DNA of 64,000 bases from Janthinobacterium sp. SUN073 (GTDB taxonomy: Bacteria > Pseudomonadota > Gammaproteobacteria > Burkholderiales > Burkholderiaceae_D), in NCBI RefSeq assembly GCF_030397665.1, contig NZ_JAPUBT010000015.1, forward strand, positions 1 through 64,000, written 5' to 3'. The notes beneath the pieces were generated by a model. That model was not told where the DNA came from. It worked only from the letters and a program-made list of their open reading frames with translations, and searched no databases. Shown here in pieces: positions 1 through 64,000 of this stretch (its first letter is position 1; the number at the start of each line of letters is the position of its first letter). The position numbers were made by a program, and so were the translations under genes.

Positions 1-63
1 TGTCAGGACCAGTTTTACCGCTTCTTCCCGAAGCTCCGGTGTATAGGTTTTTGAACGTGTCAT
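1..63 (-). CDS. IS3-family transposase OrfA, N-terminal fragment cut by window edge
   Basis: Twenty-one codons starting at the ATG complementary to 61-63 read MTRSKTYTPELREEAVKLVL plus one residue. This is the typical opening of IS3-family OrfA proteins, which carry an N-terminal helix-turn-helix that binds the element's ends. The gene continues beyond base 1. CTGGAGAA just upstream gives a weak ribosome binding site. Only the family-level call is supported. Confidence 0.7.
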   Translation of the reverse strand, partial: MTRSKTYTPELREEAVKLVLT

Positions 64-123
64 AAGTTCTCCAGTTGGTGAAGTTTACCAAACTAGAGTG
101 TCCGAAAAAGTCAGGGTACCTCA
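1..123 (-). mobile_element. End of an IS3-family-like insertion sequence (partial)
   Basis: The window opens inside an insertion sequence. The minus strand encodes the first residues of an OrfA-type transposase, and the sequence reading out from it ends in TGAGGTACCCTGACTTTT... at about 98-123, which looks like a terminal inverted repeat. The outer boundary at 123 is inferred from the TGA end and is approximate. The other end lies off the window, so family and target duplication cannot be confirmed. Confidence 0.6.
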
Positions 124-427
124 ATTGCCGGCATGCCGACACTACAGACCCATCGCGTGCGTATTTGGACAAAATCAGTGCTGCTAAGCTAAGCTGCACA
201 CCGCTGTTGATGCTTCTTGATATTGCGATTCTATCAAACAAATTTGCGTTGCTGGAAATATCTAAAGATGTATGGTCGGCTGCCGAACACATATCTCCCA
301 TGTGACATTCGGTGAGTTTCCTGTGTGCACAGTTTTGCTATCGTCCTGCTTACGCTAAAGCGCTGTCGATAGTCCAGCATGGGGACGAACCGACAGGCGT
401 ACCGAAGAAAATAACGGATTAAAAACG
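124..427. other. AT-richer leader between IS end and ptuA-like gene
   Basis: No convincing complete gene. A plus-strand open frame runs across the IS end to a TGA at 303-305; its last 45 or so codons (from about 160) are protein-like and may be the tail of a gene broken by the insertion, but no family was recognised. The promoter of the downstream ATPase/HNH pair must lie here. No retron-like reverse transcriptase or obvious msr/msd structure was seen. Confidence 0.3.
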
Positions 428-1624
428 ATGTTAAGACAGTTAGGATTTAACGATGCCAACGCGGGTGATGATGCTGTGGCCATTCTGGTCGGACCGAACG
501 GATCGGGAAAGAGCAGATTCCTCGAAAAAATCGGCAAACACTACCAAGACCGACGCCCGGTCTGCGTTGTGTCGAACACATTGTCACTCCGACTGAATAG
601 CCTGCGCAATGCGAAGCGCTTTGCCGTTGGCCGGATCGGCAAATCGCCGAAATCCGTCATAAAGGCGGCCTTGGCAAGTACACTCGACCGCGACAATTCT
701 GCGTTTTACCAAATCAGGGCTTTAATGGAGTACTGCCAGTACCAGCCGCGATTCGGTTTCCGCAAGCAAGGGTTTCGTCCCGATGCACTGAACGATTTCG
801 TCGAAACCGGTGGCAACCTGGACTCATTCCTTACATCCCCTGAACAGCGTGAGGACTTTTCCCGGGCGATGGATTTCCTAGGGCGCTGGCCGGCTAAAGA
901 AATTCATTGGGTGGATGAAAAGGCCCAAGTGTATGAGTTCGCCTTACAGCGTGAGATCGCCTCGGTGCTTCGTACCGAAGCGGTGCTCACCAAGCTCAAG
1001 GTGTTAAAGGGTATACAGGTGTACGTAGATAAAGGTGAGCGTTCCGGCCCCTTTGAAGTGCACAACGCGAGCTCCGGAGAACTGTCGTTGATTTCATCTC
1101 TCCTGTTTCTGACAGCCGAAGTGGAACCCAATTCCATCGTACTAATTGATGAACCGGAAAATAGTTTGCACCCTAGTTGGCAGCGAGCCTATGTAGACAA
1201 AGTTCTTGCGGCACTCACCTACCGCAATATCTCGGTGATCATCGCAACCCACTCGCCCTTGGTGGTGACTGGCGCGTTGATGGCGCATAATAATCTCGTT
1301 TCGGTTTTCCAAATGCAGCGGAGTGAACCACAGCGATTACGGCTACAAAACTTAGACAGCGGGGAAACCAGCATTGAAGCAGTCCTTTGGAAGGCGTTCG
1401 ACGTCGTGACCCCAGCGAACCACTTCATTAGCGAGGAGGTGGTTGAAGCGATCAACCGCTTCGAACGCGACGAGATCACGAAAGGCGACATAACGGCGAT
1501 GCTTCAGCATATGAAAGCCCGAAGCTTCGACCCCCGACAGGATGAATTCTTCAACGCTATCGCTGAGCTGGTCAAGACGGTAGAACAACGCAAGGCGCAG
1601 CGGATAGCGCGGGGAGGCGATTGA
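428..1624 (+). CDS. ptuA-like: AAA/ABC-type ATPase, PtuA-like (Septu-type antiphage pair)
   Basis: 398-residue ATPase of the RecF/SMC-like ABC fold. Visible motifs: Walker A GPNGSGKS (residues 22-29), a signature-like SSGELS (about 215-220), Walker B with D241-E242 in LIDEPENSLHP, and the H-loop ATHSPL with H275. It abuts an HNH nuclease gene (TGATG junction), the arrangement of Septu systems, in which PtuA ATPase and PtuB nuclease form one antiphage complex. It is shorter than the well-studied PtuA proteins and the Walker A is very close to the N-terminus. No in-frame start codon exists upstream before a stop at 356-358, so ATG 428 is the best start. GC content is lower than the rest of the window, fitting horizontal acquisition. 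Function is inferred from domain pairing. Confidence 0.75.
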   Translation: MLRQLGFNDANAGDDAVAILVGPNGSGKSRFLEKIGKHYQDRRPVCVVSNTLSLRLNSLRNAKRFAVGRIGKSPKSVIKAALASTLDRDNSAFYQIRALMEYCQYQPRFGFRKQGFRPDALNDFVETGGNLDSFLTSPEQREDFSRAMDFLGRWPAKEIHWVDEKAQVYEFALQREIASVLRTEAVLTKLKVLKGIQVYVDKGERSGPFEVHNASSGELSLISSLLFLTAEVEPNSIVLIDEPENSLHPSWQRAYVDKVLAALTYRNISVIIATHSPLVVTGALMAHNNLVSVFQMQRSEPQRLRLQNLDSGETSIEAVLWKAFDVVTPANHFISEEVVEAINRFERDEITKGDITAMLQHMKARSFDPRQDEFFNAIAELVKTVEQRKAQRIARGGD

Positions 1625-2271
1625 TGGACGACGCCTACACTCCTGCGATGACAACGTTGGTACTGACGCCCGACGAACAGAGCGCGGTCACCGCGGCGCT
1701 GGCAAAAGCAAAACCCTGGGATGAAGACAATGAACTGATTAAAAGCGTCAAGACCAAAATACGGGCACACCACCTTGCCCGTCACGGCGATACGTGTTGC
1801 TATTGCCGGACAATACTTCACGGCGCCGGACACTTCATGATCGACCGCGAACACATTCTGCCCAAAGGGAAGGCTACCTATAAACAGTACAGCTTCGCGA
1901 CATGGAATTTGTCTATCTCCTGCAAGCGCTGCAACATGCAATACAAAGGAGAGGACGACGGCTTCGTAGTCAACAAGATAAATACAGCCAGCTTCACCGC
2001 GGGTAGCAATTATCAGCTTCTCCACCCCAATTTCGACCAATGGGACCAGCATCTGTGCCGCGATGCGCGCCAGGTCAATACCAAGTATATGGTCAAGTAC
2101 ACGCTCATTTCTTCGAATCCCAAAGGCCAGTACACTTACGATTATTTCGATTTGAAGGGCTTGGAAATCGACAGTTTCGATGCCGCACAGGGAGTCTCGC
2201 ACGCAGCTCCCGGCAGCCAGAGCGAGTCGGTCGCGGAAGCGCGTCAAATCGCGGCGGCTCACGGGCAATAG
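1624..2271 (+). CDS. ptuB-like: HNH endonuclease, PtuB-like (Septu-type)
   Basis: 215 residues with a zinc-ribbon HNH core: CCYC (58-61), DREHILPK (74-81, likely catalytic His77), N95, and CKRCN (100-104). Such TIGR02646-like HNH proteins are encoded next to AAA ATPases in Septu and in retron Ec78 effector modules. The start is taken as ATG 1624, overlapping the ATPase stop by one base and preceded by GGGGAGG; a TTG three bases upstream is possible. Translational coupling suggests a fixed stoichiometry with the ATPase. No reverse transcriptase gene is nearby, so a stand-alone Septu-like system fits better than a retron. Confidence 0.75.
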   Translation: MDDAYTPAMTTLVLTPDEQSAVTAALAKAKPWDEDNELIKSVKTKIRAHHLARHGDTCCYCRTILHGAGHFMIDREHILPKGKATYKQYSFATWNLSISCKRCNMQYKGEDDGFVVNKINTASFTAGSNYQLLHPNFDQWDQHLCRDARQVNTKYMVKYTLISSNPKGQYTYDYFDLKGLEIDSFDAAQGVSHAAPGSQSESVAEARQIAAAHGQ

Positions 2272-2282
2272 CACAACCGGTG

Positions 2283-2630
2283 GAGCCCTTCCCCGCTCAT
2301 GTAAATACTGCAGTTTTTCTCCGCAAGGCAAAAGACTGGGGATACGAAAAAAAGTGGAGACGACTCGGTCCAAAAGGTGAGGCAGACTCTCCACTTGACC
2401 TAGCAGAGATCACCTTCGGGATTCGCTGCCCGGGAGACATTCAAACACGCGGTGTTGGGGGCGCTATCGGGGCAAGAAAGGCCCGTCAAGTTTTTTTTGA
2501 AATGCACGAAAACGCGGCAAACTTCTCATTGCGTCGACGAGTTGACTTGCAAGTATCCAAATCGCACGCTCTTCGCTTTGGACATACTCAGAGACTTCGA
2601 CTAATTGAGCTTCGTAAATGTCCCCAATAG
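2283..2630 (+). pseudogene. Remnant of a DUF2971-type protein (C-terminal part)
   Basis: An open frame without its own start continues to a TAG at 2628-2630. It contains FLRKAKDWGYEKKW followed by LDLAEITFGI, which resembles the C-terminal K..W.yE.eWR and I.fG motifs of DUF2971 proteins. The N-terminal half of the family is missing, and the segment begins 12 bases after the HNH gene stop. The likely reading is a gene truncated by deletion in this accessory patch. Family assignment is by eye and moderate at best. Confidence 0.35.
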
Positions 2631-2936
2631 TGGCTGCAGGTGGGCTGTCCCGGACGCGGCGGGAATGATAATATTTTTTGCCGCCTCGGGCTGCGGAGCC
2701 GCTCCAGCACTGAATTTGGTAGGGATTATTTGTCCAGACTTCGTAAACGGGAAATCCCGCTTTTGGTCGAACCTGTTGAGGGGGGGCGATGAGAAGATGA
2801 ATGCGCCGCTATCCCTTATAAAATAAGGGACAGCGCGAATTTGGAGCCTGCGGAGAAAGTGCTTCTATTGTTTGGTTACACAGGATTGACAATCCTGGTG
2901 CCGGTGCTTCGATTGCGCCCCGGGCCAGCAAGAATA
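2631..2936. other. Non-coding stretch with two small hairpins
   Basis: No credible gene. It contains a hairpin with perfect TCCCTTAT/ATAAGGGA arms (2812-2819 and 2823-2830) extendable with GC-rich outer pairs from about 2803 to 2837, and a near-continuous palindrome CAGGATTG-A-CAATCCTG at 2881-2897. These may be terminators or scars of mobile DNA at the right boundary of the accessory patch. Confidence 0.4.
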
Positions 2937-2958
2937 AACGCCACCTCCGGGTGGCGTT
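2937..2958 (-). terminator. Rho-independent terminator of the metR-like gene
   Basis: Perfect 9-bp stem AACGCCACC / GGTGGCGTT with a 4-base loop (2946-2949). Read on the minus strand the stem is followed by TTATTCTT, a T-rich tail. It sits about 110 bases after the stop of the metR-like gene. Confidence 0.7.
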
Positions 2959-3066
2959 CTCATTTCCGGGAAACGTAGTCCACGTGCCCGGTCTGTCTCC
3001 GGTGCTGTCACTGCAGGCATCAGGGTTCGCAGGGCAGTGCCAGGTAACGCGAGGTTGGCAAGGAGC

Positions 3067-3966
3067 TTAGCTTTCTTGCGCCATGGCCGGCTGGCGCGCC
3101 AGTGCGATGAAGGCCCGCACGTAGTCGATGGCGGTGTCCGTCTCGCGTGCCCCCAGGAAGATCTGCTTGGCAATGCCGCGCGCGCCCAGGCGCACCGGCA
3201 CCACGTCCATCTTGGCCGCGTATTCCTCGACCAGCCAGCGCGGCAGGGCGGCCACGCCGCGGCCGCTGGCCACCATCTGCAGCATGATATCGGTCGTTTC
3301 GATGGCTTTGTGGCGCTTGGGCGTGACACCGGCCGGCAAGAGGAACTGGTTGTAGATGTCCAGGCGCTCGATGTCCACGGGGTAGCTGATGAGCACTTCC
3401 TGGGTCAGCTGCTGCGGCTTCACATACGCCGCCGACGCCAGGGCATGGCCCTTGGCCACGACGAGCACCTGCTCGTAGTCGAACACGGGTTCGAATGTCA
3501 GCCCCGGCTTGTACAGCGGGTCGGGCGTGACCAGCAGGTCGATCTCGTAGCCGAACAGCGCGCCGATCCCGCCGAACTGGAACTTCTGCTTGACGTCCAC
3601 ATCCACGTCGGGCCAGGCAGCCAGATACGGGGAAACTATTTTGAGCAGCCACTGGTAGCAAGGGTGGCATTCCATGCCGATGCGCAGCGCACCGCGCTCG
3701 CCCTGCGCGAATTGCCCCAGGCGCTCTTCGGCCAGGTCCAGTTGCGGCAGCACCCGGTTCGCCACCGCCAGCAGATACTGGCCGGCCTGCGTCAGGCGCA
3801 GGTTGCGCCCTTCGCGCAGCCAGACGTCGGTGCCCAGTTGCTGCTCCAGCTTCTTCATGCTGTGGCTCAGGGCCGACTGGGTCAGGTGCAGCACGCCTGC
3901 GGCGGCCGTCAACGAGCCTTGTTTTTCGACCTGCTGGACGATGCTGAGGTGGATGCGTTCAAGCAT
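3067..3966 (-). CDS. metR: LysR-family regulator, MetR type
   Basis: 299-residue LysR regulator with an N-terminal winged HTH (GSLTAAAGVLHLTQSALSHS, about residues 17-36) and a substrate-binding effector domain. The run TQSALSHSMKKLEQQLG and the effector-domain sequence resemble MetR, which activates methionine genes with homocysteine as coinducer. It is divergent from an FMN reductase/MesX/MesD cluster for methionine synthesis, which supports the assignment. The shared intergenic region carries a near-consensus MetR site (3972-3984). A terminator lies downstream at 2937-2958. Confidence 0.8.
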   Translation of the reverse strand: MLERIHLSIVQQVEKQGSLTAAAGVLHLTQSALSHSMKKLEQQLGTDVWLREGRNLRLTQAGQYLLAVANRVLPQLDLAEERLGQFAQGERGALRIGMECHPCYQWLLKIVSPYLAAWPDVDVDVKQKFQFGGIGALFGYEIDLLVTPDPLYKPGLTFEPVFDYEQVLVVAKGHALASAAYVKPQQLTQEVLISYPVDIERLDIYNQFLLPAGVTPKRHKAIETTDIMLQMVASGRGVAALPRWLVEEYAAKMDVVPVRLGARGIAKQIFLGARETDTAIDYVRAFIALARQPAMAQES

Positions 3967-3971
3967 TTGAA

Positions 3972-3984
3972 TGAGCCAAGTTCA
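3972..3984. promoter_or_regulatory. Probable MetR binding site
   Basis: TGAGCCAAGTTCA matches the MetR consensus TGAA-N5-TTCA at all but one position and is flanked by AT-GA...TC-AT symmetry. It lies 5 bases upstream of the metR start and about 100 bases upstream of the divergent reductase gene, suited to autoregulation and activation. A second, wider ATGAA...TTCAT inverted repeat follows at about 3992-4018. Confidence 0.6.
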
Positions 3985-4081
3985 TGGATGTATGAAATAA
4001 GACCATTATACTTCATCGATTCCCCCCGCTATCATCCATCCTCTTGCTGTTGGCATTCTTCGCCCTCGCGCATCACTCCCT

Positions 4082-4675
4082 ATGAAAGCAAACATGACAC
4101 GTCCATTGCGCTTAGTCGCCGTCTCCGGCGGCCTGCAACGTCCTTCCAAGGCGGCAGCCCTGGCAGAGCACCTGATGGACCTGATCGCCGATGAAGTGCT
4201 GTGCGAACAACGCCTGGTCGAACTGGGCCAGCTGGCCCCGCAGTTCGCCGGCGCGACTTGGCGCTCCCACCTGCCCGACACGGTGGAGCGGGAACTGCTT
4301 GCGGTCGAGCAAGCCGACATCCTGGTGGTGGCCACACCGGTCTATCGCGGCGCGTACACGGGACTGTTCAAGCACTTCTTCGACTTCATTGATCAGGATG
4401 CCCTGATCGACAAGCCCGTCTTGCTGGCGGCCACCGGCGGCAGCGAGCGCCATGCCCTGATGATCGACCACCAGTTGCGGCCGCTGTTCAGCTTTTTCCA
4501 GGCACGCACCTTGCCGCTGGGCGTCTATGCGACCGACCAGGATTTCCTCGACTACCGGCTGCACAACGCGGCCCTGATCCAGCGCGCCACGCTGGCGGTC
4601 CAACGGGCATTGCCCTTGCTCGGCTTGACGCGCCAGGCGCAATCGGCCACCGCTGAAGAGCTGGTCTCGGCCTGA
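4082..4675 (+). CDS. msuE-like: NADPH-dependent FMN reductase (MsuE/SsuE-like)
   Basis: 197-residue flavodoxin-like reductase. The N-terminus VAVSGGLQRPSK binds FMN phosphate and the middle ATPVYRGAYTGLFKHFFD is typical of MsuE/SsuE reductases that supply FMNH2 to two-component monooxygenases. It is the first gene of a tandem set with MesX and MesD. The inference is that it supplies reduced flavin to the oxygen-dependent MesX step, which fits the known oxygen requirement of MesD. ATG 4082 is used; ATG 4094 (MTRPLRL) is a possible alternative. Confidence 0.8.
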   Translation: MKANMTRPLRLVAVSGGLQRPSKAAALAEHLMDLIADEVLCEQRLVELGQLAPQFAGATWRSHLPDTVERELLAVEQADILVVATPVYRGAYTGLFKHFFDFIDQDALIDKPVLLAATGGSERHALMIDHQLRPLFSFFQARTLPLGVYATDQDFLDYRLHNAALIQRATLAVQRALPLLGLTRQAQSATAEELVSA

Positions 4676-4741
4676 TACGCATTCCCACGCTGAGCAAGCA
4701 ACATATTCATCTTTTCGCAGCAAACAGGACACCAGATCACC

Positions 4742-5722
4742 ATGAGCCAAGATTTTGCATTCAGCATCAAGAGCATTGTTTTCGATGAAAACTATCACCC
4801 ATCGGACAGCACGCGCCTGACGACCAACTTTGCCAATCTGGCCAGGGGCGAGCGTCGCCAGGAGAACTTGCGCAACACACTGAAAATGATAGCCAACCGC
4901 TTCAACAACCTGGCGCATTGGGACAACCCGAAGGCAGACCGCTACGCCGTCGAACTTGAAATCATTTCCGTCGCGTTGAATATGGATGCCGCAGGCGCGA
5001 ATATTCCACTGATCGAGATATTGAAGCCGAATATCCTCGATAAAAAAACCGGAGAGCGCATCGACGGCATCGCCGGTAATAACTTCTCTTCCTACGTGCG
5101 CGATTACGACTTCAGCGTGCTGCTGCCAGAGCACAACGATAATCAATCCACATTCAGCACGCCAGAGAACTTTGGCGATTTTCATGGAAAGCTGTTCAAG
5201 CACTTTGTCAAATCAGATGCCTACAAAGCGCGCTTCCGCAAGGCGCCGGTGATCTGCCTCAGCGCCTCGAGCAGCAAGACCTATCAGCGCACTGAAAACC
5301 AGCACCCCATCCTGGGTGTCGAGTATCAACAAAATGAGTTCTCCTCGACGGATGCATATTTCGAGAAAATGGGGATGCAAGTGCGCTATTTCATGCCGCC
5401 AAACAGTGCTGCACCGCTGGCGTTTTATTTTATCGGCGACCTGCTGGGCGACTACAGCAATCTTGAGCTGATCGGCACCATCAGCACGATGGAGACATTC
5501 CAAAAGATTTATCGGCCCGAAATTTACAATGCCAATTCCGCGGCGGGGAAATGCTATCAGCCCAGCCTGAAGAATCAGGATTATTCATTGACGCAAATTG
5601 TCTATGACCGCGAAGAGCGCAGCCAGCTGGCTGTCAAGCAGGGCAAATATACGGAAGAGCACTTCATCAAGCCATACAAGAATATTCTTGAACAATGGAC
5701 TGCCACCACGCTCTCTGCTTAA
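4742..5722 (+). CDS. mesX: MesX, DUF1852 protein required for MesD methionine synthase
   Basis: 326-residue soluble DUF1852 protein, essentially full length (starts MSQDFAFSIKSIVFDENYHP). Published genetics (Price, Deutschbauer and Arkin) showed that MesD-type core methionine synthases need DUF1852 (named MesX) and oxygen, but neither 5-methyltetrahydrofolate nor cobalamin. Its chemistry is not established; a flavin-dependent oxygenase generating the methyl donor is a plausible inference given the adjacent FMN reductase. It lies 66 bases after the reductase and 23 bases before mesD, so one operon is likely. Confidence 0.85.
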   Translation: MSQDFAFSIKSIVFDENYHPSDSTRLTTNFANLARGERRQENLRNTLKMIANRFNNLAHWDNPKADRYAVELEIISVALNMDAAGANIPLIEILKPNILDKKTGERIDGIAGNNFSSYVRDYDFSVLLPEHNDNQSTFSTPENFGDFHGKLFKHFVKSDAYKARFRKAPVICLSASSSKTYQRTENQHPILGVEYQQNEFSSTDAYFEKMGMQVRYFMPPNSAAPLAFYFIGDLLGDYSNLELIGTISTMETFQKIYRPEIYNANSAAGKCYQPSLKNQDYSLTQIVYDREERSQLAVKQGKYTEEHFIKPYKNILEQWTATTLSA

Positions 5723-5745
5723 TCACAATATACGAAATCACTATC

Positions 5746-6771
5746 ATGAAAAAATTATTGCCTACTTCCACCGCCGGCAGCTTGCCCAAACCTTCCTGGC
5801 TGGCACAGCCTGAAAAACTCTGGTCGCCGTGGAAATTACAGGACGAGGAATTAATCGAAGGCAAACAAGATGCCTTACGTTTGTCACTGCAGGAGCAGCA
5901 GCAGGCAGGCATCGATATCGTCAGTGACGGCGAGCAAACCCGCCAGCATTTCGTCACCACGTTTATCGAGCATCTGAGCGGCGTCGATTTCGACAAGCGC
6001 GAGACCGTCAGAATTCGTGACCGCTACGATGCGAGCGTGCCGACCGTCGTGGGCGCCGTCAGCCGCACCAAGCCGGTGTTTGTGGAAGACGCCAAATTCC
6101 TGCGCCAGCAAACCACGCAGCCGATTAAGTGGGCCCTGCCGGGTCCCATGACGATGATCGATACACTGTATGACAGCCACTATAAAAGCCGCGAAAAGCT
6201 GGCCTGGGAATTCGCCAAGATCCTCAATCAGGAAGCCAGGGAACTGGAGGCGGCCGGCGTCGACATCATCCAGTTTGACGAACCCGCATTCAATGTGTTC
6301 TTTGATGAGGTCAATGATTGGGGAATCGCCACCCTGGAAAGGGCGATCGAAGGGCTCAAATGCGAAACGGCCGTGCACATTTGCTATGGCTACGGCATCA
6401 AGGCCAATACCGACTGGAAAAATACGCTGGGCTCCGAGTGGCGCCAATATGAAGAATCGTTCCCCAAGCTGCAGCAATCGAATATCGACATCATCTCGCT
6501 GGAATGCCACAACTCGCGTGTGCCGATTGACCTGATTGAACTCATTCGTGGCAAAAAAGTGATGGTCGGGGCCATCGACGTGGCAAGCAATACCATTGAA
6601 ACGCCGGAGGAAGTGGCCGACACCCTGCGCAAGGCGCTGCGCTTTGTCGATGCCGACAAGCTCTACCCGAGCACCAACTGTGGCATGGCGCCCTTGTCTC
6701 GTCGGGTGGCACGAGGAAAATTGCATGCGCTCAGCGCCGGCGCAGAAATCATCCGCGGAGAACTCTCCTAG
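5746..6771 (+). CDS. mesD: MesD, core methionine synthase (MetE C-terminal-like)
   Basis: 341 residues corresponding to the catalytic C-terminal barrel of MetE without the N-terminal folate-binding domain. The zinc ligands are visible as H211-x-C213 (VHICYG), E253 (LECHNS) and C312 (TNCGMAP). It transfers a methyl group to homocysteine to give methionine. Length and the DUF1852 neighbour place it in the MesD family. The in-frame region upstream (5695-5745) overlaps mesX and is not conserved-looking; ATG 5746 gives the typical start MKKLLPTSTAGSLPKPSW. Confidence 0.87.
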   Translation: MKKLLPTSTAGSLPKPSWLAQPEKLWSPWKLQDEELIEGKQDALRLSLQEQQQAGIDIVSDGEQTRQHFVTTFIEHLSGVDFDKRETVRIRDRYDASVPTVVGAVSRTKPVFVEDAKFLRQQTTQPIKWALPGPMTMIDTLYDSHYKSREKLAWEFAKILNQEARELEAAGVDIIQFDEPAFNVFFDEVNDWGIATLERAIEGLKCETAVHICYGYGIKANTDWKNTLGSEWRQYEESFPKLQQSNIDIISLECHNSRVPIDLIELIRGKKVMVGAIDVASNTIETPEEVADTLRKALRFVDADKLYPSTNCGMAPLSRRVARGKLHALSAGAEIIRGELS

Positions 6772-6878
6772 CAGGCGGGTGACATACTGAGCAGGTGCGT
6801 TTTGCCTTGCCGTACTGAGCACAGTGTGTGCAACTTTATTGATAATCACATCAGGTGCACGATGCAAGTGTGTACCTG

Positions 6879-6903
6879 GCCCTGCGGGTAAACCCCGCAG
6901 GGC
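6879..6903 (+). terminator. Hairpin downstream of mesD
   Basis: Perfect 10-bp stem GCCCTGCGGG / CCCGCAGGGC with loop TAAAC, about 110 bases after the mesD stop. No T tract follows, so it may be a Rho-assisted terminator or an mRNA-end stabiliser. It lies in the convergent gap between mesD and the next minus-strand gene. Confidence 0.45.
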
Positions 6904-6988
6904 ATTGCGCCAGACGATGAAAATATCCGCAAATGAGTTTGCCACCAATTAAATCTTGCCCCGAACATTAAACCTTCGTCAGCTCCAT

Positions 6989-7852
6989 TTAGCGCTTATC
7001 CGTGCTGGCTCCCATGACCATGTTCTCTGCATCGGGACGGTCGCTAATCTCCTCAATCCCTTTCTTAATCACCGCAGCCAGTCGCATCGATTGCTGACGC
7101 TCTGCAGTGGCGAGAAACGATGGCATCAGTTCGCGCGGTACCTGTCCATGTTGCAGAGCCAGTTCGTAGAAGGATATCCGCTGCGCTTCAGTGAGCGTTT
7201 TTTTCTCAAGGCAACAATCTGTGGATACTATCGCCTGCAGCGCCCACATGCCGAATACTTCACCGCTATCAATCGCCGTTCGCGCAACCTGTATGGCGCC
7301 ATTTTCAATGGCCCAGGAAATTGCCCGGCAAGGCTGTTCGTCTTGGCGCGCAAGCTGTTCCTTTAGCCTTTTTTGCAGTTTGATGGTGAACGCCAATCCT
7401 TGCAGACTTGCTTTTTCTGCAGCCACGCATACAGCCTTGTTGGGAAAATCGGATGCATTTGCATTGACCGCCTCCAGGAAAACTATCTCTGCATTGCGGT
7501 ATTCCCCCTTGTTGACCATGAAGAGGTAGGAACCTGCCACACGCTCAAATGCCACCTCGCGCTTGCGAGCGGCAATTTCAAAATCCTTGGGGCCAAAGAT
7601 GGCCCAAACAGAGCATCCCGCGAAAGCCAGCAGGCCAAGTAGCATCAGCTTCCAGAATACCTCTCCCCGGGTTCTTGCAATCAATATCAAATTCACCAAT
7701 AGCGTTGTCAACCAGATAGCGGGCGCCACGGTAAAGATCAGGAACATGCCTGTGTAATGATCTTTCAATTGGAACGGGAGGATATATCCAGCGACGAATG
7801 CAGCAATCAAGGATAGCCAGAAGTAAGCTTGCAGACCGACAGCATTGCGCAT
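6989..7852 (-). CDS. Hypothetical membrane protein with three N-terminal TM segments
   Basis: 287 residues from the start MRNAVGLQAYFW. Three hydrophobic segments lie in the first third (about residues 8-27, 38-64 and 72-92), followed by a soluble domain of about 190 residues rich in helices and containing several Cys. No family was recognised. The frame extends upstream to 7981, but ATG 7852 is preceded by GGGAGCAAAT, a good ribosome binding site, and the upstream residues look non-conserved. It follows the DKNYY gene on the same strand, so the two may be cotranscribed. Confidence 0.6.
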   Translation of the reverse strand: MRNAVGLQAYFWLSLIAAFVAGYILPFQLKDHYTGMFLIFTVAPAIWLTTLLVNLILIARTRGEVFWKLMLLGLLAFAGCSVWAIFGPKDFEIAARKREVAFERVAGSYLFMVNKGEYRNAEIVFLEAVNANASDFPNKAVCVAAEKASLQGLAFTIKLQKRLKEQLARQDEQPCRAISWAIENGAIQVARTAIDSGEVFGMWALQAIVSTDCCLEKKTLTEAQRISFYELALQHGQVPRELMPSFLATAERQQSMRLAAVIKKGIEEISDRPDAENMVMGASTDKR

Positions 7853-7970
7853 ATTTGCTCCCATAGTGAGACTTTTTTCGTTCACTGGTGAGGTGATCTC
7901 TGTCGCTCTGACATCTGACGTTCCCGTTATCGTTATCGTTTGATCAGGATCTAATGAATTTAGATGTCCC

Positions 7971-8912
7971 CTACCAGCCAATGGCGGCAGCCGAACGGGC
8001 TTGCTGCAAATCCGCGCGTAGCGCTTTTAACTGTGTTTCAGAAACGTCGATACGCTCGATTCCGGCGAGAGTGACGCGCCAAGCATGGCGACGGTCGAAG
8101 ACAATCGAACCATCTGGTTCTTGCACTGTGACACTAGGTGGAGCATCTTCACTGGACCAGTAAGCAATGACATTGATGGTTGCCGGATCGGCGCCTTTAA
8201 TTTTTTGGCCGCCGTAATACGCTGCATGATTGTCTGCAGCTAACTCTTCCAACCCACCCGACGATATGGCAAGGCCATCCTTTCTAAGTACCAGCAATTC
8301 GTGAAACGTCGCTGCATCAGCACCTGGGATAGGCTGATCCCTGTGCAAGACCCAGGTGCCATCGGTATGGAAACTCGTGTAGTGCATCGATGTTTTTGGT
8401 GGGACGGGTTTTATTTTTTCAAAATCGAGAGGTGGAGTCAGTGACAGGCGGCGCCCGTGTACGAACTGGTTCGTGCCATCGCTGAGAAAGGAATCGTTGC
8501 CGGGAAGGGCCGCCAGCGTTTCAAAGTCGACGGGGCCATCAATATATTTTTGAAACAGGAGCAACTCTGACACACGTGGCCGTAACAGCTCACCAGGTAT
8601 TCTCTGCACAACACGGTGGACGCGGTAGATCGAATTTCCAAACTGCGTATAGTTCAGGCCGCCGAACGAACGCGTATGCAGCGTAGCCGGACAGCTACTG
8701 AAAAGACCCTCGATAAGACGGTTTTCTTCGTCAACCCAGCTAACCGTGCATGTTTTAACCGGATTCATCATTCGGCCAGCTGCCGCCAGGAACGCCAGCA
8801 TGAGCACAATGCCCAAGCCAACAATGAACTTTGATATATTTTGCCAAATCACTGTGCCAGGGTACTGATCTTGATATTCTGGATGGTAATCGCTGCTTTT
8901 TCTCTGGCGCAC
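7971..8912 (-). CDS. DKNYY-repeat membrane-anchored protein
   Basis: 313 residues. One TM segment (about residues 28-46) anchors an exported C-terminal part. The repeats PIPGADAATFHELLVLRKDG and AAYYGGQKIKGADPATINVI match the DKNYY motif pattern (D..yYg..i.gAD..tF). DKNYY proteins are found in bacteria with diverse envelope roles and no settled function. The start is GTG 8910-8912; no better ATG is available upstream of the TM segment. The next minus-strand gene starts about 120 bases downstream. Confidence 0.6.
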   Translation of the reverse strand: MRQRKSSDYHPEYQDQYPGTVIWQNISKFIVGLGIVLMLAFLAAAGRMMNPVKTCTVSWVDEENRLIEGLFSSCPATLHTRSFGGLNYTQFGNSIYRVHRVVQRIPGELLRPRVSELLLFQKYIDGPVDFETLAALPGNDSFLSDGTNQFVHGRRLSLTPPLDFEKIKPVPPKTSMHYTSFHTDGTWVLHRDQPIPGADAATFHELLVLRKDGLAISSGGLEELAADNHAAYYGGQKIKGADPATINVIAYWSSEDAPPSVTVQEPDGSIVFDRRHAWRVTLAGIERIDVSETQLKALRADLQQARSAAAIGW

Positions 8913-9090
8913 ACTTCTCTATCACTGGTGCTTTTTTCCATGGATGCACACACTCGTGCGAGCAAGGTGGGAGCTTGTCTGTAGCATATGAGTTCGCTGA
9001 GCATGTCCATATCCGCAGCTTACTGGATGCTGAAAGCCGGTAAGTTGACATCCGTCATGAACACTGCTGACGGCATAAACCGCCTTATGC

Positions 9091-10335
9091 CTAAGCCAGC
9101 CGCACCAGCATCCCCCGCAAGCGCTCCACCATCCGTGCCCGCAAGGCTGCGTTCAGCAGCGGCGCCACTTGCGCAAAAGCGTCCGCGATGCGCACCAGCA
9201 AGGCATCGAGATACTCCTCCGCCTGCTGGCGCGTGGCGAAGCCGAAACGGGTGTGATCGCGCAGCATGGCGTCGCGCGTGATGTCGCGGCGGCCGGCGCT
9301 CACTTGCATGACCAGCGTTTGTGGGTCGTCTTCCGTATCCGGCACAACATCGAACGCGGGCGAGAGGCGCCAGCGCTGTTCATCCAGGTGGAACAGCACG
9401 GCGTGGTTGCGCGGATGGTCGTCGTTGTTGCCGACGACGCCGTTGAAGACCATGCGGCCGAACAGCTCGATGGCGTCTTCCGGTGGCGCGCCGATGCGCC
9501 GGAGCTCCTCGGCCAGGCGGGGATAGCTGGCGTCATCGCTGTCGGCCGCGTCCACCGGCGGATATTGCACTTGCAGCAGCGAAGCGGCACTGACCGTCAT
9601 GACGCGTTGCGCACCGCGCCGGTCGTAACGCAGGATGCGCACGACGCTGCGTTCGGCCGTCAACGCATGGTGGCGCGTGTCGGCGAAACGCAGGCCGGCC
9701 GCCTTGCCCCATTGCATCGTTGCATGTTCCAGTAGTGCCAGGTCGACCGTATCGGTCATCAGTCCCGGTTTCACCAGCCAGTAATCTTCACCGTCCTGCA
9801 CCGTGGCCTTCGGCCGTGCGCCGCCCATGCTCGGGGTTGCGAACAGGCGCTTGCGCAAGGGCGCATTGAGTGGCGGCCGGCTGTCCGCGATGGCCAACAG
9901 TTCCTGCACCAGTGCGTCAAGCTGATGTAGCCTGGGGCTGGCCAGCTTGGCAATGTTCGGTTTGGGCGTATCGCCCACGGCCAGCGCACCCCAGCGGTCG
10001 CCGTTGCCGGACAGGCGCAAGAACTGGATCGCCGTGGCTTTTTCGCCCAGCTGGTGTTCGCGGCGTATCAGCATCTGCCCCCAGGAATCCGGACTCGCGT
10101 CGCGCAGCACATCATGCAGGCCGCCATAGCGGCGCGCCAGGTGTTCCATGCCGGGAATGAAAGGCAGATTGACGGGATCGATGCTCCAGGACAAGCCTGC
10201 ATCGGCATAGCTGGGCGCGTACAGAAAGCTGCCGATGCCGGTCTGCGCATCGAGCACATAGCGGCCCACCACTACCCACGCGCCGTTGTCGGGCCGCTGC
10301 AGATAGACAAATAAGGGACGGCTAGAAGTAGCCAT
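9091..10335 (-). CDS. hipA: HipA-family serine/threonine kinase toxin
   Basis: 414 residues with the HipA fold: an N-terminal HipA_N-like beta domain, then the kinase domain with GGARPKA (phosphate-binding region), the catalytic loop NNDDHPRN (GNxDxHxxN type) and DVVPD (DxxP metal-binding motif). HipA proteins phosphorylate targets such as glutamyl-tRNA synthetase and induce growth arrest; the specific target here is unknown. The gene overlaps the upstream antitoxin gene by 14 bases, the usual hipB-hipA order. Confidence 0.85.
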   Translation of the reverse strand: MATSSRPLFVYLQRPDNGAWVVVGRYVLDAQTGIGSFLYAPSYADAGLSWSIDPVNLPFIPGMEHLARRYGGLHDVLRDASPDSWGQMLIRREHQLGEKATAIQFLRLSGNGDRWGALAVGDTPKPNIAKLASPRLHQLDALVQELLAIADSRPPLNAPLRKRLFATPSMGGARPKATVQDGEDYWLVKPGLMTDTVDLALLEHATMQWGKAAGLRFADTRHHALTAERSVVRILRYDRRGAQRVMTVSAASLLQVQYPPVDAADSDDASYPRLAEELRRIGAPPEDAIELFGRMVFNGVVGNNDDHPRNHAVLFHLDEQRWRLSPAFDVVPDTEDDPQTLVMQVSAGRRDITRDAMLRDHTRFGFATRQQAEEYLDALLVRIADAFAQVAPLLNAALRARMVERLRGMLVRLA

Positions 10336-10651
10336 CGTCGCCCTCGTTCAAGGCGGGGCGGCTGCGGATGTTGGGGCTGTCCATTTGCCACAGCGCCACG
10401 TCGGGTTCAGGCGCCGTGATGGCGAGGATGCCGAGTACGTGGAAGGCGGCCAGGAACAAGCCCACGTTGACGGACGCTTCGCCCCGTTCCATGCGCTGCA
10501 GGGTGGGATGCGAAATGTCGAGGCGGGCACACAGGTCGCGTGCCGTGATGTTTTGCTGCACCCGCTGCTTGCGCACGCACTGGCCCCATATCCTGAGCCG
10601 CTCGTTGACGAGCGTCGGCATGGCGTCTTCCGGGCGGGCACGTTTTGTCAT
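10322..10651 (-). CDS. hipB: HipB-type XRE antitoxin/repressor
   Basis: 109 residues with an XRE helix-turn-helix (ITARDLCARLDISHPTLQRMERGEAS, about residues 35-60). HipB binds its own operator and neutralises HipA. ATG 10651 is the outermost start but lacks a ribosome binding site; ATG 10621 (MPTLVNERLRIW) has GGAAG at good spacing and may be the real start. The AT-rich inverted repeats upstream (10712-10771) are candidate operators. Confidence 0.8.
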   Translation of the reverse strand: MTKRARPEDAMPTLVNERLRIWGQCVRKQRVQQNITARDLCARLDISHPTLQRMERGEASVNVGLFLAAFHVLGILAITAPEPDVALWQMDSPNIRSRPALNEGDDGYF

Positions 10652-10711
10652 GATATGAAAGTGAACATATTTTTTATATTGTAGTCCTTAATTGAAAGAA
10701 TATGTTTGTTA

Positions 10712-10771
10712 ATGTTTCATGATATATAAACATAAAATTGAACTTAAGCGTTATAAATACAATTTTATGTT
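10712..10771. promoter_or_regulatory. AT-rich inverted repeats, candidate HipB operators
   Basis: A perfect 12-bp inverted repeat AACATAAAATTG (10729-10740) / CAATTTTATGTT (10760-10771) with a 19-base spacer overlaps a second repeat ATGTTT (10712-10717) / AAACAT (10728-10733). They lie 60-120 bases upstream of hipB in the 314-base gap before the MscS-type gene. The rest of the gap shows no gene. The local base composition is far more AT-rich than its surroundings. Confidence 0.5.
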
Positions 10772-10965
10772 CATCTATATTCCTCAGTTTCTTGCCGCAC
10801 GAAAATTTTCGCCATCTATCGCAGGAGTGCGCTAGGCTGTCGCTGTTTGCCGTACAGTTAAGCAACTCCCGTAACACCCATCGCCCGCCGCTGCTCTTTG
10901 CCGCAGCGCCTGCTGGCGCGATGCTGTCTCGCTTTCACCCGTATTGACCTGGCCGATAGGACCGC

Positions 10966-13437
10966 ATGATTTTATTCCGTACCCCCCATTTTTCTTCCCC
11001 GCGCCAGCCCTGGCGCGGCTGGCTATTGCCGCTGCTATTGAGCCTGCTGCTGGCGTGCTCGTTATCGGCGCCACCGGCCTGGTCGCAGCCCGTCGACGAT
11101 GCCGCCACGGCCGACCAGCGCCTCGATGGCTTGCGCAAGCAAATTACGACCATCCAGAAGGCGCTCGATGGCGAGGCCGAGCTCGATGATGCGGCCCTGT
11201 CGCAGATGCGTGCCGATGCGCTGGCGGCCAGCGCCGAAGCGGACAAGGTGGCCGATGCGCTCGCGCCGACGCTGTCCAGCGTGCAGGCGCGGCTGGCCGA
11301 GCTGGGCAAGCCGGCGGCGGGCGTAAAAGATGCGCCCGACGTGGCGGCGCAGCGCAGCCAACTGGACCGCACCAGCAGCGCGCTCGATGCGCAAGTCAAA
11401 CTGGCGCGCCTGCTGGCCGTGGAAGCGACGCAGGCGTCCGAGCAAGTGTCGACGGTGCGCCGCGCGCAGTTGCAGGCGCGCCTGGGCGAGCGCACGGCGT
11501 CGATACTCGCCGGCTCATTCTGGAAACAGCTGCATGCGGAATTGCCGCAGAACTTGCAGCGCCTGCGGGCGCTGGAGCTGGAATTGGCGAATGCGGCCAG
11601 CGCCACGCCGTGGTCGGCCTGGGGCGGCTTGCTGGCCGGTATCCTGGCCGTGATCGGCGCCAGCGTCTGGGCTTCGCGTTATCTGCTGGTGCTCACGGCC
11701 ACGCGCGTGCCGCATGGCCGCTTGCGCCGCTCCTTGCATGCGCTGGCCGTGCTGGTGCTGGCGGCGGCCACGCCGGGCCTGGTGGCTGAATTGCTGGCCA
11801 TGGGTTTGCGCTGGGATGGCGGCCTGTCTGAAAAAACCTCGACTTTCCTCAGCAGCTTGATCGGCATCATCTGTTTTGCCGGTTTTACGGCGGGCCTGGG
11901 CCACGCGCTGCTGTCGCCCTGGCGCGTGTCGTGGCGTTTGCTGCCCCTGCCCGACGCGCTGGCGCACCGCTTGCGCCATTTTCCGTCGACGTTTGCCTTC
12001 ATCGTGGTGCTGGTGTGGGCCACGGAGCGCGTCACCATCGTCATCAATGCGGGCTTGTCGACGGCCGTGGCCGTCAATTGCATCGTCGCCCTGGTGATGA
12101 GCACGACCATCGCCTATGGCCTGATGCGCGCCGAGCGCTGCTGGCGCCTGTTGCGCGAGGCCGATCCCGCCACCCTGGTCACGCCGCTGTGGCTGCGCTG
12201 CGTCACGGTGCTGCTGTGGCTGGCGCTGGCGTCGAGCGTCATCAGTTTGCTGGTCGGCTATGTGGCCTTCGGCAGTTTTATCGCCAAGCAAATCGCCTGG
12301 GTCATCGTGGTGGTGGGCAGCACCTATCTGCTGACGGTGCTGGTCGATGATATCTGCATGCTGCTGGCCTCCACGCCGCCGCCGCCGGATGCCGCCCATC
12401 CCGTGCTGGCCACGCCCAAGGCGCGCGACCAGGCGGCCGTGTTGTTGTCGGGCATCGGCCGCGCCATCGTCGTGCTGCTGGCCCTGATGCTGCTGCTGGC
12501 GCCGTTCGGTGAAGGTCCGGGCGAGCTGTTCCAGCGCGTCGGCAAGCTGCAGGATGGCCTGGCCATCGGCGAAGTGGCGATCCGCCCTGCCGCGCTGATC
12601 CAGGCCCTGCTGGTGCTGGTTGTCGGCTTTATCGCGCTGGGCCTGTTCAAGCGCTGGCTGCAAAACAGTTATTTGCCGACCACCAATCTCGATACGGGCA
12701 TGCAAGTGTCGTTCATCACCCTGTTCGGCTACATCGGCGGCGTGCTGGCCGTGGCGCTGGCCCTGTCGGCGGCCGGCATCGGCCTGGAACGCATCGCGTG
12801 GGTGGCGTCGGCCTTGTCGGTGGGTATCGGTTTTGGCTTGCAGGCCGTGGTGCAGAACTTCGTTTCCGGCCTGATCCTGCTGGCCGAGCGCCCTGTGAAA
12901 GTGGGCGACTGGGTCTCGCTCGGCGGCGTGGAGGGCGACATTCGCCGCATCAATGTGCGCGCCACGGAAATTCAACTGGGCGACCGCTCCACGGTGATCG
13001 TGCCGAACTCGGAATTCATCACCAAGACGGTGCGCAACGTGACCCTGGCCAATCCCCTGGGCCTGGTGCAAGTCAAACTGCCGCTGCCGCTGGGCACGGA
13101 TGCGCAGGCGGCGCGCGCGCTGATCCTGTCCACCTTTGTCGATAATCCTGACGTGCTCGACACGCCGGCGCCCAGCGTGCAGCTCGACGGCATAGACAAC
13201 GGCCTGTTGCTGTTCAACGCCACCGGCTATGCCTCGTCGCCGCGCCTGTCGTCGGGCATCCGCAGCGCCCTGCTGTTCGAGCTGCTCAAGCGCCTGGACG
13301 AGGCGCATATCGCGATTGCCAAGCCCAGCACGATGGTGCTGAGCACCGTGCCGGCGCAGCCGGAGTCGCCGGCCATCTCGGCGGCTGTACCCGCACCGAC
13401 GGTGGCGCCCGCACCCGTGCCGCCGCTGACGAGTTAG
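10966..13437 (+). CDS. DUF3772-containing mechanosensitive ion channel (MscS family)
   Basis: 823 residues. An N-terminal signal/TM segment is followed by a periplasmic helical DUF3772 region (about residues 40-210), many TM segments, and the MscS pore and beta domain. VVQNFVSGLILLAERPVKVGDW and VRATEIQLGDRSTVIVPNSEFITKTVRN are characteristic of MscS and MscK-like channels, which open on hypo-osmotic stress to release solutes. AGGACCGC precedes the start. It is convergent with the DUF2938 gene, with stop codons directly adjacent. The C-terminus is Pro/Ala-rich and probably disordered. Confidence 0.85.
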   Translation: MILFRTPHFSSPRQPWRGWLLPLLLSLLLACSLSAPPAWSQPVDDAATADQRLDGLRKQITTIQKALDGEAELDDAALSQMRADALAASAEADKVADALAPTLSSVQARLAELGKPAAGVKDAPDVAAQRSQLDRTSSALDAQVKLARLLAVEATQASEQVSTVRRAQLQARLGERTASILAGSFWKQLHAELPQNLQRLRALELELANAASATPWSAWGGLLAGILAVIGASVWASRYLLVLTATRVPHGRLRRSLHALAVLVLAAATPGLVAELLAMGLRWDGGLSEKTSTFLSSLIGIICFAGFTAGLGHALLSPWRVSWRLLPLPDALAHRLRHFPSTFAFIVVLVWATERVTIVINAGLSTAVAVNCIVALVMSTTIAYGLMRAERCWRLLREADPATLVTPLWLRCVTVLLWLALASSVISLLVGYVAFGSFIAKQIAWVIVVVGSTYLLTVLVDDICMLLASTPPPPDAAHPVLATPKARDQAAVLLSGIGRAIVVLLALMLLLAPFGEGPGELFQRVGKLQDGLAIGEVAIRPAALIQALLVLVVGFIALGLFKRWLQNSYLPTTNLDTGMQVSFITLFGYIGGVLAVALALSAAGIGLERIAWVASALSVGIGFGLQAVVQNFVSGLILLAERPVKVGDWVSLGGVEGDIRRINVRATEIQLGDRSTVIVPNSEFITKTVRNVTLANPLGLVQVKLPLPLGTDAQAARALILSTFVDNPDVLDTPAPSVQLDGIDNGLLLFNATGYASSPRLSSGIRSALLFELLKRLDEAHIAIAKPSTMVLSTVPAQPESPAISAAVPAPTVAPAPVPPLTS

Positions 13438-13926
13438 TCAGCGCACGGTCGACCACAGCAGCGCCGCCAGGTACAGGCCGATGCCGAACGCCGTGTGGGC
13501 CATCAGGCTGCGCAGGCGGGCAGCGGTCGGATGCGGCGTCTTGCTGGCGGCGATGCCGGCGCCCATGCCCGGCTGCAAGATGCAAAACGGCGCGGCCACG
13601 CTCACCAGGCCCGCCAGCAGCGCCGGCGCGAACGTCGGCTGGCGCACCCACTCCTGTCCCACTAGCGCCAGCAGCACGGCCGCAAACAGCACGCCGATCA
13701 CGTAATGGGCGGTCCAGCCCAGCACAGCCTCGTCGCGTACGGGCGCCGCCTGGGCGATGTTGAGGTGGCTCAAGGTGCCGCGTGGCAGATGGCCCAGCCA
13801 GCGTCCCACCATCGCCAGGTTCAGCGAGGGGATGCACCAGAAGCGCTTCAAGGCCACCGCCCACACATCCATCACCGCCGTCGCGCCCACGCCGATCGCC
13901 AGCGCATCGAGCCAGAGTATTTGCAT
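13438..13926 (-). CDS. DUF2938 integral membrane protein
   Basis: 162 residues with about four TM segments (LDALAIGVGATAVMDVWAVAL near the N-terminus, VIGVLFAAVLLALVG, LLAGLVSVAAPFCIL, AFGIGLYLAALLW). This is the pattern of DUF2938, small membrane proteins of unknown function. ATG 13926 is chosen because AAGGTG lies 8 bases upstream; a GTG at 13935 is possible. It is divergent from the ArsR-rhodanese gene, and its ribosome binding site lies inside the shared operator palindrome, so it should be repressed by that regulator. Confidence 0.75.
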   Translation of the reverse strand: MQILWLDALAIGVGATAVMDVWAVALKRFWCIPSLNLAMVGRWLGHLPRGTLSHLNIAQAAPVRDEAVLGWTAHYVIGVLFAAVLLALVGQEWVRQPTFAPALLAGLVSVAAPFCILQPGMGAGIAASKTPHPTAARLRSLMAHTAFGIGLYLAALLWSTVR

Positions 13927-13934
13927 CGTTATCA

Positions 13935-13972
13935 CCTTATAACATTCAATAGATTGCTTGAATGTTATAAGG
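13935..13972. promoter_or_regulatory. ArsR-type operator, 15-bp perfect inverted repeat
   Basis: Arms CCTTATAACATTCAA (13935-13949) and TTGAATGTTATAAGG (13958-13972), separated by 8 bases. It is the only strong symmetry between the divergent DUF2938 and ArsR-rhodanese genes and overlaps translation signals of both. The ATA..TTGAAT composition resembles ArsR/SmtB-family operators. Binding by the adjacent regulator is inferred. Confidence 0.75.
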
Positions 13973-13989
13973 GTGCTAGCATCGTGTCA

Positions 13990-14634
13990 ATGAAAAATGC
14001 TGATATTGAATTGCTCACCGGTTCCGCCGCGTTTGCCCATATTTTAGGCAGCGCGCCGCGTCTGCACCTGCTCGGGCAGATCGCGCAGGGCGAATTTGCG
14101 GTGGAGCAGCTGGTGGAGTTGACGGGCCTGTCCGTGGCGAATACCTCCCAGCATTTGCAGCAGCTGCGGCGCGCCGGCTTCGTGCAGGCGCGGCGCGACG
14201 GCAAGCGCGTGCTGTACCGGCTCGGTAGCGGCCCCATCGTGCAGCTGCTGGCCGCGCTGGAGCTGTATGCGCAGCATCAGCGCAGCGAATTGCAGGCCCT
14301 GAGCCGGGGCGACCACGTGGAAGCGATCACGGGCGACGAGTTGCTGTCGCGCTTGCAGGAAGCCAGCATCACCGTGCTCGACGTGCGTCCCGCGCAGGAA
14401 TTTGCCGCCGGGCACTTGCCTGGTGCGATCAATATTCCCTTTGATGACTTGCAGCGCCGCCTCGGCGAATTGCCCGCGAACGCAGAAATCGCCGCCTACT
14501 GCCGCGGCCCGTATTGCGTGCTGTCCGTGCAAGCCGTGGCCGCCTTGCGCCAGCACGGCTTGCATGCGCGCCGTCTCGGCAGCGGTTACGACGACTGGCA
14601 GGCGGCCGGCTTGCCTGTCGTGCAGGCGGCGTGA
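13990..14634 (+). CDS. ArsR-family regulator fused to a rhodanese domain
   Basis: 214 residues. An N-terminal ArsR winged HTH (about residues 10-100; VANTSQHLQQLRRAGFVQARRDGK is the recognition region) is joined to a rhodanese domain (about 120-210) with the active loop YCRGPYC, catalytic Cys171 and a second Cys176. The HTH part has no Cys, so the dithiol sensing of BigR/SqrR is absent. Sensing of persulfide or a reactive electrophile by the rhodanese part is an inference. ATG 13990 is used; an in-frame GTG at 13984 has better spacing to AAGGG. The next gene overlaps by one base (TGATG). Confidence 0.85.
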   Translation: MKNADIELLTGSAAFAHILGSAPRLHLLGQIAQGEFAVEQLVELTGLSVANTSQHLQQLRRAGFVQARRDGKRVLYRLGSGPIVQLLAALELYAQHQRSELQALSRGDHVEAITGDELLSRLQEASITVLDVRPAQEFAAGHLPGAINIPFDDLQRRLGELPANAEIAAYCRGPYCVLSVQAVAALRQHGLHARRLGSGYDDWQAAGLPVVQAA

Positions 14635-15146
14635 TGGCGATCCCGAACAGCAAGCAGGAACTGGTCGAAGCGATTACCACCACGTACGCCAAGCTGACGC
14701 AGGAGCTGGCGCGCGTGCCACCGGCCTTGGCGCGCGATCCCGTACTGGAAGGGCAAGTGAAGGGCACGCGCATGAGCGTGTGCGATCTGCTTGCCTACCT
14801 GGTGGGCTGGAACGAGCTGGTCCTGCATTGGCACGCGCAGCTGCGCGACGGCAAACGCATCGAGGACATCGCCTTTCCCGCCGAAGGTTTCACGTGGAAC
14901 GCTCTGGGCGCCCTGGCGCAGCGCTTCTATGCGGACCATGCTGAACTGGACATGGACGACTTGCTGCAACGCCTGGAGCAGGCGAAAGACCAGCTGCTGG
15001 CGCTGATCAACGCGCATGACGATGCGCAATTGTATGGCCAGCCCTGGTACACGCATTACACGATGGGGCGCATGATCCAGTTCAATACATCGTCGCCGTA
15101 TGCGAATGCGCGCACGCGCTTGCGGGCCTGGCTCAAGACCTTGTAG
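14634..15146 (+). CDS. ClbS/DfsB-family four-helix bundle protein
   Basis: 170 residues resembling the ClbS/DfsB family (MAIPNSKQELVEAI at the start, MSVCDLLAYLVGWNELVLHWH, and YTHYTMGRMIQFNTSSPYANARTRLRAWLK at the end). ClbS is a colibactin resistance protein (cyclopropane hydrolase) and DfsB is a related protein with a DinB-like fold; the substrate here is unknown. Its start overlaps the stop of the ArsR-rhodanese gene in TGATG, so it is cotranscribed and coupled with that regulator, suggesting an inducible detoxification function. Confidence 0.75.
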   Translation: MAIPNSKQELVEAITTTYAKLTQELARVPPALARDPVLEGQVKGTRMSVCDLLAYLVGWNELVLHWHAQLRDGKRIEDIAFPAEGFTWNALGALAQRFYADHAELDMDDLLQRLEQAKDQLLALINAHDDAQLYGQPWYTHYTMGRMIQFNTSSPYANARTRLRAWLKTL

Positions 15147-15239
15147 TGGCTCCTGCGCGCTTGCACGATTATCTCAGTACGCTCAGAAAATTTTTCAGGC
15201 AGGATAGTGGTTTCACGCGTAACTATCTGAAGGATCGCC

Positions 15240-16955
15240 ATGCTGACCATCGCCCTCGCCCAGATGAATCCCACCGTGGGCGACTTCGACGCCAATGTCG
15301 CCGCCATCACTGCGTGCATGCAGCGCGCCAGCGAGGATGGCGACGATCTGCTGGTGTGTCCCGAACTGTCGCTGTGCGCGTATTACCCGGGCGACCTGTT
15401 CGAGGATGCCGCCTTCCTGCGCGCCATGCAGCAGGCGCTCGATACCCTGTTGCAGGCGTCCACGCGCTGGCCGGAACTCGTCACCGTCATCGGCACGGCG
15501 CGGCCCAACCCCGGCGTCGGCAAGCCCCTGTATAACGCCTTGCTGGCCATCCGTGACGGGCAGATCGTGGCCGAATACTACAAGCAGCTGCTGCCCACGT
15601 ATGGCATCTTCGACGAGGGCCGCCATTTCGAGCCGGGCCCGCCCGGCGCCTGCACCTTATCCATCGCTGGCTGCAAGGTCGGCTTCATGATTTGCGAGGA
15701 TGGCTGGAACGACGATGGCCGTGCCTACGCCGTCAACCCTTTCGAGGCCTTGCATGCGGCGCGACCCGACCTGGTCGTCAGCATCAACGCCAGCCCGTCC
15801 GACATCGGCAAGCGCGCGCAGCGCCACGCCGTGTTTGGCGCCGCCTGCGCACGTGTCAACTTGCCCCTGCTCTTCGTCAACCAGGTGGGCGGCCAGGATC
15901 AACTCGTGTTCGACGGCGCCTCGTTCGCCCTCTCGCCGACCGATGGCGTGCAATTCGAGGCGGCCCGCTTCGTCGAAGATTTTCAATTGCTGCGCTTTGC
16001 CGATGGCCGTTTTAGCCGTACCGATGGCGCGGCGTTTCCCGTACCGGACCCGGACGGCCTCCCCGCCGTGGAGTTTGCGCGGCGCCAGATCGTGCTCGGT
16101 TTGCGCGACTACGCGCGCCGCTGCCGCTTTACGAAAGTGGTGGTCGGCTGCTCGGGCGGCATCGATTCGGCGCTGACCCTGGCCCTGGCCGTCGAGGCGC
16201 TCGGCGCCGACAACGTGGTGGGCATCACCATGCCGTCCGTCTTTTCCAGCGCCGGCTCCGTCACCGATTCCGTCGCCCTGTGCGCCAACCTGGGCATCGC
16301 CCTGACCACGCATCCGATCCGCGACATCGTGGCGCAGTACGAGGCCGGCTACGCGGGGGCATTCGACGGCAAGCTGCAGGGGCTGCCGCTGGAAAACCTG
16401 CAGGCGCGGGTGCGCGGCACGATCCTGATGGAGTACTCGAATGCCTTCGGCGCCCTGCTGCTCACCACCGGCAACAAGAGCGAAATCTCGGTGGGCTACT
16501 GCACCCTGTATGGCGACACGAATGGGGGGCTGGGGTTGATCGGCGACCTGTATAAAACCGAGGTGTTCGCCCTGTCGCGCCACCTCAACGCCAGCGCCGG
16601 GCGCGCACTGATCCCCGCCGCCGTGCTCGATAAACCCCCGTCGGCGGAACTGGCGCCGGGCCAGCGCGACACGGACAGCTTGCCGCCCTACCCCGTGCTC
16701 GATGAAATTTTGAAGTGGCATATCGAGGGACGGCGTTTGCCGGCGCAGGAAAGCGCGCAAGCACTGACCCTGGTCGACCAGCTGCGCGAGACGGACGAGG
16801 GGCGCGCGCTGGTGACGCGCATCCTCGGCATGGTCGCCCGCAACGAGTATAAACGGCGCCAGGCGGCGCCCATCATCCGCGTGCGTTCGCGCGCCTTTGG
16901 CAGCGGGCGCCAATTGCCGATCGCCGCCCATTACCCTACCGGAGACGACGCATGA
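15240..16955 (+). CDS. nadE: NAD+ synthase, glutamine-dependent
   Basis: 571 residues with two domains. The N-terminal nitrilase-type glutaminase (about 1-260) has the catalytic Cys in GFMICEDGWND. The C-terminal ammonia-dependent synthetase has the PP-loop CSGGIDSALTLALAVEALG. It makes NAD+ from deamido-NAD+, ATP and glutamine, the last step of NAD synthesis. The start follows GAAGGATCGCC. It overlaps nadM by four bases, forming an NAD operon. Confidence 0.93.
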   Translation: MLTIALAQMNPTVGDFDANVAAITACMQRASEDGDDLLVCPELSLCAYYPGDLFEDAAFLRAMQQALDTLLQASTRWPELVTVIGTARPNPGVGKPLYNALLAIRDGQIVAEYYKQLLPTYGIFDEGRHFEPGPPGACTLSIAGCKVGFMICEDGWNDDGRAYAVNPFEALHAARPDLVVSINASPSDIGKRAQRHAVFGAACARVNLPLLFVNQVGGQDQLVFDGASFALSPTDGVQFEAARFVEDFQLLRFADGRFSRTDGAAFPVPDPDGLPAVEFARRQIVLGLRDYARRCRFTKVVVGCSGGIDSALTLALAVEALGADNVVGITMPSVFSSAGSVTDSVALCANLGIALTTHPIRDIVAQYEAGYAGAFDGKLQGLPLENLQARVRGTILMEYSNAFGALLLTTGNKSEISVGYCTLYGDTNGGLGLIGDLYKTEVFALSRHLNASAGRALIPAAVLDKPPSAELAPGQRDTDSLPPYPVLDEILKWHIEGRRLPAQESAQALTLVDQLRETDEGRALVTRILGMVARNEYKRRQAAPIIRVRSRAFGSGRQLPIAAHYPTGDDA

Positions 16956-18007
16956 CCCTCGCCTATTCCGCCGATGCGGCCATCCTGATCGGCCGCTTCC
17001 AGCCTTTTCACAATGGCCATGCCGGCTTGCTGCAGAAGGCGCTGGCCACCGCCACCCAGGTGGTGGTGGTGCTCGGTTCCGCCTTCCATGCACGCAGCCC
17101 GAAGAACCCGTTTACGTGGCAGGAGCGGGCCGCCATGATCGCCGCGACGTTGCCCGAGGGGCAGCGCGCGCGCGTGCATTACGTGGCCGTGCGCGATTAC
17201 TACGACGATGGCCTGTGGGCCGATGCCGTGCGGCGCGCCGTGGCGGGCGCCGTGCCCGCAGCGCAACGTGTGACCCTGGTGGCTTGCTTCAAGGACGCCA
17301 CCAGTTATTACCTGCACCACTTTCCCCATTGGCAGCTGCTGAACCTGGAGATCGATCCCGGCGCGCCCATCGGCGCGACGGCGATCCGCAACGTGCTGTT
17401 CGAAGCCGAAGACGTGGATGTGTCGCTGAGCGCCGTGGCGCAGCTGCTGCCGGCGGCCATCGGCCAGTATGTCAAAGCGTGGACCTTGCTGCCGTGGTAC
17501 GCGCCGCTGGTGCAGGAATATCGCGCCATCGAGGCGTACAAGGCGCGCTGGCGCATGGCGCCGTATGCGCCCATCTTTTGCACCGTGGACGCACTGGTGC
17601 AGACGGGCGGCCACGTTTTACTGGTGCGCCGTGGCGGCTATCCGGGCAAGGGTTTGTGGGCCTTGCCCGGCGGCTTCCTGGAGCCGCGCGAACGCCTGCT
17701 GCAGGGGGCCCTGCGCGAACTGGCGGAAGAAACCCAGCTGGGCGTACTGGCGCCCACCCTCGTCGAGGCGCTGGTCGGCGTGGCCGTGTTCGACCACCCG
17801 GACCGCAGCCAGCGCGGACGCACCATCACGCATGCGCATTATTTCGACCTGAAGACGCGCCAGCTGCCGGCCGTGACGGCGGCCGACGATGCGGCGCTGG
17901 CGCAGTGGGTGCCCGTGGCCTCGCTGCCGGCCATGGAAGAGCAATTCTTCGAAGACCACTTTCATATCCTGAACCATTTCCTCAAGCTTACGCACGAGGG
18001 GCGCTGA
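16952..18007 (+). CDS. nadM: Bifunctional NMN adenylyltransferase / Nudix hydrolase
   Basis: 351 residues. The N-terminal nucleotidyltransferase (about 1-180) has GRFQPFHNGH, the HxGH-type motif of NadM. The C-terminal Nudix domain (about 200-345) has the box GGFLEPRERLLQGALRELAEE. This NadM-Nudix fusion makes NAD from NMN and hydrolyses ADP-ribose-type nucleotides. The ATGA overlap with nadE indicates coupling. In other proteobacteria such fusions are often controlled by NrtR; no NrtR gene is present in the window. Confidence 0.9.
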   Translation: MTLAYSADAAILIGRFQPFHNGHAGLLQKALATATQVVVVLGSAFHARSPKNPFTWQERAAMIAATLPEGQRARVHYVAVRDYYDDGLWADAVRRAVAGAVPAAQRVTLVACFKDATSYYLHHFPHWQLLNLEIDPGAPIGATAIRNVLFEAEDVDVSLSAVAQLLPAAIGQYVKAWTLLPWYAPLVQEYRAIEAYKARWRMAPYAPIFCTVDALVQTGGHVLLVRRGGYPGKGLWALPGGFLEPRERLLQGALRELAEETQLGVLAPTLVEALVGVAVFDHPDRSQRGRTITHAHYFDLKTRQLPAVTAADDAALAQWVPVASLPAMEEQFFEDHFHILNHFLKLTHEGR

Positions 18008-18040
18008 CGGACAAGGGAAGCCCGCAGCGCCCGGCGGCGC

Positions 18041-18871
18041 TCAGGACGTCATGCGCTCCCAGCCATGTTTGACGGCCGCCTTGAAGTTGTCCCACGCGGA
18101 CTGGGGATACGTGTGCTCCCACGTGGAACGCAGGTCCGCTTCCACCTCGTCCCATGGGCGGCCCCGGTAGCTGTCGCTGTTGGCCATGGAGTGGCCATAG
18201 CGGTAGGCGGGATCGTAGTCCTCGAAGCGCGCGCCGGTGGCGACATAGGTGGCGCTCCAGTGGCTGCGGTAGTACTGCTCGTCGTCGTCGCTGGTGCCGG
18301 GCAGGTTGTCGGCGCCGGGGTAGCGGCGTACGTTGGCGCCCGCGTCGGAAGGGGGCGGCGATGCCATGCCGCCCGCAAATTGCTGCGACCTCGCCGTCTC
18401 GTTCAGGTTGCCGGCGGACGTGCCTTGCTGCGATGGCGCGCTGGACTGCATGCTGGCGCCCTGGCGTGTCGCGCTGTCGTTGTGCGGCGCGCCTTGCCAG
18501 CCGCCGGCGCGCCAGTTGTCGGCGTGCGCATCGATGTCGAGCGGCGCGTAGCGCTCGACGAGGTCGGTGGCGCGCTGGATATCGGCGTCGCTCGCCCCTT
18601 CCAGTGTCAGCACGACATGCCCGCGCCGCACGGCTTCCGCATAGATGTGGCGGTCGGCGTGGCTGCCGAACAGGTCCGTAAAGAAATGCTTGACGCTGTC
18701 GAGCAGGCTGTCGCTGTCGTCGCGGCGGATGTTTTCCGTGGCGGACATATCTTCACTACCCGCATCGTGCAGGCGGATGCTGGCGCCGGGGAAGCCAGCC
18801 GTGATCAGGTCGTGCCGGGCGCGCTCGGCCATGTCGCGCAGGGCGAAAACTGCTGCCAATGTATGTGCCAT
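18041..18871 (-). CDS. YflT-like stress protein, hypothetical
   Basis: 276 residues. The N-terminal third (MAHTLAAVFALRDMAERARHDLITAGFPGASIRLHD) resembles the flavin-less general stress YflT-type domain that starts many betaproteobacterial hypothetical proteins. The middle is Ser/Gln/Gly-rich and low complexity (about 140-190), and the C-terminus has charged, aromatic blocks such as DDEQYYRSHW and WDEVEADLRSTWEH. The start ATG 18871 has GGAGACC upstream; the extra N-terminal codons of the frame are unlikely. A role in envelope or osmotic stress is only a guess. Confidence 0.6.
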   Translation of the reverse strand: MAHTLAAVFALRDMAERARHDLITAGFPGASIRLHDAGSEDMSATENIRRDDSDSLLDSVKHFFTDLFGSHADRHIYAEAVRRGHVVLTLEGASDADIQRATDLVERYAPLDIDAHADNWRAGGWQGAPHNDSATRQGASMQSSAPSQQGTSAGNLNETARSQQFAGGMASPPPSDAGANVRRYPGADNLPGTSDDDEQYYRSHWSATYVATGARFEDYDPAYRYGHSMANSDSYRGRPWDEVEADLRSTWEHTYPQSAWDNFKAAVKHGWERMTS

Positions 18872-18986
18872 GATGGTCTCCAATCGGTGAACAACGTCCT
18901 TCCAGTGTAGGCCGTGTCAAGCGAAAGGGGCGCTCGTTTGCCGCTTGGAAATCGTTGTGTTCAGCAAATATTGACGACGTGAAATC

Positions 18987-19889
18987 TCAGTCCGGCGTAC
19001 CGACGAACGCGCGCAAAAAATCGATAAAGGCGCGCACCTTTTCCGCAATATGCTGGGTGTTCGGATACACGGCATACACGCCCTGCTGCGGGAACACGAC
19101 GTCGGGCAGCAGGCGGCGCAAACGTCCCGCGCGCACTTCCGCTTCCACCAGCCACTGCGGCAGCAGGGCCACGCCGCAGCCGCCCAGGGCAAAGCCCAGC
19201 AGGGCCGAGGCGGAGTCGGAATGGATGGCGGCGTCGTCCTGCGCGGCGAAGGCGGCGGCGCCGTCCGGCGTCTGCACCTCCCAGCGCAGCGGCGAGGCCA
19301 GGCGGCTGTGTGCCAGCCAGCGCGCGCGTTGCAAGTCGGGCAAGCTGGCGATGTCCCTGGCGGGCAGGCTGGCCAGGTAGGCGGGCGAGGCGACGGGCCA
19401 GATCGCGTAAGGCTCGATCAGCGCGGCGCGGTAGCTCGAATCGTTGAGTGAACCCATGCGGATGGCCAGGTCGTAGCGGCCCGAGATCAGGTCTTCATGC
19501 GAGGACGACGAGGAATGCTGGATCTGCAGCTGCGGATGGGCGGCGGCAAAGGCGATCAGCGCGGGGATCACCGTACGGCTGCCGTACTCGACGGTGGTGG
19601 TCAGGCGCAAGGTGCCGCGCAAGCCCTGCTGGCCCTGGCGCGCCGTTTCGATGGCGCCGTGCGCTTCGCTCAGCACGCGCTGGCAATCTTCGTAAAAACG
19701 CCGCCCCACGTCGGTCAGCGCCAGGCTGCGCGTGCTGCGCGTGAGCAGCGACACGCCCAGCTCCGCCTCCAGCTGTTTCAAGTTGAAACTGACGACGGCC
19801 TTGCTCTGGCCCAGCACGGCGGCGGCCGCCGTCAGCGAACCGGCGTCGACGATGGCGATGAAAATACCCAAGCGGTCAAGACTGATCAT
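18987..19889 (-). CDS. LysR-family regulator divergent from an MFS transporter
   Basis: 300 residues: an N-terminal HTH (GSLTAAAAVLGQSKAVVSFNLKQLEAELG) and a LysR substrate-binding domain. It is close to the group of single-drug and stress-related LysRs such as those beside efflux genes. It is divergent from a DHA2 transporter, with the palindrome TGTCAAA-N5-TTTGACA between them. ATG 19889 gives the typical MISLDRLGIFIAIVDAG start; no clear ribosome binding site is seen. Confidence 0.8.
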   Translation of the reverse strand: MISLDRLGIFIAIVDAGSLTAAAAVLGQSKAVVSFNLKQLEAELGVSLLTRSTRSLALTDVGRRFYEDCQRVLSEAHGAIETARQGQQGLRGTLRLTTTVEYGSRTVIPALIAFAAAHPQLQIQHSSSSSHEDLISGRYDLAIRMGSLNDSSYRAALIEPYAIWPVASPAYLASLPARDIASLPDLQRARWLAHSRLASPLRWEVQTPDGAAAFAAQDDAAIHSDSASALLGFALGGCGVALLPQWLVEAEVRAGRLRRLLPDVVFPQQGVYAVYPNTQHIAEKVRAFIDFLRAFVGTPD

Positions 19890-19925
19890 AAATAAGAATG
19901 AGGAGGCATGCGGGTTGTAGAGGTT

Positions 19926-19944
19926 TGTCAAAATTTCTTTGACA
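19926..19944. promoter_or_regulatory. LysR-type operator palindrome
   Basis: Perfect inverted repeat TGTCAAA (19926-19932) / TTTGACA (19938-19944) with a 5-base spacer, in the 127-base gap between the divergent LysR and MFS genes. It satisfies the T-N11-A rule of LysR sites. Confidence 0.65.
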
Positions 19945-20016
19945 GTGTAATCGGGGCTGGCCCATTACGCAAATGACGATGGGCGCTTAAGCTGGCCGTT
20001 TGCCATTCGGAGCACC

Positions 20017-21438
20017 ATGGACTATCGCAAAAAAGTCGCGGCCATCTATCTGCTGGGGTTTTTCGTTGACCTGATCAACATGTTCATCACCAGCGTCGCC
20101 TACCCCGACATCGGCCATGCCCTGCACGCTTCGGTGGCGCAGCTGGCCTGGATCAGCACCGGCTACATTCTCGGCTTGACCATCGTCATCCCCGCCAGCG
20201 CCTGGCTGGCTGCCTATTATGGCAGCAAAACCGTGTTTATGGCATCGTTGCTAACTTTTTTATGCGCCAGCATCGGCGCCGGCCTGGCGCCCTCGATCGA
20301 GGCGCTGATTGCCTGGCGCTGCGTGCAGGGCCTCGGTGGCGGCTTGCTCATTCCGCTGGGCCAAAGCATGACCTACCAGTTATACAAACCTGCCGAGCGC
20401 CCTGGCCTGTCCTCCGTCATCATGCTGGTGGGCTTGCTGGCGCCCGCGCTGTCGCCCGCGCTGGGTGGCGTCATCGTCGATAGTCTTTCCTGGCGCTGGA
20501 TTTTCTACCTGAACGTGCCATTCGCCGCGCTGGCGCTGCTGCTGGCCGCCTGCTGGCTGCGTCCCGACCCACCGCGCGCGCAAGTGCCCCGGCTCGACAC
20601 GGGTGGCTTGCTGGCGGGTAGCACGGCCATCCTTTTGCTGTTGCTGGGCTTGACGATGCTGGGCACGCCCGGCGATGGCCTGGCTGGCGCCGGCGTGCTG
20701 GCGCTGGGCGCCGCCTGCGCCAGGGGCTACGTGCGCGGCGCGCTGCGCAAATCCACACCGCTGCTGAACCTGCGCCTGGCCACCGAACCGCTGCTGCGCG
20801 TCTCCATGCTGATGTATCTGCTGGTGCCGGGCGTCTTCATGGGCGTGAGCCTGCTGGCCATGCTGTACCTGCAGGGCGTGCTGGGCATGTCGGCATCCAC
20901 GGCGGGTGCGCTGATGCTGCCGTGGGCGGTGGCCTCGTTTGCGGCCATTTCACTGACCGGCAAAAGCTATCGCCGCGTGGGTCCGCAACCGCTGTTTATC
21001 GCGGGCGCCCTGCTGCAGGCGGCGGGCATGCTGATGCTGCTGCGGGTGGACTCCGCGGGCCAGTTGTTCTGGCTGGCTGGCGCGTATGCCGTGATGGGTT
21101 TTGGCGGTGGCTTGTGCAGCAGCACGGCGCAAAGCACGGCGTTTTTGCGCACGCCGGACGGGCAATTGAGCCAGGCCAGCGCCGTGTGGAATATCAACCG
21201 CCAGCTGGGATTTTGCCTGGGCGTGGCGCTGCTCAGCGTACTGCTCAATGGCTTGCTGGCGGCGCAGGGCATTGCATCGCTCGACGACCCCGCCCAGCAC
21301 GCGCGCGCGGTGCAGGTTTTTCACTGGTGTTTTGCCCTCGCCGCCGCCTCGTGCGTGCTGCCGCTGGCGCTGTGCGCGCGCATCGATAACCGCGCCGTTC
21401 TCGACCTTTTACATCACCATGGAGTAGCGAAAAAATGA
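20017..21438 (+). CDS. MFS drug transporter, DHA2-like
   Basis: 473 residues with about 14 hydrophobic segments. The motif-A-like LAAYYGSKTVF, motif C-like GLLAPALSPALGGVIVDSLSWRWIFYLN and the paired N-terminal YPDIGHALHASVAQLAWISTGY identify the DHA2 (EmrB/QacA) drug:H+ antiporter group. Expression is probably controlled by the divergent LysR. The next gene overlaps by four bases. The substrate is unknown. Confidence 0.85.
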   Translation: MDYRKKVAAIYLLGFFVDLINMFITSVAYPDIGHALHASVAQLAWISTGYILGLTIVIPASAWLAAYYGSKTVFMASLLTFLCASIGAGLAPSIEALIAWRCVQGLGGGLLIPLGQSMTYQLYKPAERPGLSSVIMLVGLLAPALSPALGGVIVDSLSWRWIFYLNVPFAALALLLAACWLRPDPPRAQVPRLDTGGLLAGSTAILLLLLGLTMLGTPGDGLAGAGVLALGAACARGYVRGALRKSTPLLNLRLATEPLLRVSMLMYLLVPGVFMGVSLLAMLYLQGVLGMSASTAGALMLPWAVASFAAISLTGKSYRRVGPQPLFIAGALLQAAGMLMLLRVDSAGQLFWLAGAYAVMGFGGGLCSSTAQSTAFLRTPDGQLSQASAVWNINRQLGFCLGVALLSVLLNGLLAAQGIASLDDPAQHARAVQVFHWCFALAAASCVLPLALCARIDNRAVLDLLHHHGVAKK

Positions 21439-21833
21439 ACGCAACGAACCCCTGTTTTGACGACGTTTTATCCACGCACGCGCTGATCCGCGACTGGCTT
21501 TCCGGCGAGGCGGCGGCACCAGAATATTGCGCCCAATTGCTGGTGCGTTTTGCACCCGCTTTCACGATGGTGGCGCCCGGAGGCAAGCAGCTCGATCACG
21601 CCGGCTTGACGGCATTTTTCCGTGCTGCCGGCGGTAGCCGTCCGGGTTTGCAGATGCGCCTTTCCGACCTCGTTTTAATCCAGGACAGCGCGGCCGGCGC
21701 CACCGTGTCCTACCGCGAATGCCAGTCGCTGCCGGGTGGAGAAAACACCGAGCGCCTGTCGACCGTCGTGTATGACAAAACACCCACTGGCGCCCTGCTG
21801 TGGCGCCATCTGCACGAAACGTGGGTAGCTTAA
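21435..21833 (+). CDS. SnoaL/DUF4440-like small protein
   Basis: 132 residues; a cone-shaped NTF2-like fold is suggested by the hydrophobic pattern and the FAPAFTMVAPGGKQLDHAGLTAFFRAAGG stretch. Such proteins act as small enzymes or ligand-binding subunits. It overlaps the MFS gene by ATGA, so both are expressed together from the LysR-controlled promoter. The family call is by eye. Confidence 0.6.
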   Translation: MNATNPCFDDVLSTHALIRDWLSGEAAAPEYCAQLLVRFAPAFTMVAPGGKQLDHAGLTAFFRAAGGSRPGLQMRLSDLVLIQDSAAGATVSYRECQSLPGGENTERLSTVVYDKTPTGALLWRHLHETWVA

Positions 21834-21834
21834 T

Positions 21835-22410
21835 TTAACTCAAATCATGCAAGTCTTTTTGCTGCGCCGGAGCGATGGAAAACTGCGAAAAAACCACTTC
21901 CAGGCCACCACGTTCCGGCGTGCAGCACATGGGCCCCACCAGATAGCGCGCGGCCACGGGAAACGGCGCCAGGCGCAGCAGCGGCCAGCGCTGGCCATCG
22001 GTGGAATACTGCACCCGGATCACGCCCTTTTCCACCGTCACGCGCAGCCAGAGGCCGTCCGGCATGGCGGGCGCCAAGCTGACGGCCCAGTCCGATTTAT
22101 CCACCGTCAGCACGCTGCTCAACAAGAGCTGGCCGTCGGAAAATTCGACGCCGCACTTGATCCAGTTGTCCGCATCAATGCGCACCATCATGCCGGCCTG
22201 GTCGTACAGCGATGCGTACTGCGCCGCCACGTGCAGCTGCGCCGTAAAATCACCGTCGATTTGCGTGCCGAAAAAGTGGCCGCTGTCGCGTATAAAACCA
22301 TACGAAGTCTTGCGCCAGAAGTCGGTTTTTTCATCCGTCGTCACGCGCAATTGCGCGCCGTCGGCGGACCAGTTTTCCGGTGGATTGAGCCAACTGCCTT
22401 GCGTGAACAT
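21835..22410 (-). CDS. DUF1349 (concanavalin-like) protein
   Basis: 191 residues resembling DUF1349 proteins: WLNPPENWSADGAQLRVTTDEKTDFWRKTSYGFIRDSGHFF and VAAQYASLYDQAGMMVRIDADNWIKCGVEF, a lectin-like beta sandwich. Similar proteins are regulation-of-enolase (Ree1) relatives in yeast. The start MFTQGSWL at 22410 follows GGAAAGG; a longer frame to 22614 lies inside the upstream gene and is rejected. It is the last gene of the efflux operon, 25 bases after the outer membrane gene. Confidence 0.75.
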   Translation of the reverse strand: MFTQGSWLNPPENWSADGAQLRVTTDEKTDFWRKTSYGFIRDSGHFFGTQIDGDFTAQLHVAAQYASLYDQAGMMVRIDADNWIKCGVEFSDGQLLLSSVLTVDKSDWAVSLAPAMPDGLWLRVTVEKGVIRVQYSTDGQRWPLLRLAPFPVAARYLVGPMCCTPERGGLEVVFSQFSIAPAQQKDLHDLS

Positions 22411-22435
22411 CGCGTGCCTTTCCGAGTTAAAAAGA

Positions 22436-23818
22436 TCACATAGTTTGCCCCCATCCCAGCGCCTTGTACAGGGCAATCGCATCGATGTAGGACGCCGTTT
22501 CCGCCAGCAGCGCTTCGCGCCGGATATCGAACAAGGCGCGCTGATTTTCCAGCACCGCCTGGTAGCTGCCGGCACCACCCTGATAGCGCGTGCTGGCAAT
22601 GCCGAGCGCCGCATTGCCGTGGCGCGCCGACTGCAGCAATGACGCCAACCGCGTCTGGTTTTCCGCCAGCTGCGTGACGGCGTTTTCCACGTCTTCCTGC
22701 GCCATCAGTATCGTTTGTTCATAGCGCGCCAGCGCGCCCTGCGCCTCGGCCTGTGTACCGCGCAAACGTGCCCGCACGCTTCCCAGCCGGAAGGCCGGAT
22801 AGCTGACGGAAGGTGCCACCTCGAAGGCGCGCGCACCGCCGTCGAACACGCCGCTGCCGCGCAGCGCGAAGAAGCCGAGGAAGCCGCCGAGACTCAGGCG
22901 CGGATACAGGTCCGCCGTGGCGGCGCCGACGTCTTCGCTGGAGGCGGCAAGCAGGCGCTCGGCGCGCACCACGTCGGGACGGCGCTTGATCAGCTGGTTG
23001 ACGTCGCCCAGCGGCAGCTGGCCCGCCAGCGGCGCCTGTTGCCGCGGCGTCGTGGCCAGGGCGATGGCGCCGGGCGCTTGTCCGCTCAGCACATCGAGCC
23101 GGTATTGCGCCTGGAGTAAACCCGCCTGCAACGGCGGCAGCATTGCCTCGCTGCGCGCCAGGTTGGCCAGCGCGTTGTGGCGCTCTTCCGGCAAGCCGCC
23201 GCCGGCGCGGATGCGCGCGTCGGTCAATGCCACCGTATCGCGCCAGCTGTGCACCTGCGCCTGCGTCAGCGCCAGGTTTTGCTGGTAGCCCAGCGCCTCG
23301 TAGTAATTGCGCGCCACCTCGGCGGCGATCGTCAGCTGTACTTGCCGCAAGTCCGCCTGCGCCGCGTCGGCGCGCGCCTGTGCCGAGCGGGTGATATGCG
23401 CGAGGCGGCCGAACAGGTCGATCTCCCATTGCGCGTCGAAACCCACGCGCGTACTCGCATTGGCGGCGCGGCTGTCCGGCGTGTTTTGCCGCACCTGGCG
23501 CTGCCATCCCGCCTGGCTGGTGACGGCAGGCAGTTCATCGAGGCGGCGCTCGTCGAAGATGGCGCGCGCGGCCAGCAGGTTGGCCTGCGCCTGTGCGATA
23601 TCGAGGTTGTGTTCGAGCGCGCTGGCGATCAGCTGCGACAGCCGTGCATCGTCGAAAAACGTCCACCAGGCGGCCGTTGCCGTTTGACCTGGCGCAAACT
23701 GCGCTTGCTGCGGGCTGGCCAGGGTGATGGCGGGCGTGCCCGGCGTGACGTAGGCGGGGCTGATGGCGCAGCCGGCCAGAATAGGGAAAAGGCAGACGAA
23801 ATAGCGGTAATTTTTCAT
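22436..23818 (-). CDS. RND efflux outer membrane lipoprotein (OprM/NodT family)
   Basis: 460 residues. A signal peptide ends in the lipobox LAGC (Cys about residue 17), followed by two OEP repeats typical of TolC-like channel lipoproteins (WWTFFDDARLSQLI near the start, QYRLDVLSGQ in the middle). It forms the outer membrane exit duct for the adjacent RND pump. Its start overlaps the pump stop by four bases. Confidence 0.88.
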   Translation of the reverse strand: MKNYRYFVCLFPILAGCAISPAYVTPGTPAITLASPQQAQFAPGQTATAAWWTFFDDARLSQLIASALEHNLDIAQAQANLLAARAIFDERRLDELPAVTSQAGWQRQVRQNTPDSRAANASTRVGFDAQWEIDLFGRLAHITRSAQARADAAQADLRQVQLTIAAEVARNYYEALGYQQNLALTQAQVHSWRDTVALTDARIRAGGGLPEERHNALANLARSEAMLPPLQAGLLQAQYRLDVLSGQAPGAIALATTPRQQAPLAGQLPLGDVNQLIKRRPDVVRAERLLAASSEDVGAATADLYPRLSLGGFLGFFALRGSGVFDGGARAFEVAPSVSYPAFRLGSVRARLRGTQAEAQGALARYEQTILMAQEDVENAVTQLAENQTRLASLLQSARHGNAALGIASTRYQGGAGSYQAVLENQRALFDIRREALLAETASYIDAIALYKALGWGQTM

Positions 23819-26800
23819 GGGGATTCCTTCAGCGCCTGCGACAAATCGCGGGCGCGCGGCGTGGCATGGTCGGCCGTGTGGCGGCGGGCCAAAAAGGTGT
23901 ACACGGTGGGCAGCACGAACAGGGTGAAGAAGGTGCCGATCAACATGCCCGAGACGATCACCACGCCCAGGCCGAAGCGGCTGTTGGCGCCCGCGCCGGA
24001 AGCGAACAGCAGCGGCACCAGGCCCACCACCATGGCGGCCGTCGTCATCAAAATCGGGCGCAAGCGGATCTGCGCCGCCTTGCGGATGGCGCTGAGGCGG
24101 CCCAGCTGTTCATGCACCTGCAATTCATTGGCAAATTCCACCATCAAGATGCCGTGCTTGCTGATCAAGCCAATCAGGGTCACCAGGCCGATCTGCGTGT
24201 AGATGTTGACGGTGGCGTAGCCCAGCGCCAGCGGGATCAGCGCGCCGCAGATCGACAGCGGCACCGTGATCAGGATGATCAGCGGGTCCGTCAGGCTTTC
24301 ATACTGGGCCGCCAGCACCAGGTAAATCACGACGACGGCCGCCAAAAAGGCCAGCAGCAGCGCATTGCCTTCCGTGGCGAACTGGCGCGCGTCCGATTGC
24401 CAGTCGTAGCTGAAGCCCGGTGGCAGCGTTTTGGCCACGCCATCGAGGAAGGTCACGGCGTCGCCCAGGGTCACGCCTGGTGCGGGCACGCCCTGGAAGG
24501 TGGCCGCGTTTTGCTGGTTGAATTGCGTCAGCATGTTCGGCTCGATTTGCTCCGTTACCGAGACCACGGCGGACAGGGGCAGCAGGCTGCCATCGTCGGC
24601 GCGCACGTACTGCTGCGTCAGGGCTTGCGCCGTGAGCCGCTGCTCGCGCGGGCTTTGCGCGATGACGTCATACGCGCGGCCATCCATGCCGAAGCGGTTC
24701 AGATAATTTTCGCCCACCAGCACGGCCAGCGATTCGCCGATGTCCTGCATGCGGATGCCCAGGCTGTTCGCCTTGGAGCGGTCCACGCGCACTTTGACCA
24801 CCGGGTTGTTGTAATCGAGGTCGCTGTCGACGACGGCGAACAGGCCGCTTGCGCGCGCGCGCTGCTTGACGTCTTCCATGGTGCGGAACAGGGTGGCGTA
24901 ATCCTGCGCGCTGCGCAGCACCATCTGCACGGGCAAGCCGCCGCTCGATCCGGGCAAGGGTGCCAGCTGGAAGGCGAAGATGCTGGTGCCTTCCACGTCG
25001 CCCACGGCATGCTGTAGTTCGGCCTGGATGACGGCCGCGTTGCGCGAGCGTTCGGCCCACGGCGTCAGGTTGATGCCGCCGATGCTCGATGCCGGGACTT
25101 CGCCGCCGTTGATGATCCAGCGCGAGTGCGTTTCGGGGATATTTTTGTAGATGGTATCGAGCTTGTACGAGAAGCGTTCGACGTAATCGAGGTTGGCGTG
25201 CTGCGGCGCCTTGATCGCTGTCAGCACGCTGGCCTGGTCTTCCGCCGGTGCCAGTTCGCGCTGCGGCATCAGGTACAAAAACGGCAAACTCACCATCACC
25301 AGCGCGGCGAAACCGGCGCTCAGCCAGCGGTGGTGCAGCGAGCGGTCCAACAGGCGCGCATAGCGCGTGGTCAAGCCTTCGAAGAAATGCTCGGCGGCGC
25401 GTGCCATGCGCCCTTCCGATTGCTTCGGCTGCAGCAGCAAGGAGCTCATCACGGGAGACAAGGTCAGCGCCACCACGCCAGACACCACCACGGCGCCGGC
25501 CAGGGTCAGCGCGAATTCCTTGAACAGCGCGCCCGTGAGTCCCCCCATCATGCCGATCGGCGCATACACGGCCGCCAGTGTGATGGTCATGGCGATGACG
25601 GGACCGGCCACTTCGCGCGCGCCGACCAGCGCGGCCGCCACGGGCGTCTTGCCTTCCTCGATATGCCGGTGCACGTTTTCCACCACGACGATGGCGTCGT
25701 CGACCACCAGGCCCACGGCCAGCACCATCGCCAGCAAGGTCAGTAGATTGATGCTGAAGCCGAAAGCCAGCATCAGCGCCGCCGCGCCCAGCATCGACAG
25801 CGGAATCGTCACGACGGGAATCAGCACGGAGCGCAAGGAACCCATGCACAAATAGATGACGATGACGACAATGAGAAGCGCTTCGAGCAGCGTGTGCGCC
25901 ACCTCGTCGATGGACGACTGGATGAAGCGCGCCGTCTCGAACGCCAGCTCGACTTTCACGCCCGGCGGCAGGGTTTTCTGGATTTCTGGCAGCAGTTTCT
26001 TGATGCCGTCGACGATCACCAGCGGGTTGCCGCCGGGCGTGGGCGACAGGCCGAGATACACGGCCGGCACGCCGTCCATGATGCCGCTCGTCTCCGTGGC
26101 GGCCGCGCCCAGTTCCACCGTGCCCACGTCCTTCAAACGCACGAGCGATGCGCTGTCTTTGGCATCGCCGCCCTTGGTGATGACCATGTCGCGGAACTCC
26201 GCCACGCTGGTCAGATCCGTGTTGACGCTGATGTTCGAGACGACGAATTGTCCTTTCACTTTGCCGGGCGCCGCCTGGTAGTTATTGCGCCGCACGGCGT
26301 CGGCCACGTCGGCCGCCGTCAAGCCGCGCGCCGCTAATTTTGCCGGGTCGATCCACAAACGCATGGCCAGCTGCTGGCCGCCATACACGTCGACTTTCGC
26401 CACGCCGTCGATGGTGGCGAACATCGGCTGCACCACGCGCGCCAGATAATCGGTCAGCGCGGGCGCCGAGACGCTCTCGCTGGCAAAGCCCACATAGGCG
26501 ACGGCCGAGGAGTCGCCGGCCGCGCGCTCGATGACGGGGTCAAAAGCGCCTTCGGGCAGCTTGTAGCGCACCTGGTTCACCTTGGCCATGACTTCCGTCA
26601 GCGCCTGCGTGGAATCGCGGTTCAGCTCCATGCGCACGGTGACCGTGCTGCTGCCCTGCACCGAGGACGACGTCAGGTAATCGATGCCTTCCACCGACGA
26701 CACGGCTTGCGCAATCGGCTGCGTGACAAAACCCTGCATCAGTTCCGCCGAGGCGCCCGGATAGTTGGTGGTGACGGTGATGGTGGACGATTCGAGCATC

Positions 26801-26913
26801 GGGTATTGGCGTATCGGTAGCTGCAGGAGGGCGATCACGCCCAGCATCAGTATCAAGGTGCTGATCACCAGCGCCAGCACGGGGCGGCGTACGAACAGAT
26901 CGGTAAATTTCAT
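23815..26913 (-). CDS. RND multidrug efflux permease (MexK/MdtB-like)
   Basis: 1032 residues with the HAE1 RND plan: two sets of six TM segments and large periplasmic loops. The proton-relay motif GLVVDDAIVVVEN in TM4 is intact, and the start MKFTDLFVRRPVLALVISTLILMLG is typical. It exports hydrophobic drugs using proton influx with the adjacent periplasmic adaptor and outer membrane channel. The phenotype (substrate range) cannot be read from the sequence. Confidence 0.92.
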   Translation of the reverse strand: MKFTDLFVRRPVLALVISTLILMLGVIALLQLPIRQYPMLESSTITVTTNYPGASAELMQGFVTQPIAQAVSSVEGIDYLTSSSVQGSSTVTVRMELNRDSTQALTEVMAKVNQVRYKLPEGAFDPVIERAAGDSSAVAYVGFASESVSAPALTDYLARVVQPMFATIDGVAKVDVYGGQQLAMRLWIDPAKLAARGLTAADVADAVRRNNYQAAPGKVKGQFVVSNISVNTDLTSVAEFRDMVITKGGDAKDSASLVRLKDVGTVELGAAATETSGIMDGVPAVYLGLSPTPGGNPLVIVDGIKKLLPEIQKTLPPGVKVELAFETARFIQSSIDEVAHTLLEALLIVVIVIYLCMGSLRSVLIPVVTIPLSMLGAAALMLAFGFSINLLTLLAMVLAVGLVVDDAIVVVENVHRHIEEGKTPVAAALVGAREVAGPVIAMTITLAAVYAPIGMMGGLTGALFKEFALTLAGAVVVSGVVALTLSPVMSSLLLQPKQSEGRMARAAEHFFEGLTTRYARLLDRSLHHRWLSAGFAALVMVSLPFLYLMPQRELAPAEDQASVLTAIKAPQHANLDYVERFSYKLDTIYKNIPETHSRWIINGGEVPASSIGGINLTPWAERSRNAAVIQAELQHAVGDVEGTSIFAFQLAPLPGSSGGLPVQMVLRSAQDYATLFRTMEDVKQRARASGLFAVVDSDLDYNNPVVKVRVDRSKANSLGIRMQDIGESLAVLVGENYLNRFGMDGRAYDVIAQSPREQRLTAQALTQQYVRADDGSLLPLSAVVSVTEQIEPNMLTQFNQQNAATFQGVPAPGVTLGDAVTFLDGVAKTLPPGFSYDWQSDARQFATEGNALLLAFLAAVVVIYLVLAAQYESLTDPLIILITVPLSICGALIPLALGYATVNIYTQIGLVTLIGLISKHGILMVEFANELQVHEQLGRLSAIRKAAQIRLRPILMTTAAMVVGLVPLLFASGAGANSRFGLGVVIVSGMLIGTFFTLFVLPTVYTFLARRHTADHATPRARDLSQALKESP

Positions 26914-26928
26914 GGTGGCGCGCTCCTC

Positions 26929-28029
26929 TTACGAGCCGGCCTTGGGCGCGGCGCGTTTGGCCTCGTCCAGGGTGTTGGCCACCGCTTGCACGGCCATGCC
27001 GTCGGCCAGTTTCAGCTGGCCCGAAGCGACCACGCGCTGCCCTTCGCGCAAGCCGTCGATGATGGCTACGCGGCCCCCTGCCCGCTCACCCAGTTTCACG
27101 CCCACGCGCTTGACGGTGAGCGGCTGTTTGCCTTCCTGCTGCGCGACGAAGACCGTGTCGCCATAGGCGCTGTAGGTCACCGCCGTTTCCGGCACCGTCA
27201 GCTGCTGGCCCGCCGCTCGCGCCACGCGCACATTCGCGTACATGCCTGCTTTCAGGGCGCTGCGGGGATTGGCGAGCGTCGCCTGCACCTGCACCATGCG
27301 CGAGCGGGCGATCAGCGGGTCGATGGCGTTGATCTTCGCTGTAAAAACGTCGCCGGGATAGGCATCCACCAGCACTTGCACGGCCTGGCCCGGCGCCAGT
27401 TTCGCGCTGCTCTGTTCATCGAGGGCGAAGTTCACCAGCAGCGACTTCGTATCGATCAGGCTGGCTACCGTATCGGCCGTGTTCAGATACTGGCCCGCGT
27501 GCACCTTGCGGATGCCCAGCTGCCCCGCGAACGGCGCGCGGATGGTCTTTTGCGCGATCAGCGCTTCCGTCTGGCGCACGTCACCCATGGCCGCGTCGCG
27601 CGCGGCCAGGGCGCTATCCAATTGCTCCTGCGTGGCCGCCTTTTCCTTGACCATCTGCGCCGTGCGCGCATGGCTGTTTTCCGCGTTTTTCAACTGTGCG
27701 CGCTGGCGCAGCAGCATTGCCTGTTCTTGGGCGTCATTCAGCTGTACCAGCACGGCGCCAGCTGCCACCTGCTGCCCCGATTCGAAGCGGATGTGCGTCA
27801 CGCGTCCGCCCGTTTCGGCGGCCACCTGCACCTGGCGCGCCGCTTCCAGCTCGCCCACGCCGGCGAAGTAGCGTTCCTGTGTGCCCAGCACGACGGGCAC
27901 CAGCGCCACCTTGGTGGCCGGAGTGGCGGCGGCATCGGCCGCATGGGAGTCGGCACGGGGGTACAGCGCGGCGCCCGCGACGGCCAGGGTGATGGCCAGC
28001 GCGGAAGCGCCAACGAGTTTCGTATTCAT
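26929..28029 (-). CDS. RND efflux periplasmic adaptor (MFP)
   Basis: 366 residues. An N-terminal signal/TM segment is followed by a biotinyl-lipoyl hairpin (AETGGRVTHIRFESGQQVAAGAVLVQL, then a coiled coil with QRAQLKNAENSHARTAQMVKEKAATQEQLDSA), a beta-barrel and a membrane-proximal domain, the HlyD/AcrA order. It links the inner membrane pump to the outer membrane channel. The pump gene starts 15 bases after its stop, so they share one transcript. Confidence 0.9.
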   Translation of the reverse strand: MNTKLVGASALAITLAVAGAALYPRADSHAADAAATPATKVALVPVVLGTQERYFAGVGELEAARQVQVAAETGGRVTHIRFESGQQVAAGAVLVQLNDAQEQAMLLRQRAQLKNAENSHARTAQMVKEKAATQEQLDSALAARDAAMGDVRQTEALIAQKTIRAPFAGQLGIRKVHAGQYLNTADTVASLIDTKSLLVNFALDEQSSAKLAPGQAVQVLVDAYPGDVFTAKINAIDPLIARSRMVQVQATLANPRSALKAGMYANVRVARAAGQQLTVPETAVTYSAYGDTVFVAQQEGKQPLTVKRVGVKLGERAGGRVAIIDGLREGQRVVASGQLKLADGMAVQAVANTLDEAKRAAPKAGS

Positions 28030-28077
28030 GATGCAGTCCTTTTTACAGCGGGGAAGAAGAGGCGCAGCGGAGGCTGA

Positions 28078-28560
28078 TCAGGTCCGCTGCGCGTTGAAGA
28101 GGAAGAACAAACCCAGGGTCCACAGCAGCAGCACCAAATGCGTCGTCTGCAAGCCTTCCTGCGCGATCCAGTAGCCGAACCACAGGCCGCCCAGGTGCAT
28201 CAGCAGCAAAAAGGCGGCCATGGCGCACAGGGCCAGGTTCAGCCAGGGCAAGCCGGCGGCCAGGCCGCCGCCGAGAAACAGCGCCACGCCCGTCCAGGCG
28301 GCGCTGGCGGCGGCAAGCTGCAAGGCCAGCACCACACCCAGCGACAGCCGGTGCAAGGTCAATGAGGTGAGCGCGCGGCGCAGCAGCGGCGTCTGGATGG
28401 TCGGGTCCTGGCGCAGCGGATCCATGCGCATGGTGTTGCCGATGGCCCAGACGGAGCCGTGGAAGGCGTGCAGGTTGTTGATGGCGGCCAGGGTGAGCCA
28501 GATGGCCAGGCCGGTAGCGAGAATGGCGTGAAACAGCCAGATCGAGTGCTGCAGCTGCAT
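28078..28560 (-). CDS. DUF2165 membrane protein
   Basis: 160 residues with four TM segments (WLFHAILATGLAIWLTLAAINNL, LSLGVVLALQLAAASAAWTGVALFL, LALCAMAAFLLLMHLGGLWFG, LVLLLWTLGLFFLF), the DUF2165 pattern. Function unknown. It is the first gene of the efflux operon, 48 bases before the adaptor gene, and diverges from a SufR-like regulator. ATG 28560 gives MQLQHSIW; a longer frame lacks support. Confidence 0.7.
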   Translation of the reverse strand: MQLQHSIWLFHAILATGLAIWLTLAAINNLHAFHGSVWAIGNTMRMDPLRQDPTIQTPLLRRALTSLTLHRLSLGVVLALQLAAASAAWTGVALFLGGGLAAGLPWLNLALCAMAAFLLLMHLGGLWFGYWIAQEGLQTTHLVLLLWTLGLFFLFNAQRT

Positions 28561-28684
28561 AAGAAATCCAGTCCAAAGAGTGTCTTGCCGGCACGTGGAC
28601 GTGGAAACTCCTCGACAGCGGAGAGCTACCGGCCTATTATGCAAGCGATTAGTTGGTTAACTGGCCCCATGATAGTTGAGCGAA

Positions 28685-29344
28685 ATGAATTACACAAGTA
28701 AACGTTTGGATAATAGCGAAGCGCCGCAAACCACGGAGCGCATCCTGTATTTCATCAAGACCAAGGGACCTGTCTCCACGGCGACCCTGGCCAAGACCCT
28801 GGACATGACGGGCGAGGCGGCGCGCCAGCAAGTGCAAAAGCTGGTGGCGGCGGGTCTGATCGAGGGGCGCCAGGAAGCGCAGGCGGGGGCCGGGCGGCCG
28901 CGCCAGAACTGGGTCTTGACGGAAGCGGGCAATGCGCGTTTTCCCGACACGCATGCGCAGCTGACGATCAAGCTGATCGGCTCGGTGCGCCAGCTGTTCG
29001 GCGAAGCGGGCTTGGATAAACTCATCACGCAGCGCGAAGAGGAAAGCCGCGGCGCGTACGCGCTGGCGTGCTCGGCGCCGGACTTGCCCACGCGCTTGCA
29101 GCAGCTGGCCGCCGTGCGCGATGAAGAGGGCTATATGGCCCGTGTGGAAGCGGATGGCGACGACTGGCTGCTGATCGAAGACCACTGCCCCATCTGCGCC
29201 GCCGCGCGCACTTGCCAGGGGTTTTGCCGCTCCGAACTGCAGCTGTTCCGGGAAGTGGTGGGACCGAACGCCAGCATCGTGCGCGAGCAGCATGTGCTGG
29301 CGAACGCCATGCGCTGCGTGTATCGGATCAGGGCGCTGCCCTAG
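28685..29344 (+). CDS. SufR-like HTH regulator with Cys cluster
   Basis: About 219 residues. A winged HTH (TERILYFIKTKGPVSTATLAKTLDMTGEAARQQVQKL) is followed by a C-terminal Cys-rich patch HCPICAAARTCQGFC near residues 171-185. In SufR-type regulators such a patch binds an Fe-S cluster, and the CPIC...C...C.SELQLF run matches that group. It diverges from the efflux operon and may repress it or the suf genes; no suf genes are in the window. ATG 28685 is used; TTG 28676 is an alternative and no strong ribosome binding site is visible. Confidence 0.75.
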   Translation: MNYTSKRLDNSEAPQTTERILYFIKTKGPVSTATLAKTLDMTGEAARQQVQKLVAAGLIEGRQEAQAGAGRPRQNWVLTEAGNARFPDTHAQLTIKLIGSVRQLFGEAGLDKLITQREEESRGAYALACSAPDLPTRLQQLAAVRDEEGYMARVEADGDDWLLIEDHCPICAAARTCQGFCRSELQLFREVVGPNASIVREQHVLANAMRCVYRIRALP

Positions 29345-30600
29345 TCTTTCGGAAACAGCGGCCAGGTCAGCAGCGCCACCAGTCCCGCCAGCCACCAGAC
29401 GACGGGCCAGCTGCTGGCCGCCAGCAGGTGCGGGATGGCCATCGGCGTGAGGAACAGTCCCACGTAGACGGCCGTATTCGCCATGCCCAGGGCCGTGCCC
29501 GCATTGGCGCCGCCCGCTTCCGTCGCCAGCTCCGTGTAGGCCACGCCATGCCAGGCGGATACGGCGATGCCGGCAGCCACCACGGCGGCCATCTGCAGCC
29601 AGCCCGGCGCATGCGTCCAGGCGATGCATCCGAGCAAAATGAACGAGGCCAGTGCCACCAGGGCCGAGCCGCGCAAGTAGGCCGGTCGGTTCGCGTGGTG
29701 GTCCGTGTGGCGCCCGCTCCAGATGCGCATCACCATGGCGCCTGCCTGCAGGGCCACCATCACGGCCGTGATGGCCGCCAGGCCCAGGTGGCCATGGTCG
29801 TGCAGGAACACGGTGGCGTAACTGAGCACGGCAAACTGCGGCACGCACAGCAAGCCGATGGCCGCCACCATGCGCCAGACTTTACGATTGCGTAGAGGTT
29901 GCGGTGGCATCACCTCAGACACGCCCATGGGCGTGTTTTGCGGCCCCTTGGCGGCCTCTGCAGTGAAATCGGGTTCATGCATCCAGCGCCACGTAAAAAA
30001 CGCCGACAGGCCGCATACGAGGGCCAGGGCGCCAAACACGGGCATGAAGCCATAGGACGATGCCAGGCTGGGCAGGACGAGGGCGCCAAGGCCGCCGCCG
30101 AGCGGCACGGCTGTCTGGCGGATGCTCATGGCGAAACCCCGTTCGCCGGCGCCGAACCAGCGCATCACGGCGCGGCCGCTGGCGCCATTCACGCTGCCGC
30201 CCAGCACGCCCACCAGCGCCAGCCCGGCCGCCAGCGCCCATAACGGCGGCACCGTGCCGTCAGCGGGCGTGATCCACAGCAGCAAGGTCAACAGCGCCAG
30301 CATGGTGCCCAGCAAGCCCGTCAGCAGCACGGGGCGGTCGCCCCAGCGGTCGGTGGCCATACCCCATGGCAATTCGGTCAGGGCCACGCCCAGGCCCATG
30401 GCGCCCAGCGCCACCCCCAGTTGCGTATTGCTCAGGTGATAGCCGCTGCGCAGCCAGATGGCCGTGGTGGGCATGCCGTTGGCGGCGGCGGAAAAGCTGG
30501 CATTGGCCGCCACGCCGACGGCCAGTACTTTCCAGCGGTGGGCATCGCCCAGCGCTGGCGCGGTGACGGGAACAGGAATGGCTTGGCAGCTGGTGCTCAT
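29341..30600 (-). CDS. MFS transporter
   Basis: 419 residues, about 12 TM segments, with motif A-like GMATDRWGDRPVLLTG between TM2 and TM3 and GGSVNGASGRAVMRWFGAGERGFAMSIRQTAVPLGGGLGAL. It resembles transporters of the NNP/ACS-type or CynX-like MFS groups. It is divergent from a LysR gene with a T-N11-A palindrome between. ATG 30600 is used; codons further upstream are not transporter-like. The substrate is unknown. Its stop overlaps the convergent SufR-like gene stop by four bases. Confidence 0.8.
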   Translation of the reverse strand: MSTSCQAIPVPVTAPALGDAHRWKVLAVGVAANASFSAAANGMPTTAIWLRSGYHLSNTQLGVALGAMGLGVALTELPWGMATDRWGDRPVLLTGLLGTMLALLTLLLWITPADGTVPPLWALAAGLALVGVLGGSVNGASGRAVMRWFGAGERGFAMSIRQTAVPLGGGLGALVLPSLASSYGFMPVFGALALVCGLSAFFTWRWMHEPDFTAEAAKGPQNTPMGVSEVMPPQPLRNRKVWRMVAAIGLLCVPQFAVLSYATVFLHDHGHLGLAAITAVMVALQAGAMVMRIWSGRHTDHHANRPAYLRGSALVALASFILLGCIAWTHAPGWLQMAAVVAAGIAVSAWHGVAYTELATEAGGANAGTALGMANTAVYVGLFLTPMAIPHLLAASSWPVVWWLAGLVALLTWPLFPKD

Positions 30601-30651
30601 GGCAGGGAGGGAAAAGTGGTTGACCCTGACAGTGTTGCGCAGTACGATCGT

Positions 30652-30664
30652 TCTGAATATCAGA
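30652..30664. promoter_or_regulatory. LysR-type T-N11-A site
   Basis: TCTGAATATCAGA, a perfect 5-bp-armed palindrome with a 3-base centre and the T-N11-A form of LysR sites. It lies in the 112-base gap between the divergent MFS and LysR genes, 52 bases upstream of the MFS start. Confidence 0.55.
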
Positions 30665-30712
30665 TAATTTACGCCACACCATCCCATAAAACAGGACGAT
30701 TGCATTTGCCCC

Positions 30713-31612
30713 ATGAGCCTGCTGAATTTCGACATCGCCTTCCTGCGCAGCTATGTGGCTGGCATCGAGCTGGGCAGCTTTGCCCGCGCGGCCGACAAGG
30801 TGGGCCGTTCCACCTCGGCCGTCAGCGCGCAGCTGAAAAAACTCGAGGAGCAGGCGGGCATGCCCCTGTTCCGCAAGGATGGCCGGGGGCTGGCGCTGAC
30901 GCCGTCCGGCGAAGTCCTGCTCGGCTATGCGCGCCGGCTGCTGGAACTGAACGACGAGGCGGCCGTCGCCCTGCGCGGCGCGGAACTGGAAGGCTGGATC
31001 AGGCTGGGTTTGCAGGAGGATTTTGGCGAAGCCTTGCTGCCCGATGTGCTGGGGCGTTTTGCCCGTGCGCATCCGAAAGTACGCATCGAGGCGCACGTGG
31101 CGCGCAACACGGCCTTGATGCAAGGTCTGGCCATGGGCCAGCTGGACCTGGCCCTGCTGTGGGGCGGCGCCTGCATCGCCGATGTGGCGCAGTACCCGCT
31201 GCCGCAGCGCCAGCAGATTGCCGAACCGGCCATGCGCTGGATCGCCTCGTCCAGCCTGGCCTGGCGTCCCGAATCGGGCGAGCCTTTGCCCTTGATTACG
31301 TTTGACCGCGACTGCCTGTTCCAGCGCTGCGCCACGCAGGCGCTCGATGGGGCCGGCATCGCCTGGCGCACGGCGTTTACCAGCCCCAGCCTGGCGGGAC
31401 TTTGGGCGGCGGCGGCCGCCGGGCTGGGCGTGACGGTGCGCACGGCGTACGGCCTGCCCTCGTCCGTGCGCGCACTCGATCATGTGGACGCAGGCCTGCC
31501 CGCCCTGCCCGCGCTGTCGCTGGAATTGCTGCGCGCCTCCAGCGTGTCCAGGCCGCCCGTTGAGCGGCTGGCTGATTTGATCATCGCCGCGCTGCGGGAC
31601 AGTCCCGCCTGA
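30713..31612 (+). CDS. LysR-family regulator beside MFS transporter
   Basis: 299 residues with N-terminal HTH (GSFARAADKVGRSTSAVSAQLKKLEEQAG) and effector-binding domain. The closest look is to LysR regulators of the LrhA/HexA type (SAVSAQLKKLEEQAGMPLFRKDGRGLALT). It probably controls the divergent MFS gene. The inducer is unknown. Confidence 0.8.
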   Translation: MSLLNFDIAFLRSYVAGIELGSFARAADKVGRSTSAVSAQLKKLEEQAGMPLFRKDGRGLALTPSGEVLLGYARRLLELNDEAAVALRGAELEGWIRLGLQEDFGEALLPDVLGRFARAHPKVRIEAHVARNTALMQGLAMGQLDLALLWGGACIADVAQYPLPQRQQIAEPAMRWIASSSLAWRPESGEPLPLITFDRDCLFQRCATQALDGAGIAWRTAFTSPSLAGLWAAAAAGLGVTVRTAYGLPSSVRALDHVDAGLPALPALSLELLRASSVSRPPVERLADLIIAALRDSPA

Positions 31613-31746
31613 TACTCGCGCGGGTCGGCGCAGGTACGCAACTGACTGGACTGGCGTTTGACCCGATGCCAGGCCTTCCCGCCATGGGACCTCTACATTG
31701 ATTGCCCACGGAGCGGGCTGCTGGCGCTGCTTGACATGGGCAGTTC

Positions 31747-32046
31747 TCAGGTTGTTTGCCAATGGAAACAGATTCCATCTTGCATTATCTGCAAATCAGC
31801 CACTTTCCGCTTCATGCCATTGTTCGTGTCGAGTACGCAAAAATCGCATGCCTGAATTTCCTGTTCCAAGCGATCTACCTCGACGAAAAGTTGATCGTTG
31901 GCGGCTTGTTCCAAATTCTTGAACAAGGTCGCGTAGGCGGAAAATGCCGCCACGGGAAGAAAGTCTCCGAGAACAAGCTCCTTCTCGGACAAGATGCATA
32001 TTTCTCCAATGATCGTTCCAGAACGATCCAATAGTCTCAGGCTCAT
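31747..32046 (-). CDS. Small hypothetical protein
   Basis: 99 residues starting MSLRLLDRSGTIIGEICILS. The composition and hydrophobic pattern are protein-like, with acidic helices (KNLEQAANDQLFVEVDRLEQEI) and an ending rich in Cys and Trp. No family was recognised and no signal peptide is seen. It lies alone between the LysR gene and the methyltransferase, with lower GC than both. The 134 bases on its left hold nothing obvious. It could be an orphan immunity-type protein, but nothing proves it. Confidence 0.5.
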   Translation of the reverse strand: MSLRLLDRSGTIIGEICILSEKELVLGDFLPVAAFSAYATLFKNLEQAANDQLFVEVDRLEQEIQACDFCVLDTNNGMKRKVADLQIMQDGICFHWQTT

Positions 32047-32108
32047 AGGGTGATGGACATTTTCTAGTTATCTCAGGTGGTCCCGTCATGCGCGCGATGC
32101 GGGGTTGG

Positions 32109-33167
32109 TCATTGTACGGCGCCATCGTTGCGCGCAATCAGCACTTGCACGGGCGCCATGGGGAAATCGCTGGCGCCGTACTGCTCCACTTGCCGCCAGC
32201 CCATGTCGCGCAGCAATTGTGCCAATTCCCCCTGGCGCGTTACCGTACGACCCAGCATGCGCATCGGCAAGTAATACGGCAGCACGCGCGCCGCGTCAAC
32301 GGGCGCCGGGGCGATTTCCGCCTGCACGCAGACGAAGACGCCACCGGGTTTCAAGGCCGCATGGATCTTGCGCAAGGCCGCCGCCATGTCGGGCACGAAG
32401 TGCAGCACGGACGAACACCAGATGAGGTCGTAACCGTTGCCGATGTCGTCGCTGTCCAGGTCGCCGCCCACCGTCTCCAGGCGGTCAGCGAGTTGCGCAT
32501 GGACGATGTTGGCGGCCGCCACGGCCACCGTTTCCGGCCAGTCGAAAACGCAGCCGTGCAAGCCCGCATGGGCTTGCGCCAGCGCAATGGCAACCCAGCC
32601 CGGTCCGCCACCCACATCGAGCAGGCGCAGCGGTGTGTTGCCGTCTGCAAACGGGGCGATCCGTTGCATCACGGACAGGGCTGCGCGCATGGTGACGGCG
32701 CGTTGTTCCTGGCCGATCTGCTGCTGCGCGGCAACGGCCCAGTTGACTCCATTTGCCGTGCTGTACGGTGCGGCCTTGCCGCCCTCGCGCACCAGCGTAC
32801 TGAGCTGTGTGGCGAAGTGGCGCAGCGCATGCAGCCGGTACAGCCAGGCGTCGCCGCAAAAAGCCACGGAGTTGCGGCAAAAATACTGCAAGGTGGCGGC
32901 CGTGCAGCGGTAGCGCTGAGCGCTTGCATCTGCATCTGCAGCGGCCCCGTCGCGTTCCAGCACCTGCATGCTCCAGAGCAGTTCCAGCAGCAGTGCCGTG
33001 TGCGGTGCGTGCAGCGACAGGGCTTCGGCCAGCTGCGCCGGCGTGTGCGGCGTGGACAGCACCTCGAAAATGCCCAGTTCCAGGGCGGCGGCCAACCCGT
33101 CCGCCTGCACGGGCGCGACGGCCAGGTCCCAATACGGTTGCAAGGCGTGTTGCGTGGTAAACGACAT
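32109..33167 (-). CDS. SAM-dependent O-methyltransferase, Fur-regulated
   Basis: 352 residues: an N-terminal dimerisation winged-helix (LAAALELGIFEVLSTPHTPAQLAEALSLH) and a C-terminal Rossmann methyltransferase domain with SAM-binding motif LLDVGGGPGWVAIALAQ (about 185-200), the plan of the small-molecule O-methyltransferases (ASMT/hydroxyneurosporene type). The start ATG 33167 follows AAAGGAAATACC; a longer frame to 33251 is rejected. A Fur-like box at 33215-33233 lies 48 bases upstream, so induction under iron limitation is expected. The substrate is unknown. Confidence 0.8.
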   Translation of the reverse strand: MSFTTQHALQPYWDLAVAPVQADGLAAALELGIFEVLSTPHTPAQLAEALSLHAPHTALLLELLWSMQVLERDGAAADADASAQRYRCTAATLQYFCRNSVAFCGDAWLYRLHALRHFATQLSTLVREGGKAAPYSTANGVNWAVAAQQQIGQEQRAVTMRAALSVMQRIAPFADGNTPLRLLDVGGGPGWVAIALAQAHAGLHGCVFDWPETVAVAAANIVHAQLADRLETVGGDLDSDDIGNGYDLIWCSSVLHFVPDMAAALRKIHAALKPGGVFVCVQAEIAPAPVDAARVLPYYLPMRMLGRTVTRQGELAQLLRDMGWRQVEQYGASDFPMAPVQVLIARNDGAVQ

Positions 33168-33214
33168 GGTATTTCCTTTCGGCGAGGTAGGCATGAGTGC
33201 ATATTTTATGCAAC

Positions 33215-33233
33215 AATGAGAATAATTATCATT
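33215..33233. promoter_or_regulatory. Fur box between methyltransferase and AraC-type gene
   Basis: AATGAGAATAATTATCATT is a 19-bp near-perfect palindrome (one mismatched pair) matching known Fur boxes. It lies in the 128-base gap between the divergent methyltransferase and AraC genes, where it can control both. Binding is inferred. Confidence 0.8.
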
Positions 33234-33295
33234 TGCATTTGTATGCGACACGGCGCATTTCGTATGCGCAACGGTGCGCAGGGACCGGAGGAGTG

Positions 33296-34186
33296 ATGGC
33301 AGGACATGACAGGGAAGCGGCAGGCTGGACGCGGCGCCAGCTGGACCCGGGGTTGAAAGAGTGCCGCGCCGACCAGCGCCAGGTCGACCAGGGCTTGCTG
33401 CTCGTGCATTCCGATTACCGCCCGCGCCTTGCGCTCGTCGAGCAATCGCAGCATGACGGTGCGGGCGGCCTGGTCATTACCATCGGCCTGGAAGGCGCGT
33501 CCGCTTACACCACGCGCGATGGCGGGCAATTGCGTTTCCGGGGGGGCCATACGACCATGACGGTGTTTCGCCACACCAGCGGCGAGCGCCGTTTCGAGGC
33601 TGGCCAGCGGGCGGCGCAATTGCGCGTGCTGGTCGACGAAGACGCGCTGGCGCGCTACTGGCCGGAAGGCTTGACGTCCTTGCTGCCCAACGATGGCGCG
33701 CACCAGCTGGCGCATGCCGCCACCACACCAACTGCCACCCTGCACGCGCGCTCGCTGCTGCGCGCGACGGACCCGCTGGCCGTGCATATCGGCGTGCTCA
33801 GCCTGCTGGCGGAACAGCTGCGGGGGCTGCGGCCCGCATCCGCGCCCGTGCCGCGCTGGTCCGACGCGGATATCGCCAGACTGGAACGTGTCCACGCGCT
33901 GATGCAGGAACAGATGGCGCAGGAACTCACGCTCGACTACCTGTGCGCGCAAGCGGGCCTGAGCCTGTTCAAACTCAAGCAGGGGTGGCGCTACCGCTAC
34001 GGCGACAGCCCGCAGCGCACCCTGCTGGCGCTGCGCATGCAGCGGGCAAAGTTACTGCTGGAAAATGGTTGTCAGGTGGCGCAGGCGGGCTGGCAAACGG
34101 GCTATCGCCACCCGGCCAATTTCAGCGCCGCGTTCAGCCGCTATTTCGGCTACGCGCCGAAGACCGTGGGACGCGCGGGCGGGTAA
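33296..34186 (+). CDS. AraC-family regulator, PchR-like
   Basis: 296 residues. The C-terminal AraC double HTH (about 205-295) contains LTLDYLCAQAGLSLFKLKQGWRYRYGDSPQRTLLALRMQRAKLLLENG and GYRHPANFSAAFSRYFGYAPK. The N-terminal effector domain (VITIGLEGASAYTTRDGGQLRFRGGHTTMTVFRHTSGERRFEAGQ) follows the pattern of PchR-type siderophore-responsive regulators. Start ATG 33296 follows GGAGGAG. With the Fur box, it is an iron-linked regulator and probably controls the divergent methyltransferase. Confidence 0.8.
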   Translation: MAGHDREAAGWTRRQLDPGLKECRADQRQVDQGLLLVHSDYRPRLALVEQSQHDGAGGLVITIGLEGASAYTTRDGGQLRFRGGHTTMTVFRHTSGERRFEAGQRAAQLRVLVDEDALARYWPEGLTSLLPNDGAHQLAHAATTPTATLHARSLLRATDPLAVHIGVLSLLAEQLRGLRPASAPVPRWSDADIARLERVHALMQEQMAQELTLDYLCAQAGLSLFKLKQGWRYRYGDSPQRTLLALRMQRAKLLLENGCQVAQAGWQTGYRHPANFSAAFSRYFGYAPKTVGRAGG

Positions 34187-34243
34187 AAAGCCGGTGTAGA
34201 ATCGGCGGGCACGCTGTACTCATTCGACCTACAAGGAGACATG

Positions 34244-34654
34244 ATGGCCCGCAAAATTTTTGTCAATCTGCCCGTCCAGTCGCTGGAACGCTCCGTGGCT
34301 TTTTTCACGGCCCTGGGCTTCAGCTTTAATGCCCATTTCACGGATGAAACGGCGACGTGCATGATCGTTGCCGACGACATCTTCGTGATGCTGTTGACGC
34401 ACGATAAATTCAAGCAATTTACGCCCAAGCAGCTGTGCGACACCACGGTGGCGACGGAAGTGCTGGTGTGTTTGTCGGCCGAGAGCCGCGGCGAAGTCGA
34501 TGACCTGGTGGCAAAAGCCGTCCAGGCGGGCGGCAGCATTTACAAGGAGCCGATCGATTACGGCTTCATGTATGGCCACAGTTTCCAGGATCCCGATGGA
34601 CATCAGTGGGAGTTGATGTACATGGAGCCAGGCGCCGTACCTGGAAACGCCTGA
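34244..34654 (+). CDS. VOC-family glyoxalase-like protein
   Basis: 136 residues with the paired beta-alpha-beta-beta-beta motifs of the VOC superfamily (ARKIFVNLPVQSLERSVAFFTALGFSFN and GHSFQDPDGHQWELMYMEP). These are metal-binding enzymes or resistance proteins; the exact role is unknown. AAGGAG at 34233-34238 favours the second ATG (34244) over the first (34241). The stop lies inside the left arm of a large palindromic element. Confidence 0.75.
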   Translation: MARKIFVNLPVQSLERSVAFFTALGFSFNAHFTDETATCMIVADDIFVMLLTHDKFKQFTPKQLCDTTVATEVLVCLSAESRGEVDDLVAKAVQAGGSIYKEPIDYGFMYGHSFQDPDGHQWELMYMEPGAVPGNA

Positions 34655-34762
34655 CCAAACCTACTGCGCGTCGCGCTTTGCGGCCGGCGATGCTCACCGT
34701 ACTAGAGTACGGTTGCGCTTCTCGGCCACAAATCACTGCCGCTCGCTACGGTTTTGTCAGGC
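34649..34762. repeat. 114-bp imperfect palindromic element
   Basis: Left arm 34649-34703 and right arm 34706-34762 align as an inverted repeat over their whole length: 12 of the 13 outermost positions pair (GCCTGACCAAACC against GCCTGACAAAACC read on the other strand), and the core ACCGTACT-AG-AGTACGGT is perfect. It lies between the convergent VOC and M16C genes and includes the VOC stop codon. Its size suggests a MITE/REP-like unit; a bidirectional terminator function is possible. Confidence 0.7.
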
Positions 34763-34802
34763 GTCGCAACAGGCAAGTCACGACACCCTTTAAATCCACA
34801 TC

Positions 34803-37673
34803 TTAGCTGGCCAGCGCCAATAAATCGACCACTTCCAGGCCCGCCAGGTCTTGCGTCGTGTTGCCCGCAAACGCGGCGCGGCTCGGTTGGCCGTTTTTCA
34901 GCCAGGTGCGCGTGACGTCCTTGATCTGCGCCAGGGTGCAAGTCAGCACGCCGGTGCGGAACTGCTGGCGTACGGCTTCCGTCGTACCGCGCTGCTGCAT
35001 GTTCCACGCCGTCAGCGCTTCCGCGTACGGCGAGTGCGGCTTGTCGAGGCCCTTGATGACGCAGATGATGGCTTCTTCCACCTGCTCTTGCGAGAAGTCG
35101 CCGTCGAGGATTTGATCGAGCGTCGTGCCGAAGTCGGCGTACGTGCCGGCCAGGCGTGGATCGCGGTAGGAACTCAGGGTGAACGTGCCGGCGCCGGCTG
35201 CATAGCTGGCGCTGCCGCCATACGCGCCGCCTTTTTCGCGCAGGGCCGTATGCAGCACCTGATTCGTCATCAGTTCGGCGGCCACGGCCAGGGCGGCAGC
35301 GTCCGGATTGTGCACGCCCGGCACGGCCCAGGAAACGAAGCAATGGTTGATCTGGCTCGTCGCATGCAGGGCCGTGTTGGCCAGCGGCAATGCGACAGGT
35401 GCGACGTCAATGGCTGGTGCTGCCGCCTGCGTGCTGGCCGCCGGCAATTCCAGCAAACGGGCCAGGGCGATGCCGTCGTGCTCCAGGCCGGCGCACAGCA
35501 CGGTTGGTGACTGGGCGATGATGTGCGCGTGCAGGGTGTCGAGTTCGCGGGCGATTTCCTGCAAGCCTGCCGAGGTTTTGCTCAGCTGTTGCAAACGGCG
35601 GTAGAACGGCAGTGCGGCCGGGCCGCCGACGATGTCGTCGAAGCGGCGCGTGGGCGACAGGGGCGCTGCCGAGGCGAGCATGGCGTAGCGGTTGCCCGAT
35701 TCGGCCAGGCTGCTCAATTTGTCTTGCACCAGGCTTTCGATCAGGAAGGCAAGGCGCTCTTCTTCATCGAAGCGGGGCTTGGCGATCCACGCCGACAGCA
35801 CGGCGGCGATCGCCGCGTGTTCTTCGCGCAAGCCGCTGGCCGAGAACGAGAGTTCCACGCGCATGGCTTGCTGCGGGCGGGGAATGGCTTCCAGGCCGAT
35901 GTGGAACGACGGCACCATGCTCTGGCGCCAGGCGCTGGCGTCGTCGAACGACATGTCGCCCACGCCCAGTTCCGGCGCCAGGTCCGTGTACAGGCGCAGC
36001 CATGGCCATGACGCTTCCGGCAGGCTCGACACGTCGTACAGCACGTTGGCATAGCTGATGCCGTTCGAGGCGATACTGAACGCTACGGCGCCATCGATCG
36101 CCGGGGGAATCGGCAAGGCCGGGCGCGGCGCGGCGCTGACGTCGCCGGGGCGGATGCGCGGCAGCACTTCCGAATTCGATGGCAGTTGCTGATGCGCTTC
36201 CAGCGCGGCGGACTCGGCCACGATGTGCTCGCGCTCGGCATCCGTCAGCTGCGCTTGCAGGGCCGCCAGCTTGGCGTCTTCCTGGGCGGCGCGGTCCGTG
36301 AAGTAGGCGCTGTCGGGCACCACGTGCGTCGTCAGACGGGTCGGGTTGGCGATCAGCTCGCGCACCAGTTGCTTGAAGAATTCCGGATCTTCGATCTGCT
36401 GCTCCAGCGTTTCCAGGATCGCCGCATTGTCGAAGGCGTCCATGACGTCGCCGCCATACATGGCCAGCGGCAAGGCGTGCAGCAAGCGGCCCAGGCCATA
36501 CGGCATGCGGCCGCTGCTGATTTCACGCTGGCTGTATTTGATATCGCGCAAGGCGGCGTGCAGCACGGCGGCGGGAATGCCCTCTTCCGCCGTCTCTTCC
36601 AGCGCGGTCCAGATGCGCTGGTGCGCGTCGGCGATCTGTTCCTGCGTCAAACCTTCCATGCCGATATGGAACACCATCTGGCGGATGCCCGCGTCGCGGC
36701 CATTCATATCTGATGGGCGGCCATAGCCGGCCGATTCCATGGCGCGCATGACGGGCGCCGACGATTCACCCAGCAAGCCGTGCGACAGCAGATGCGCGTG
36801 GTAGTAGGCGATAGGGTCGCTCGACTCACCCATCAGCCAGGCGAATTGCAGGCCGAATTCATCGTCGCGCGCTTCCTGCGACGGAATTTTGACGATATTT
36901 TCCTGCGGCGCGGTCCACGCGGGTGCCAGCTGCGGCAAGCGGCGTTCGGAGAAACCGCTGAGTTTTGACAGTACGCGTTCGGCCACTTGTTCCTGCACGG
37001 CCGACGCTTCGATATTGCCGGCAGTCATGATCACGGCTTGCGACGGATGGTAGTGGCTGGCGTGGAATTCTTTCAGCATGTCATGCGTCAGCTCGGGGAT
37101 ATTGAGCGGATCGCCGCCCGATTCCACTTCATACGTTGTGCCCTTGAGCAAGGCGCTGGCGATGCCGCTGTCGAGCGCGCGCATGGGGCTGTTGAAAGCG
37201 CCCTTCATTTCATTGAAGACGATGCCCTGGTACACGAGTTTCTCGCCTTCGAACGCGTGGCGCCAGCCTTCCTGGCGGAAATTCAGGTAATCGAGGTTCG
37301 GAAAGAAGGCCGCGTCCAGGTAGACGTCGAGCAGGTTGAAGAAATCCTTGCGGTCGGTGCTGGCGAACGGGTACACGGTGCGGTCCGGATAGGTCATCGC
37401 ATTCATGAAGGTGGCCGTCGAGCGGCGCAGCATCGAGAAGAAGGGGTCGCGCACCGGGTAGCGCGACGAGCCGCACAGCGCCAGGTGTTCGAGGATGTGG
37501 GCGCGGCCGTCGCTTACTTCCGGCACAGTGGGAAAGGCCACCAGGAACACCATCTCAGCCTGCTCGGTATGCATGTGGATATGGCGCATGCCCGTTGCCG
37601 GCTCGACATATTGCTCGATGGTTGCCTGCAAGACTGGAATGAAGTTGCTGCTGACTTTTTCAAATGTGCTCAT
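34803..37673 (-). CDS. M16C metallopeptidase (insulinase/PreP family)
   Basis: 956 residues. The zinc site HILEH (inverted HxxEH motif, near residue 62) is intact in the first domain, followed by a second conserved Glu region. Four M16 domains over 950 residues are the PreP/Cym1 (M16C) architecture, which digests peptides in a closed chamber. No signal peptide is visible, so the protein is probably cytoplasmic. ATG 37673 gives MSTFEKVSSNFIPV; the frame extends to 37781 without conservation. Confidence 0.85.
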   Translation of the reverse strand: MSTFEKVSSNFIPVLQATIEQYVEPATGMRHIHMHTEQAEMVFLVAFPTVPEVSDGRAHILEHLALCGSSRYPVRDPFFSMLRRSTATFMNAMTYPDRTVYPFASTDRKDFFNLLDVYLDAAFFPNLDYLNFRQEGWRHAFEGEKLVYQGIVFNEMKGAFNSPMRALDSGIASALLKGTTYEVESGGDPLNIPELTHDMLKEFHASHYHPSQAVIMTAGNIEASAVQEQVAERVLSKLSGFSERRLPQLAPAWTAPQENIVKIPSQEARDDEFGLQFAWLMGESSDPIAYYHAHLLSHGLLGESSAPVMRAMESAGYGRPSDMNGRDAGIRQMVFHIGMEGLTQEQIADAHQRIWTALEETAEEGIPAAVLHAALRDIKYSQREISSGRMPYGLGRLLHALPLAMYGGDVMDAFDNAAILETLEQQIEDPEFFKQLVRELIANPTRLTTHVVPDSAYFTDRAAQEDAKLAALQAQLTDAEREHIVAESAALEAHQQLPSNSEVLPRIRPGDVSAAPRPALPIPPAIDGAVAFSIASNGISYANVLYDVSSLPEASWPWLRLYTDLAPELGVGDMSFDDASAWRQSMVPSFHIGLEAIPRPQQAMRVELSFSASGLREEHAAIAAVLSAWIAKPRFDEEERLAFLIESLVQDKLSSLAESGNRYAMLASAAPLSPTRRFDDIVGGPAALPFYRRLQQLSKTSAGLQEIARELDTLHAHIIAQSPTVLCAGLEHDGIALARLLELPAASTQAAAPAIDVAPVALPLANTALHATSQINHCFVSWAVPGVHNPDAAALAVAAELMTNQVLHTALREKGGAYGGSASYAAGAGTFTLSSYRDPRLAGTYADFGTTLDQILDGDFSQEQVEEAIICVIKGLDKPHSPYAEALTAWNMQQRGTTEAVRQQFRTGVLTCTLAQIKDVTRTWLKNGQPSRAAFAGNTTQDLAGLEVVDLLALAS

Positions 37674-37971
37674 GCGGTATGGGATCTCTTCAGTAGGTGA
37701 AACGGATAGTCGGTGGGGCTGCATCACAGGTGGGGGCAAAGTGGCGTAATGCCAGGGCTGGCCGCCAGGGCGGGGTGTCACTTTGATGCCTGCGTGAAGT
37801 TTTCCCTATTGTACTAGGAGTATTCGTGCGCCGCCGCCAAGGCCTTGCTGGCGGCCGGAAAAGCGACATTGTTGCAAAATTGATCATTTCCGGGTGGGTG
37901 GCGTCTGCGAATGAAAGCTTAGCGTACCATGCGCCTTTTCCCCCTTGCTGACTGAACCGAAGGCGCTTACC

Positions 37972-39384
37972 TTGTCCAGACTGTCCTTTCGCCAACTGTT
38001 ATTTGCCGCCTTCATTTTGACGACGGGCATCTTGACGGCCACCTCCGTGCAAGCCCTGCTGACCCTGGAACACCTGGCGCGGCTGGGGCGCGAGACGGCG
38101 GCGCAGGCGATTGCCCTGACGGAACAGTCGCAGCGCCTGTCCGAGCGCACCCTGGCCATGGAGCGCAGCGCGCGCCAGTTCCTCGTGCTCGATGATCCCG
38201 TGTTCCGCGAGCGTTATGCGGCGGCCCGCGACGAAGCGACGGCGGCGCTGCAAGTGCTGAACCGGGCCACGCCCGAGTTTGCCTCGCAGTTGGCCGACGA
38301 GTGGACGGCGCAGGCGCAAGCGGCGTGGGAAGTCTTGCAAGCGGGTAAGCGCCGCAAGCGCGATGGCCACGCCGTTGTGTACCGCGCGTTTGCCCGCATG
38401 ACGCAGATCAATGACAGCCTGGCGCGCGAAAGCAAGACGGAAATCGGCAGCCGCAACGACGCCCTGCTGGCCGAGCTGGAACGCCAGCGCCGCGTGCTCG
38501 GCGTGCTGGTGGGCGGCGCCGTGCTGCTGGCGGCCGTGCTGGCCACCTGCTTCGGCTTCTTGCTGTCGCGCCCGCTGCGCCGCATCGAGTCGGCTATCGA
38601 GCGCCTGGGCGAAAAGCGCTATGACCAGCGCATCGTCGTCGGTGGCCCGGCCGATACGCGTCGCCTGGGCCAGCAGCTGGACTGGCTGCGCCAGCGCCTG
38701 GCGGACCTCGATGCCGACAAGGAGCGCTTCCTGCGCCATATCTCGCATGAACTGAAGACGCCGCTGGCGGCCCTGCGCGAAGGCGTGGCCTTGCTGGAAG
38801 ACGAGGTGGCCGGCAAACTCAGCGATGGCCAGCGCGAAATCGCCGGCATCCTGCAGCAAAACACGGCCTCGCTGCAAAACCAGATCGAAGACTTGCTGCG
38901 CTACAATACTGCCGCCTTTGACGCCCAGCATCTGGCGCACAGCAAGGTCGACTTGCTGGTCTTGCTGCAAGATGTGGTGGCCGGGCAGCGCCTGCAATGG
39001 CTGGCGCGCCGTTTGACGGTCGAAGTGCGGGGCGAATCCTTGATCGTGCAGGCCGACCGCGACAAGCTGGCGACGGTGCTGGCGAATCTGCTGTCGAATG
39101 CCGTGCGCTTCAGTCCGGAAGGCGGCACCGTGCGCTTCAGCTTGTCCAGCGAAGGCCACCGCGTGTGCATCGACTGCATCGACGAGGGTGCCGGCGTGGC
39201 GCCCGAGGATGCCGCGCGCATTTTTGAACCGTTTTACCAGGGAGTGCGCCAAGCGGCCGGCGCGCGCAACGGCAATGGTATCGGCCTGTCCATCGTGCGC
39301 GAATATATCGCCGCCCACGATGGCAGCGTCACTCTTTTACCGCGCCAGGCTGGCGCGCATTTTCGGATAGAACTGCCCTTATGA
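37972..39384 (+). CDS. glrK: Sensor histidine kinase GlrK (QseE-like)
   Basis: About 470 residues. TM1 (about 7-27), a periplasmic helical domain, TM2 (about 185-205), HAMP, a HisKA domain with His259 in ISHELKTPL, and an HATPase domain (LANLLSNAVRFSPEGG, GNGIGLSIVREYIAAH). It phosphorylates GlrR. TTG 37972 has AAGGCG 8 bases upstream and is chosen; TTG 37945 is an alternative (no ATG is available). The gene is coupled by ATGA to the lipoprotein gene, in the same order as E. coli glrK-qseG-glrR. Confidence 0.88.
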   Translation: MSRLSFRQLLFAAFILTTGILTATSVQALLTLEHLARLGRETAAQAIALTEQSQRLSERTLAMERSARQFLVLDDPVFRERYAAARDEATAALQVLNRATPEFASQLADEWTAQAQAAWEVLQAGKRRKRDGHAVVYRAFARMTQINDSLARESKTEIGSRNDALLAELERQRRVLGVLVGGAVLLAAVLATCFGFLLSRPLRRIESAIERLGEKRYDQRIVVGGPADTRRLGQQLDWLRQRLADLDADKERFLRHISHELKTPLAALREGVALLEDEVAGKLSDGQREIAGILQQNTASLQNQIEDLLRYNTAAFDAQHLAHSKVDLLVLLQDVVAGQRLQWLARRLTVEVRGESLIVQADRDKLATVLANLLSNAVRFSPEGGTVRFSLSSEGHRVCIDCIDEGAGVAPEDAARIFEPFYQGVRQAAGARNGNGIGLSIVREYIAAHDGSVTLLPRQAGAHFRIELPL

Positions 39385-39919
39385 TGACGAGAACTTCTCT
39401 GGCCGGCATGGCCGCCTGCGCGCTGCTATTGGGCGCTTGCGCCGCCAAGCCTCCTATCCAGACGCCCGTGCTGGTGCAAACGCCGCCGCGCGTGGTGATG
39501 GTGATGGACCCCCAGCTGACCGAACTGCTGGCGTATCAAGGCGCCTTGCGCCTGATGACGCCGTCGGAACTGGTGAAAGCGCAGCTGGACCTGGCGAAGG
39601 CCGATCACGCGCCGTCCAACACCATCCGCCGCGCCATGCTGCAAGCGACCGTGCGCGGCCCCGGCGACCTGGCCCGCGCGCAAGCCTTGCTGGAACCGCT
39701 GGCCACAGCCACGGGCAAGGACGCGCAACTGCTGGCGCCGCTGGTGCAATTGCTCAGCAGCCAGTATGCGGAACTGCGCCGCCAGGAAGAGAGTATCGAC
39801 AAGCTCAATGCGCAGCTGCGCGACGCCCAGCGCCGCAACGACTTGCTCAATGAAAAACTCGAGGCGCTGAAAAACATCGAGCGCAGCTTGTCCGTGCGCC
39901 CTGCCGCGGGAGCGCCGAA

Positions 39920-39923
<4 letters not shown>
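39381..39923 (+). CDS. qseG: QseG-like lipoprotein of the GlrK/GlrR system
   Basis: 180 residues. A signal peptide ends in the lipobox LGAC, then a Pro-rich linker, helices and a C-terminal coiled coil (LRRQEESIDKLNAQLRDAQRRNDLLNEKLEALKN). In E. coli QseG is an outer membrane lipoprotein that contacts the GlrK sensor and enhances its kinase activity. Position between glrK and glrR and overlaps of four bases on both sides make the assignment strong despite little motif content. Confidence 0.8.
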
Positions 39924-41299
<1,376 letters not shown>

Positions 41300-41308
41300 A
41301 GCGTGAAT

Positions 41309-41321
41309 AATCAATGGCTTA
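41309..41321 (+). promoter_or_regulatory. IHF consensus match 1
   Basis: AATCAATGGCTTA fits WATCAA-N4-TTR fully, between the two GlrR-type sites. Such short consensus matches can occur by chance in AT-rich DNA, but the position is sensible for DNA bending. Confidence 0.5.
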
Positions 41322-41351
41322 CTGTTAAATATTGATTGTCTTGCCACAAGC

Positions 41352-41369
41352 TGTCGTCGTCAGGCGACA
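41352..41369. promoter_or_regulatory. GlrR-type upstream activator site 2
   Basis: TGTC-GTCGTCAGGC-GACA, again an exact TGTC-N10-GACA, 77 bases from site 1 and 94 bases upstream of the -24/-12 element. Confidence 0.8.
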
Positions 41370-41430
41370 AAAAGCCCCGATTTTCGGGCCAGATCCGGCG
41401 GAAACGTGTTGGAAAAATCGAGTTTGACTG

Positions 41431-41443
41431 TAAGTCGTTGATT
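41431..41443 (-). promoter_or_regulatory. IHF consensus match 2
   Basis: On the minus strand the sequence reads AATCAACGACTTA, a full WATCAA-N4-TTR match. It lies between activator site 2 and the sigma54 promoter, where a bend would bring GlrR to RNA polymerase. Confidence 0.55.
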
Positions 41444-41462
41444 TTGAATGCAATTTAAAAGC

Positions 41463-41478
41463 TGGCACGGTGCTTGCT
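41463..41478 (+). promoter_or_regulatory. Sigma54 (-24/-12) promoter
   Basis: TGGCACGGTGCTTGCT is a perfect match to the consensus TGGCACG-N4-TTGCW. Transcription would start near 41489, leaving about 66 bases of 5' leader before the BON gene. Confidence 0.88.
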
Positions 41479-41554
41479 GTATGGGTAGATGTGACGCTTC
41501 AACGTGTTGCTTTATCTAAGTAAGAAGCTTTTAACTTCATTGAGAGGAACTACC

Positions 41555-41917
41555 ATGCAAACATCGAAACTGTTCAATACCCTGGTCGCCGCTATCGTAC
41601 TGTCGGGCGCCTCGATCACCGCTTCGCATGCCGCTGAGTCCGCACCAAAAGCACAAGCTCCTGCTGACACTGTCGTGGCCGCCAACGCCGCCGCTGCCGT
41701 CCCTGATGAAACCATCACTTCCTCGGCCAAGGCCGCCCTGAGCGCCGATGCGCAAGCCGCTACCCTGCCAGTCAAGGTAGCAACCCAGCAAGGTGTGGTC
41801 GTCCTGTCGGGCGATGTCCCGAGCGCCGAAGCGGGTGACCGCGTCGTGCAGATCGTCGCTTCCGTGAGCGGCGTGAAAGAAATCAAGAACGAGCTGAAAG
41901 TCAAAGCCGCCGGTTAA
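41555..41917 (+). CDS. Secreted BON-domain protein (OsmY-like)
   Basis: 120 residues. A signal peptide (MQTSKLFNTLVAAIVLSGASITASHA) is followed by an Ala-rich linker and one BON domain (about 52-118; TLPVKVATQQGVVVLSGDVPS and VSGVKEIKNELKV). BON proteins such as OsmY act in the periplasm on membrane or protein stability. ATG 41555 follows GAGAGGAACTACC. It is preceded by a GlrR/IHF/sigma54 control region and followed by a strong terminator, so it is a single-gene unit likely induced by envelope stress through GlrK/GlrR. Confidence 0.85.
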   Translation: MQTSKLFNTLVAAIVLSGASITASHAAESAPKAQAPADTVVAANAAAAVPDETITSSAKAALSADAQAATLPVKVATQQGVVVLSGDVPSAEAGDRVVQIVASVSGVKEIKNELKVKAAG

Positions 41918-41946
41918 ACGCCCTCGCGCTGTACTTTACTCCGGGT

Positions 41947-41975
41947 TGCCCTGTCTGCGGACAGGGCATTTTTTT
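41947..41975 (+). terminator. Rho-independent terminator of the BON gene
   Basis: 9-bp perfect stem TGCCCTGTC / GACAGGGCA with loop TGCG (41956-41959), followed by seven T residues (41969-41975). It also faces the convergent lipoprotein gene. Confidence 0.9.
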
Positions 41976-41982
41976 GTCTATT

Positions 41983-42426
41983 TCAGTTGGTCTTGACAGT
42001 TTCGGCAGACGCTTGCGGGGGCGGCAGTGCCACCGGGGCTATGGCGATGTCCCGCATCTGGATTGTCGTCGTATTGGGATAATCAAAGCCAGCGCCGGTG
42101 TTCCGGTCGACAATGTAGCCTATGCCACCACCCAGTAGAATATTGCCCCATACGGCACCATTCGACTTAGATACCAGAGTCGAACTTCCAGACAGATTGC
42201 CTTTTTTGCAGTCGACGATCATGTCGCCGGTGCTCTTATGCACCATAACGCTGCCAGGGCTGACAACGAACCAGTTGCCCGCATCGTTGCTGAGATTGCA
42301 ACCAATGCCCGACACTTCCTTGCTCTCATGAATGGTTTGGATAGATACAGGCTGAAATTTTTCGCCCGCGACGGATGCGCAGCCAGTCAACGCCAGTGAT
42401 GCTAAAACAACAGATAATTTATACAT
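41983..42426 (-). CDS. Hypothetical lipoprotein
   Basis: 147 residues. The signal peptide ends in the lipobox LTGC (Cys about residue 16). A glycine-zipper-like segment (GAVWGNILLGGGIGYIVDRNTGAGFDYP) may insert in or contact a membrane. No function is known; similar proteins occur singly in many Gram-negatives. Lower GC than the neighbours. The 284 bases on its right are AT-rich and hold no gene that can be supported. Confidence 0.65.
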   Translation of the reverse strand: MYKLSVVLASLALTGCASVAGEKFQPVSIQTIHESKEVSGIGCNLSNDAGNWFVVSPGSVMVHKSTGDMIVDCKKGNLSGSSTLVSKSNGAVWGNILLGGGIGYIVDRNTGAGFDYPNTTTIQMRDIAIAPVALPPPQASAETVKTN

Positions 42427-42710
42427 GTTTACCCTAGGTGTAGTTGTAATTTTTAAAACAAACTAGTGTAAATTGGCATTGTTTATTTATCTATGAAAAT
42501 ATTTTAATTGTGGAAATTTTGTTTCTTTTATGATGAATCATTGGAAGTACACATCGGCTTCATAGCAAATCCACCTTCATTCTCGTCGCATGATTTTTAC
42601 CGATGAGGAATCCATATCAACGGTAGAATAGCCAGCACTGGCGCCGTTTCCGGCGCTTTTTGTCATCCATGGCGCAGTGTTGCAAGGCTGGGCCGCTACC
42701 AGGCTACCGC

Positions 42711-43715
42711 ATGTCTTCTTTTTCCCCCGCCGCCCTGCTGCGCAATCTGAAACCCGACAATTTCACCATCGCCCTGCTCGTCACCGTGGCGCTGGCCAGC
42801 TTCCTGCCCTGCACGGGCCAGACGGCCGTGGTCTTCGGTCACGTCACCACCGTCGCCATCGGCGCCCTGTTCTTCCTGCATGGCGCCAAGTTGTCGCGCG
42901 AAGCCGTGGTGGCCGGCGTCATGCACTGGCGCTTGCACTTGCTGGTGCTGGCCAGCACGTTCATCTTGTTTCCCCTGCTGGGCCTGGCCCTGCGGCCGCT
43001 GGCGCTGACTTTTCTCACGCCCGAGCTGTACGTGGGCATCCTGTTCCTGTGCGCCCTGCCGTCCACCGTGCAATCGTCGATCGCCTTGACCGCCATGGCG
43101 CGCGGCAATGTGCCGGCGGCCATCTGCAGCGCCTCGGCCTCGAATTTCATCGGCATTTTTCTTGCGCCCATCCTGGTCGGCTTGCTGGTGGCGAAAGGCG
43201 GGGCAAGCAAGTCGTCGGTGGACGCCGTGCTGTCCATCGTCATGCAACTGCTGCTGCCGTTCCTGGCCGGCCAGTTCCTGCGCCGCTGGATCGGCCGCTG
43301 GGTCGACCGCCATAAAGCCACCCTGAAATACGTCGACCAGGGTTCGATCTTGCTGGTGGTCTACACGGCCTTCAGCGAAGCCGTCAGCGAAGGCCTGTGG
43401 CATACGATTTCGGTGGAAACGCTGGTGGCGCTGGGCCTGTTCAGCATCTTGCTGCTGGCGCTGGTCCTGGGCCTGATGACGTTCATCAGCCGCCGCCTGG
43501 GTTTTAACAAGGAAGACGAGATCGCCATCGTCTTTTGCGGTTCGAAGAAAAGCCTGGCCAGCGGCGTACCCATGGCCAAGGTGCTGTTTGCCACCCACTC
43601 GCTGGGCATGGTGATTTTGCCGCTGATGCTGTTCCACCAGATTCAGCTGATGATCTGCGCCGTGATTGCGCAGCGCTATGCCCGGCGCGATGAGGAGGCG
43701 GTGGCGCGCGTCTAG
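42711..43715 (+). CDS. Bile acid:sodium symporter family protein (YfeH-like)
   Basis: 334 residues, nine to ten TM segments. ALPSTVQSSIALTAMARGNVPAAICSASASNFIGIFLAPIL and FCGSKKSLASGVPMAKVLF are the two discontinuous-helix motifs that bind sodium in the BASS/SBF family. The substrate in bacteria of this subgroup is not settled. ATG 42711 gives MSSFSPAALLRNL; a longer frame from 42660 is less likely. Confidence 0.85.
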   Translation: MSSFSPAALLRNLKPDNFTIALLVTVALASFLPCTGQTAVVFGHVTTVAIGALFFLHGAKLSREAVVAGVMHWRLHLLVLASTFILFPLLGLALRPLALTFLTPELYVGILFLCALPSTVQSSIALTAMARGNVPAAICSASASNFIGIFLAPILVGLLVAKGGASKSSVDAVLSIVMQLLLPFLAGQFLRRWIGRWVDRHKATLKYVDQGSILLVVYTAFSEAVSEGLWHTISVETLVALGLFSILLLALVLGLMTFISRRLGFNKEDEIAIVFCGSKKSLASGVPMAKVLFATHSLGMVILPLMLFHQIQLMICAVIAQRYARRDEEAVARV

Positions 43716-43731
43716 AGGACGTACGGGCCGC

Positions 43732-44496
43732 TTACAGGCGCACTGGCCACGTCAGCGCGTCAAGCAACGTTCCCGGCGCCTTGCCTGTGTCCAAACCCGT
43801 CGGGGGATATTCTCCTGCGCGGGGAATATGGTGGGTGCCGAATAACCAGTCGAAGAAGGGGAACAGCCCTGCGAAATTACAGTTGAAATGTTCAGCTTGC
43901 GCCGAGTGATGAACGCGATGGTACTGAGGTGAATTGAAAAACATCCAGTAACGGCCAAAGCCGACCCGCACATTCATATGCGGGAAAACATGATACAAGC
44001 CCAGGAACCCGTACATTCCTAAAATCACCAGGTTGGTCTTGAATAAGATCCCCGCAAGCAGATAGATACTGAGTGCCTTGATGCCCGCTTCGGCCCAATA
44101 GTGCCTGGTCGTTGTGCTGGCATTCATGGCCGTATCGCTGTGATGGAAGGAATGCATTGCCCACATGGCGGGTACGCGATGTTGCACGCGATGAAAGGCG
44201 TATTCCAGAAAATCCATGCAGAGGGCATACACGATGAATGCCGGCGCCAGCATCCAGCCTGAAGAGTCGAGATCGATGAACCCGCCACCGGCCGCATTGA
44301 CAAGCTGTACCGTGACGATGGCCGTGAGCGGGGCAAGCATTGCGCCGCTGGCGGCATAGATGAACATATACGCAAGATTGAAGCGTGACGCCCCCGAAGG
44401 CTGTTGCTGCAGGGGATGCCTCTTCTCGATGACTAATGCCACAAGAATGACCGCCAGGAGTATCAAGGGGCCAAGCAATACCGCTGCGTATCCCAT
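43732..44496 (-). CDS. Sterol desaturase / fatty acid hydroxylase family protein
   Basis: 254 residues, four TM segments and the family's histidine boxes: HRVQH, HSFHHS and HRVHHS, which bind a di-iron centre for hydroxylation or desaturation of lipids in the membrane. The substrate is unknown. It stands alone between two convergent/divergent neighbours; the upstream gap holds the molybdate promoter on the other strand. Confidence 0.85.
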   Translation of the reverse strand: MGYAAVLLGPLILLAVILVALVIEKRHPLQQQPSGASRFNLAYMFIYAASGAMLAPLTAIVTVQLVNAAGGGFIDLDSSGWMLAPAFIVYALCMDFLEYAFHRVQHRVPAMWAMHSFHHSDTAMNASTTTRHYWAEAGIKALSIYLLAGILFKTNLVILGMYGFLGLYHVFPHMNVRVGFGRYWMFFNSPQYHRVHHSAQAEHFNCNFAGLFPFFDWLFGTHHIPRAGEYPPTGLDTGKAPGTLLDALTWPVRL

Positions 44497-44602
44497 CGTT
44501 TAACCCTGGAAAGTAGTTGATACTGCTCTATTTTTAAAAATAGTCCGACCATCCGCATCTGTCAATGCCATTGGCATTCACTTGACCCACGCCATGGCAG
44601 AA

Positions 44603-44626
44603 CGCTATATATGCGTGTATATTACG
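44603..44626. promoter_or_regulatory. ModE-type operator
   Basis: CGCTATATA (44603-44611) and, after a short spacer, TGTATATTACG to 44626 form an imperfect palindrome like the E. coli ModE operator of modA (CGTTATAT... TACATAACG). It lies 37 bases upstream of the modA start codon. Confidence 0.7.
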
Positions 44627-44662
44627 CTCCTTGTTCACCGTTCACTTTACAAGGATACGATC

Positions 44663-45421
44663 ATGCGCCTCACCTCCCTCGCCCGCCTGCTTGGCACCGC
44701 TCTTCTCGCTACCGCCGCCACCTCCGCCTTTGCCGGCGAAGTGGTGGTGTCGGCCGCGGCCAGCCTGACGAATGCGTTCAAGGATGCGGCGCAAAGCTAT
44801 GAGGCGCAATATCCGGGCAGCAAGGTGTCCTTGAACTTCGCCGCTTCGGGCGTGCTGCTGCAACAGATCGTCAAGGGCGCGCCCGTGGACGTGTTTGCTT
44901 CGGCCGACCAGGAAACCATGGATGCGGCGCAAAAGCAGGGCCTGGTGCTGCCGGCCGACCGGCAGGATTTCGTCGGCAACAGCCTGGTGCTGATCGTGCC
45001 GCACGATAGCAAGCTGGGCATCAAGAGTTTGAGCGACTTGACGCACAAGGGCGTGACCCGCGTGGCCATCGCCAACCCGGCCAGCGTGCCTGTCGGCCGC
45101 TATTCGGAAGGCGCGCTGAAGAAGGCGAAGCTGTGGGACGCCGTGCAGCCGAAGGCCATCGGCACGCAGAATGTGCGCCAGTCGCTCGACTATGTGGCGC
45201 GCGGCGAAGTCGACGCGGGCTTTGTCTACGCCACCGACGCGGCCATCATGAAGGATAAAGTCAACGTGGTGCTGGAGGTGCCCCTGGACGCGCCCGTGCT
45301 GTACCCGATCGCCACCATCAAGGGCAGCGGCAATGCGGCTGAAGCGAAGCGCTTCGTCAGCTACCTGCAGACGGCGCCGGCGCAAGCCATCCTGGCCAAA
45401 TACGGGTTTAAAAAGCCATAA
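44663..45421 (+). CDS. modA: Molybdate ABC transporter substrate-binding protein
   Basis: 252 residues. Signal peptide MRLTSLARLLGTALLATAATSAFA, then the ModA fold with AAASLTNAFKDAA and FAASGVLLQQIVKGAPVDVFASADQ. It captures molybdate or tungstate in the periplasm and delivers it to ModB/C. ATG 44663 is the start with the signal peptide and AAGGATACGATC upstream; the longer frame overlaps the operator. Confidence 0.93.
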   Translation: MRLTSLARLLGTALLATAATSAFAGEVVVSAAASLTNAFKDAAQSYEAQYPGSKVSLNFAASGVLLQQIVKGAPVDVFASADQETMDAAQKQGLVLPADRQDFVGNSLVLIVPHDSKLGIKSLSDLTHKGVTRVAIANPASVPVGRYSEGALKKAKLWDAVQPKAIGTQNVRQSLDYVARGEVDAGFVYATDAAIMKDKVNVVLEVPLDAPVLYPIATIKGSGNAAEAKRFVSYLQTAPAQAILAKYGFKKP

Positions 45422-45437
45422 AGTAAAACGACTGCAT

Positions 45438-46109
45438 ATGGATATCGCCTGGACCGCGCTGGCCCTGTCGCTCAAAGTAGCGGCCTGGGCCACGGCGCTC
45501 AATTTGTTGCTCGGCATCGGTACGGGCTATCTGCTGGCGCGCACGCGTTTTCCCGGGCGCGAGTTGCTCGATGCCGTGTTGACCCTGCCGATGGTGATGC
45601 CGCCCACCGTGCTCGGCTATTACCTGCTGGTGCTGCTGGGCCGGCGCGGCACCTTGGGCATCTGGCTGCAGGACAACTTCGGCATCAACCTCATTTTTAC
45701 CTGGCAGGGCGCCGTCATCGCCTCGACGGTGGTGGCCTTTCCCCTCGTCTTCAAGCCCGCGCGCGCCGCCTTTGAGGCGGTCGATGGCCAGCTGGAGCAG
45801 GCGGCACGCGTGCTGGGCATTTCTGAAATGGCCATCTTTTTCCGGGTGACCTTGCCGCTGGCCTGGCGCGGCATCCTCGCCGGCGTGCTGCTGGGCTTTG
45901 TGCGCGCGCTGGGCGAGTTTGGCGCCACCCTGATGGTGGCCGGCAGCATCCCCGGCAAGACGCAAACCTTGTCGGTCGCCGTGTATGAAGCCGTGCAGGC
46001 GGGCCAGGACGACGTCGCCAACACCCTGGTGCTGATCACCTCTGCCGTGTGCATCGTGGTGCTGCTGTCGGCTGGCCGCCTGGCGCCCGGGCGCATCGCG
46101 CACAAATGA
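45438..46109 (+). CDS. modB: Molybdate ABC transporter permease
   Basis: 223 residues with five TM segments and the EAA loop (EQAARVLGISEMAIFFRVTLPLAWRGILAG) that couples to ModC. It starts 17 bases after modA and forms the channel for molybdate. Its stop overlaps the modC frame. Confidence 0.92.
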   Translation: MDIAWTALALSLKVAAWATALNLLLGIGTGYLLARTRFPGRELLDAVLTLPMVMPPTVLGYYLLVLLGRRGTLGIWLQDNFGINLIFTWQGAVIASTVVAFPLVFKPARAAFEAVDGQLEQAARVLGISEMAIFFRVTLPLAWRGILAGVLLGFVRALGEFGATLMVAGSIPGKTQTLSVAVYEAVQAGQDDVANTLVLITSAVCIVVLLSAGRLAPGRIAHK

Positions 46110-46114
46110 GGCCT

Positions 46115-46828
46115 ATGATGATGCCCATGCAACTCGACCTCGACATTCGCACCACCTTGCGCTCCGGCAAACGCTGCTTCGACATGCATGTGCAATGCAC
46201 GTCCAGCAGCCAGCGCATCGCCGTGTATGGCCCGTCCGGCGCCGGCAAGAGCATGACCCTGAAAGCCATTGCCGGACTCTTCACGCCTGACGCGGGGCAT
46301 ATCCGCCTGAATGGCCGTACCCTGTTCGATTCCGCCGCCGGCATCAATTTGCCGCCGCAGCAGCGCAACGTGGCCTACCTGTTCCAGGATTACGCGCTAT
46401 TCCCGCACCTGACGGTGCGCCAGAACGTGGGCTTCGGCTTGGCGCGCGGCTGGTTCAACCCGCGCGCGCGCGAAAAATTGCAGAAGGTCGAGCATTGGCT
46501 AGCCGCATTCCACTTGCAGGAACTGGCGCACCAGTTTCCCGACGAGTTGTCCGGTGGCCAGCGCCAAAGGGTGGCGCTGGCGAGGGCACTCGTGGCCGAA
46601 CCAAACGCGCTGCTGCTCGACGAGCCGTTTGCCGCCCTCGATCCGGCCCTGCGTGTCAAAATGCGGTTGGAGCTGAGCCAGTGGCAGCAGCGCCTGGACG
46701 TGCCCATGATCCTGATCACCCATGATCCGGAAGATGCGCGCATCCTGGGTGAGCATGTGCTGTACTTGCGCGATGGACAGATCGATAACAGGGAAGAACA
46801 CATGGCATTGGGTGAACGCATTGGATAA
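46115..46828 (+). CDS. modC: Molybdate ABC transporter ATPase
   Basis: 237 residues: Walker A GPSGAGKS, signature LSGGQRQR, Walker B LLLDEPFAALDP. It is shorter than typical ModC (about 350) because the C-terminal TOBE/Mop domain is absent; the Mop domains are instead found in the adjacent ModE. ATG 46115 is used (alternatives 46106, 46118 and 46121). It overlaps the modE start by about 15 bases. Confidence 0.9.
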   Translation: MMMPMQLDLDIRTTLRSGKRCFDMHVQCTSSSQRIAVYGPSGAGKSMTLKAIAGLFTPDAGHIRLNGRTLFDSAAGINLPPQQRNVAYLFQDYALFPHLTVRQNVGFGLARGWFNPRAREKLQKVEHWLAAFHLQELAHQFPDELSGGQRQRVALARALVAEPNALLLDEPFAALDPALRVKMRLELSQWQQRLDVPMILITHDPEDARILGEHVLYLRDGQIDNREEHMALGERIG

Positions 46829-47636
46829 ATCAGCGGCAGCGGAAATCGGCCTGCAAGGCTCGGTATGGATGACGGTGGGCGGAGAAAATCTGGGCGGCGC
46901 CGGCCGGGTGGAATTGCTGGGCGCCATCGCCGAATGCGGCTCCATCACGCAGGCGGCCAAGCTCGTCAAGATGAGCTACAAGGCGGCCTGGGACGCCATC
47001 GACGCGATGAACAACCTGGCTGGTGAACCGCTGGTCGAGCGCTTGACGGGCGGCAAGGGCGGCGGCGGCACGCGGCTGACGCCACGGGGACGCCAGCTGG
47101 TCGATAATTTCCGTATCATCGAGCGCGAGCATGCGCGCTACCTGCGCCAGCTGGGCAGCCAGGCGGAAGGCATCGCCGACGATCTTTTACTCATACGGAG
47201 AATGGCCATGAAAACCACGGCACGCAATCAATTCCTGGGCAAGGTGGCCGAACTGAAACAGGGCGCCGTCAACGATGAAGTGACCCTGGAATTGCCGGGT
47301 GGACAGCACATCGTCGCCATCGTCACGCAGGGCAGCAGCGCAAGCCTGGGCCTGGTGCCGGGCGCGGAAGCGTTTGCGCTGATCAAGGCGTCGTCGATCA
47401 TCCTCGTGGCGGACAGCGCAGGGGCGCGCTTTTCTGCGCGCAACCAATTGGCCGGCACCGTGACGCGCGTGCAGACGGGCGCCGTCAACACGGAAGTGGT
47501 GCTGGACTTGCCGCGCGGCGGCACGATCGCCGCCATCATCACGAATCAGAGCAGCACCGACCTGGGCATCGCCATCGGCAGCAGCGTGACGGCGATTTTC
47601 AAGGCGTCCAGCGTGATTCTGGGCGTGCCGGCCTAA
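46812..47636 (+). CDS. modE: ModE molybdate-responsive regulator with two Mop domains
   Basis: 274 residues. An N-terminal winged HTH (VELLGAIAECGSITQAAKLVKMSYKAAWDAIDAMNN) is followed by two Mop/TOBE domains (about 130-270), each with a molybdate-binding stretch (ARNQFLGKVAEL... and ARNQLAGTVTRV...). The protein binds the operator at 44603-44626 when loaded with molybdate and represses modABC. GTG 46812 is used; TTG 46821 is an alternative. It overlaps modC by 17 bases. Confidence 0.88.
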   Translation: MNALDKSAAAEIGLQGSVWMTVGGENLGGAGRVELLGAIAECGSITQAAKLVKMSYKAAWDAIDAMNNLAGEPLVERLTGGKGGGGTRLTPRGRQLVDNFRIIEREHARYLRQLGSQAEGIADDLLLIRRMAMKTTARNQFLGKVAELKQGAVNDEVTLELPGGQHIVAIVTQGSSASLGLVPGAEAFALIKASSIILVADSAGARFSARNQLAGTVTRVQTGAVNTEVVLDLPRGGTIAAIITNQSSTDLGIAIGSSVTAIFKASSVILGVPA

Positions 47637-47652
47637 ACCCAAAGCAAGGACT

Positions 47653-47679
47653 GGGGTCGTACCCTCAGGGTACGACCCC
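47653..47679. repeat. GGGGTC..GACCCC hairpin, copy 1
   Basis: Perfect 13-bp arms GGGGTCGTACCCT / AGGGTACGACCCC with a single-base centre. It lies between the convergent modE and hybrid kinase genes and may act as a bidirectional terminator. The left flank AACCCAAAGCAAGGACT closely resembles the flank of copy 2 read from the other strand. Confidence 0.8.
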
Positions 47680-47707
47680 GGCATTTATCGTCCGGGTTCA
47701 AGTGAGC

Positions 47708-50700
47708 TTAATCCTTCAGCCTCGACAACCAATCCGCCGCCGCCGCCAGCGCCTGCTCGAGTTCCTGCGCCGTCTGCGCCAGCAGTGCCGGCACCTCGTC
47801 CAGGCGGCCCGCGTCGATGGCTTCCTCTGTGGCGAACGCGGCGCGGATCAGGCGTTTCGTGCCCAGGGTGCCGACGGAGCCGCGCACGCCGTGCAGGATG
47901 CGCGCCACGTCGCTGTGGCGGCCCGCCTGCAACGCCGTTTCGGCGTCGCGCACGGGCGTCATGCCCTTGTTCAGGGCGTCTTCCACCATGCGCCGCAGCA
48001 CGCCGCGGCCTTTCGCATCGCGGCCCATCACGCGCATCAGCGGCGCCATGGAAAATACTTCCTCATCGGCAAGGGGCACCGGCCCGGCCGTCTGCACTGG
48101 CGGGCGCTTGGGCAGGTGGCGCAGGATGACTGCCATCATCTCTTCCACCACCACGGGCTTGGCGATGAAGTCGCTGATGCCGGCCGTCATGCAGCGCTCG
48201 CGCTCGGACGCCAGCACGCCGGCCGTCATGGCGATCACGGGCAAGTTCAAACGCAGTTCCGTGCGGATGATATGGGTGGCGCTGAAGCCGTCCATGACGG
48301 GCATTTGCATGTCCATCAGCACGATATCGTAGCGCAGCGCTTCCGTGCGCAGCCGTTCCACGGCTTGCAAGCCGTCGCCCACCACGTCGAGGGTGGCGCC
48401 CATGTGCTCGAGGATGCCGCGCGCCACGGCCTGGTTTAAATGATTGTCTTCCACCAGCAGGAAATGCACGCCGGCCAGTTCCGTGCCCAGCGGCTGGTGC
48501 AGGATGCGCTGCTCGCCGCCGTCGTTCTTGGCGATCAGCGCCTGGTGCAGGGCATCGAACAGGCTCGAACCCGTGATTGGCTTCATCAGCACGACATCGG
48601 CCTCGGCCGCGCTGGAGATTTCTTCCAGGTGGTTGCGCGCGAAGGCGTTGACCATCACCACGATGGGTTGGCGCTGGCCGCTGGCCGCCTGGCGGATGGC
48701 CTTGGCCGTGGCCAGGCCGTCCATGACGGGCATGTGCCAGTCGGCCAGCACCACGTCGTACGGTTGTTGCTGCGCCAGGCGTTCGCGGTACAGTTCGATG
48801 GCGGCAAAGCCGGAATCGACTTCGTCGGCCAGCCAGCCCCAGGCCTCGATCAGCTTGACGATCAGTTCGCGCGTGGTGCGGTTATCGTCGGCCACCAGCA
48901 GGCGCAGCTGGCCCAGGGCCGGCGTGCGCCGCGTTTCGGCCGGCTGCGCCAGCATCTCGAACGGCACGCTGAACCAGAAGCGGCTGCCCTTGCCTTCGCT
49001 GCTGGCCACGGCGATATCGCCACCCATCATGTGGATCAGCTGCTTGCTGATGGCCAGACCCAGGCCCGTGCCGCCGAAGCGCCGCGTGATGCTCTGGTCG
49101 CCCTGTGAAAAGGCGGCGAACAGCTGCTGTTGCTGCAGTTCCGTCATGCCGATGCCCGTGTCGCGCACTTCGAAGCGCAGCCAGGCGCGGTCTTGTTGGC
49201 TTTCGGCCAGGCTGACGGCCACCACCACTTCGCCGCTTTCGGTAAACTTGATGGCGTTGCCGGCCAGGTTGACGAGAATTTGCTGCAGGCGCTGGGCGTC
49301 GCCCACCAGGCGCCGCGGCACGTCGGGCTCGACGGCGATGGCCAGTTCCAGTTCCTTTTCGCCCGCATTCATGGTCATCGTCGTGGCCAGCGTGTTCATG
49401 ACCTCGTCTAGGTCGAATTCGACGGGCGACAATTCCATGCGGCGCGCCTCGATCTTCGAATAGTCGAGCACGTCGTTGAGGATGCCCAGCAGCGACTGGC
49501 CCGCCACGCGCACCATGGTCAGATACTTGCGCTGTTCCGTATCGAGCCTGGTATTGCCCAATAAGTACACCATGCCCAGCACGGCATTGAGGGGCGTGCG
49601 GATTTCATGGCTCATGTTGGCCACGAAATCGCTCTTCGCGCGGTTGGCCGCCTCGGCCCGGTCGCGCTCCTGTTCCAGTTCCGCCGCGCGCGCTTCGAGC
49701 TCCTGCTGCAGACGGTCGCGTTCGCTCATCAGGCCGTTGAACGCTTCCGTCAGTTCGCCGATTTCGTCGCGCTGCCGCACCGGCACGGGGGTGAAGCGGC
49801 TGCCGCTGGTGTGCAGGGCCCGCAGGGTGTCGCGCAGGCGTACCAGCGGCGACAGCAGCCGCACGGTGACCCAGCCCAGAACAAAAGCGGCCAGCAGCGA
49901 GGCGAGGGTGCTCCACAGCACCAGCCGGTACAGCACCCCATCGAACGGTTCGAAGGCATCGTCGAGGGGCAGCGAGGCGGCCAGCAGCCAGTTCACCGAT
50001 TTCAGGCGCTTGAAGCTGTTGACGGCCGTGATGCCGCGGCTGTTGGTGCTGACCATGCTGCCTTCGCCATCGTTCTTCAGCAGCTGCGTAGTGGTCTGGT
50101 TGGCGTTCGGCTGGCGCGGCTGCAGCAAGCGGCTGGTATCGGGGTGCAGCACGTAACGGGGCACGGCGCCGCGCGTGAGGATGAAGTAATAGCCGCTCTT
50201 GCCGATCTTTTCCGAACGCAAGCGTCCCAGCAGGTTATCCTTGTACAGGCGCAGCACGCCGATCACCACGCCGGCGACCTCGCCATCGGCCGTGAGCACG
50301 GGCGCCACCATCTGCACGATGGGCATGCCGCTCGATTTGCCCAGCATCGGCTCGGTGATCATGGGCTGGCGCGTGCGCAAGACGGTCTGGAAATACTCAC
50401 GCTCGGCCACGTTGATGCCGGCGCGGCCCGAGACCAGCGGCATGTCGGCCACGACGGCGCCTTGCGCATCGAGCACCAGCACGTCGTCGAACAGTACCAG
50501 CATCGAGCGGCGCGCATAGTATTCGCGCAATTGGGCGGGCCGGGCGATCAATTCCGGCGGCTGCTGCCTGGCCGTCAGCGTGACGATCTGCAGCAGCATG
50601 CCCAGCTTGTCGTCGAGTTCGGCAGCGGTGCGGGTGATCAGGGCAGATTGCTGGCTCAGCAGTACTCGCGTGAAGTCGGCGCGCATGTGCTGCACCTGTA

Positions 50701-50782
50701 TCATGGTGACCAGCGCGATCATGGCGATCGAGGTCAGGCTGGTGGCCAGCGCGACTTTTGCTTTGATGCCGAGAGGCTTCAT
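47708..50782 (-). CDS. Hybrid sensor histidine kinase / response regulator with Hpt domain
   Basis: 1024 residues. TM1 (about 8-28), a dCache-like periplasmic sensor (about 35-280), TM2, HAMP, a coiled coil, HisKA (His392 in [13 protein letters not shown]), HATPase (about 500-620), two receiver domains (about 640-760 and 780-900, phospho-Asp in [10 protein letters not shown] and [10 protein letters not shown]), and a C-terminal Hpt domain ([12 protein letters not shown], about 960). All phosphorelay modules sit in one protein; the output regulator is elsewhere. AAAGGAAATC precedes ATG 50782. No ligand can be inferred. Confidence 0.88.
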
Positions 50783-51021
50783 GATTTCCTTTTCAGTACC
50801 GGGCGGTACAGGCGGCAGATAATGCTGTCAGGAATTTTCCTATCAATGCCCCAGCTTGGCAAGCGCCACCGCGCAAATTGCCCGCCCCGCATGGGCTTTT
50901 GACGATGTTGCCATATAATTAAAGTCTGAACGTCGTTTATTCAGCGGAAATGCGGTGAAATTGGCACACGGCAACCCTGTATGCAGTAAACTTGTTATTG
51001 CATTTTCTAAAAGGTACCGAC

Positions 51022-51780
51022 ATGACTGAAGCGCTACTCACTCCCACCTTGCCCACAGTGACCGTGGAAGCGTTGCGTGCGCGATGCTCGACCTGCAGCA
51101 TGCATCAATTGTGCCTGCCGATGGGCCTCGATGTGGGCGACATGGACAGGCTGGACCAGATCATCGGCCGCCGCCGCAAGATCGTGCGCGGTGCCTCGCT
51201 GTTCCGCATCGGCGACTCGTTCCAGAACCTGTACGCGATCCGCCTGGGGCACTTCAAGACGTACCAGATCAATCCGGGCGGTGAAGAACAGGTGACGGGT
51301 TTCCAGATGGCTGGTGAACTGCTGGGCATGGACGCCATCAGCGCCGACCGCCACCACTGTAATGCGGTGGCGCTGGAAGACAGCGAAGTGTGTGAAATTC
51401 CGTTTTCCAGCCTGGAACAGTTGCTGGGCAATATGCCGACCCTGCTGCGCCATTTCCATCGCATGATGAGCCAGGAAATCACGCGCGAGCAAAGCGTCAT
51501 GCTGTTGTTGGGCAATATGCAGGCGACCCAGCGTTTTGCCGCCTTTATCGTCAACCTGGCCTCGCGCTATGAAGCGCGCGGCTATTCGGCCAGCAAATTT
51601 CAGCTGCGCATGTCGCGCGAGGAAATCGGCAATTACCTGGGGCTGACCATCGAGAGCGTCAGCCGTTTATTGTCGAAATTTAAGAAGGAAGGCTGGCTGC
51701 GCGTCTCCAACCGCGAGATCGAGATCTTGCAGCCGGCCAAGTTGAAAGCCATTACGGCCGGTACCGACCCCTGCAAATAA
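51022..51780 (+). CDS. fnr: FNR-type oxygen-sensing regulator
   Basis: 252 residues. The four Fe-S ligands are present: C22, C25, C31 and C113 (HHC). A CRP-like beta-roll is followed by a dimerisation helix and the HTH EIGNYLGLTIESVSRLLSKF, whose E..SR pattern recognises TTGAT-N4-ATCAA. A perfect site of that kind lies upstream of ccoN. The start ATG 51022 follows AAAAGGTACCGAC. It is the first gene of the microaerobic respiration region and is convergent with fixH. Confidence 0.93.
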   Translation: MTEALLTPTLPTVTVEALRARCSTCSMHQLCLPMGLDVGDMDRLDQIIGRRRKIVRGASLFRIGDSFQNLYAIRLGHFKTYQINPGGEEQVTGFQMAGELLGMDAISADRHHCNAVALEDSEVCEIPFSSLEQLLGNMPTLLRHFHRMMSQEITREQSVMLLLGNMQATQRFAAFIVNLASRYEARGYSASKFQLRMSREEIGNYLGLTIESVSRLLSKFKKEGWLRVSNREIEILQPAKLKAITAGTDPCK

Positions 51781-51783
51781 GGC

Positions 51784-52308
51784 TTACAGTTCCTCATCGG
51801 CGTGCAGCGCGATGCTGCGCTGCAGCGGCCAGGTCCAGATGCCGGACAGGCGCCACTCGCGTTTGTCGTTTTCTACCAGGACTTGCCAGCGGCTGCGCTC
51901 GAGCATCGGCAGCGCGACGGAAAAATTGCCGGCCGCATCGGGCTGCACCAGCAGCTTGATATCCTTTTCCGGCAGGGTCGCATGCGCCAGGTGCAGCTGC
52001 AACGGACCCTGATAGGCCTTGCCGAAGCTGTGCACGGAACCACTCAGGCGCGCTGACGCCACATCATAGGACAGGCTGGTATCCATCGCCAGGTCGCTGG
52101 CGATCGTATCGCGCCGCAAGTCCTGGTTGATCGCCTTGCCCTGCTTGTAATAGTCCCCCACCACCAGCGCATCGGGCTGCGTAAACGCGATATACGCCAT
52201 GCAGCTGCCGACGACCACGGACAGGCCGGGACCGATCATCAGCAGCCAAGGCCAGCGATGCTTGTACCACGGTGCAACGGGGGCTTGCAGCTTGAGACTG
52301 TCGGACAT
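51784..52308 (-). CDS. fixH: FixH/CcoH-type accessory protein of cbb3 oxidase
   Basis: 174 residues with one N-terminal TM (about 20-40) and a periplasmic FixH domain (DYYKQGKAINQDLRRDTIASDLAMD, then a beta-rich C-terminal half ending in RLSGIWTWPL). FixH is required for assembly of cbb3 oxidase and works with CcoG and CcoI. AAGGAG precedes the start. It is separated from ccoG by a 146-base gap holding two hairpin repeats. Confidence 0.88.
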   Translation of the reverse strand: MSDSLKLQAPVAPWYKHRWPWLLMIGPGLSVVVGSCMAYIAFTQPDALVVGDYYKQGKAINQDLRRDTIASDLAMDTSLSYDVASARLSGSVHSFGKAYQGPLQLHLAHATLPEKDIKLLVQPDAAGNFSVALPMLERSRWQVLVENDKREWRLSGIWTWPLQRSIALHADEEL

Positions 52309-52320
52309 TTTGTTCTCCTT

Positions 52321-52347
52321 GGGGTCAGACCCTTTGGGTCTGACCCC
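52321..52347. repeat. GGGGTC..GACCCC hairpin, copy 2
   Basis: Perfect 12-bp arms GGGGTCAGACCC / GGGTCTGACCCC (extendable to 13 with T..A), loop TTT. It lies between fixH and ccoG, just upstream of the fixH ribosome binding site. Confidence 0.8.
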
Positions 52348-52418
52348 AGCTTTTGCTTCTGGGTTGAAAATACAGTAAAGCTAACGCATGTTTGATGCTA
52401 CCCCTACGGCGAAATACC

Positions 52419-52445
52419 GGGGTCGGACCCAGAGGGTCCGACCCC
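52419..52445. repeat. GGGGTC..GACCCC hairpin, copy 3
   Basis: Perfect 12-bp arms GGGGTCGGACCC / GGGTCCGACCCC (13 with C..G), loop AGA. It lies 71 bases from copy 2, just after the ccoG stop. Confidence 0.8.
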
Positions 52446-52454
52446 GAATCAACA

Positions 52455-53837
52455 TCACCGCGGCACGATGAATACCGCGCTTTCACGCACATGCAACGAC
52501 GGGTCGTCCAGCGAATGCAATTCGATCGCAATCTTGTTCGAGCCCTTTTCTCCCACGCCGTGCGGCACGCGCAGGCGGATCGGCCAGCCCAGCGTTTCCG
52601 TCGGCTGCAACGTCACCTCTTCGCGCGTCAGCAAGGTCAGGCCCGGCAAGCCGGAAGCGCTGATTTTAAAATGCTGGGTTTGCTCCGAGGTGTTCATGAT
52701 CTGCAAGCGGTAGACGTTTTCGATCATGCCGTCTTCCACTTCGCGTCCCATCGAACCGCGGTCGCGGATCACGTCCATTTTCAGGGGCGTGCGCAGGGCC
52801 AGCGAAGTACACACGGCGATGATGATCAGGGCCAGGATGGAAGTGTAGATCAGCACGCGCGGGCGCATGGCGCGCTGGCGTATCTGCTTCGAACTGAAGT
52901 TGTTTTCCATCGCATGGTCGGTACTGTAGCGTACCAGTCCCCGCGGCCGGTCGACCTTGTCCATCACGCTGTTGCAGGCATCGACGCAGGCGGCGCAGCC
53001 GATGCATTCATACTGCAGGCCGTTGCGGATATCGATGCCGGTCGGACACACCTGCACGCACAGGGTGCAGTCGATGCAATCGCCCAGCTTGTCGTTGTTG
53101 CCGGCCTTCTTGCTGATGGCGCCACGCGGTTCGCCGCGCTTGGCATCGTAGGTGATGATCAGGGTGTCCTGGTCGAACATGGCGCTCTGGAAGCGCGCGT
53201 AGGGGCACATGTATTTGCACACCTGCTCGCGCAGCCAGCCCGCGTTGCCGTAGGTTGCCAGGCTGTAGAACAAGACCCAGAACCATTCCCAGGGACCGAA
53301 ATTGAGGGTGGTCACCTCGCGCGCCAGTTCCTTGATCGGCGTGAAATAGCCGACAAAGGTAAAGCCCGTCCACAGGGCGATGGCGCCCCATGCCAGGTGC
53401 TTGGCCGTCTTCTTGAAGGCCTTGCGCACGGAGGGTCCCTGCTTGTCGAGGGCCATGCGCGCGCTGCGCGTACCCTCGATGCGGCGTTCGACCCACAGGA
53501 AGATTTCCGTGTATACCGTTTGCGGGCAAGAGAACCCGCACCACACCCGCCCGGCGATGGCCGTGACGAGGAATAACAAATACGCACAGATGATCAGCAG
53601 GGCCGCCAGATAGATGAAATCCTGGGGCCACAGCACGACGCCGAAAATGTAGAACTTGCGCGTGGTCAAATCGAACAGCAGGGCTTGCCTGCCATTCCAG
53701 GTCAACCACGGCAAGCCGTAGAACGCCAGCTGGGTAAGCCATACGCATACCCATCGCCAGGTAGCGTAGCGTCCTTTGGCCTCGCGAGGGTAGATCTGCT
53801 CGCGGGCCGCATACATCTTGATGACTTGAGGTTCCAT
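52455..53837 (-). CDS. ccoG: Cytochrome c oxidase accessory protein CcoG (FixG/RdxA)
   Basis: 460 residues, several TM segments and a ferredoxin-type 4Fe-4S region (CIDCTLCVQVCPTGIDIRNG and CIGCAACVDACN) plus the FixG C-terminal Ig-like domain. CcoG is an iron-sulfur protein that reduces Cu(II) for cbb3 assembly. It starts four bases after ccoP and is part of the ccoNOQPG operon. Confidence 0.93.
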   Translation of the reverse strand: MEPQVIKMYAAREQIYPREAKGRYATWRWVCVWLTQLAFYGLPWLTWNGRQALLFDLTTRKFYIFGVVLWPQDFIYLAALLIICAYLLFLVTAIAGRVWCGFSCPQTVYTEIFLWVERRIEGTRSARMALDKQGPSVRKAFKKTAKHLAWGAIALWTGFTFVGYFTPIKELAREVTTLNFGPWEWFWVLFYSLATYGNAGWLREQVCKYMCPYARFQSAMFDQDTLIITYDAKRGEPRGAISKKAGNNDKLGDCIDCTLCVQVCPTGIDIRNGLQYECIGCAACVDACNSVMDKVDRPRGLVRYSTDHAMENNFSSKQIRQRAMRPRVLIYTSILALIIIAVCTSLALRTPLKMDVIRDRGSMGREVEDGMIENVYRLQIMNTSEQTQHFKISASGLPGLTLLTREEVTLQPTETLGWPIRLRVPHGVGEKGSNKIAIELHSLDDPSLHVRESAVFIVPR

Positions 53838-53841
53838 TACA

Positions 53842-54762
53842 TCATTTCACGGGCGTCTGGGGATTCGACAGGCTCCAGACATACGCCGACAGCACGTGTA
53901 CCTTGGACTCGCCGAGGAAATCGCTGAAGGCCGGCATGGTGTTGTTGCGTCCCTTGCGTACGGTTTCCATGATGGTATCAGCACTGCCGCCGTACAGCCA
54001 GATCTTGTCCGTCAGGTTAGGCGAACCGAGCATCTGATTGCCTTTCGCATCGGCACCGTGACAGGCCATGCAGGCGCCGAACTTGGCTTTGCCCAGCACG
54101 GATTTGACGGGGTCCGAAGTGGAACCGGACAGGCTCAGCACATAATGGGCCACGTTCTCGACATCCTTTTCGGAGCCCAGGGCGGCGCCCATCGGTGGCA
54201 TCTGCCCATTGCGGCCATGCATGATGGTGGTCTTGATGATGTCGGGTTCACCGCCATACAGCCAGTCCTTGTCGGTCAGGTTGGGGAAGCCCTTGTTGCC
54301 GCGTGCATCCGAACCGTGGCATTGCGCGCAGTAGGTCAGGAACAAACGCTGGCCGATGGCCAGTGCCTGCGGATCGGCGGCCACCGTCTTCAAGTCCTGG
54401 CTCAGGTACTTGTTGAACAGGGGACCGTAGTCGGCTTCCGCCTTCTTCAGCTCTTCCTCGTACTGGCCCGTCGATTTCCAGCCCAGGCTGCCGGCATAGG
54501 TGCCCAGGCCCGGGTACAGGAACAGATACGCCAGGGCGAAGACGATGGTGATGTAGAACAACCACATCCACCAGCGCGGCATTGGCGTGTTGAGTTCCTT
54601 CAAGTCCTCGTCCCAGACGTGGCCCGTGGTGCCGTCGGCAGGCGCGCCTTCGACCACTTTGATTTTCGACTGCGAGTACAGCAGCACGCCGCAGCCGATG
54701 ATGCCCAGCAGGGACAGCACGATGATGTAGATATTCCAGAAGCCATTGGTAAAGTCAGCCAT
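53842..54762 (-). CDS. ccoP: cbb3-type cytochrome c oxidase subunit III (di-heme c)
   Basis: 306 residues. Two N-terminal TM segments (FWNIYIIVLSLLGIIGCGVLL and WMWLFYITIVFALAYLFLYPG), then two cytochrome c domains with CAQCH and CMACH. It passes electrons to CcoO and the catalytic subunit. It overlaps ccoQ by 8 bases. Confidence 0.95.
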   Translation of the reverse strand: MADFTNGFWNIYIIVLSLLGIIGCGVLLYSQSKIKVVEGAPADGTTGHVWDEDLKELNTPMPRWWMWLFYITIVFALAYLFLYPGLGTYAGSLGWKSTGQYEEELKKAEADYGPLFNKYLSQDLKTVAADPQALAIGQRLFLTYCAQCHGSDARGNKGFPNLTDKDWLYGGEPDIIKTTIMHGRNGQMPPMGAALGSEKDVENVAHYVLSLSGSTSDPVKSVLGKAKFGACMACHGADAKGNQMLGSPNLTDKIWLYGGSADTIMETVRKGRNNTMPAFSDFLGESKVHVLSAYVWSLSNPQTPVK

Positions 54763-54955
54763 GGTTGCGCTCCCCTTGTGCCGGTGCGGCGTCGGCCGCG
54801 TAGTCGAGCGCCTCGTCGTCGAACGGCAGGCGCGCCGCCGCGTCGAAGTCGCTATTGCTGCGGCTGAACGTCCACCACAGGATGCCTACGAACGTCGTAA
54901 AGGAAACCACCGTCATGACGCTGCTGGCGCTGTCAAACAGGTTTTCGATTGCCAT
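54755..54955 (-). CDS. ccoQ: cbb3 oxidase subunit CcoQ (FixQ)
   Basis: 66 residues with a single TM (VMTVVSFTTFVGILWWTFS), as expected for CcoQ, which stabilises the oxidase complex. The C-terminal acidic tail is typical. It lies between ccoO and ccoP in the usual order. Confidence 0.9.
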   Translation of the reverse strand: MAIENLFDSASSVMTVVSFTTFVGILWWTFSRSNSDFDAAARLPFDDEALDYAADAAPAQGERNHG

Positions 54956-54956
54956 G

Positions 54957-55571
54957 CTAATTCCTTGTTTTGATTAATGTACCGAGGCCTTGCAGATAGG
55001 CGACCAGGGCGTCTTCTTCCGTCTTGTCCTGCAGCTGCGCCGGGCCGGCGGTGATTTCCGCATCGCTGTACGGCTGGCCCAGGCGTTGCAGGGCGCGCAT
55101 CTTCGGCATGATGTCGTCAGGCACCAGCTTGGTCTTTGCCAGCCATGGGTAGGCCGGCATGTTCGACTCGGGTACCACGTCGCGCGGGTTGTTCAAGTGC
55201 GTGCGGTGCCATTCATCGCTGTAGCGGGCGCCCACGCGGGCCAGATCCGGCCCCGTGCGCTTGGAACCCCACTGGAACGGACGGTCGTAGACGAACTCGC
55301 CAGCGACCGAATAGTGGCCATAGCGTTCCGTTTCCGCGCGCAGCGGACGCACCATCTGCGAATGGCAGTTGTAGCAGCCTTCGCGCACGTAAATGTCGCG
55401 GCCCGCCAGGCGCAGCGGCGAATACGGCTTCAGGCCGGCGACCGGCTCCGTCGTGCTCTTCTGGAAGAACAGGGGAACGATCTCGACGGCGCCGCCGATG
55501 CTGATCACTACCGTGACCAGGGCGATCAGCAGCCAGGGGTTTCTCTCAATCCATGCATGTGAAAATTTCAT
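54957..55571 (-). CDS. ccoO: cbb3-type cytochrome c oxidase subunit II (mono-heme c)
   Basis: 204 residues. N-terminal TM ([21 protein letters not shown]) and a cytochrome c with CYNCH (in [11 protein letters not shown]) and the axial Met in ESNMPAYP. It receives electrons from CcoP. It follows ccoN by 15 bases. Confidence 0.95.
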
Positions 55572-55586
55572 TTGCTTTCGCTCCTA

Positions 55587-57014
55587 TCAGGCGTGCGCCG
55601 CGTTCAGTTCCGGAATGCGGGCGACGGGGAGTTTGCTGCCGCGCAAGGTCATCCAGGTGTTGTAGCCCATGATGCACATACCCGACAGGTACAGCAGGCC
55701 ACCGGCCACGCGTACCACGTAGTACGGATACGTTGCTTTCACGCTCTCGACAAAGGTGTAGGTCAGGGTGCCGTCCGGATTGACCGCACGCCACATCAGA
55801 CCCTGCATCACGCCGGCGATCCACATTGCGGCGATGTACAGCACGATGCCGATGGTGGCCACCCAGAAGTGCACGTCGACCAGACGCGTGCTGTGCATCT
55901 GCGTGCGGCCCGCCAGGCGTGGCAGCAGATAGTAGATCGAACCCATGGTGATGAAGCCCACCCAGCCCAAGGCGCCCGCATGCACGTGGGCAACGGTCCA
56001 GTCGGTGTAGTGCGACAGCGAGTTGATGGTCTTGATCGACATCATCGGACCTTCGAAGGTGGCGATACCGTAGAACGACAGCGAGACGATCATGAATTTC
56101 AGGATCGGATCGGTGCGCAGCTTGTGCCAGGCGCCCGACAGGGTCATGATGCCGTTGATCATGCCGCCCCAGCTTGGTGCAAGCAGGACCAGCGAGAAGA
56201 CCATGCCGATCGATTGTGTCCAGTCAGGCAATGCCGTGTAGTGCAGGTGATGCGGGCCCGCCCACATGTAGGTGAAGATCAGCGCCCAGAAGTGGACGAT
56301 GGACAGGCGGTACGAGTACACGGGGCGCTCGGCCTGTTTCGGGATGAAGTAGTAGACCATGCCCAGGTAGCCGGCGGTCAGGATGAAACCCACCGCGTTA
56401 TGGCCGTACCACCACTGGATCATGGCGTCCTGCACGCCCGCATAGGCGGAATACGACTTGGTGAACGAGGCTGGCATGACGGCGCCATTGACCACGTGCA
56501 AAATCGTCACGGCCAGGATGTAGGCGCCGAAGAACCAGTTGGCCACGTAGATGTGCTTGACCTTGCGCTTGATCAGTGTGCCGAAGAACACGATGGCGTA
56601 AGCGATCCAGACGACGGCGATGAGGATGGCGATAGGCCATTCCAGCTCGGCGTATTCCTTGCCGCGCGTCAGGCCCATGGGCAGGCTGACGACCGCGCAC
56701 AGGATCACCGCTTGCCAGCCCCAGAAGGTGAAGGCGGCCAGTTTGTCGGAAAACAGGCGCACCTGGCAGGTGCGTTGTACAACGTAGTACGAGGTGGCGA
56801 ACAGGCCGCAGATGCCGAAGGCGAAAATCACCGCATTCGTGTGCAGCGGACGCAAGCGTCCGTATGTCAGCCATGGTATGTCGAGGTTCAGGGCAGGCCA
56901 GGCCAGCTGAGCGGCGATGATAACGCCAACCAGCATGCCGATGATGCCCCATACCACAGTAGCGACCGCGAATTGCTTCACGATCTTGTAGTTATAGTTC
57001 AGCGATTGATCCAC
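55587..57014 (-). CDS. ccoN: cbb3-type cytochrome c oxidase catalytic subunit I
   Basis: 475 residues, twelve TM segments, with the heme-copper ligands in [34 protein letters not shown] and [12 protein letters not shown]. It reduces O2 at high affinity and pumps protons. The start is GTG 57012-57014, with GGAGAG upstream; no ATG is available at this position. An FNR box lies 69 bases upstream, consistent with induction when oxygen is low. Confidence 0.95.
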
Positions 57015-57082
57015 AAAGACTCTCCCTGGAATTACTATTTATGATGGTGGCCAGAGAGTAAGTGTTTGACCGCGAAAAAACT

Positions 57083-57096
57083 TTGATGTGGATCAA
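57083..57096. promoter_or_regulatory. FNR box upstream of ccoN
   Basis: TTGATGTGGATCAA matches the FNR consensus TTGAT-N4-ATCAA exactly. It lies 69 bases upstream of the ccoN start and is the target expected for the fnr gene at 51022. Confidence 0.9.
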
Positions 57097-57260
57097 AATT
57101 CCCCGGATGAAATAAGCGTAGCGAACTGGCATCGAAATAAAGCGATATTTCGGTCAAAAAAGCCATGCAAGATCCCTGCAAGCGCTGGCTTGACATGGCG
57201 TAAAACGTGCGTGGAGGCAATGGCTTAGAGTGGCTAGTCCAGACATGTCCAAGGCCCGCC

Positions 57261-59396
57261 ATGGAAGACCCCGAACGCCGCGATTCGTTTGATGCCCAGG
57301 TGGACCTGGTCGTCGGCAAGGCCGAGGGCACGACCCTGTTCGATCACGGCAAGCTCGCTTGCCTGGTGCAGGCGCCGTCGCCGGGCATCGTCATCTTCGT
57401 GCATGGCGTCAATTCCGAGGGCGAGTGGTACCGCGCCGCCGAAGCCGGCCTGTGCGCCGGCCTGAACACGCGCATGAAGCGCTGCGACGAGCACATGGCG
57501 CATGCCACGGCGCAGGGCGGGCAACTGACGCCGGTGGCTTATCGAAGCGAACTGAGCGATGACGGCTATGTCGATCCCGACTATACGGCCAGCACCTTCA
57601 TCGGGCCGCAAGCGCATTTCTCGCCCGTGATCCAGTTCCGCTGGGGCTACAAGGCCAGCGACAAGGAGTTGCAGGCGTATGGCGATTCGGTCTACCTGAA
57701 CGAACACGCTTACTGGGGCGGCGGCCCGTTCGCCAATGGCTGCTCATCGCTGCCGGATCTGTGGGGCGAGGGCTTGTCGGACGCCCTCTTCCTGTTCATC
57801 CATATCGAGCATCTGAATCCCGTCAACGACCGCATCGTGTATGCCTGCCCGCCACGCCCCTACTTCGTGCTGGCGGCTTTGCGCCTGGCGCACCTGGTGG
57901 CGGCCATCCGCCGGCAGCAGGCCGATGTGCCGATTACCCTCGTCTGCCACAGCCAGGGCAATATGGTGGGCATGGCGGCGGCGTTTCTGGGCAACAAGAT
58001 GGCTGACGTGAAAGATGCGGCAGGCAAAAGCGGCCGTTGCGTGGCCGATACTTATGTATTGTGCAACCCTCCGTACAGCCTGTTACGCAGAAACGACACG
58101 GAAGGCTGGCTGCAGGGGCAAGTCAGGGATGTCGATGGCAATGTGGGCCGGCAAAGCGGCGAGGCGCGCCGCCAGACCCTGGTGGCATTTTTCGACATCG
58201 TGCGCGGCCAGGCCAAGGAGCCGCCCCTGTCTGCCGCCTTGGCGTGCATGGCCGCCAACGTGCGCCATGATTTCACGCTGGACAAGGACCGGGCCGCCTA
58301 TGCCTGCGGCCCGCAGCCGACGACGCGCGGCCGCGTCACCCTGTATTGCAATCCGCACGACCAGGTGATTTCCGCCACGCCCATCCAGGGCATCGGCTGG
58401 TTGGGTCTCAGCGCCGAACAGATCAAGGCCACGCGCGGCGACGGTGTGTTTACCCAGCGCGTGTTTGCGCAGGGCTTTCCCGTTGGCCAGCGTGGCGATT
58501 ATGACTATTGGAGCAACCACTATCGCCAGCCCGCGCGGGGCAGCGCCGATTTCTGGCATCCTCATTCGCCGATCTCCAAATACGATCCAGACAAGGGCGT
58601 GCGCGCCAGCACCAGCGCGGCCGGCAAGGCGGCGAGCGTGCGCACGGCCGCCGCCATGTCGGCCCTCATGAAGACGCTGAAGACCCCCATCAATGCCGTG
58701 CCGCCCGATGACTGGCGCATCCCCGTGACGGCGCCCGCCTTGCCGGAAGTGTTTACACCGCAGGCCGTGCGCTTTGGCGTACCTAGTCCGCAGTTCGACC
58801 AGAATCTCGATCCGCCTGGCACGCACCGCCATGCGGGCAAGGCACGTCAGAAAGGCGAGCCGTATGCCGATACAAGCGTGGGCGGCACGCCGCAGGGCGA
58901 CCGCGATACCGAGGCGGCACTGCGCTACGAAGACCATGCCCGCCTGCGCATGAAGGCCCGCCGCGGGAAGCTCGACGGCCTTGACGGCAAGGCGATGATG
59001 GAAGACGACCTGTCCACCGCCACGCCGGAATATTTGGAATGGCGCAAGCAGGAAATCCAGGGGCAACTGGCGGCCACCTGCGACACGCATGCCACCGACC
59101 ACTCCACCATCCTGACCAATTCCTGGCACGCTGAAAAGGCGCTGGCGTATGACGTGGCGATTGGGGTCGGTCATATTGGTGAGAAGGCGATGCTACAACT
59201 GCGCATTGCGGCAGATTGGCGTTTGTCTAAGGGGCTGGATGAAAGTCATCCAAACAAATTGTTTGGTGAGTATTTTTATACAGGGCAGTTTAAGGAAATA
59301 CCACTATTGGATTGGGTTAAGAGCGATGGCAGCGCAGGCGCCATGCCTTCCGAAATTGTGGATGAACGTATGTACAAGCGCCCGGAGACATCCTGA
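57261..59396 (+). CDS. tle3-like: Tle3-type T6SS phospholipase effector (DUF3274)
   Basis: 711 residues. An alpha/beta hydrolase domain with VHGVNSEG near the N-terminus and the nucleophile Ser231 in CHSQGN, followed by a DUF3274-like C-terminal region. This is the Tle3 family of T6SS phospholipases (P. aeruginosa PA0260), antibacterial enzymes that attack membranes in the target periplasm. ATG 57261 follows AAGG; a GTG-led extension to 57207 is unlikely. It is divergent from ccoN and coupled by TGATG to the next frame. The last 75 codons are more AT-rich than the rest. Confidence 0.8.
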   Translation: MEDPERRDSFDAQVDLVVGKAEGTTLFDHGKLACLVQAPSPGIVIFVHGVNSEGEWYRAAEAGLCAGLNTRMKRCDEHMAHATAQGGQLTPVAYRSELSDDGYVDPDYTASTFIGPQAHFSPVIQFRWGYKASDKELQAYGDSVYLNEHAYWGGGPFANGCSSLPDLWGEGLSDALFLFIHIEHLNPVNDRIVYACPPRPYFVLAALRLAHLVAAIRRQQADVPITLVCHSQGNMVGMAAAFLGNKMADVKDAAGKSGRCVADTYVLCNPPYSLLRRNDTEGWLQGQVRDVDGNVGRQSGEARRQTLVAFFDIVRGQAKEPPLSAALACMAANVRHDFTLDKDRAAYACGPQPTTRGRVTLYCNPHDQVISATPIQGIGWLGLSAEQIKATRGDGVFTQRVFAQGFPVGQRGDYDYWSNHYRQPARGSADFWHPHSPISKYDPDKGVRASTSAAGKAASVRTAAAMSALMKTLKTPINAVPPDDWRIPVTAPALPEVFTPQAVRFGVPSPQFDQNLDPPGTHRHAGKARQKGEPYADTSVGGTPQGDRDTEAALRYEDHARLRMKARRGKLDGLDGKAMMEDDLSTATPEYLEWRKQEIQGQLAATCDTHATDHSTILTNSWHAEKALAYDVAIGVGHIGEKAMLQLRIAADWRLSKGLDESHPNKLFGEYFYTGQFKEIPLLDWVKSDGSAGAMPSEIVDERMYKRPETS

Positions 59397-59530
59397 TGTA
59401 CAACTTGATTGCTACTCTTCCGCGCAGGCTGGGCTGGAGCATCTTTGTTTTCAGTCTTGCGTCTGGTATTGCACTTTGGTCGGTATTGCAGGCCCCGCCA
59501 GTCGACGTTCCTCTTGAAGAAGGATTGCTG

Positions 59531-60868
59531 ATGAAACGACTATTATTGATGCCGGCATTGCTGGCGCTTACCGTGCTTTTTTTAACGTCGGCCTGCGCCA
59601 GCAAGACGCCTGTCGCTGCACCGGTTGCCGCCGTCATCCCTGCTGCGCCCGAGCAGCCGTACATGGCGCAAGTCGTGGGCGTGCAGTGGCTCAATCCCCT
59701 ACAGCGGCGCGACTATCCGACTGAATGGCAACTGTTGTGGACACTGGGCCTGGCGAAGCCAAACAAGGACGATAGCAAAGTGAAAGAGAACCCCGTGCGT
59801 TTTGGCAAGGTGCAATCGATAGGCATGATTGCCTATGGTAATGATGGGACAGAAACCTTTAAAGGCTACCATCACAAATACATTACCGAGTTGATTTATC
59901 TTTTCCGGGATATCTACTTTTCTAGCAAAGAGTATTTTTACAATGCGCACTCGCTGACCGACAAATCCACGCGCCGCGAACTGGCTGGCATCCACGTTGA
60001 GTACGCGCTGCCTGCGGGACGTCTCGATCCCATAGAAGCCGGAGAATATGTGCAGGATACAATCAGGCGCGCCTTCAGCATCGGCAACCCCTCCTTCCCC
60101 GATTCCTGGACCACGGCCACGCCGCCCGACGTGCGCGTCACCATGGGCGGTGCCAATGCGGGCTTTACGTCCCTGGCGGCGGGGCTGGCTTACCTGCAGG
60201 CCAATCCCGACAAGACCGTGTGGGTGATGAACTGGGATGCGCCCAGCTATCCGCCGAAAGATGAGCAGATCAATGAAAACATGGTCTTGCTGGTGCTGGC
60301 CGGCCCCGGCTATCAGACGGACCGCGCGCCGCTGGCCTGGCTGGGCTTTCCCGCCACGCGCAAGGTCGCCGATTTTACCGCCGGCAAGGGACAGTCCCCG
60401 CGCACCGTGCAGGCCTGGAGCGCTGCCATCGACGCTGCCGCCCGGAATGCGCAATTGAACGACGACGCCATCGGCTACGTCATCCACGATGCGGGCAGCA
60501 CCTATCCGGTCTCGTCAGAACGGCTCGGCCCGCTGGCGCAAAGCCTGACGCAGCAATTGCCCGACTTTGATTTCAACAAGCAGACGTTCAATATGCCGGC
60601 GCTGCTGGGCGAGACGGGCGCCGGCACGGCGCTGACCAACGTGGCGCTGGCCATCGGCTATGCCAACCACGTGGGCTGGCCCGTGCTGGTGGCGGGCAGC
60701 AGCGATAGCGAGAGTTTGACTGCTGTGGTGGTGGCGCCGCCGGCCGTGGTGCGGCCCGTCGACCACGAACAGCCGTGGTTCCGCGCACGTGGCGGCAATA
60801 CCGTGTTTTTACCGTGGTGGGGCCGGCGCTTCGATGCGCGGCCGGGGTCGCAAGGCTATTCGCGTTGA
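59531..60868 (+). CDS. tla3-like: Tla3-type adaptor for Tle3 (DUF2875), lipoprotein-like start
   Basis: 445 residues. After the lipobox-like LTSAC the family region begins with VQWLNPLQRRDYPTEWQLLW. DUF2875 proteins are Tla3-type adaptors (PA0259) encoded beside Tle3 that help load it for T6SS delivery. ATG 59531 has GAAGGA upstream; an upstream in-frame ATG at 59396, coupled by TGATG to the tle3 stop, would add 45 residues with another hydrophobic segment and cannot be excluded. The order tle3-tla3 is as in P. aeruginosa. It is convergent with ccoS. Confidence 0.78.
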   Translation: MKRLLLMPALLALTVLFLTSACASKTPVAAPVAAVIPAAPEQPYMAQVVGVQWLNPLQRRDYPTEWQLLWTLGLAKPNKDDSKVKENPVRFGKVQSIGMIAYGNDGTETFKGYHHKYITELIYLFRDIYFSSKEYFYNAHSLTDKSTRRELAGIHVEYALPAGRLDPIEAGEYVQDTIRRAFSIGNPSFPDSWTTATPPDVRVTMGGANAGFTSLAAGLAYLQANPDKTVWVMNWDAPSYPPKDEQINENMVLLVLAGPGYQTDRAPLAWLGFPATRKVADFTAGKGQSPRTVQAWSAAIDAAARNAQLNDDAIGYVIHDAGSTYPVSSERLGPLAQSLTQQLPDFDFNKQTFNMPALLGETGAGTALTNVALAIGYANHVGWPVLVAGSSDSESLTAVVVAPPAVVRPVDHEQPWFRARGGNTVFLPWWGRRFDARPGSQGYSR

Positions 60869-61038
60869 GTGGCCGGAGGGGCGGCCGCTTCCGGCGGCGT
60901 ATCGTCGTCCTGCAGCACGCGCAGGCCCGGTCCGACGAGGTCGTCGAACTGGCCGCTGTCCGAGGCCGTGAAATACACCCACAGCGCGATGAAGACGACC
61001 ACGACGCTTAAGGGGATGAGGAGGTACAGTGCTTCCAT
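60856..61038 (-). CDS. ccoS: cbb3 oxidase maturation protein CcoS
   Basis: 60 residues with one TM (MEALYLLIPLSVVVVFIALWVYF) and the conserved SGQFDDL motif of CcoS, needed to insert heme and copper into CcoN. It starts two bases after ccoI. Its stop region overlaps the end of the Tla3-like gene on the opposite strand by 13 bases. Confidence 0.9.
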   Translation of the reverse strand: MEALYLLIPLSVVVVFIALWVYFTASDSGQFDDLVGPGLRVLQDDDTPPEAAAPPATQRE

Positions 61039-61040
61039 GT

Positions 61041-63482
61041 TCAGGCTTTCCGCAGGCGCAGGGCGTTGGCGATGACGACCGCCGAGCTGGCAGCCATGCC
61101 GACGCCGGACAGCCAGGGGTTTAAAAAGCCCAGCGCGGCGGCCGGGATGGCCGTCAGATTGTACAGGGTGGCCCAGCCCAGGTTTTCGCGGATGATACGC
61201 ATGCTGCGCGCCGCCGTTTTCGCCGTGTCGAGCACGGAAACCAATTGGCTCGACAGCAGCACCGTATCCGCATGCGCCTGCGCCAGCGCGGCGCCGGAAC
61301 CCATGGCGAACGAGACGTCGGCCGCGCTCAGCACGGCGGCATCGTTGATGCCGTCGCCGACCATCGCCACGACGGCGCCCGTCGCCTGCAATTGCTGCAC
61401 GAAATCGAGCTTTTCATCGGGCAGGCATTCGCCGCACGCCGTGTTGATGCCCAGTTCCGTCGCCACGCTTTGCGTCAGCGCTTCCTGGTCGCCACTCAGC
61501 AGCACGACTTGCTTGCCGCGCCGCTGGAAATACTCGACCACTTCGCGCGCTTCCGGGCGCAGCGCATCGCTGAGCAGGAAACGCGTGAGCCAGCGCCCCT
61601 GCGTGCCCAGGTACAGCGGCGTCATGCCCTGCATGCCGACGGCCGTGTCGCCCAGCGGCGGCCCGGCGATGGCGGCGACAAAGGCCGCATTGCCCAGGCG
61701 GTAGCGCACGCCGTCGATCACGCCTTCGAGTCCCTGGCCCTGCACTTCCTGCAATTGTTCCGCATGCGCGCGCGCCTGCTGTCCTGGCAACCCTTCGGCG
61801 GCGGCCAGGATCGCCTGCGCCAGCGGATGGGCGCTGCCCGCTTCCAGCGCGGCGGCCACTTGCAGGCAGGCGTCCTCCGTCATGTTGCCGAGTCCCTCGA
61901 TCTGTTGCAGCACGGGCCGGCCCAGGGTCAGGGTGCCCGTCTTGTCGAAGACGATGTGGGTGGCGCGGTGCAGGGTTTCCAGCACATGCGGCTGGACGAT
62001 CAGCACGCCGCGCCGCAGCAGGCTGTCGGTGGCGGCCGCCAGCGCCGTCGGCGTGGCGAGAGACAGCGCACACGGGCACGACACGACCAGCACGGCGATG
62101 GCCACGGGCCAGGCCCGCGATGCATCGTGCCAGCTCCAGAAAGCGAACACGGCGACGGCAAACAGCAGCAGGCCCAGCACGAACCAGGCGGCGACCTTGT
62201 CGGCCCATTGCGCGATCTGCGGCTTGCCGCTGCCGGCCCGCTCGATCAGTTTCAATAAATCGGACAAGGTGCTTTCGCGCGCCGGTTTCAAGACGCGCAG
62301 GATCAATGCCGCGCTGGCGTTGATGGCCCCGCCCGGCACCTGTTCCCCCGTCTTGCGCCGCTGCGCCGCGCTCTCGCCCGTCAGCAGCGATAAATCGAGC
62401 GCGCTCGTGCCTTCGATGATGACGCTGTCGGCGGCGATCGCCTCGCCCGGTTTCACGAGGATGATGTCGCCCACGTCCAGCGTGCCGGCCGGCACCAGGG
62501 TGGTGGCGCGGTTGTCGGGAAAGCCCGCCATCAGCGATGCCGAGGCGGGCAAGGCGTGCTGCAAGCGCTCCAGTGCCGAAGCCGCCTTGCGGCGCGCCTG
62601 CAGCTCGTAATAGCGGCTGCACAGCAGCAGGAAGATGAACATCGTGGCCGAGTCGTAATACACCTCGCCGCGCCCCGTAAAGGTCGCCACCACGCTGCCG
62701 AAGAAGGCCGCCAGGATGCCCAGCGCCACGGGCACGTCCATGCCCAGTGTGCGTGCGCGCAGGCTGGCCCAGGCGCCATGGAAAAACGGCATGGCCGAAT
62801 AGCAGATGGCCGGTAAGGTGAGCAGCAGGCTGGCCCAGCGCATCAGGCTGGCCATACTGTCGTCCAGGGTGCCATCCTCGGCGGCCAGGTAGGCGGGCGC
62901 CACGTACATCATCACCTGCATCATCGACAGGCCTGCCACGAACAGCTGGCGGCCCAGGGTCTTGCTGGCCTTTTGCAGGCGTTCGCCGTGGCGCACGGCG
63001 TCATACGGATAAGCCGTGTAGCCGACTTGCCGCACGGCTTGCAGGATGTCGCCCGGCTCACATTCGGCGCGGCTCCAGCGCACGTACAGGCGCTCCGTGG
63101 CGACGTTCAGGCTGGCCGCCTGCACGCCGGGCAGGCGCGTCAACTGGCGTTCGATCAGCCAGACGCAGGCGGCGCAGCGGATGCCTTCGACGGACAGGGT
63201 CGCTTCGCAGCTGCTGGCGTCGCGCGCGAATTGCGCGTCGTCATTGCTGTACAAACGCAGCTCGGGCGGCATCAGGGTGGCATCAAACGCGTTGACGGCA
63301 TATTCGTCGCGGTCGCGGTAATACGCGCTCTGGCCGATGTCGACGATGGTTTGCGCCACCGCTTCGCAGCCGGGGCAGCACATGGCGCGCGGCAGCTCGT
63401 CGATGGTGACGTTCCAGTTCGAGCCACTTGGCACGGGCAAGCCGCAATGGAAGCAGGCGGACGGTTTTAATACAGCATTCAT
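61041..63482 (-). CDS. ccoI: Copper-translocating P-type ATPase CcoI (FixI)
   Basis: 813 residues. N-terminal Cys motifs CFHCG and CCPGC, an HMA domain (GIRCAACVW), eight TM segments with the CPC metal site (SCPCALSLATP), phosphorylation motif DKTGTLTLG, and the ATP-binding region. It exports copper to the periplasm for cbb3 assembly. ATG 63482 gives MNAVLKPSACFHCG; the longer frame overlaps the upstream gene. Confidence 0.92.
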   Translation of the reverse strand: MNAVLKPSACFHCGLPVPSGSNWNVTIDELPRAMCCPGCEAVAQTIVDIGQSAYYRDRDEYAVNAFDATLMPPELRLYSNDDAQFARDASSCEATLSVEGIRCAACVWLIERQLTRLPGVQAASLNVATERLYVRWSRAECEPGDILQAVRQVGYTAYPYDAVRHGERLQKASKTLGRQLFVAGLSMMQVMMYVAPAYLAAEDGTLDDSMASLMRWASLLLTLPAICYSAMPFFHGAWASLRARTLGMDVPVALGILAAFFGSVVATFTGRGEVYYDSATMFIFLLLCSRYYELQARRKAASALERLQHALPASASLMAGFPDNRATTLVPAGTLDVGDIILVKPGEAIAADSVIIEGTSALDLSLLTGESAAQRRKTGEQVPGGAINASAALILRVLKPARESTLSDLLKLIERAGSGKPQIAQWADKVAAWFVLGLLLFAVAVFAFWSWHDASRAWPVAIAVLVVSCPCALSLATPTALAAATDSLLRRGVLIVQPHVLETLHRATHIVFDKTGTLTLGRPVLQQIEGLGNMTEDACLQVAAALEAGSAHPLAQAILAAAEGLPGQQARAHAEQLQEVQGQGLEGVIDGVRYRLGNAAFVAAIAGPPLGDTAVGMQGMTPLYLGTQGRWLTRFLLSDALRPEAREVVEYFQRRGKQVVLLSGDQEALTQSVATELGINTACGECLPDEKLDFVQQLQATGAVVAMVGDGINDAAVLSAADVSFAMGSGAALAQAHADTVLLSSQLVSVLDTAKTAARSMRIIRENLGWATLYNLTAIPAAALGFLNPWLSGVGMAASSAVVIANALRLRKA

Positions 63483-63492
63483 ACGATTCTTT

Positions 63493-64000
63493 TCATGGAT
63501 GGCCAGTGACGCACAGGGCGTCGAGCCAGCCCAGCGACACGCCATTCGCGGCGCGCAGCAGGCCCAGCAAGCCAAAGCCCAGCACCAGCAAGCCGCTGGC
63601 GATGCGCACGGGACGGCGCTGCATCTGCGCGCGCAGGCGCGTGCCCAGTAAACCCATGCCCAGCAGCATGGGCAGGGTGCCCATGCCGAAGGCGGCCATG
63701 GCAGCCGCGCCGTCGAGGGCCGAACCTTGCAGCATGGCCGTCAGCAGGGCGCTGTAGACCATGCCGCATGGCACCCAGCCCCACAGGCCGCCCACGGCCA
63801 GCGCTTTGAATGGCGTATCCATCGGCATCAACGGTTTCAACAAAGGGCGCACGCGGCGCCAGACGACGTTGCCGGCCGCTTCCAGATGCGCCAGGCCGCG
63901 CCAGGCATCCATCAGGTACAGGCCCAGGGCGACGAGCATCAGGTTGGCCAGCCAGTAGCCGGCCACCTGCAGTGACGCCATGTGCAGCATGCCCGCGCCC
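63493..64000 (-). CDS. SafE/TauE-like membrane protein (partial, cut by right edge)
   Basis: At least 165 residues, four or more TM segments, with the motif WGWVPCGMVYSALLTAML of the SafE-like family. In proteobacteria this family is commonly encoded with ccoI/ccoS and acts in copper delivery or cbb3 maturation. The frame is open at base 64000, so the N-terminus lies beyond the window; an internal ATG at 63990 is not the true start. It is followed by ccoI after 10 bases. Confidence 0.8.
   Translation of the reverse strand, partial: GAGMLHMASLQVAGYWLANLMLVALGLYLMDAWRGLAHLEAAGNVVWRRVRPLLKPLMPMDTPFKALAVGGLWGWVPCGMVYSALLTAMLQGSALDGAAAMAAFGMGTLPMLLGMGLLGTRLRAQMQRRPVRIASGLLVLGFGLLGLLRAANGVSLGWLDALCVTGHP

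Follow-up and report, generated by a model that had tools for sequence, protein, structure and literature searches.

The glrR-BON locus of Janthinobacterium sp. SUN073

The window (the whole 64,000-nucleotide stretch analysed here) contains a glrK-qseG-glrR operon whose three genes overlap one another, followed by a set of promoter elements and a short gene for a secreted BON-domain protein (Table 1). Among the 25 matches listed for the kinase, no NCBIfam model specific to this kinase scored above its cutoff. The QseG-like protein had no Pfam or NCBIfam match; compared with the sequence in the corresponding position of an Enterobacteriaceae locus (L040), its identity was weak (32%, E=1.6e-4). 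The regulator was assigned to GlrR/QseF by its receiver, sigma54 AAA+ and Fis-type HTH domains, all present according to Pfam, and by the gene order kinase, QseG-like lipoprotein, regulator. Its top NCBIfam model was PRK15115 GlrR with 593.5 bits, which is below the curated equivalog cutoff of 763; we would guess that this model is biased to enterobacterial sequences. The protein is 98% identical to GlrR of Janthinobacterium sp. TND4EL3, and in an alignment its recognition helix was near-identical to that of two Enterobacterales, with RNRTEFY.LL in common. The genome also contains rpoN.

Table 1 Features of the glrR-BON locus, with positions in the window.
Feature	Position	Strand	Remarks
glrK (qseE)-type histidine kinase	37945..39384	+	HAMP, HisKA, HATPase_c (Pfam); named from gene order; listed TTG start
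qseG-like lipoprotein	39381..39923	+	between kinase and regulator; LLGACA lipobox by eye
glrR (qseF) response regulator / sigma54 activator	39920..41299	+	stop codon 41297-41299
UAS1, TGTC-N10-GACA	41275..41292	.	exact; overlaps glrR 3' end
IHF-like site 1	41309..41321	+	exact match to WATCAANNNNTTR consensus; between UAS1 and UAS2
UAS2, TGTC-N10-GACA	41352..41369	.	exact; 77 bp after UAS1 and 111 bp before -24 box (start to start)
IHF-like site 2	41431..41443	-	exact match to WATCAANNNNTTR; centre 26 bp upstream of -24 box
sigma54 -24/-12 element, TGGCAC-N5-TTGCT	41463..41478	+	exact TGGCACGGTGCTTGCT
Predicted leader, 66 nt	41489..41554	+	start placed 12 bases after C of the -12 GC
Secreted single-BON-domain protein, 120 aa (predicted target)	41555..41917	+	Pfam BON E=1.9e-16; signal peptide by eye
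Intrinsic terminator of BON gene	41947..41975	+	hairpin 41947-41968 plus T-run; fold z=-4.05

The secreted BON protein and the terminator had been proposed from the sequence alone, and both were recovered. OsmY has two BON domains. The window protein resembles OsmY (PDB match 8rjx, E=1.2e-14) and DolP (YraP; PDB match 7a2d, E=8.2e-9) in its BON domain, but it has one such domain and, by eye, no lipobox, whereas DolP has two BON domains according to a paper title. With one BON stretch and 52.9 of the 174 bits of the NCBIfam cutoff, it does not classify as OsmY, and it scored below the NCBIfam DolP cutoff as well. Judging by gene order, the BON gene is monocistronic because a convergent open frame (41983-42426, minus strand) comes next. 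The predicted start gives the 66-base leader of the sequence-only reading, and the 12-base rule behind it lands exactly where the GlmY model begins in two enterobacterial control loci (L036 and L040). At its predicted 5' end the BON mRNA has a stem-loop (41491-41510, GTRACGCT...GTGTTGC) that most of the genus keeps, though the loop itself varies; it may perhaps act as an mRNA stabiliser. We found no sigma70-like promoter upstream of the BON gene and no + strand terminator-like site between glrR and the promoter. Just after UAS2, a terminator-like hairpin with a T-run (41373-41390) reads on the minus strand.

Promoter elements and their frequency by chance

The sequence-only reading had placed two exact TGTC-N10-GACA sites, two IHF consensus matches and a perfect sigma54 -24/-12 element right after the operon, and all five were found there. 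The two UAS are the sole two in the 64 kb on both strands, and the two IHF matches are likewise the sole ones in the window. As in a GlrR/IHF/sigma54 promoter, the UAS lie upstream of the sigma54 element and the IHF sites, by consensus match only, between UAS and promoter. In close relatives (L016 and L112-L114), the stop codon TAG of glrR lies inside UAS1; the window has GAG at this codon and the frame continues to a TAA 12 bases later.

Shuffled versions of the window contained 0.59 UAS on average and 10 of 100 reached two, so the UAS count by itself is weak evidence; two IHF consensus matches were reached in 7 of 100 shuffles. A search for the sigma54 element at ≤1 mismatch gave one further match in the window, an inexact one. 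The 6.45 Mb genome has 105 UAS sites, against 85 for the reversed pattern, and 378 copies of TGGCNC-N5-TTGC on both strands. A single UAS is therefore not rare, and the evidence lies in arrangement and conservation. A UAS with TGGCNC-N5-TTGC 61-121 bp downstream occurred at one place in the genome, the locus at 41275-41478, and no exact pair was found at 31-91 bp. The window locus is thus the sole exact UAS-to-sigma54 pairing at gaps of 31-121 bp, and no further GlrR target was found in the SUN073 genome at exact consensus within these gaps.

Among 31 genomes of the genus, one UAS with a sigma54 element at 31-91 bp was found in 18 places in 12 genomes, nine of which are glrR-BON loci. The other nine were taken as chance matches, having no GlrR in the surrounding 3 kb and lying inside open frames of >150 codons; the open-frame criterion is weak, since four of the nine glrR-BON places also lie under frames of >150 codons. 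The exact double UAS with TGGCAC-N5-TTGC matched 15 of 399 genomes of the order Burkholderiales, once in each (reversed control, 0); 14 of the 15 matches follow a glrR at a distance of at most about 110 bp, the exception being L104.

Conservation of the promoter behind glrR in Burkholderiales

GlrR was detected at E≤1e-140 in at least 152 of the 399 order genomes (best four candidates scored per genome), and 144 of the 152 were inspected. After loci with duplicate downstream sequence and those shorter than 250 bp were dropped, 163 distinct loci, a few of them from named betaproteobacteria, were scanned over a stretch beginning 30 bp upstream of the glrR stop and ending 450 bp beyond it. Of the 163 loci, 85 had an exact UAS (one each in the reversed and the shuffled control) and 44 had at least two (none in either control). 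A sigma54 element at ≤1 mismatch was present in 114, compared with 6 reversed and, in a single run, 2 shuffled. A lone UAS at ≤1 mismatch was found in 118 loci but is common in shuffled sequence too (reversed 13, shuffled 28), so only pairings are informative. A UAS followed by a sigma54 element, each at ≤1 mismatch, occurred in 99 of 163 loci and in none of the reversed or shuffled controls. The control within glrR coding sequence was short for 110 loci and was redone on the 53 full-length ones, of which 49 had the pair behind glrR and none had it within the coding region. The pair was found in 1 of 156 loci at 900-1380 bp further downstream, and 46 other NtrC-type activators of various phyla (37-44% identity) gave no exact UAS and no pair.

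Over 700 bp, 102 loci qualified as promoter-bearing, and in 32 of these the first UAS overlaps the end of glrR, as in the window. Related genomes were searched for site pairs and glrR-BON synteny, as the sequence-only reading had proposed: the promoter lies just downstream of glrR in 89 of the 144 inspected GlrR genomes and in 32 of 37 families, and a BON gene follows in 9/9 glrR-linked matches of the window's genus. A recognised promoter was absent in 55 of the 144. No promoter was called in 61 loci; 20 of these encode a cargo-like protein downstream (in 17 cases on the right strand), which probably means that weaker sites were missed. The promoter rate by GlrR identity, measured over the available part and often over the last ~65 residues only, was 1/4 in the 40s, 38/78 in the 50s, 30/40 in the 60s, 27/35 in the 70s and 6/6 above. 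The locus had been read as a possible GlrR regulon member in Oxalobacteraceae. Promoter and glrR-BON synteny are indeed conserved, but the promoter arrangement extends over the order with several target genes, and an Oxalobacteraceae-only reading was dropped. In the sample of the window's own family, GlrR was present at E≤1e-120 in 10 of 79 genomes. Across the searches of the order and the class, seven genomes (G092, G030, G083, G118, G342, G513 and G522) have two GlrR-like regulators above threshold.

Spacing and helical phasing of the elements

An alignment of 18 promoters (of 20 sequences tried) showed conserved blocks upstream of the leader at the UAS halves, the IHF core, the -24 and the -12, with the -24/-12 columns conserved as much as the UAS columns. 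IHF site 2 forms such a block, and conservation extends to the BON frame and its start region. The two UAS are, start to start, 65-67 bp apart in 54 of 75 loci and 77-78 bp apart in seven; in the window the distance is 77 bp. Distances from the last UAS to the sigma54 element cluster at 70-72, 81-84, 91-95, 101-106 and 111-113 bp (111 bp in the window), with some outliers up to 193 bp. With all loci included and kinship ignored, the Rayleigh statistic was highest for a period of 10.5 bp, with R=0.61 and a p of about 4e-17, while a period of 12 bp gave p=0.10; with one random locus per family (32 families), 10.5 bp remained the best period (median R 0.65, p 1.6e-6). Compared with the window, several species of the genus have an interval about 11 bp shorter between the UAS and one 10 bp shorter between UAS2 and the sigma54 element, in each case about one helical turn. 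A DNA-looping activator tolerates the gain or loss of whole helical turns.

The IHF consensus is degenerate, and IHF-like sites were counted at ≤1 mismatch. They occur between UAS and sigma54 element in 72 of 102 loci, against 10 in reversed and 6 in shuffled sequence, and between the two UAS in 53 of 75 beta loci (reversed 6/75). A site with the offset and strand of IHF site 2 is present in 36 of the 102 beta loci.

Genes behind the promoter

First frames behind 105 promoters, 102 of them from the order, were chosen by a score of length, start and ribosome site, and they fell into clusters of BON/EF-hand (40), glycine-zipper-like (21), OpgH (12) and OpgG (5) proteins and smaller groups (27); the 'other' cargo includes likely wrong picks. 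As the clusters differ behind the same promoter, the promoter has been kept and the envelope gene exchanged. Pfam detected BON in 36 and an EF-hand model in 10 members of the BON/EF-hand cluster, and its alignment, read by eye, contained seven EF-hand-BON fusions and four EF-hand-only proteins. The fusions join both domain types in one small secreted protein (L024, L105, L159, L169, L172, L182 and L196), which suggests that the two share a common role. In the glycine-zipper cluster, nine members match Rick_17kDa_Anti and nine Gly-zipper_Omp (E≤0.01), two sets that may overlap. MdoG matches five members and glycosyltransferase family 2 matches twelve; one full-length OpgH-type example is above an MdoH cutoff. 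In a few loci, for example L280, L110 and L103, no frame that follows the promoter is convincing.

Proposed regulation and alternative explanations

We consider it very probable, judging from the sequence, that a GlrR-dependent sigma54 promoter drives a single envelope gene adjoining its own regulator, and phosphorylated GlrR with IHF is the most likely activator of this transcription. The predicted promoter is supported by its site content, its uniqueness in the genome, the conservation of its footprint, helical phasing, the recognition helix and glrR-BON synteny, and the GlrR/IHF/sigma54 logic first proposed for the BON gene agrees with all of these. In the proposed mechanism, a putative signal would reach the outer-membrane lipoprotein QseG, which has been reported to activate GlrK in Salmonella and E. 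coli and may do so here. Phosphorylated GlrR would bind both TGTC-N10-GACA sites from the same side of the helix. IHF would occupy one site between the UAS and another centred 26 bp upstream of the -24 box and bend the DNA, so that GlrR could contact sigma54-RNA polymerase at 41463-41478. Transcription from near 41489 would then yield a monocistronic BON mRNA ending at 41947-41975, and its product would act in the periplasm in envelope maintenance, like BON proteins of the OsmY/DolP type.

The best-known GlrR target is an sRNA, and the main product of the promoter could, as for glmY, be an sRNA from the leader or from processed BON mRNA, with the BON frame secondary. The sequence-only reading had pointed to the 66-base leader in this respect. 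Its 5' stem-loop, conserved in the genus, bears a weak resemblance to a terminator, and the few loci without a convincing frame would also fit. An sRNA in the leader found no support, however: Rfam gave no match in 37500-43000 up to E=5, the leader folds no better than its shuffles (z=0.14), and the GlmY_tke1 covariance model, which matched its E. coli positive control, matched neither the window locus nor any of the 31 relatives' genomes. Since the BON frame and its start region are moreover conserved, a strong terminator follows the gene and BON is present in most of the commonest downstream cluster, we regard an sRNA as the main product as unlikely.

The sites could also be mainly autoregulatory or a remnant at the end of glrR, with the BON gene transcribed by readthrough or from another promoter, in keeping with the overlap of UAS1 with glrR and with the result that no + strand terminator-like site was found between glrR and the promoter. 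Against this, the window's only two exact UAS lie behind glrK and none upstream of it, the order UAS, IHF, sigma54, gene and the phased spacing point downstream, and the -24/-12 is conserved like the UAS; this explanation seems to us more doubtful still. Single motifs are common enough in the genome for a chance co-occurrence of degenerate motifs to be considered, but the pair counts behind glrR against empty or nearly empty controls (99/163 loci; 0 reversed, 0 shuffled; 0/53 coding, 1/156 further downstream, 0/46 other activators) and the position of the exact double-UAS matches make it extremely improbable, and we exclude it because of conservation. A GlrR-dependent promoter of the BON gene thus remains our preferred reading.

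Relation to glmY and a possible ancestral arrangement

The UAS consensus and the control of glmY by IHF and sigma54 have been described (PMC6075780, PMC8745638 and PMC4987338, as excerpted). The window promoter resembles that of glmY in Enterobacterales, as these excerpts present it, in its TGTC-N10-GACA sites, IHF, sigma54, a target adjoining qseEGF and the GlrR recognition helix. It differs in that the target lies downstream of glrR and not upstream of glrK, and encodes a secreted protein instead of an sRNA; E. coli glmY has been described with three UAS, the BON gene has two, and a sigma70 promoter overlapping that of the BON gene was not found. Each of three enterobacterial positive-control loci carries UAS upstream of glrK together with a GlmY match; the sigma54 element was recognised in two.

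GlrR was found at E≤1e-140 in at least 77 of 340 genomes of Gammaproteobacteria (best four candidates scored per genome). In a set made from 40 of 79 match rows, the promoter lies downstream of glrR in 14 of 40 loci and upstream of glrK in 2 of 38 (reversed 0 and 0), and on neither side in 24. Six of the 14 downstream promoters precede small EF-hand proteins confirmed by Pfam. One gamma locus (L284) has a double-UAS promoter and an EF-hand gene upstream of glrK-glrR, the position of glmY in Enterobacterales, and no GlmY match in Rfam. With looser windows, 21 GlrR loci of gamma and other groups gave three downstream promoters, five upstream and 13 with neither.

These observations led us to a broader reading, for and against which we see the chances as evenly balanced, that GlrR was ancestrally a regulator of one neighbour. 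An enhancer-IHF-sigma54 cassette beside qseEGF would have been kept across beta- and gammaproteobacteria while its cargo was exchanged (EF-hand, EF-hand-BON, BON, glycine-zipper, OpgG/OpgH), with glmY as one cargo on the upstream side. If so, GlrR would act as a general regulator of the envelope, its output rewired through the exchange of cargo with the promoter retained.

In E. coli, the rpoE locus is distant from glrR. The sigma54-dependent rpoE promoter is likewise a QseF-activated envelope target (PMC6075780, as excerpted), but rpoE encodes a sigma factor and the window target a BON protein. Three-gene qseEGF systems, the same operon as here, are widespread in the beta and gamma classes of Pseudomonadota (PMC12691602); the excerpted text labels some flanking genes as non-conserved in a figure legend and mentions no promoter or target downstream of qseF. 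According to the respective excerpts, QseE/QseF also occur in delta-proteobacteria and Nitrospira (PMC8895600), and QseF-like activators are listed in a study arguing that sigma54 controls the exterior (PMC3162934), the excerpt of which does not mention BON, mdoG, osmY or yfhA. Among the matches listed from the open-licence literature, titles and abstract openings did not describe a GlrR/QseF promoter before BON, OsmY or opgG genes or in betaproteobacteria, and the GlrR/QseEF work seen in such excerpts concerns mostly enterobacteria (glmY, rpoE and virulence). The predicted promoter, if real, would provide a direct and easily assayed GlrR target in many non-enterobacterial families, connect the signal sensed by QseG with BON proteins and with osmoregulated periplasmic glucans, and allow regulon rewiring to be studied in a natural series in which one promoter precedes exchanged target genes.

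Three gamma genomes (L285, L286 and L287) have double-UAS and sigma54 promoters with no GlrR ortholog within 10-17 kb; in L285 there is a 31% match to the receiver domain only. The sequences behind these promoters comprise a His/Asp-rich secreted repeat protein, a stretch with no clear frame and a protein that by eye is acyltransferase-like, and the promoter without a clear frame possibly belongs to an sRNA gene.
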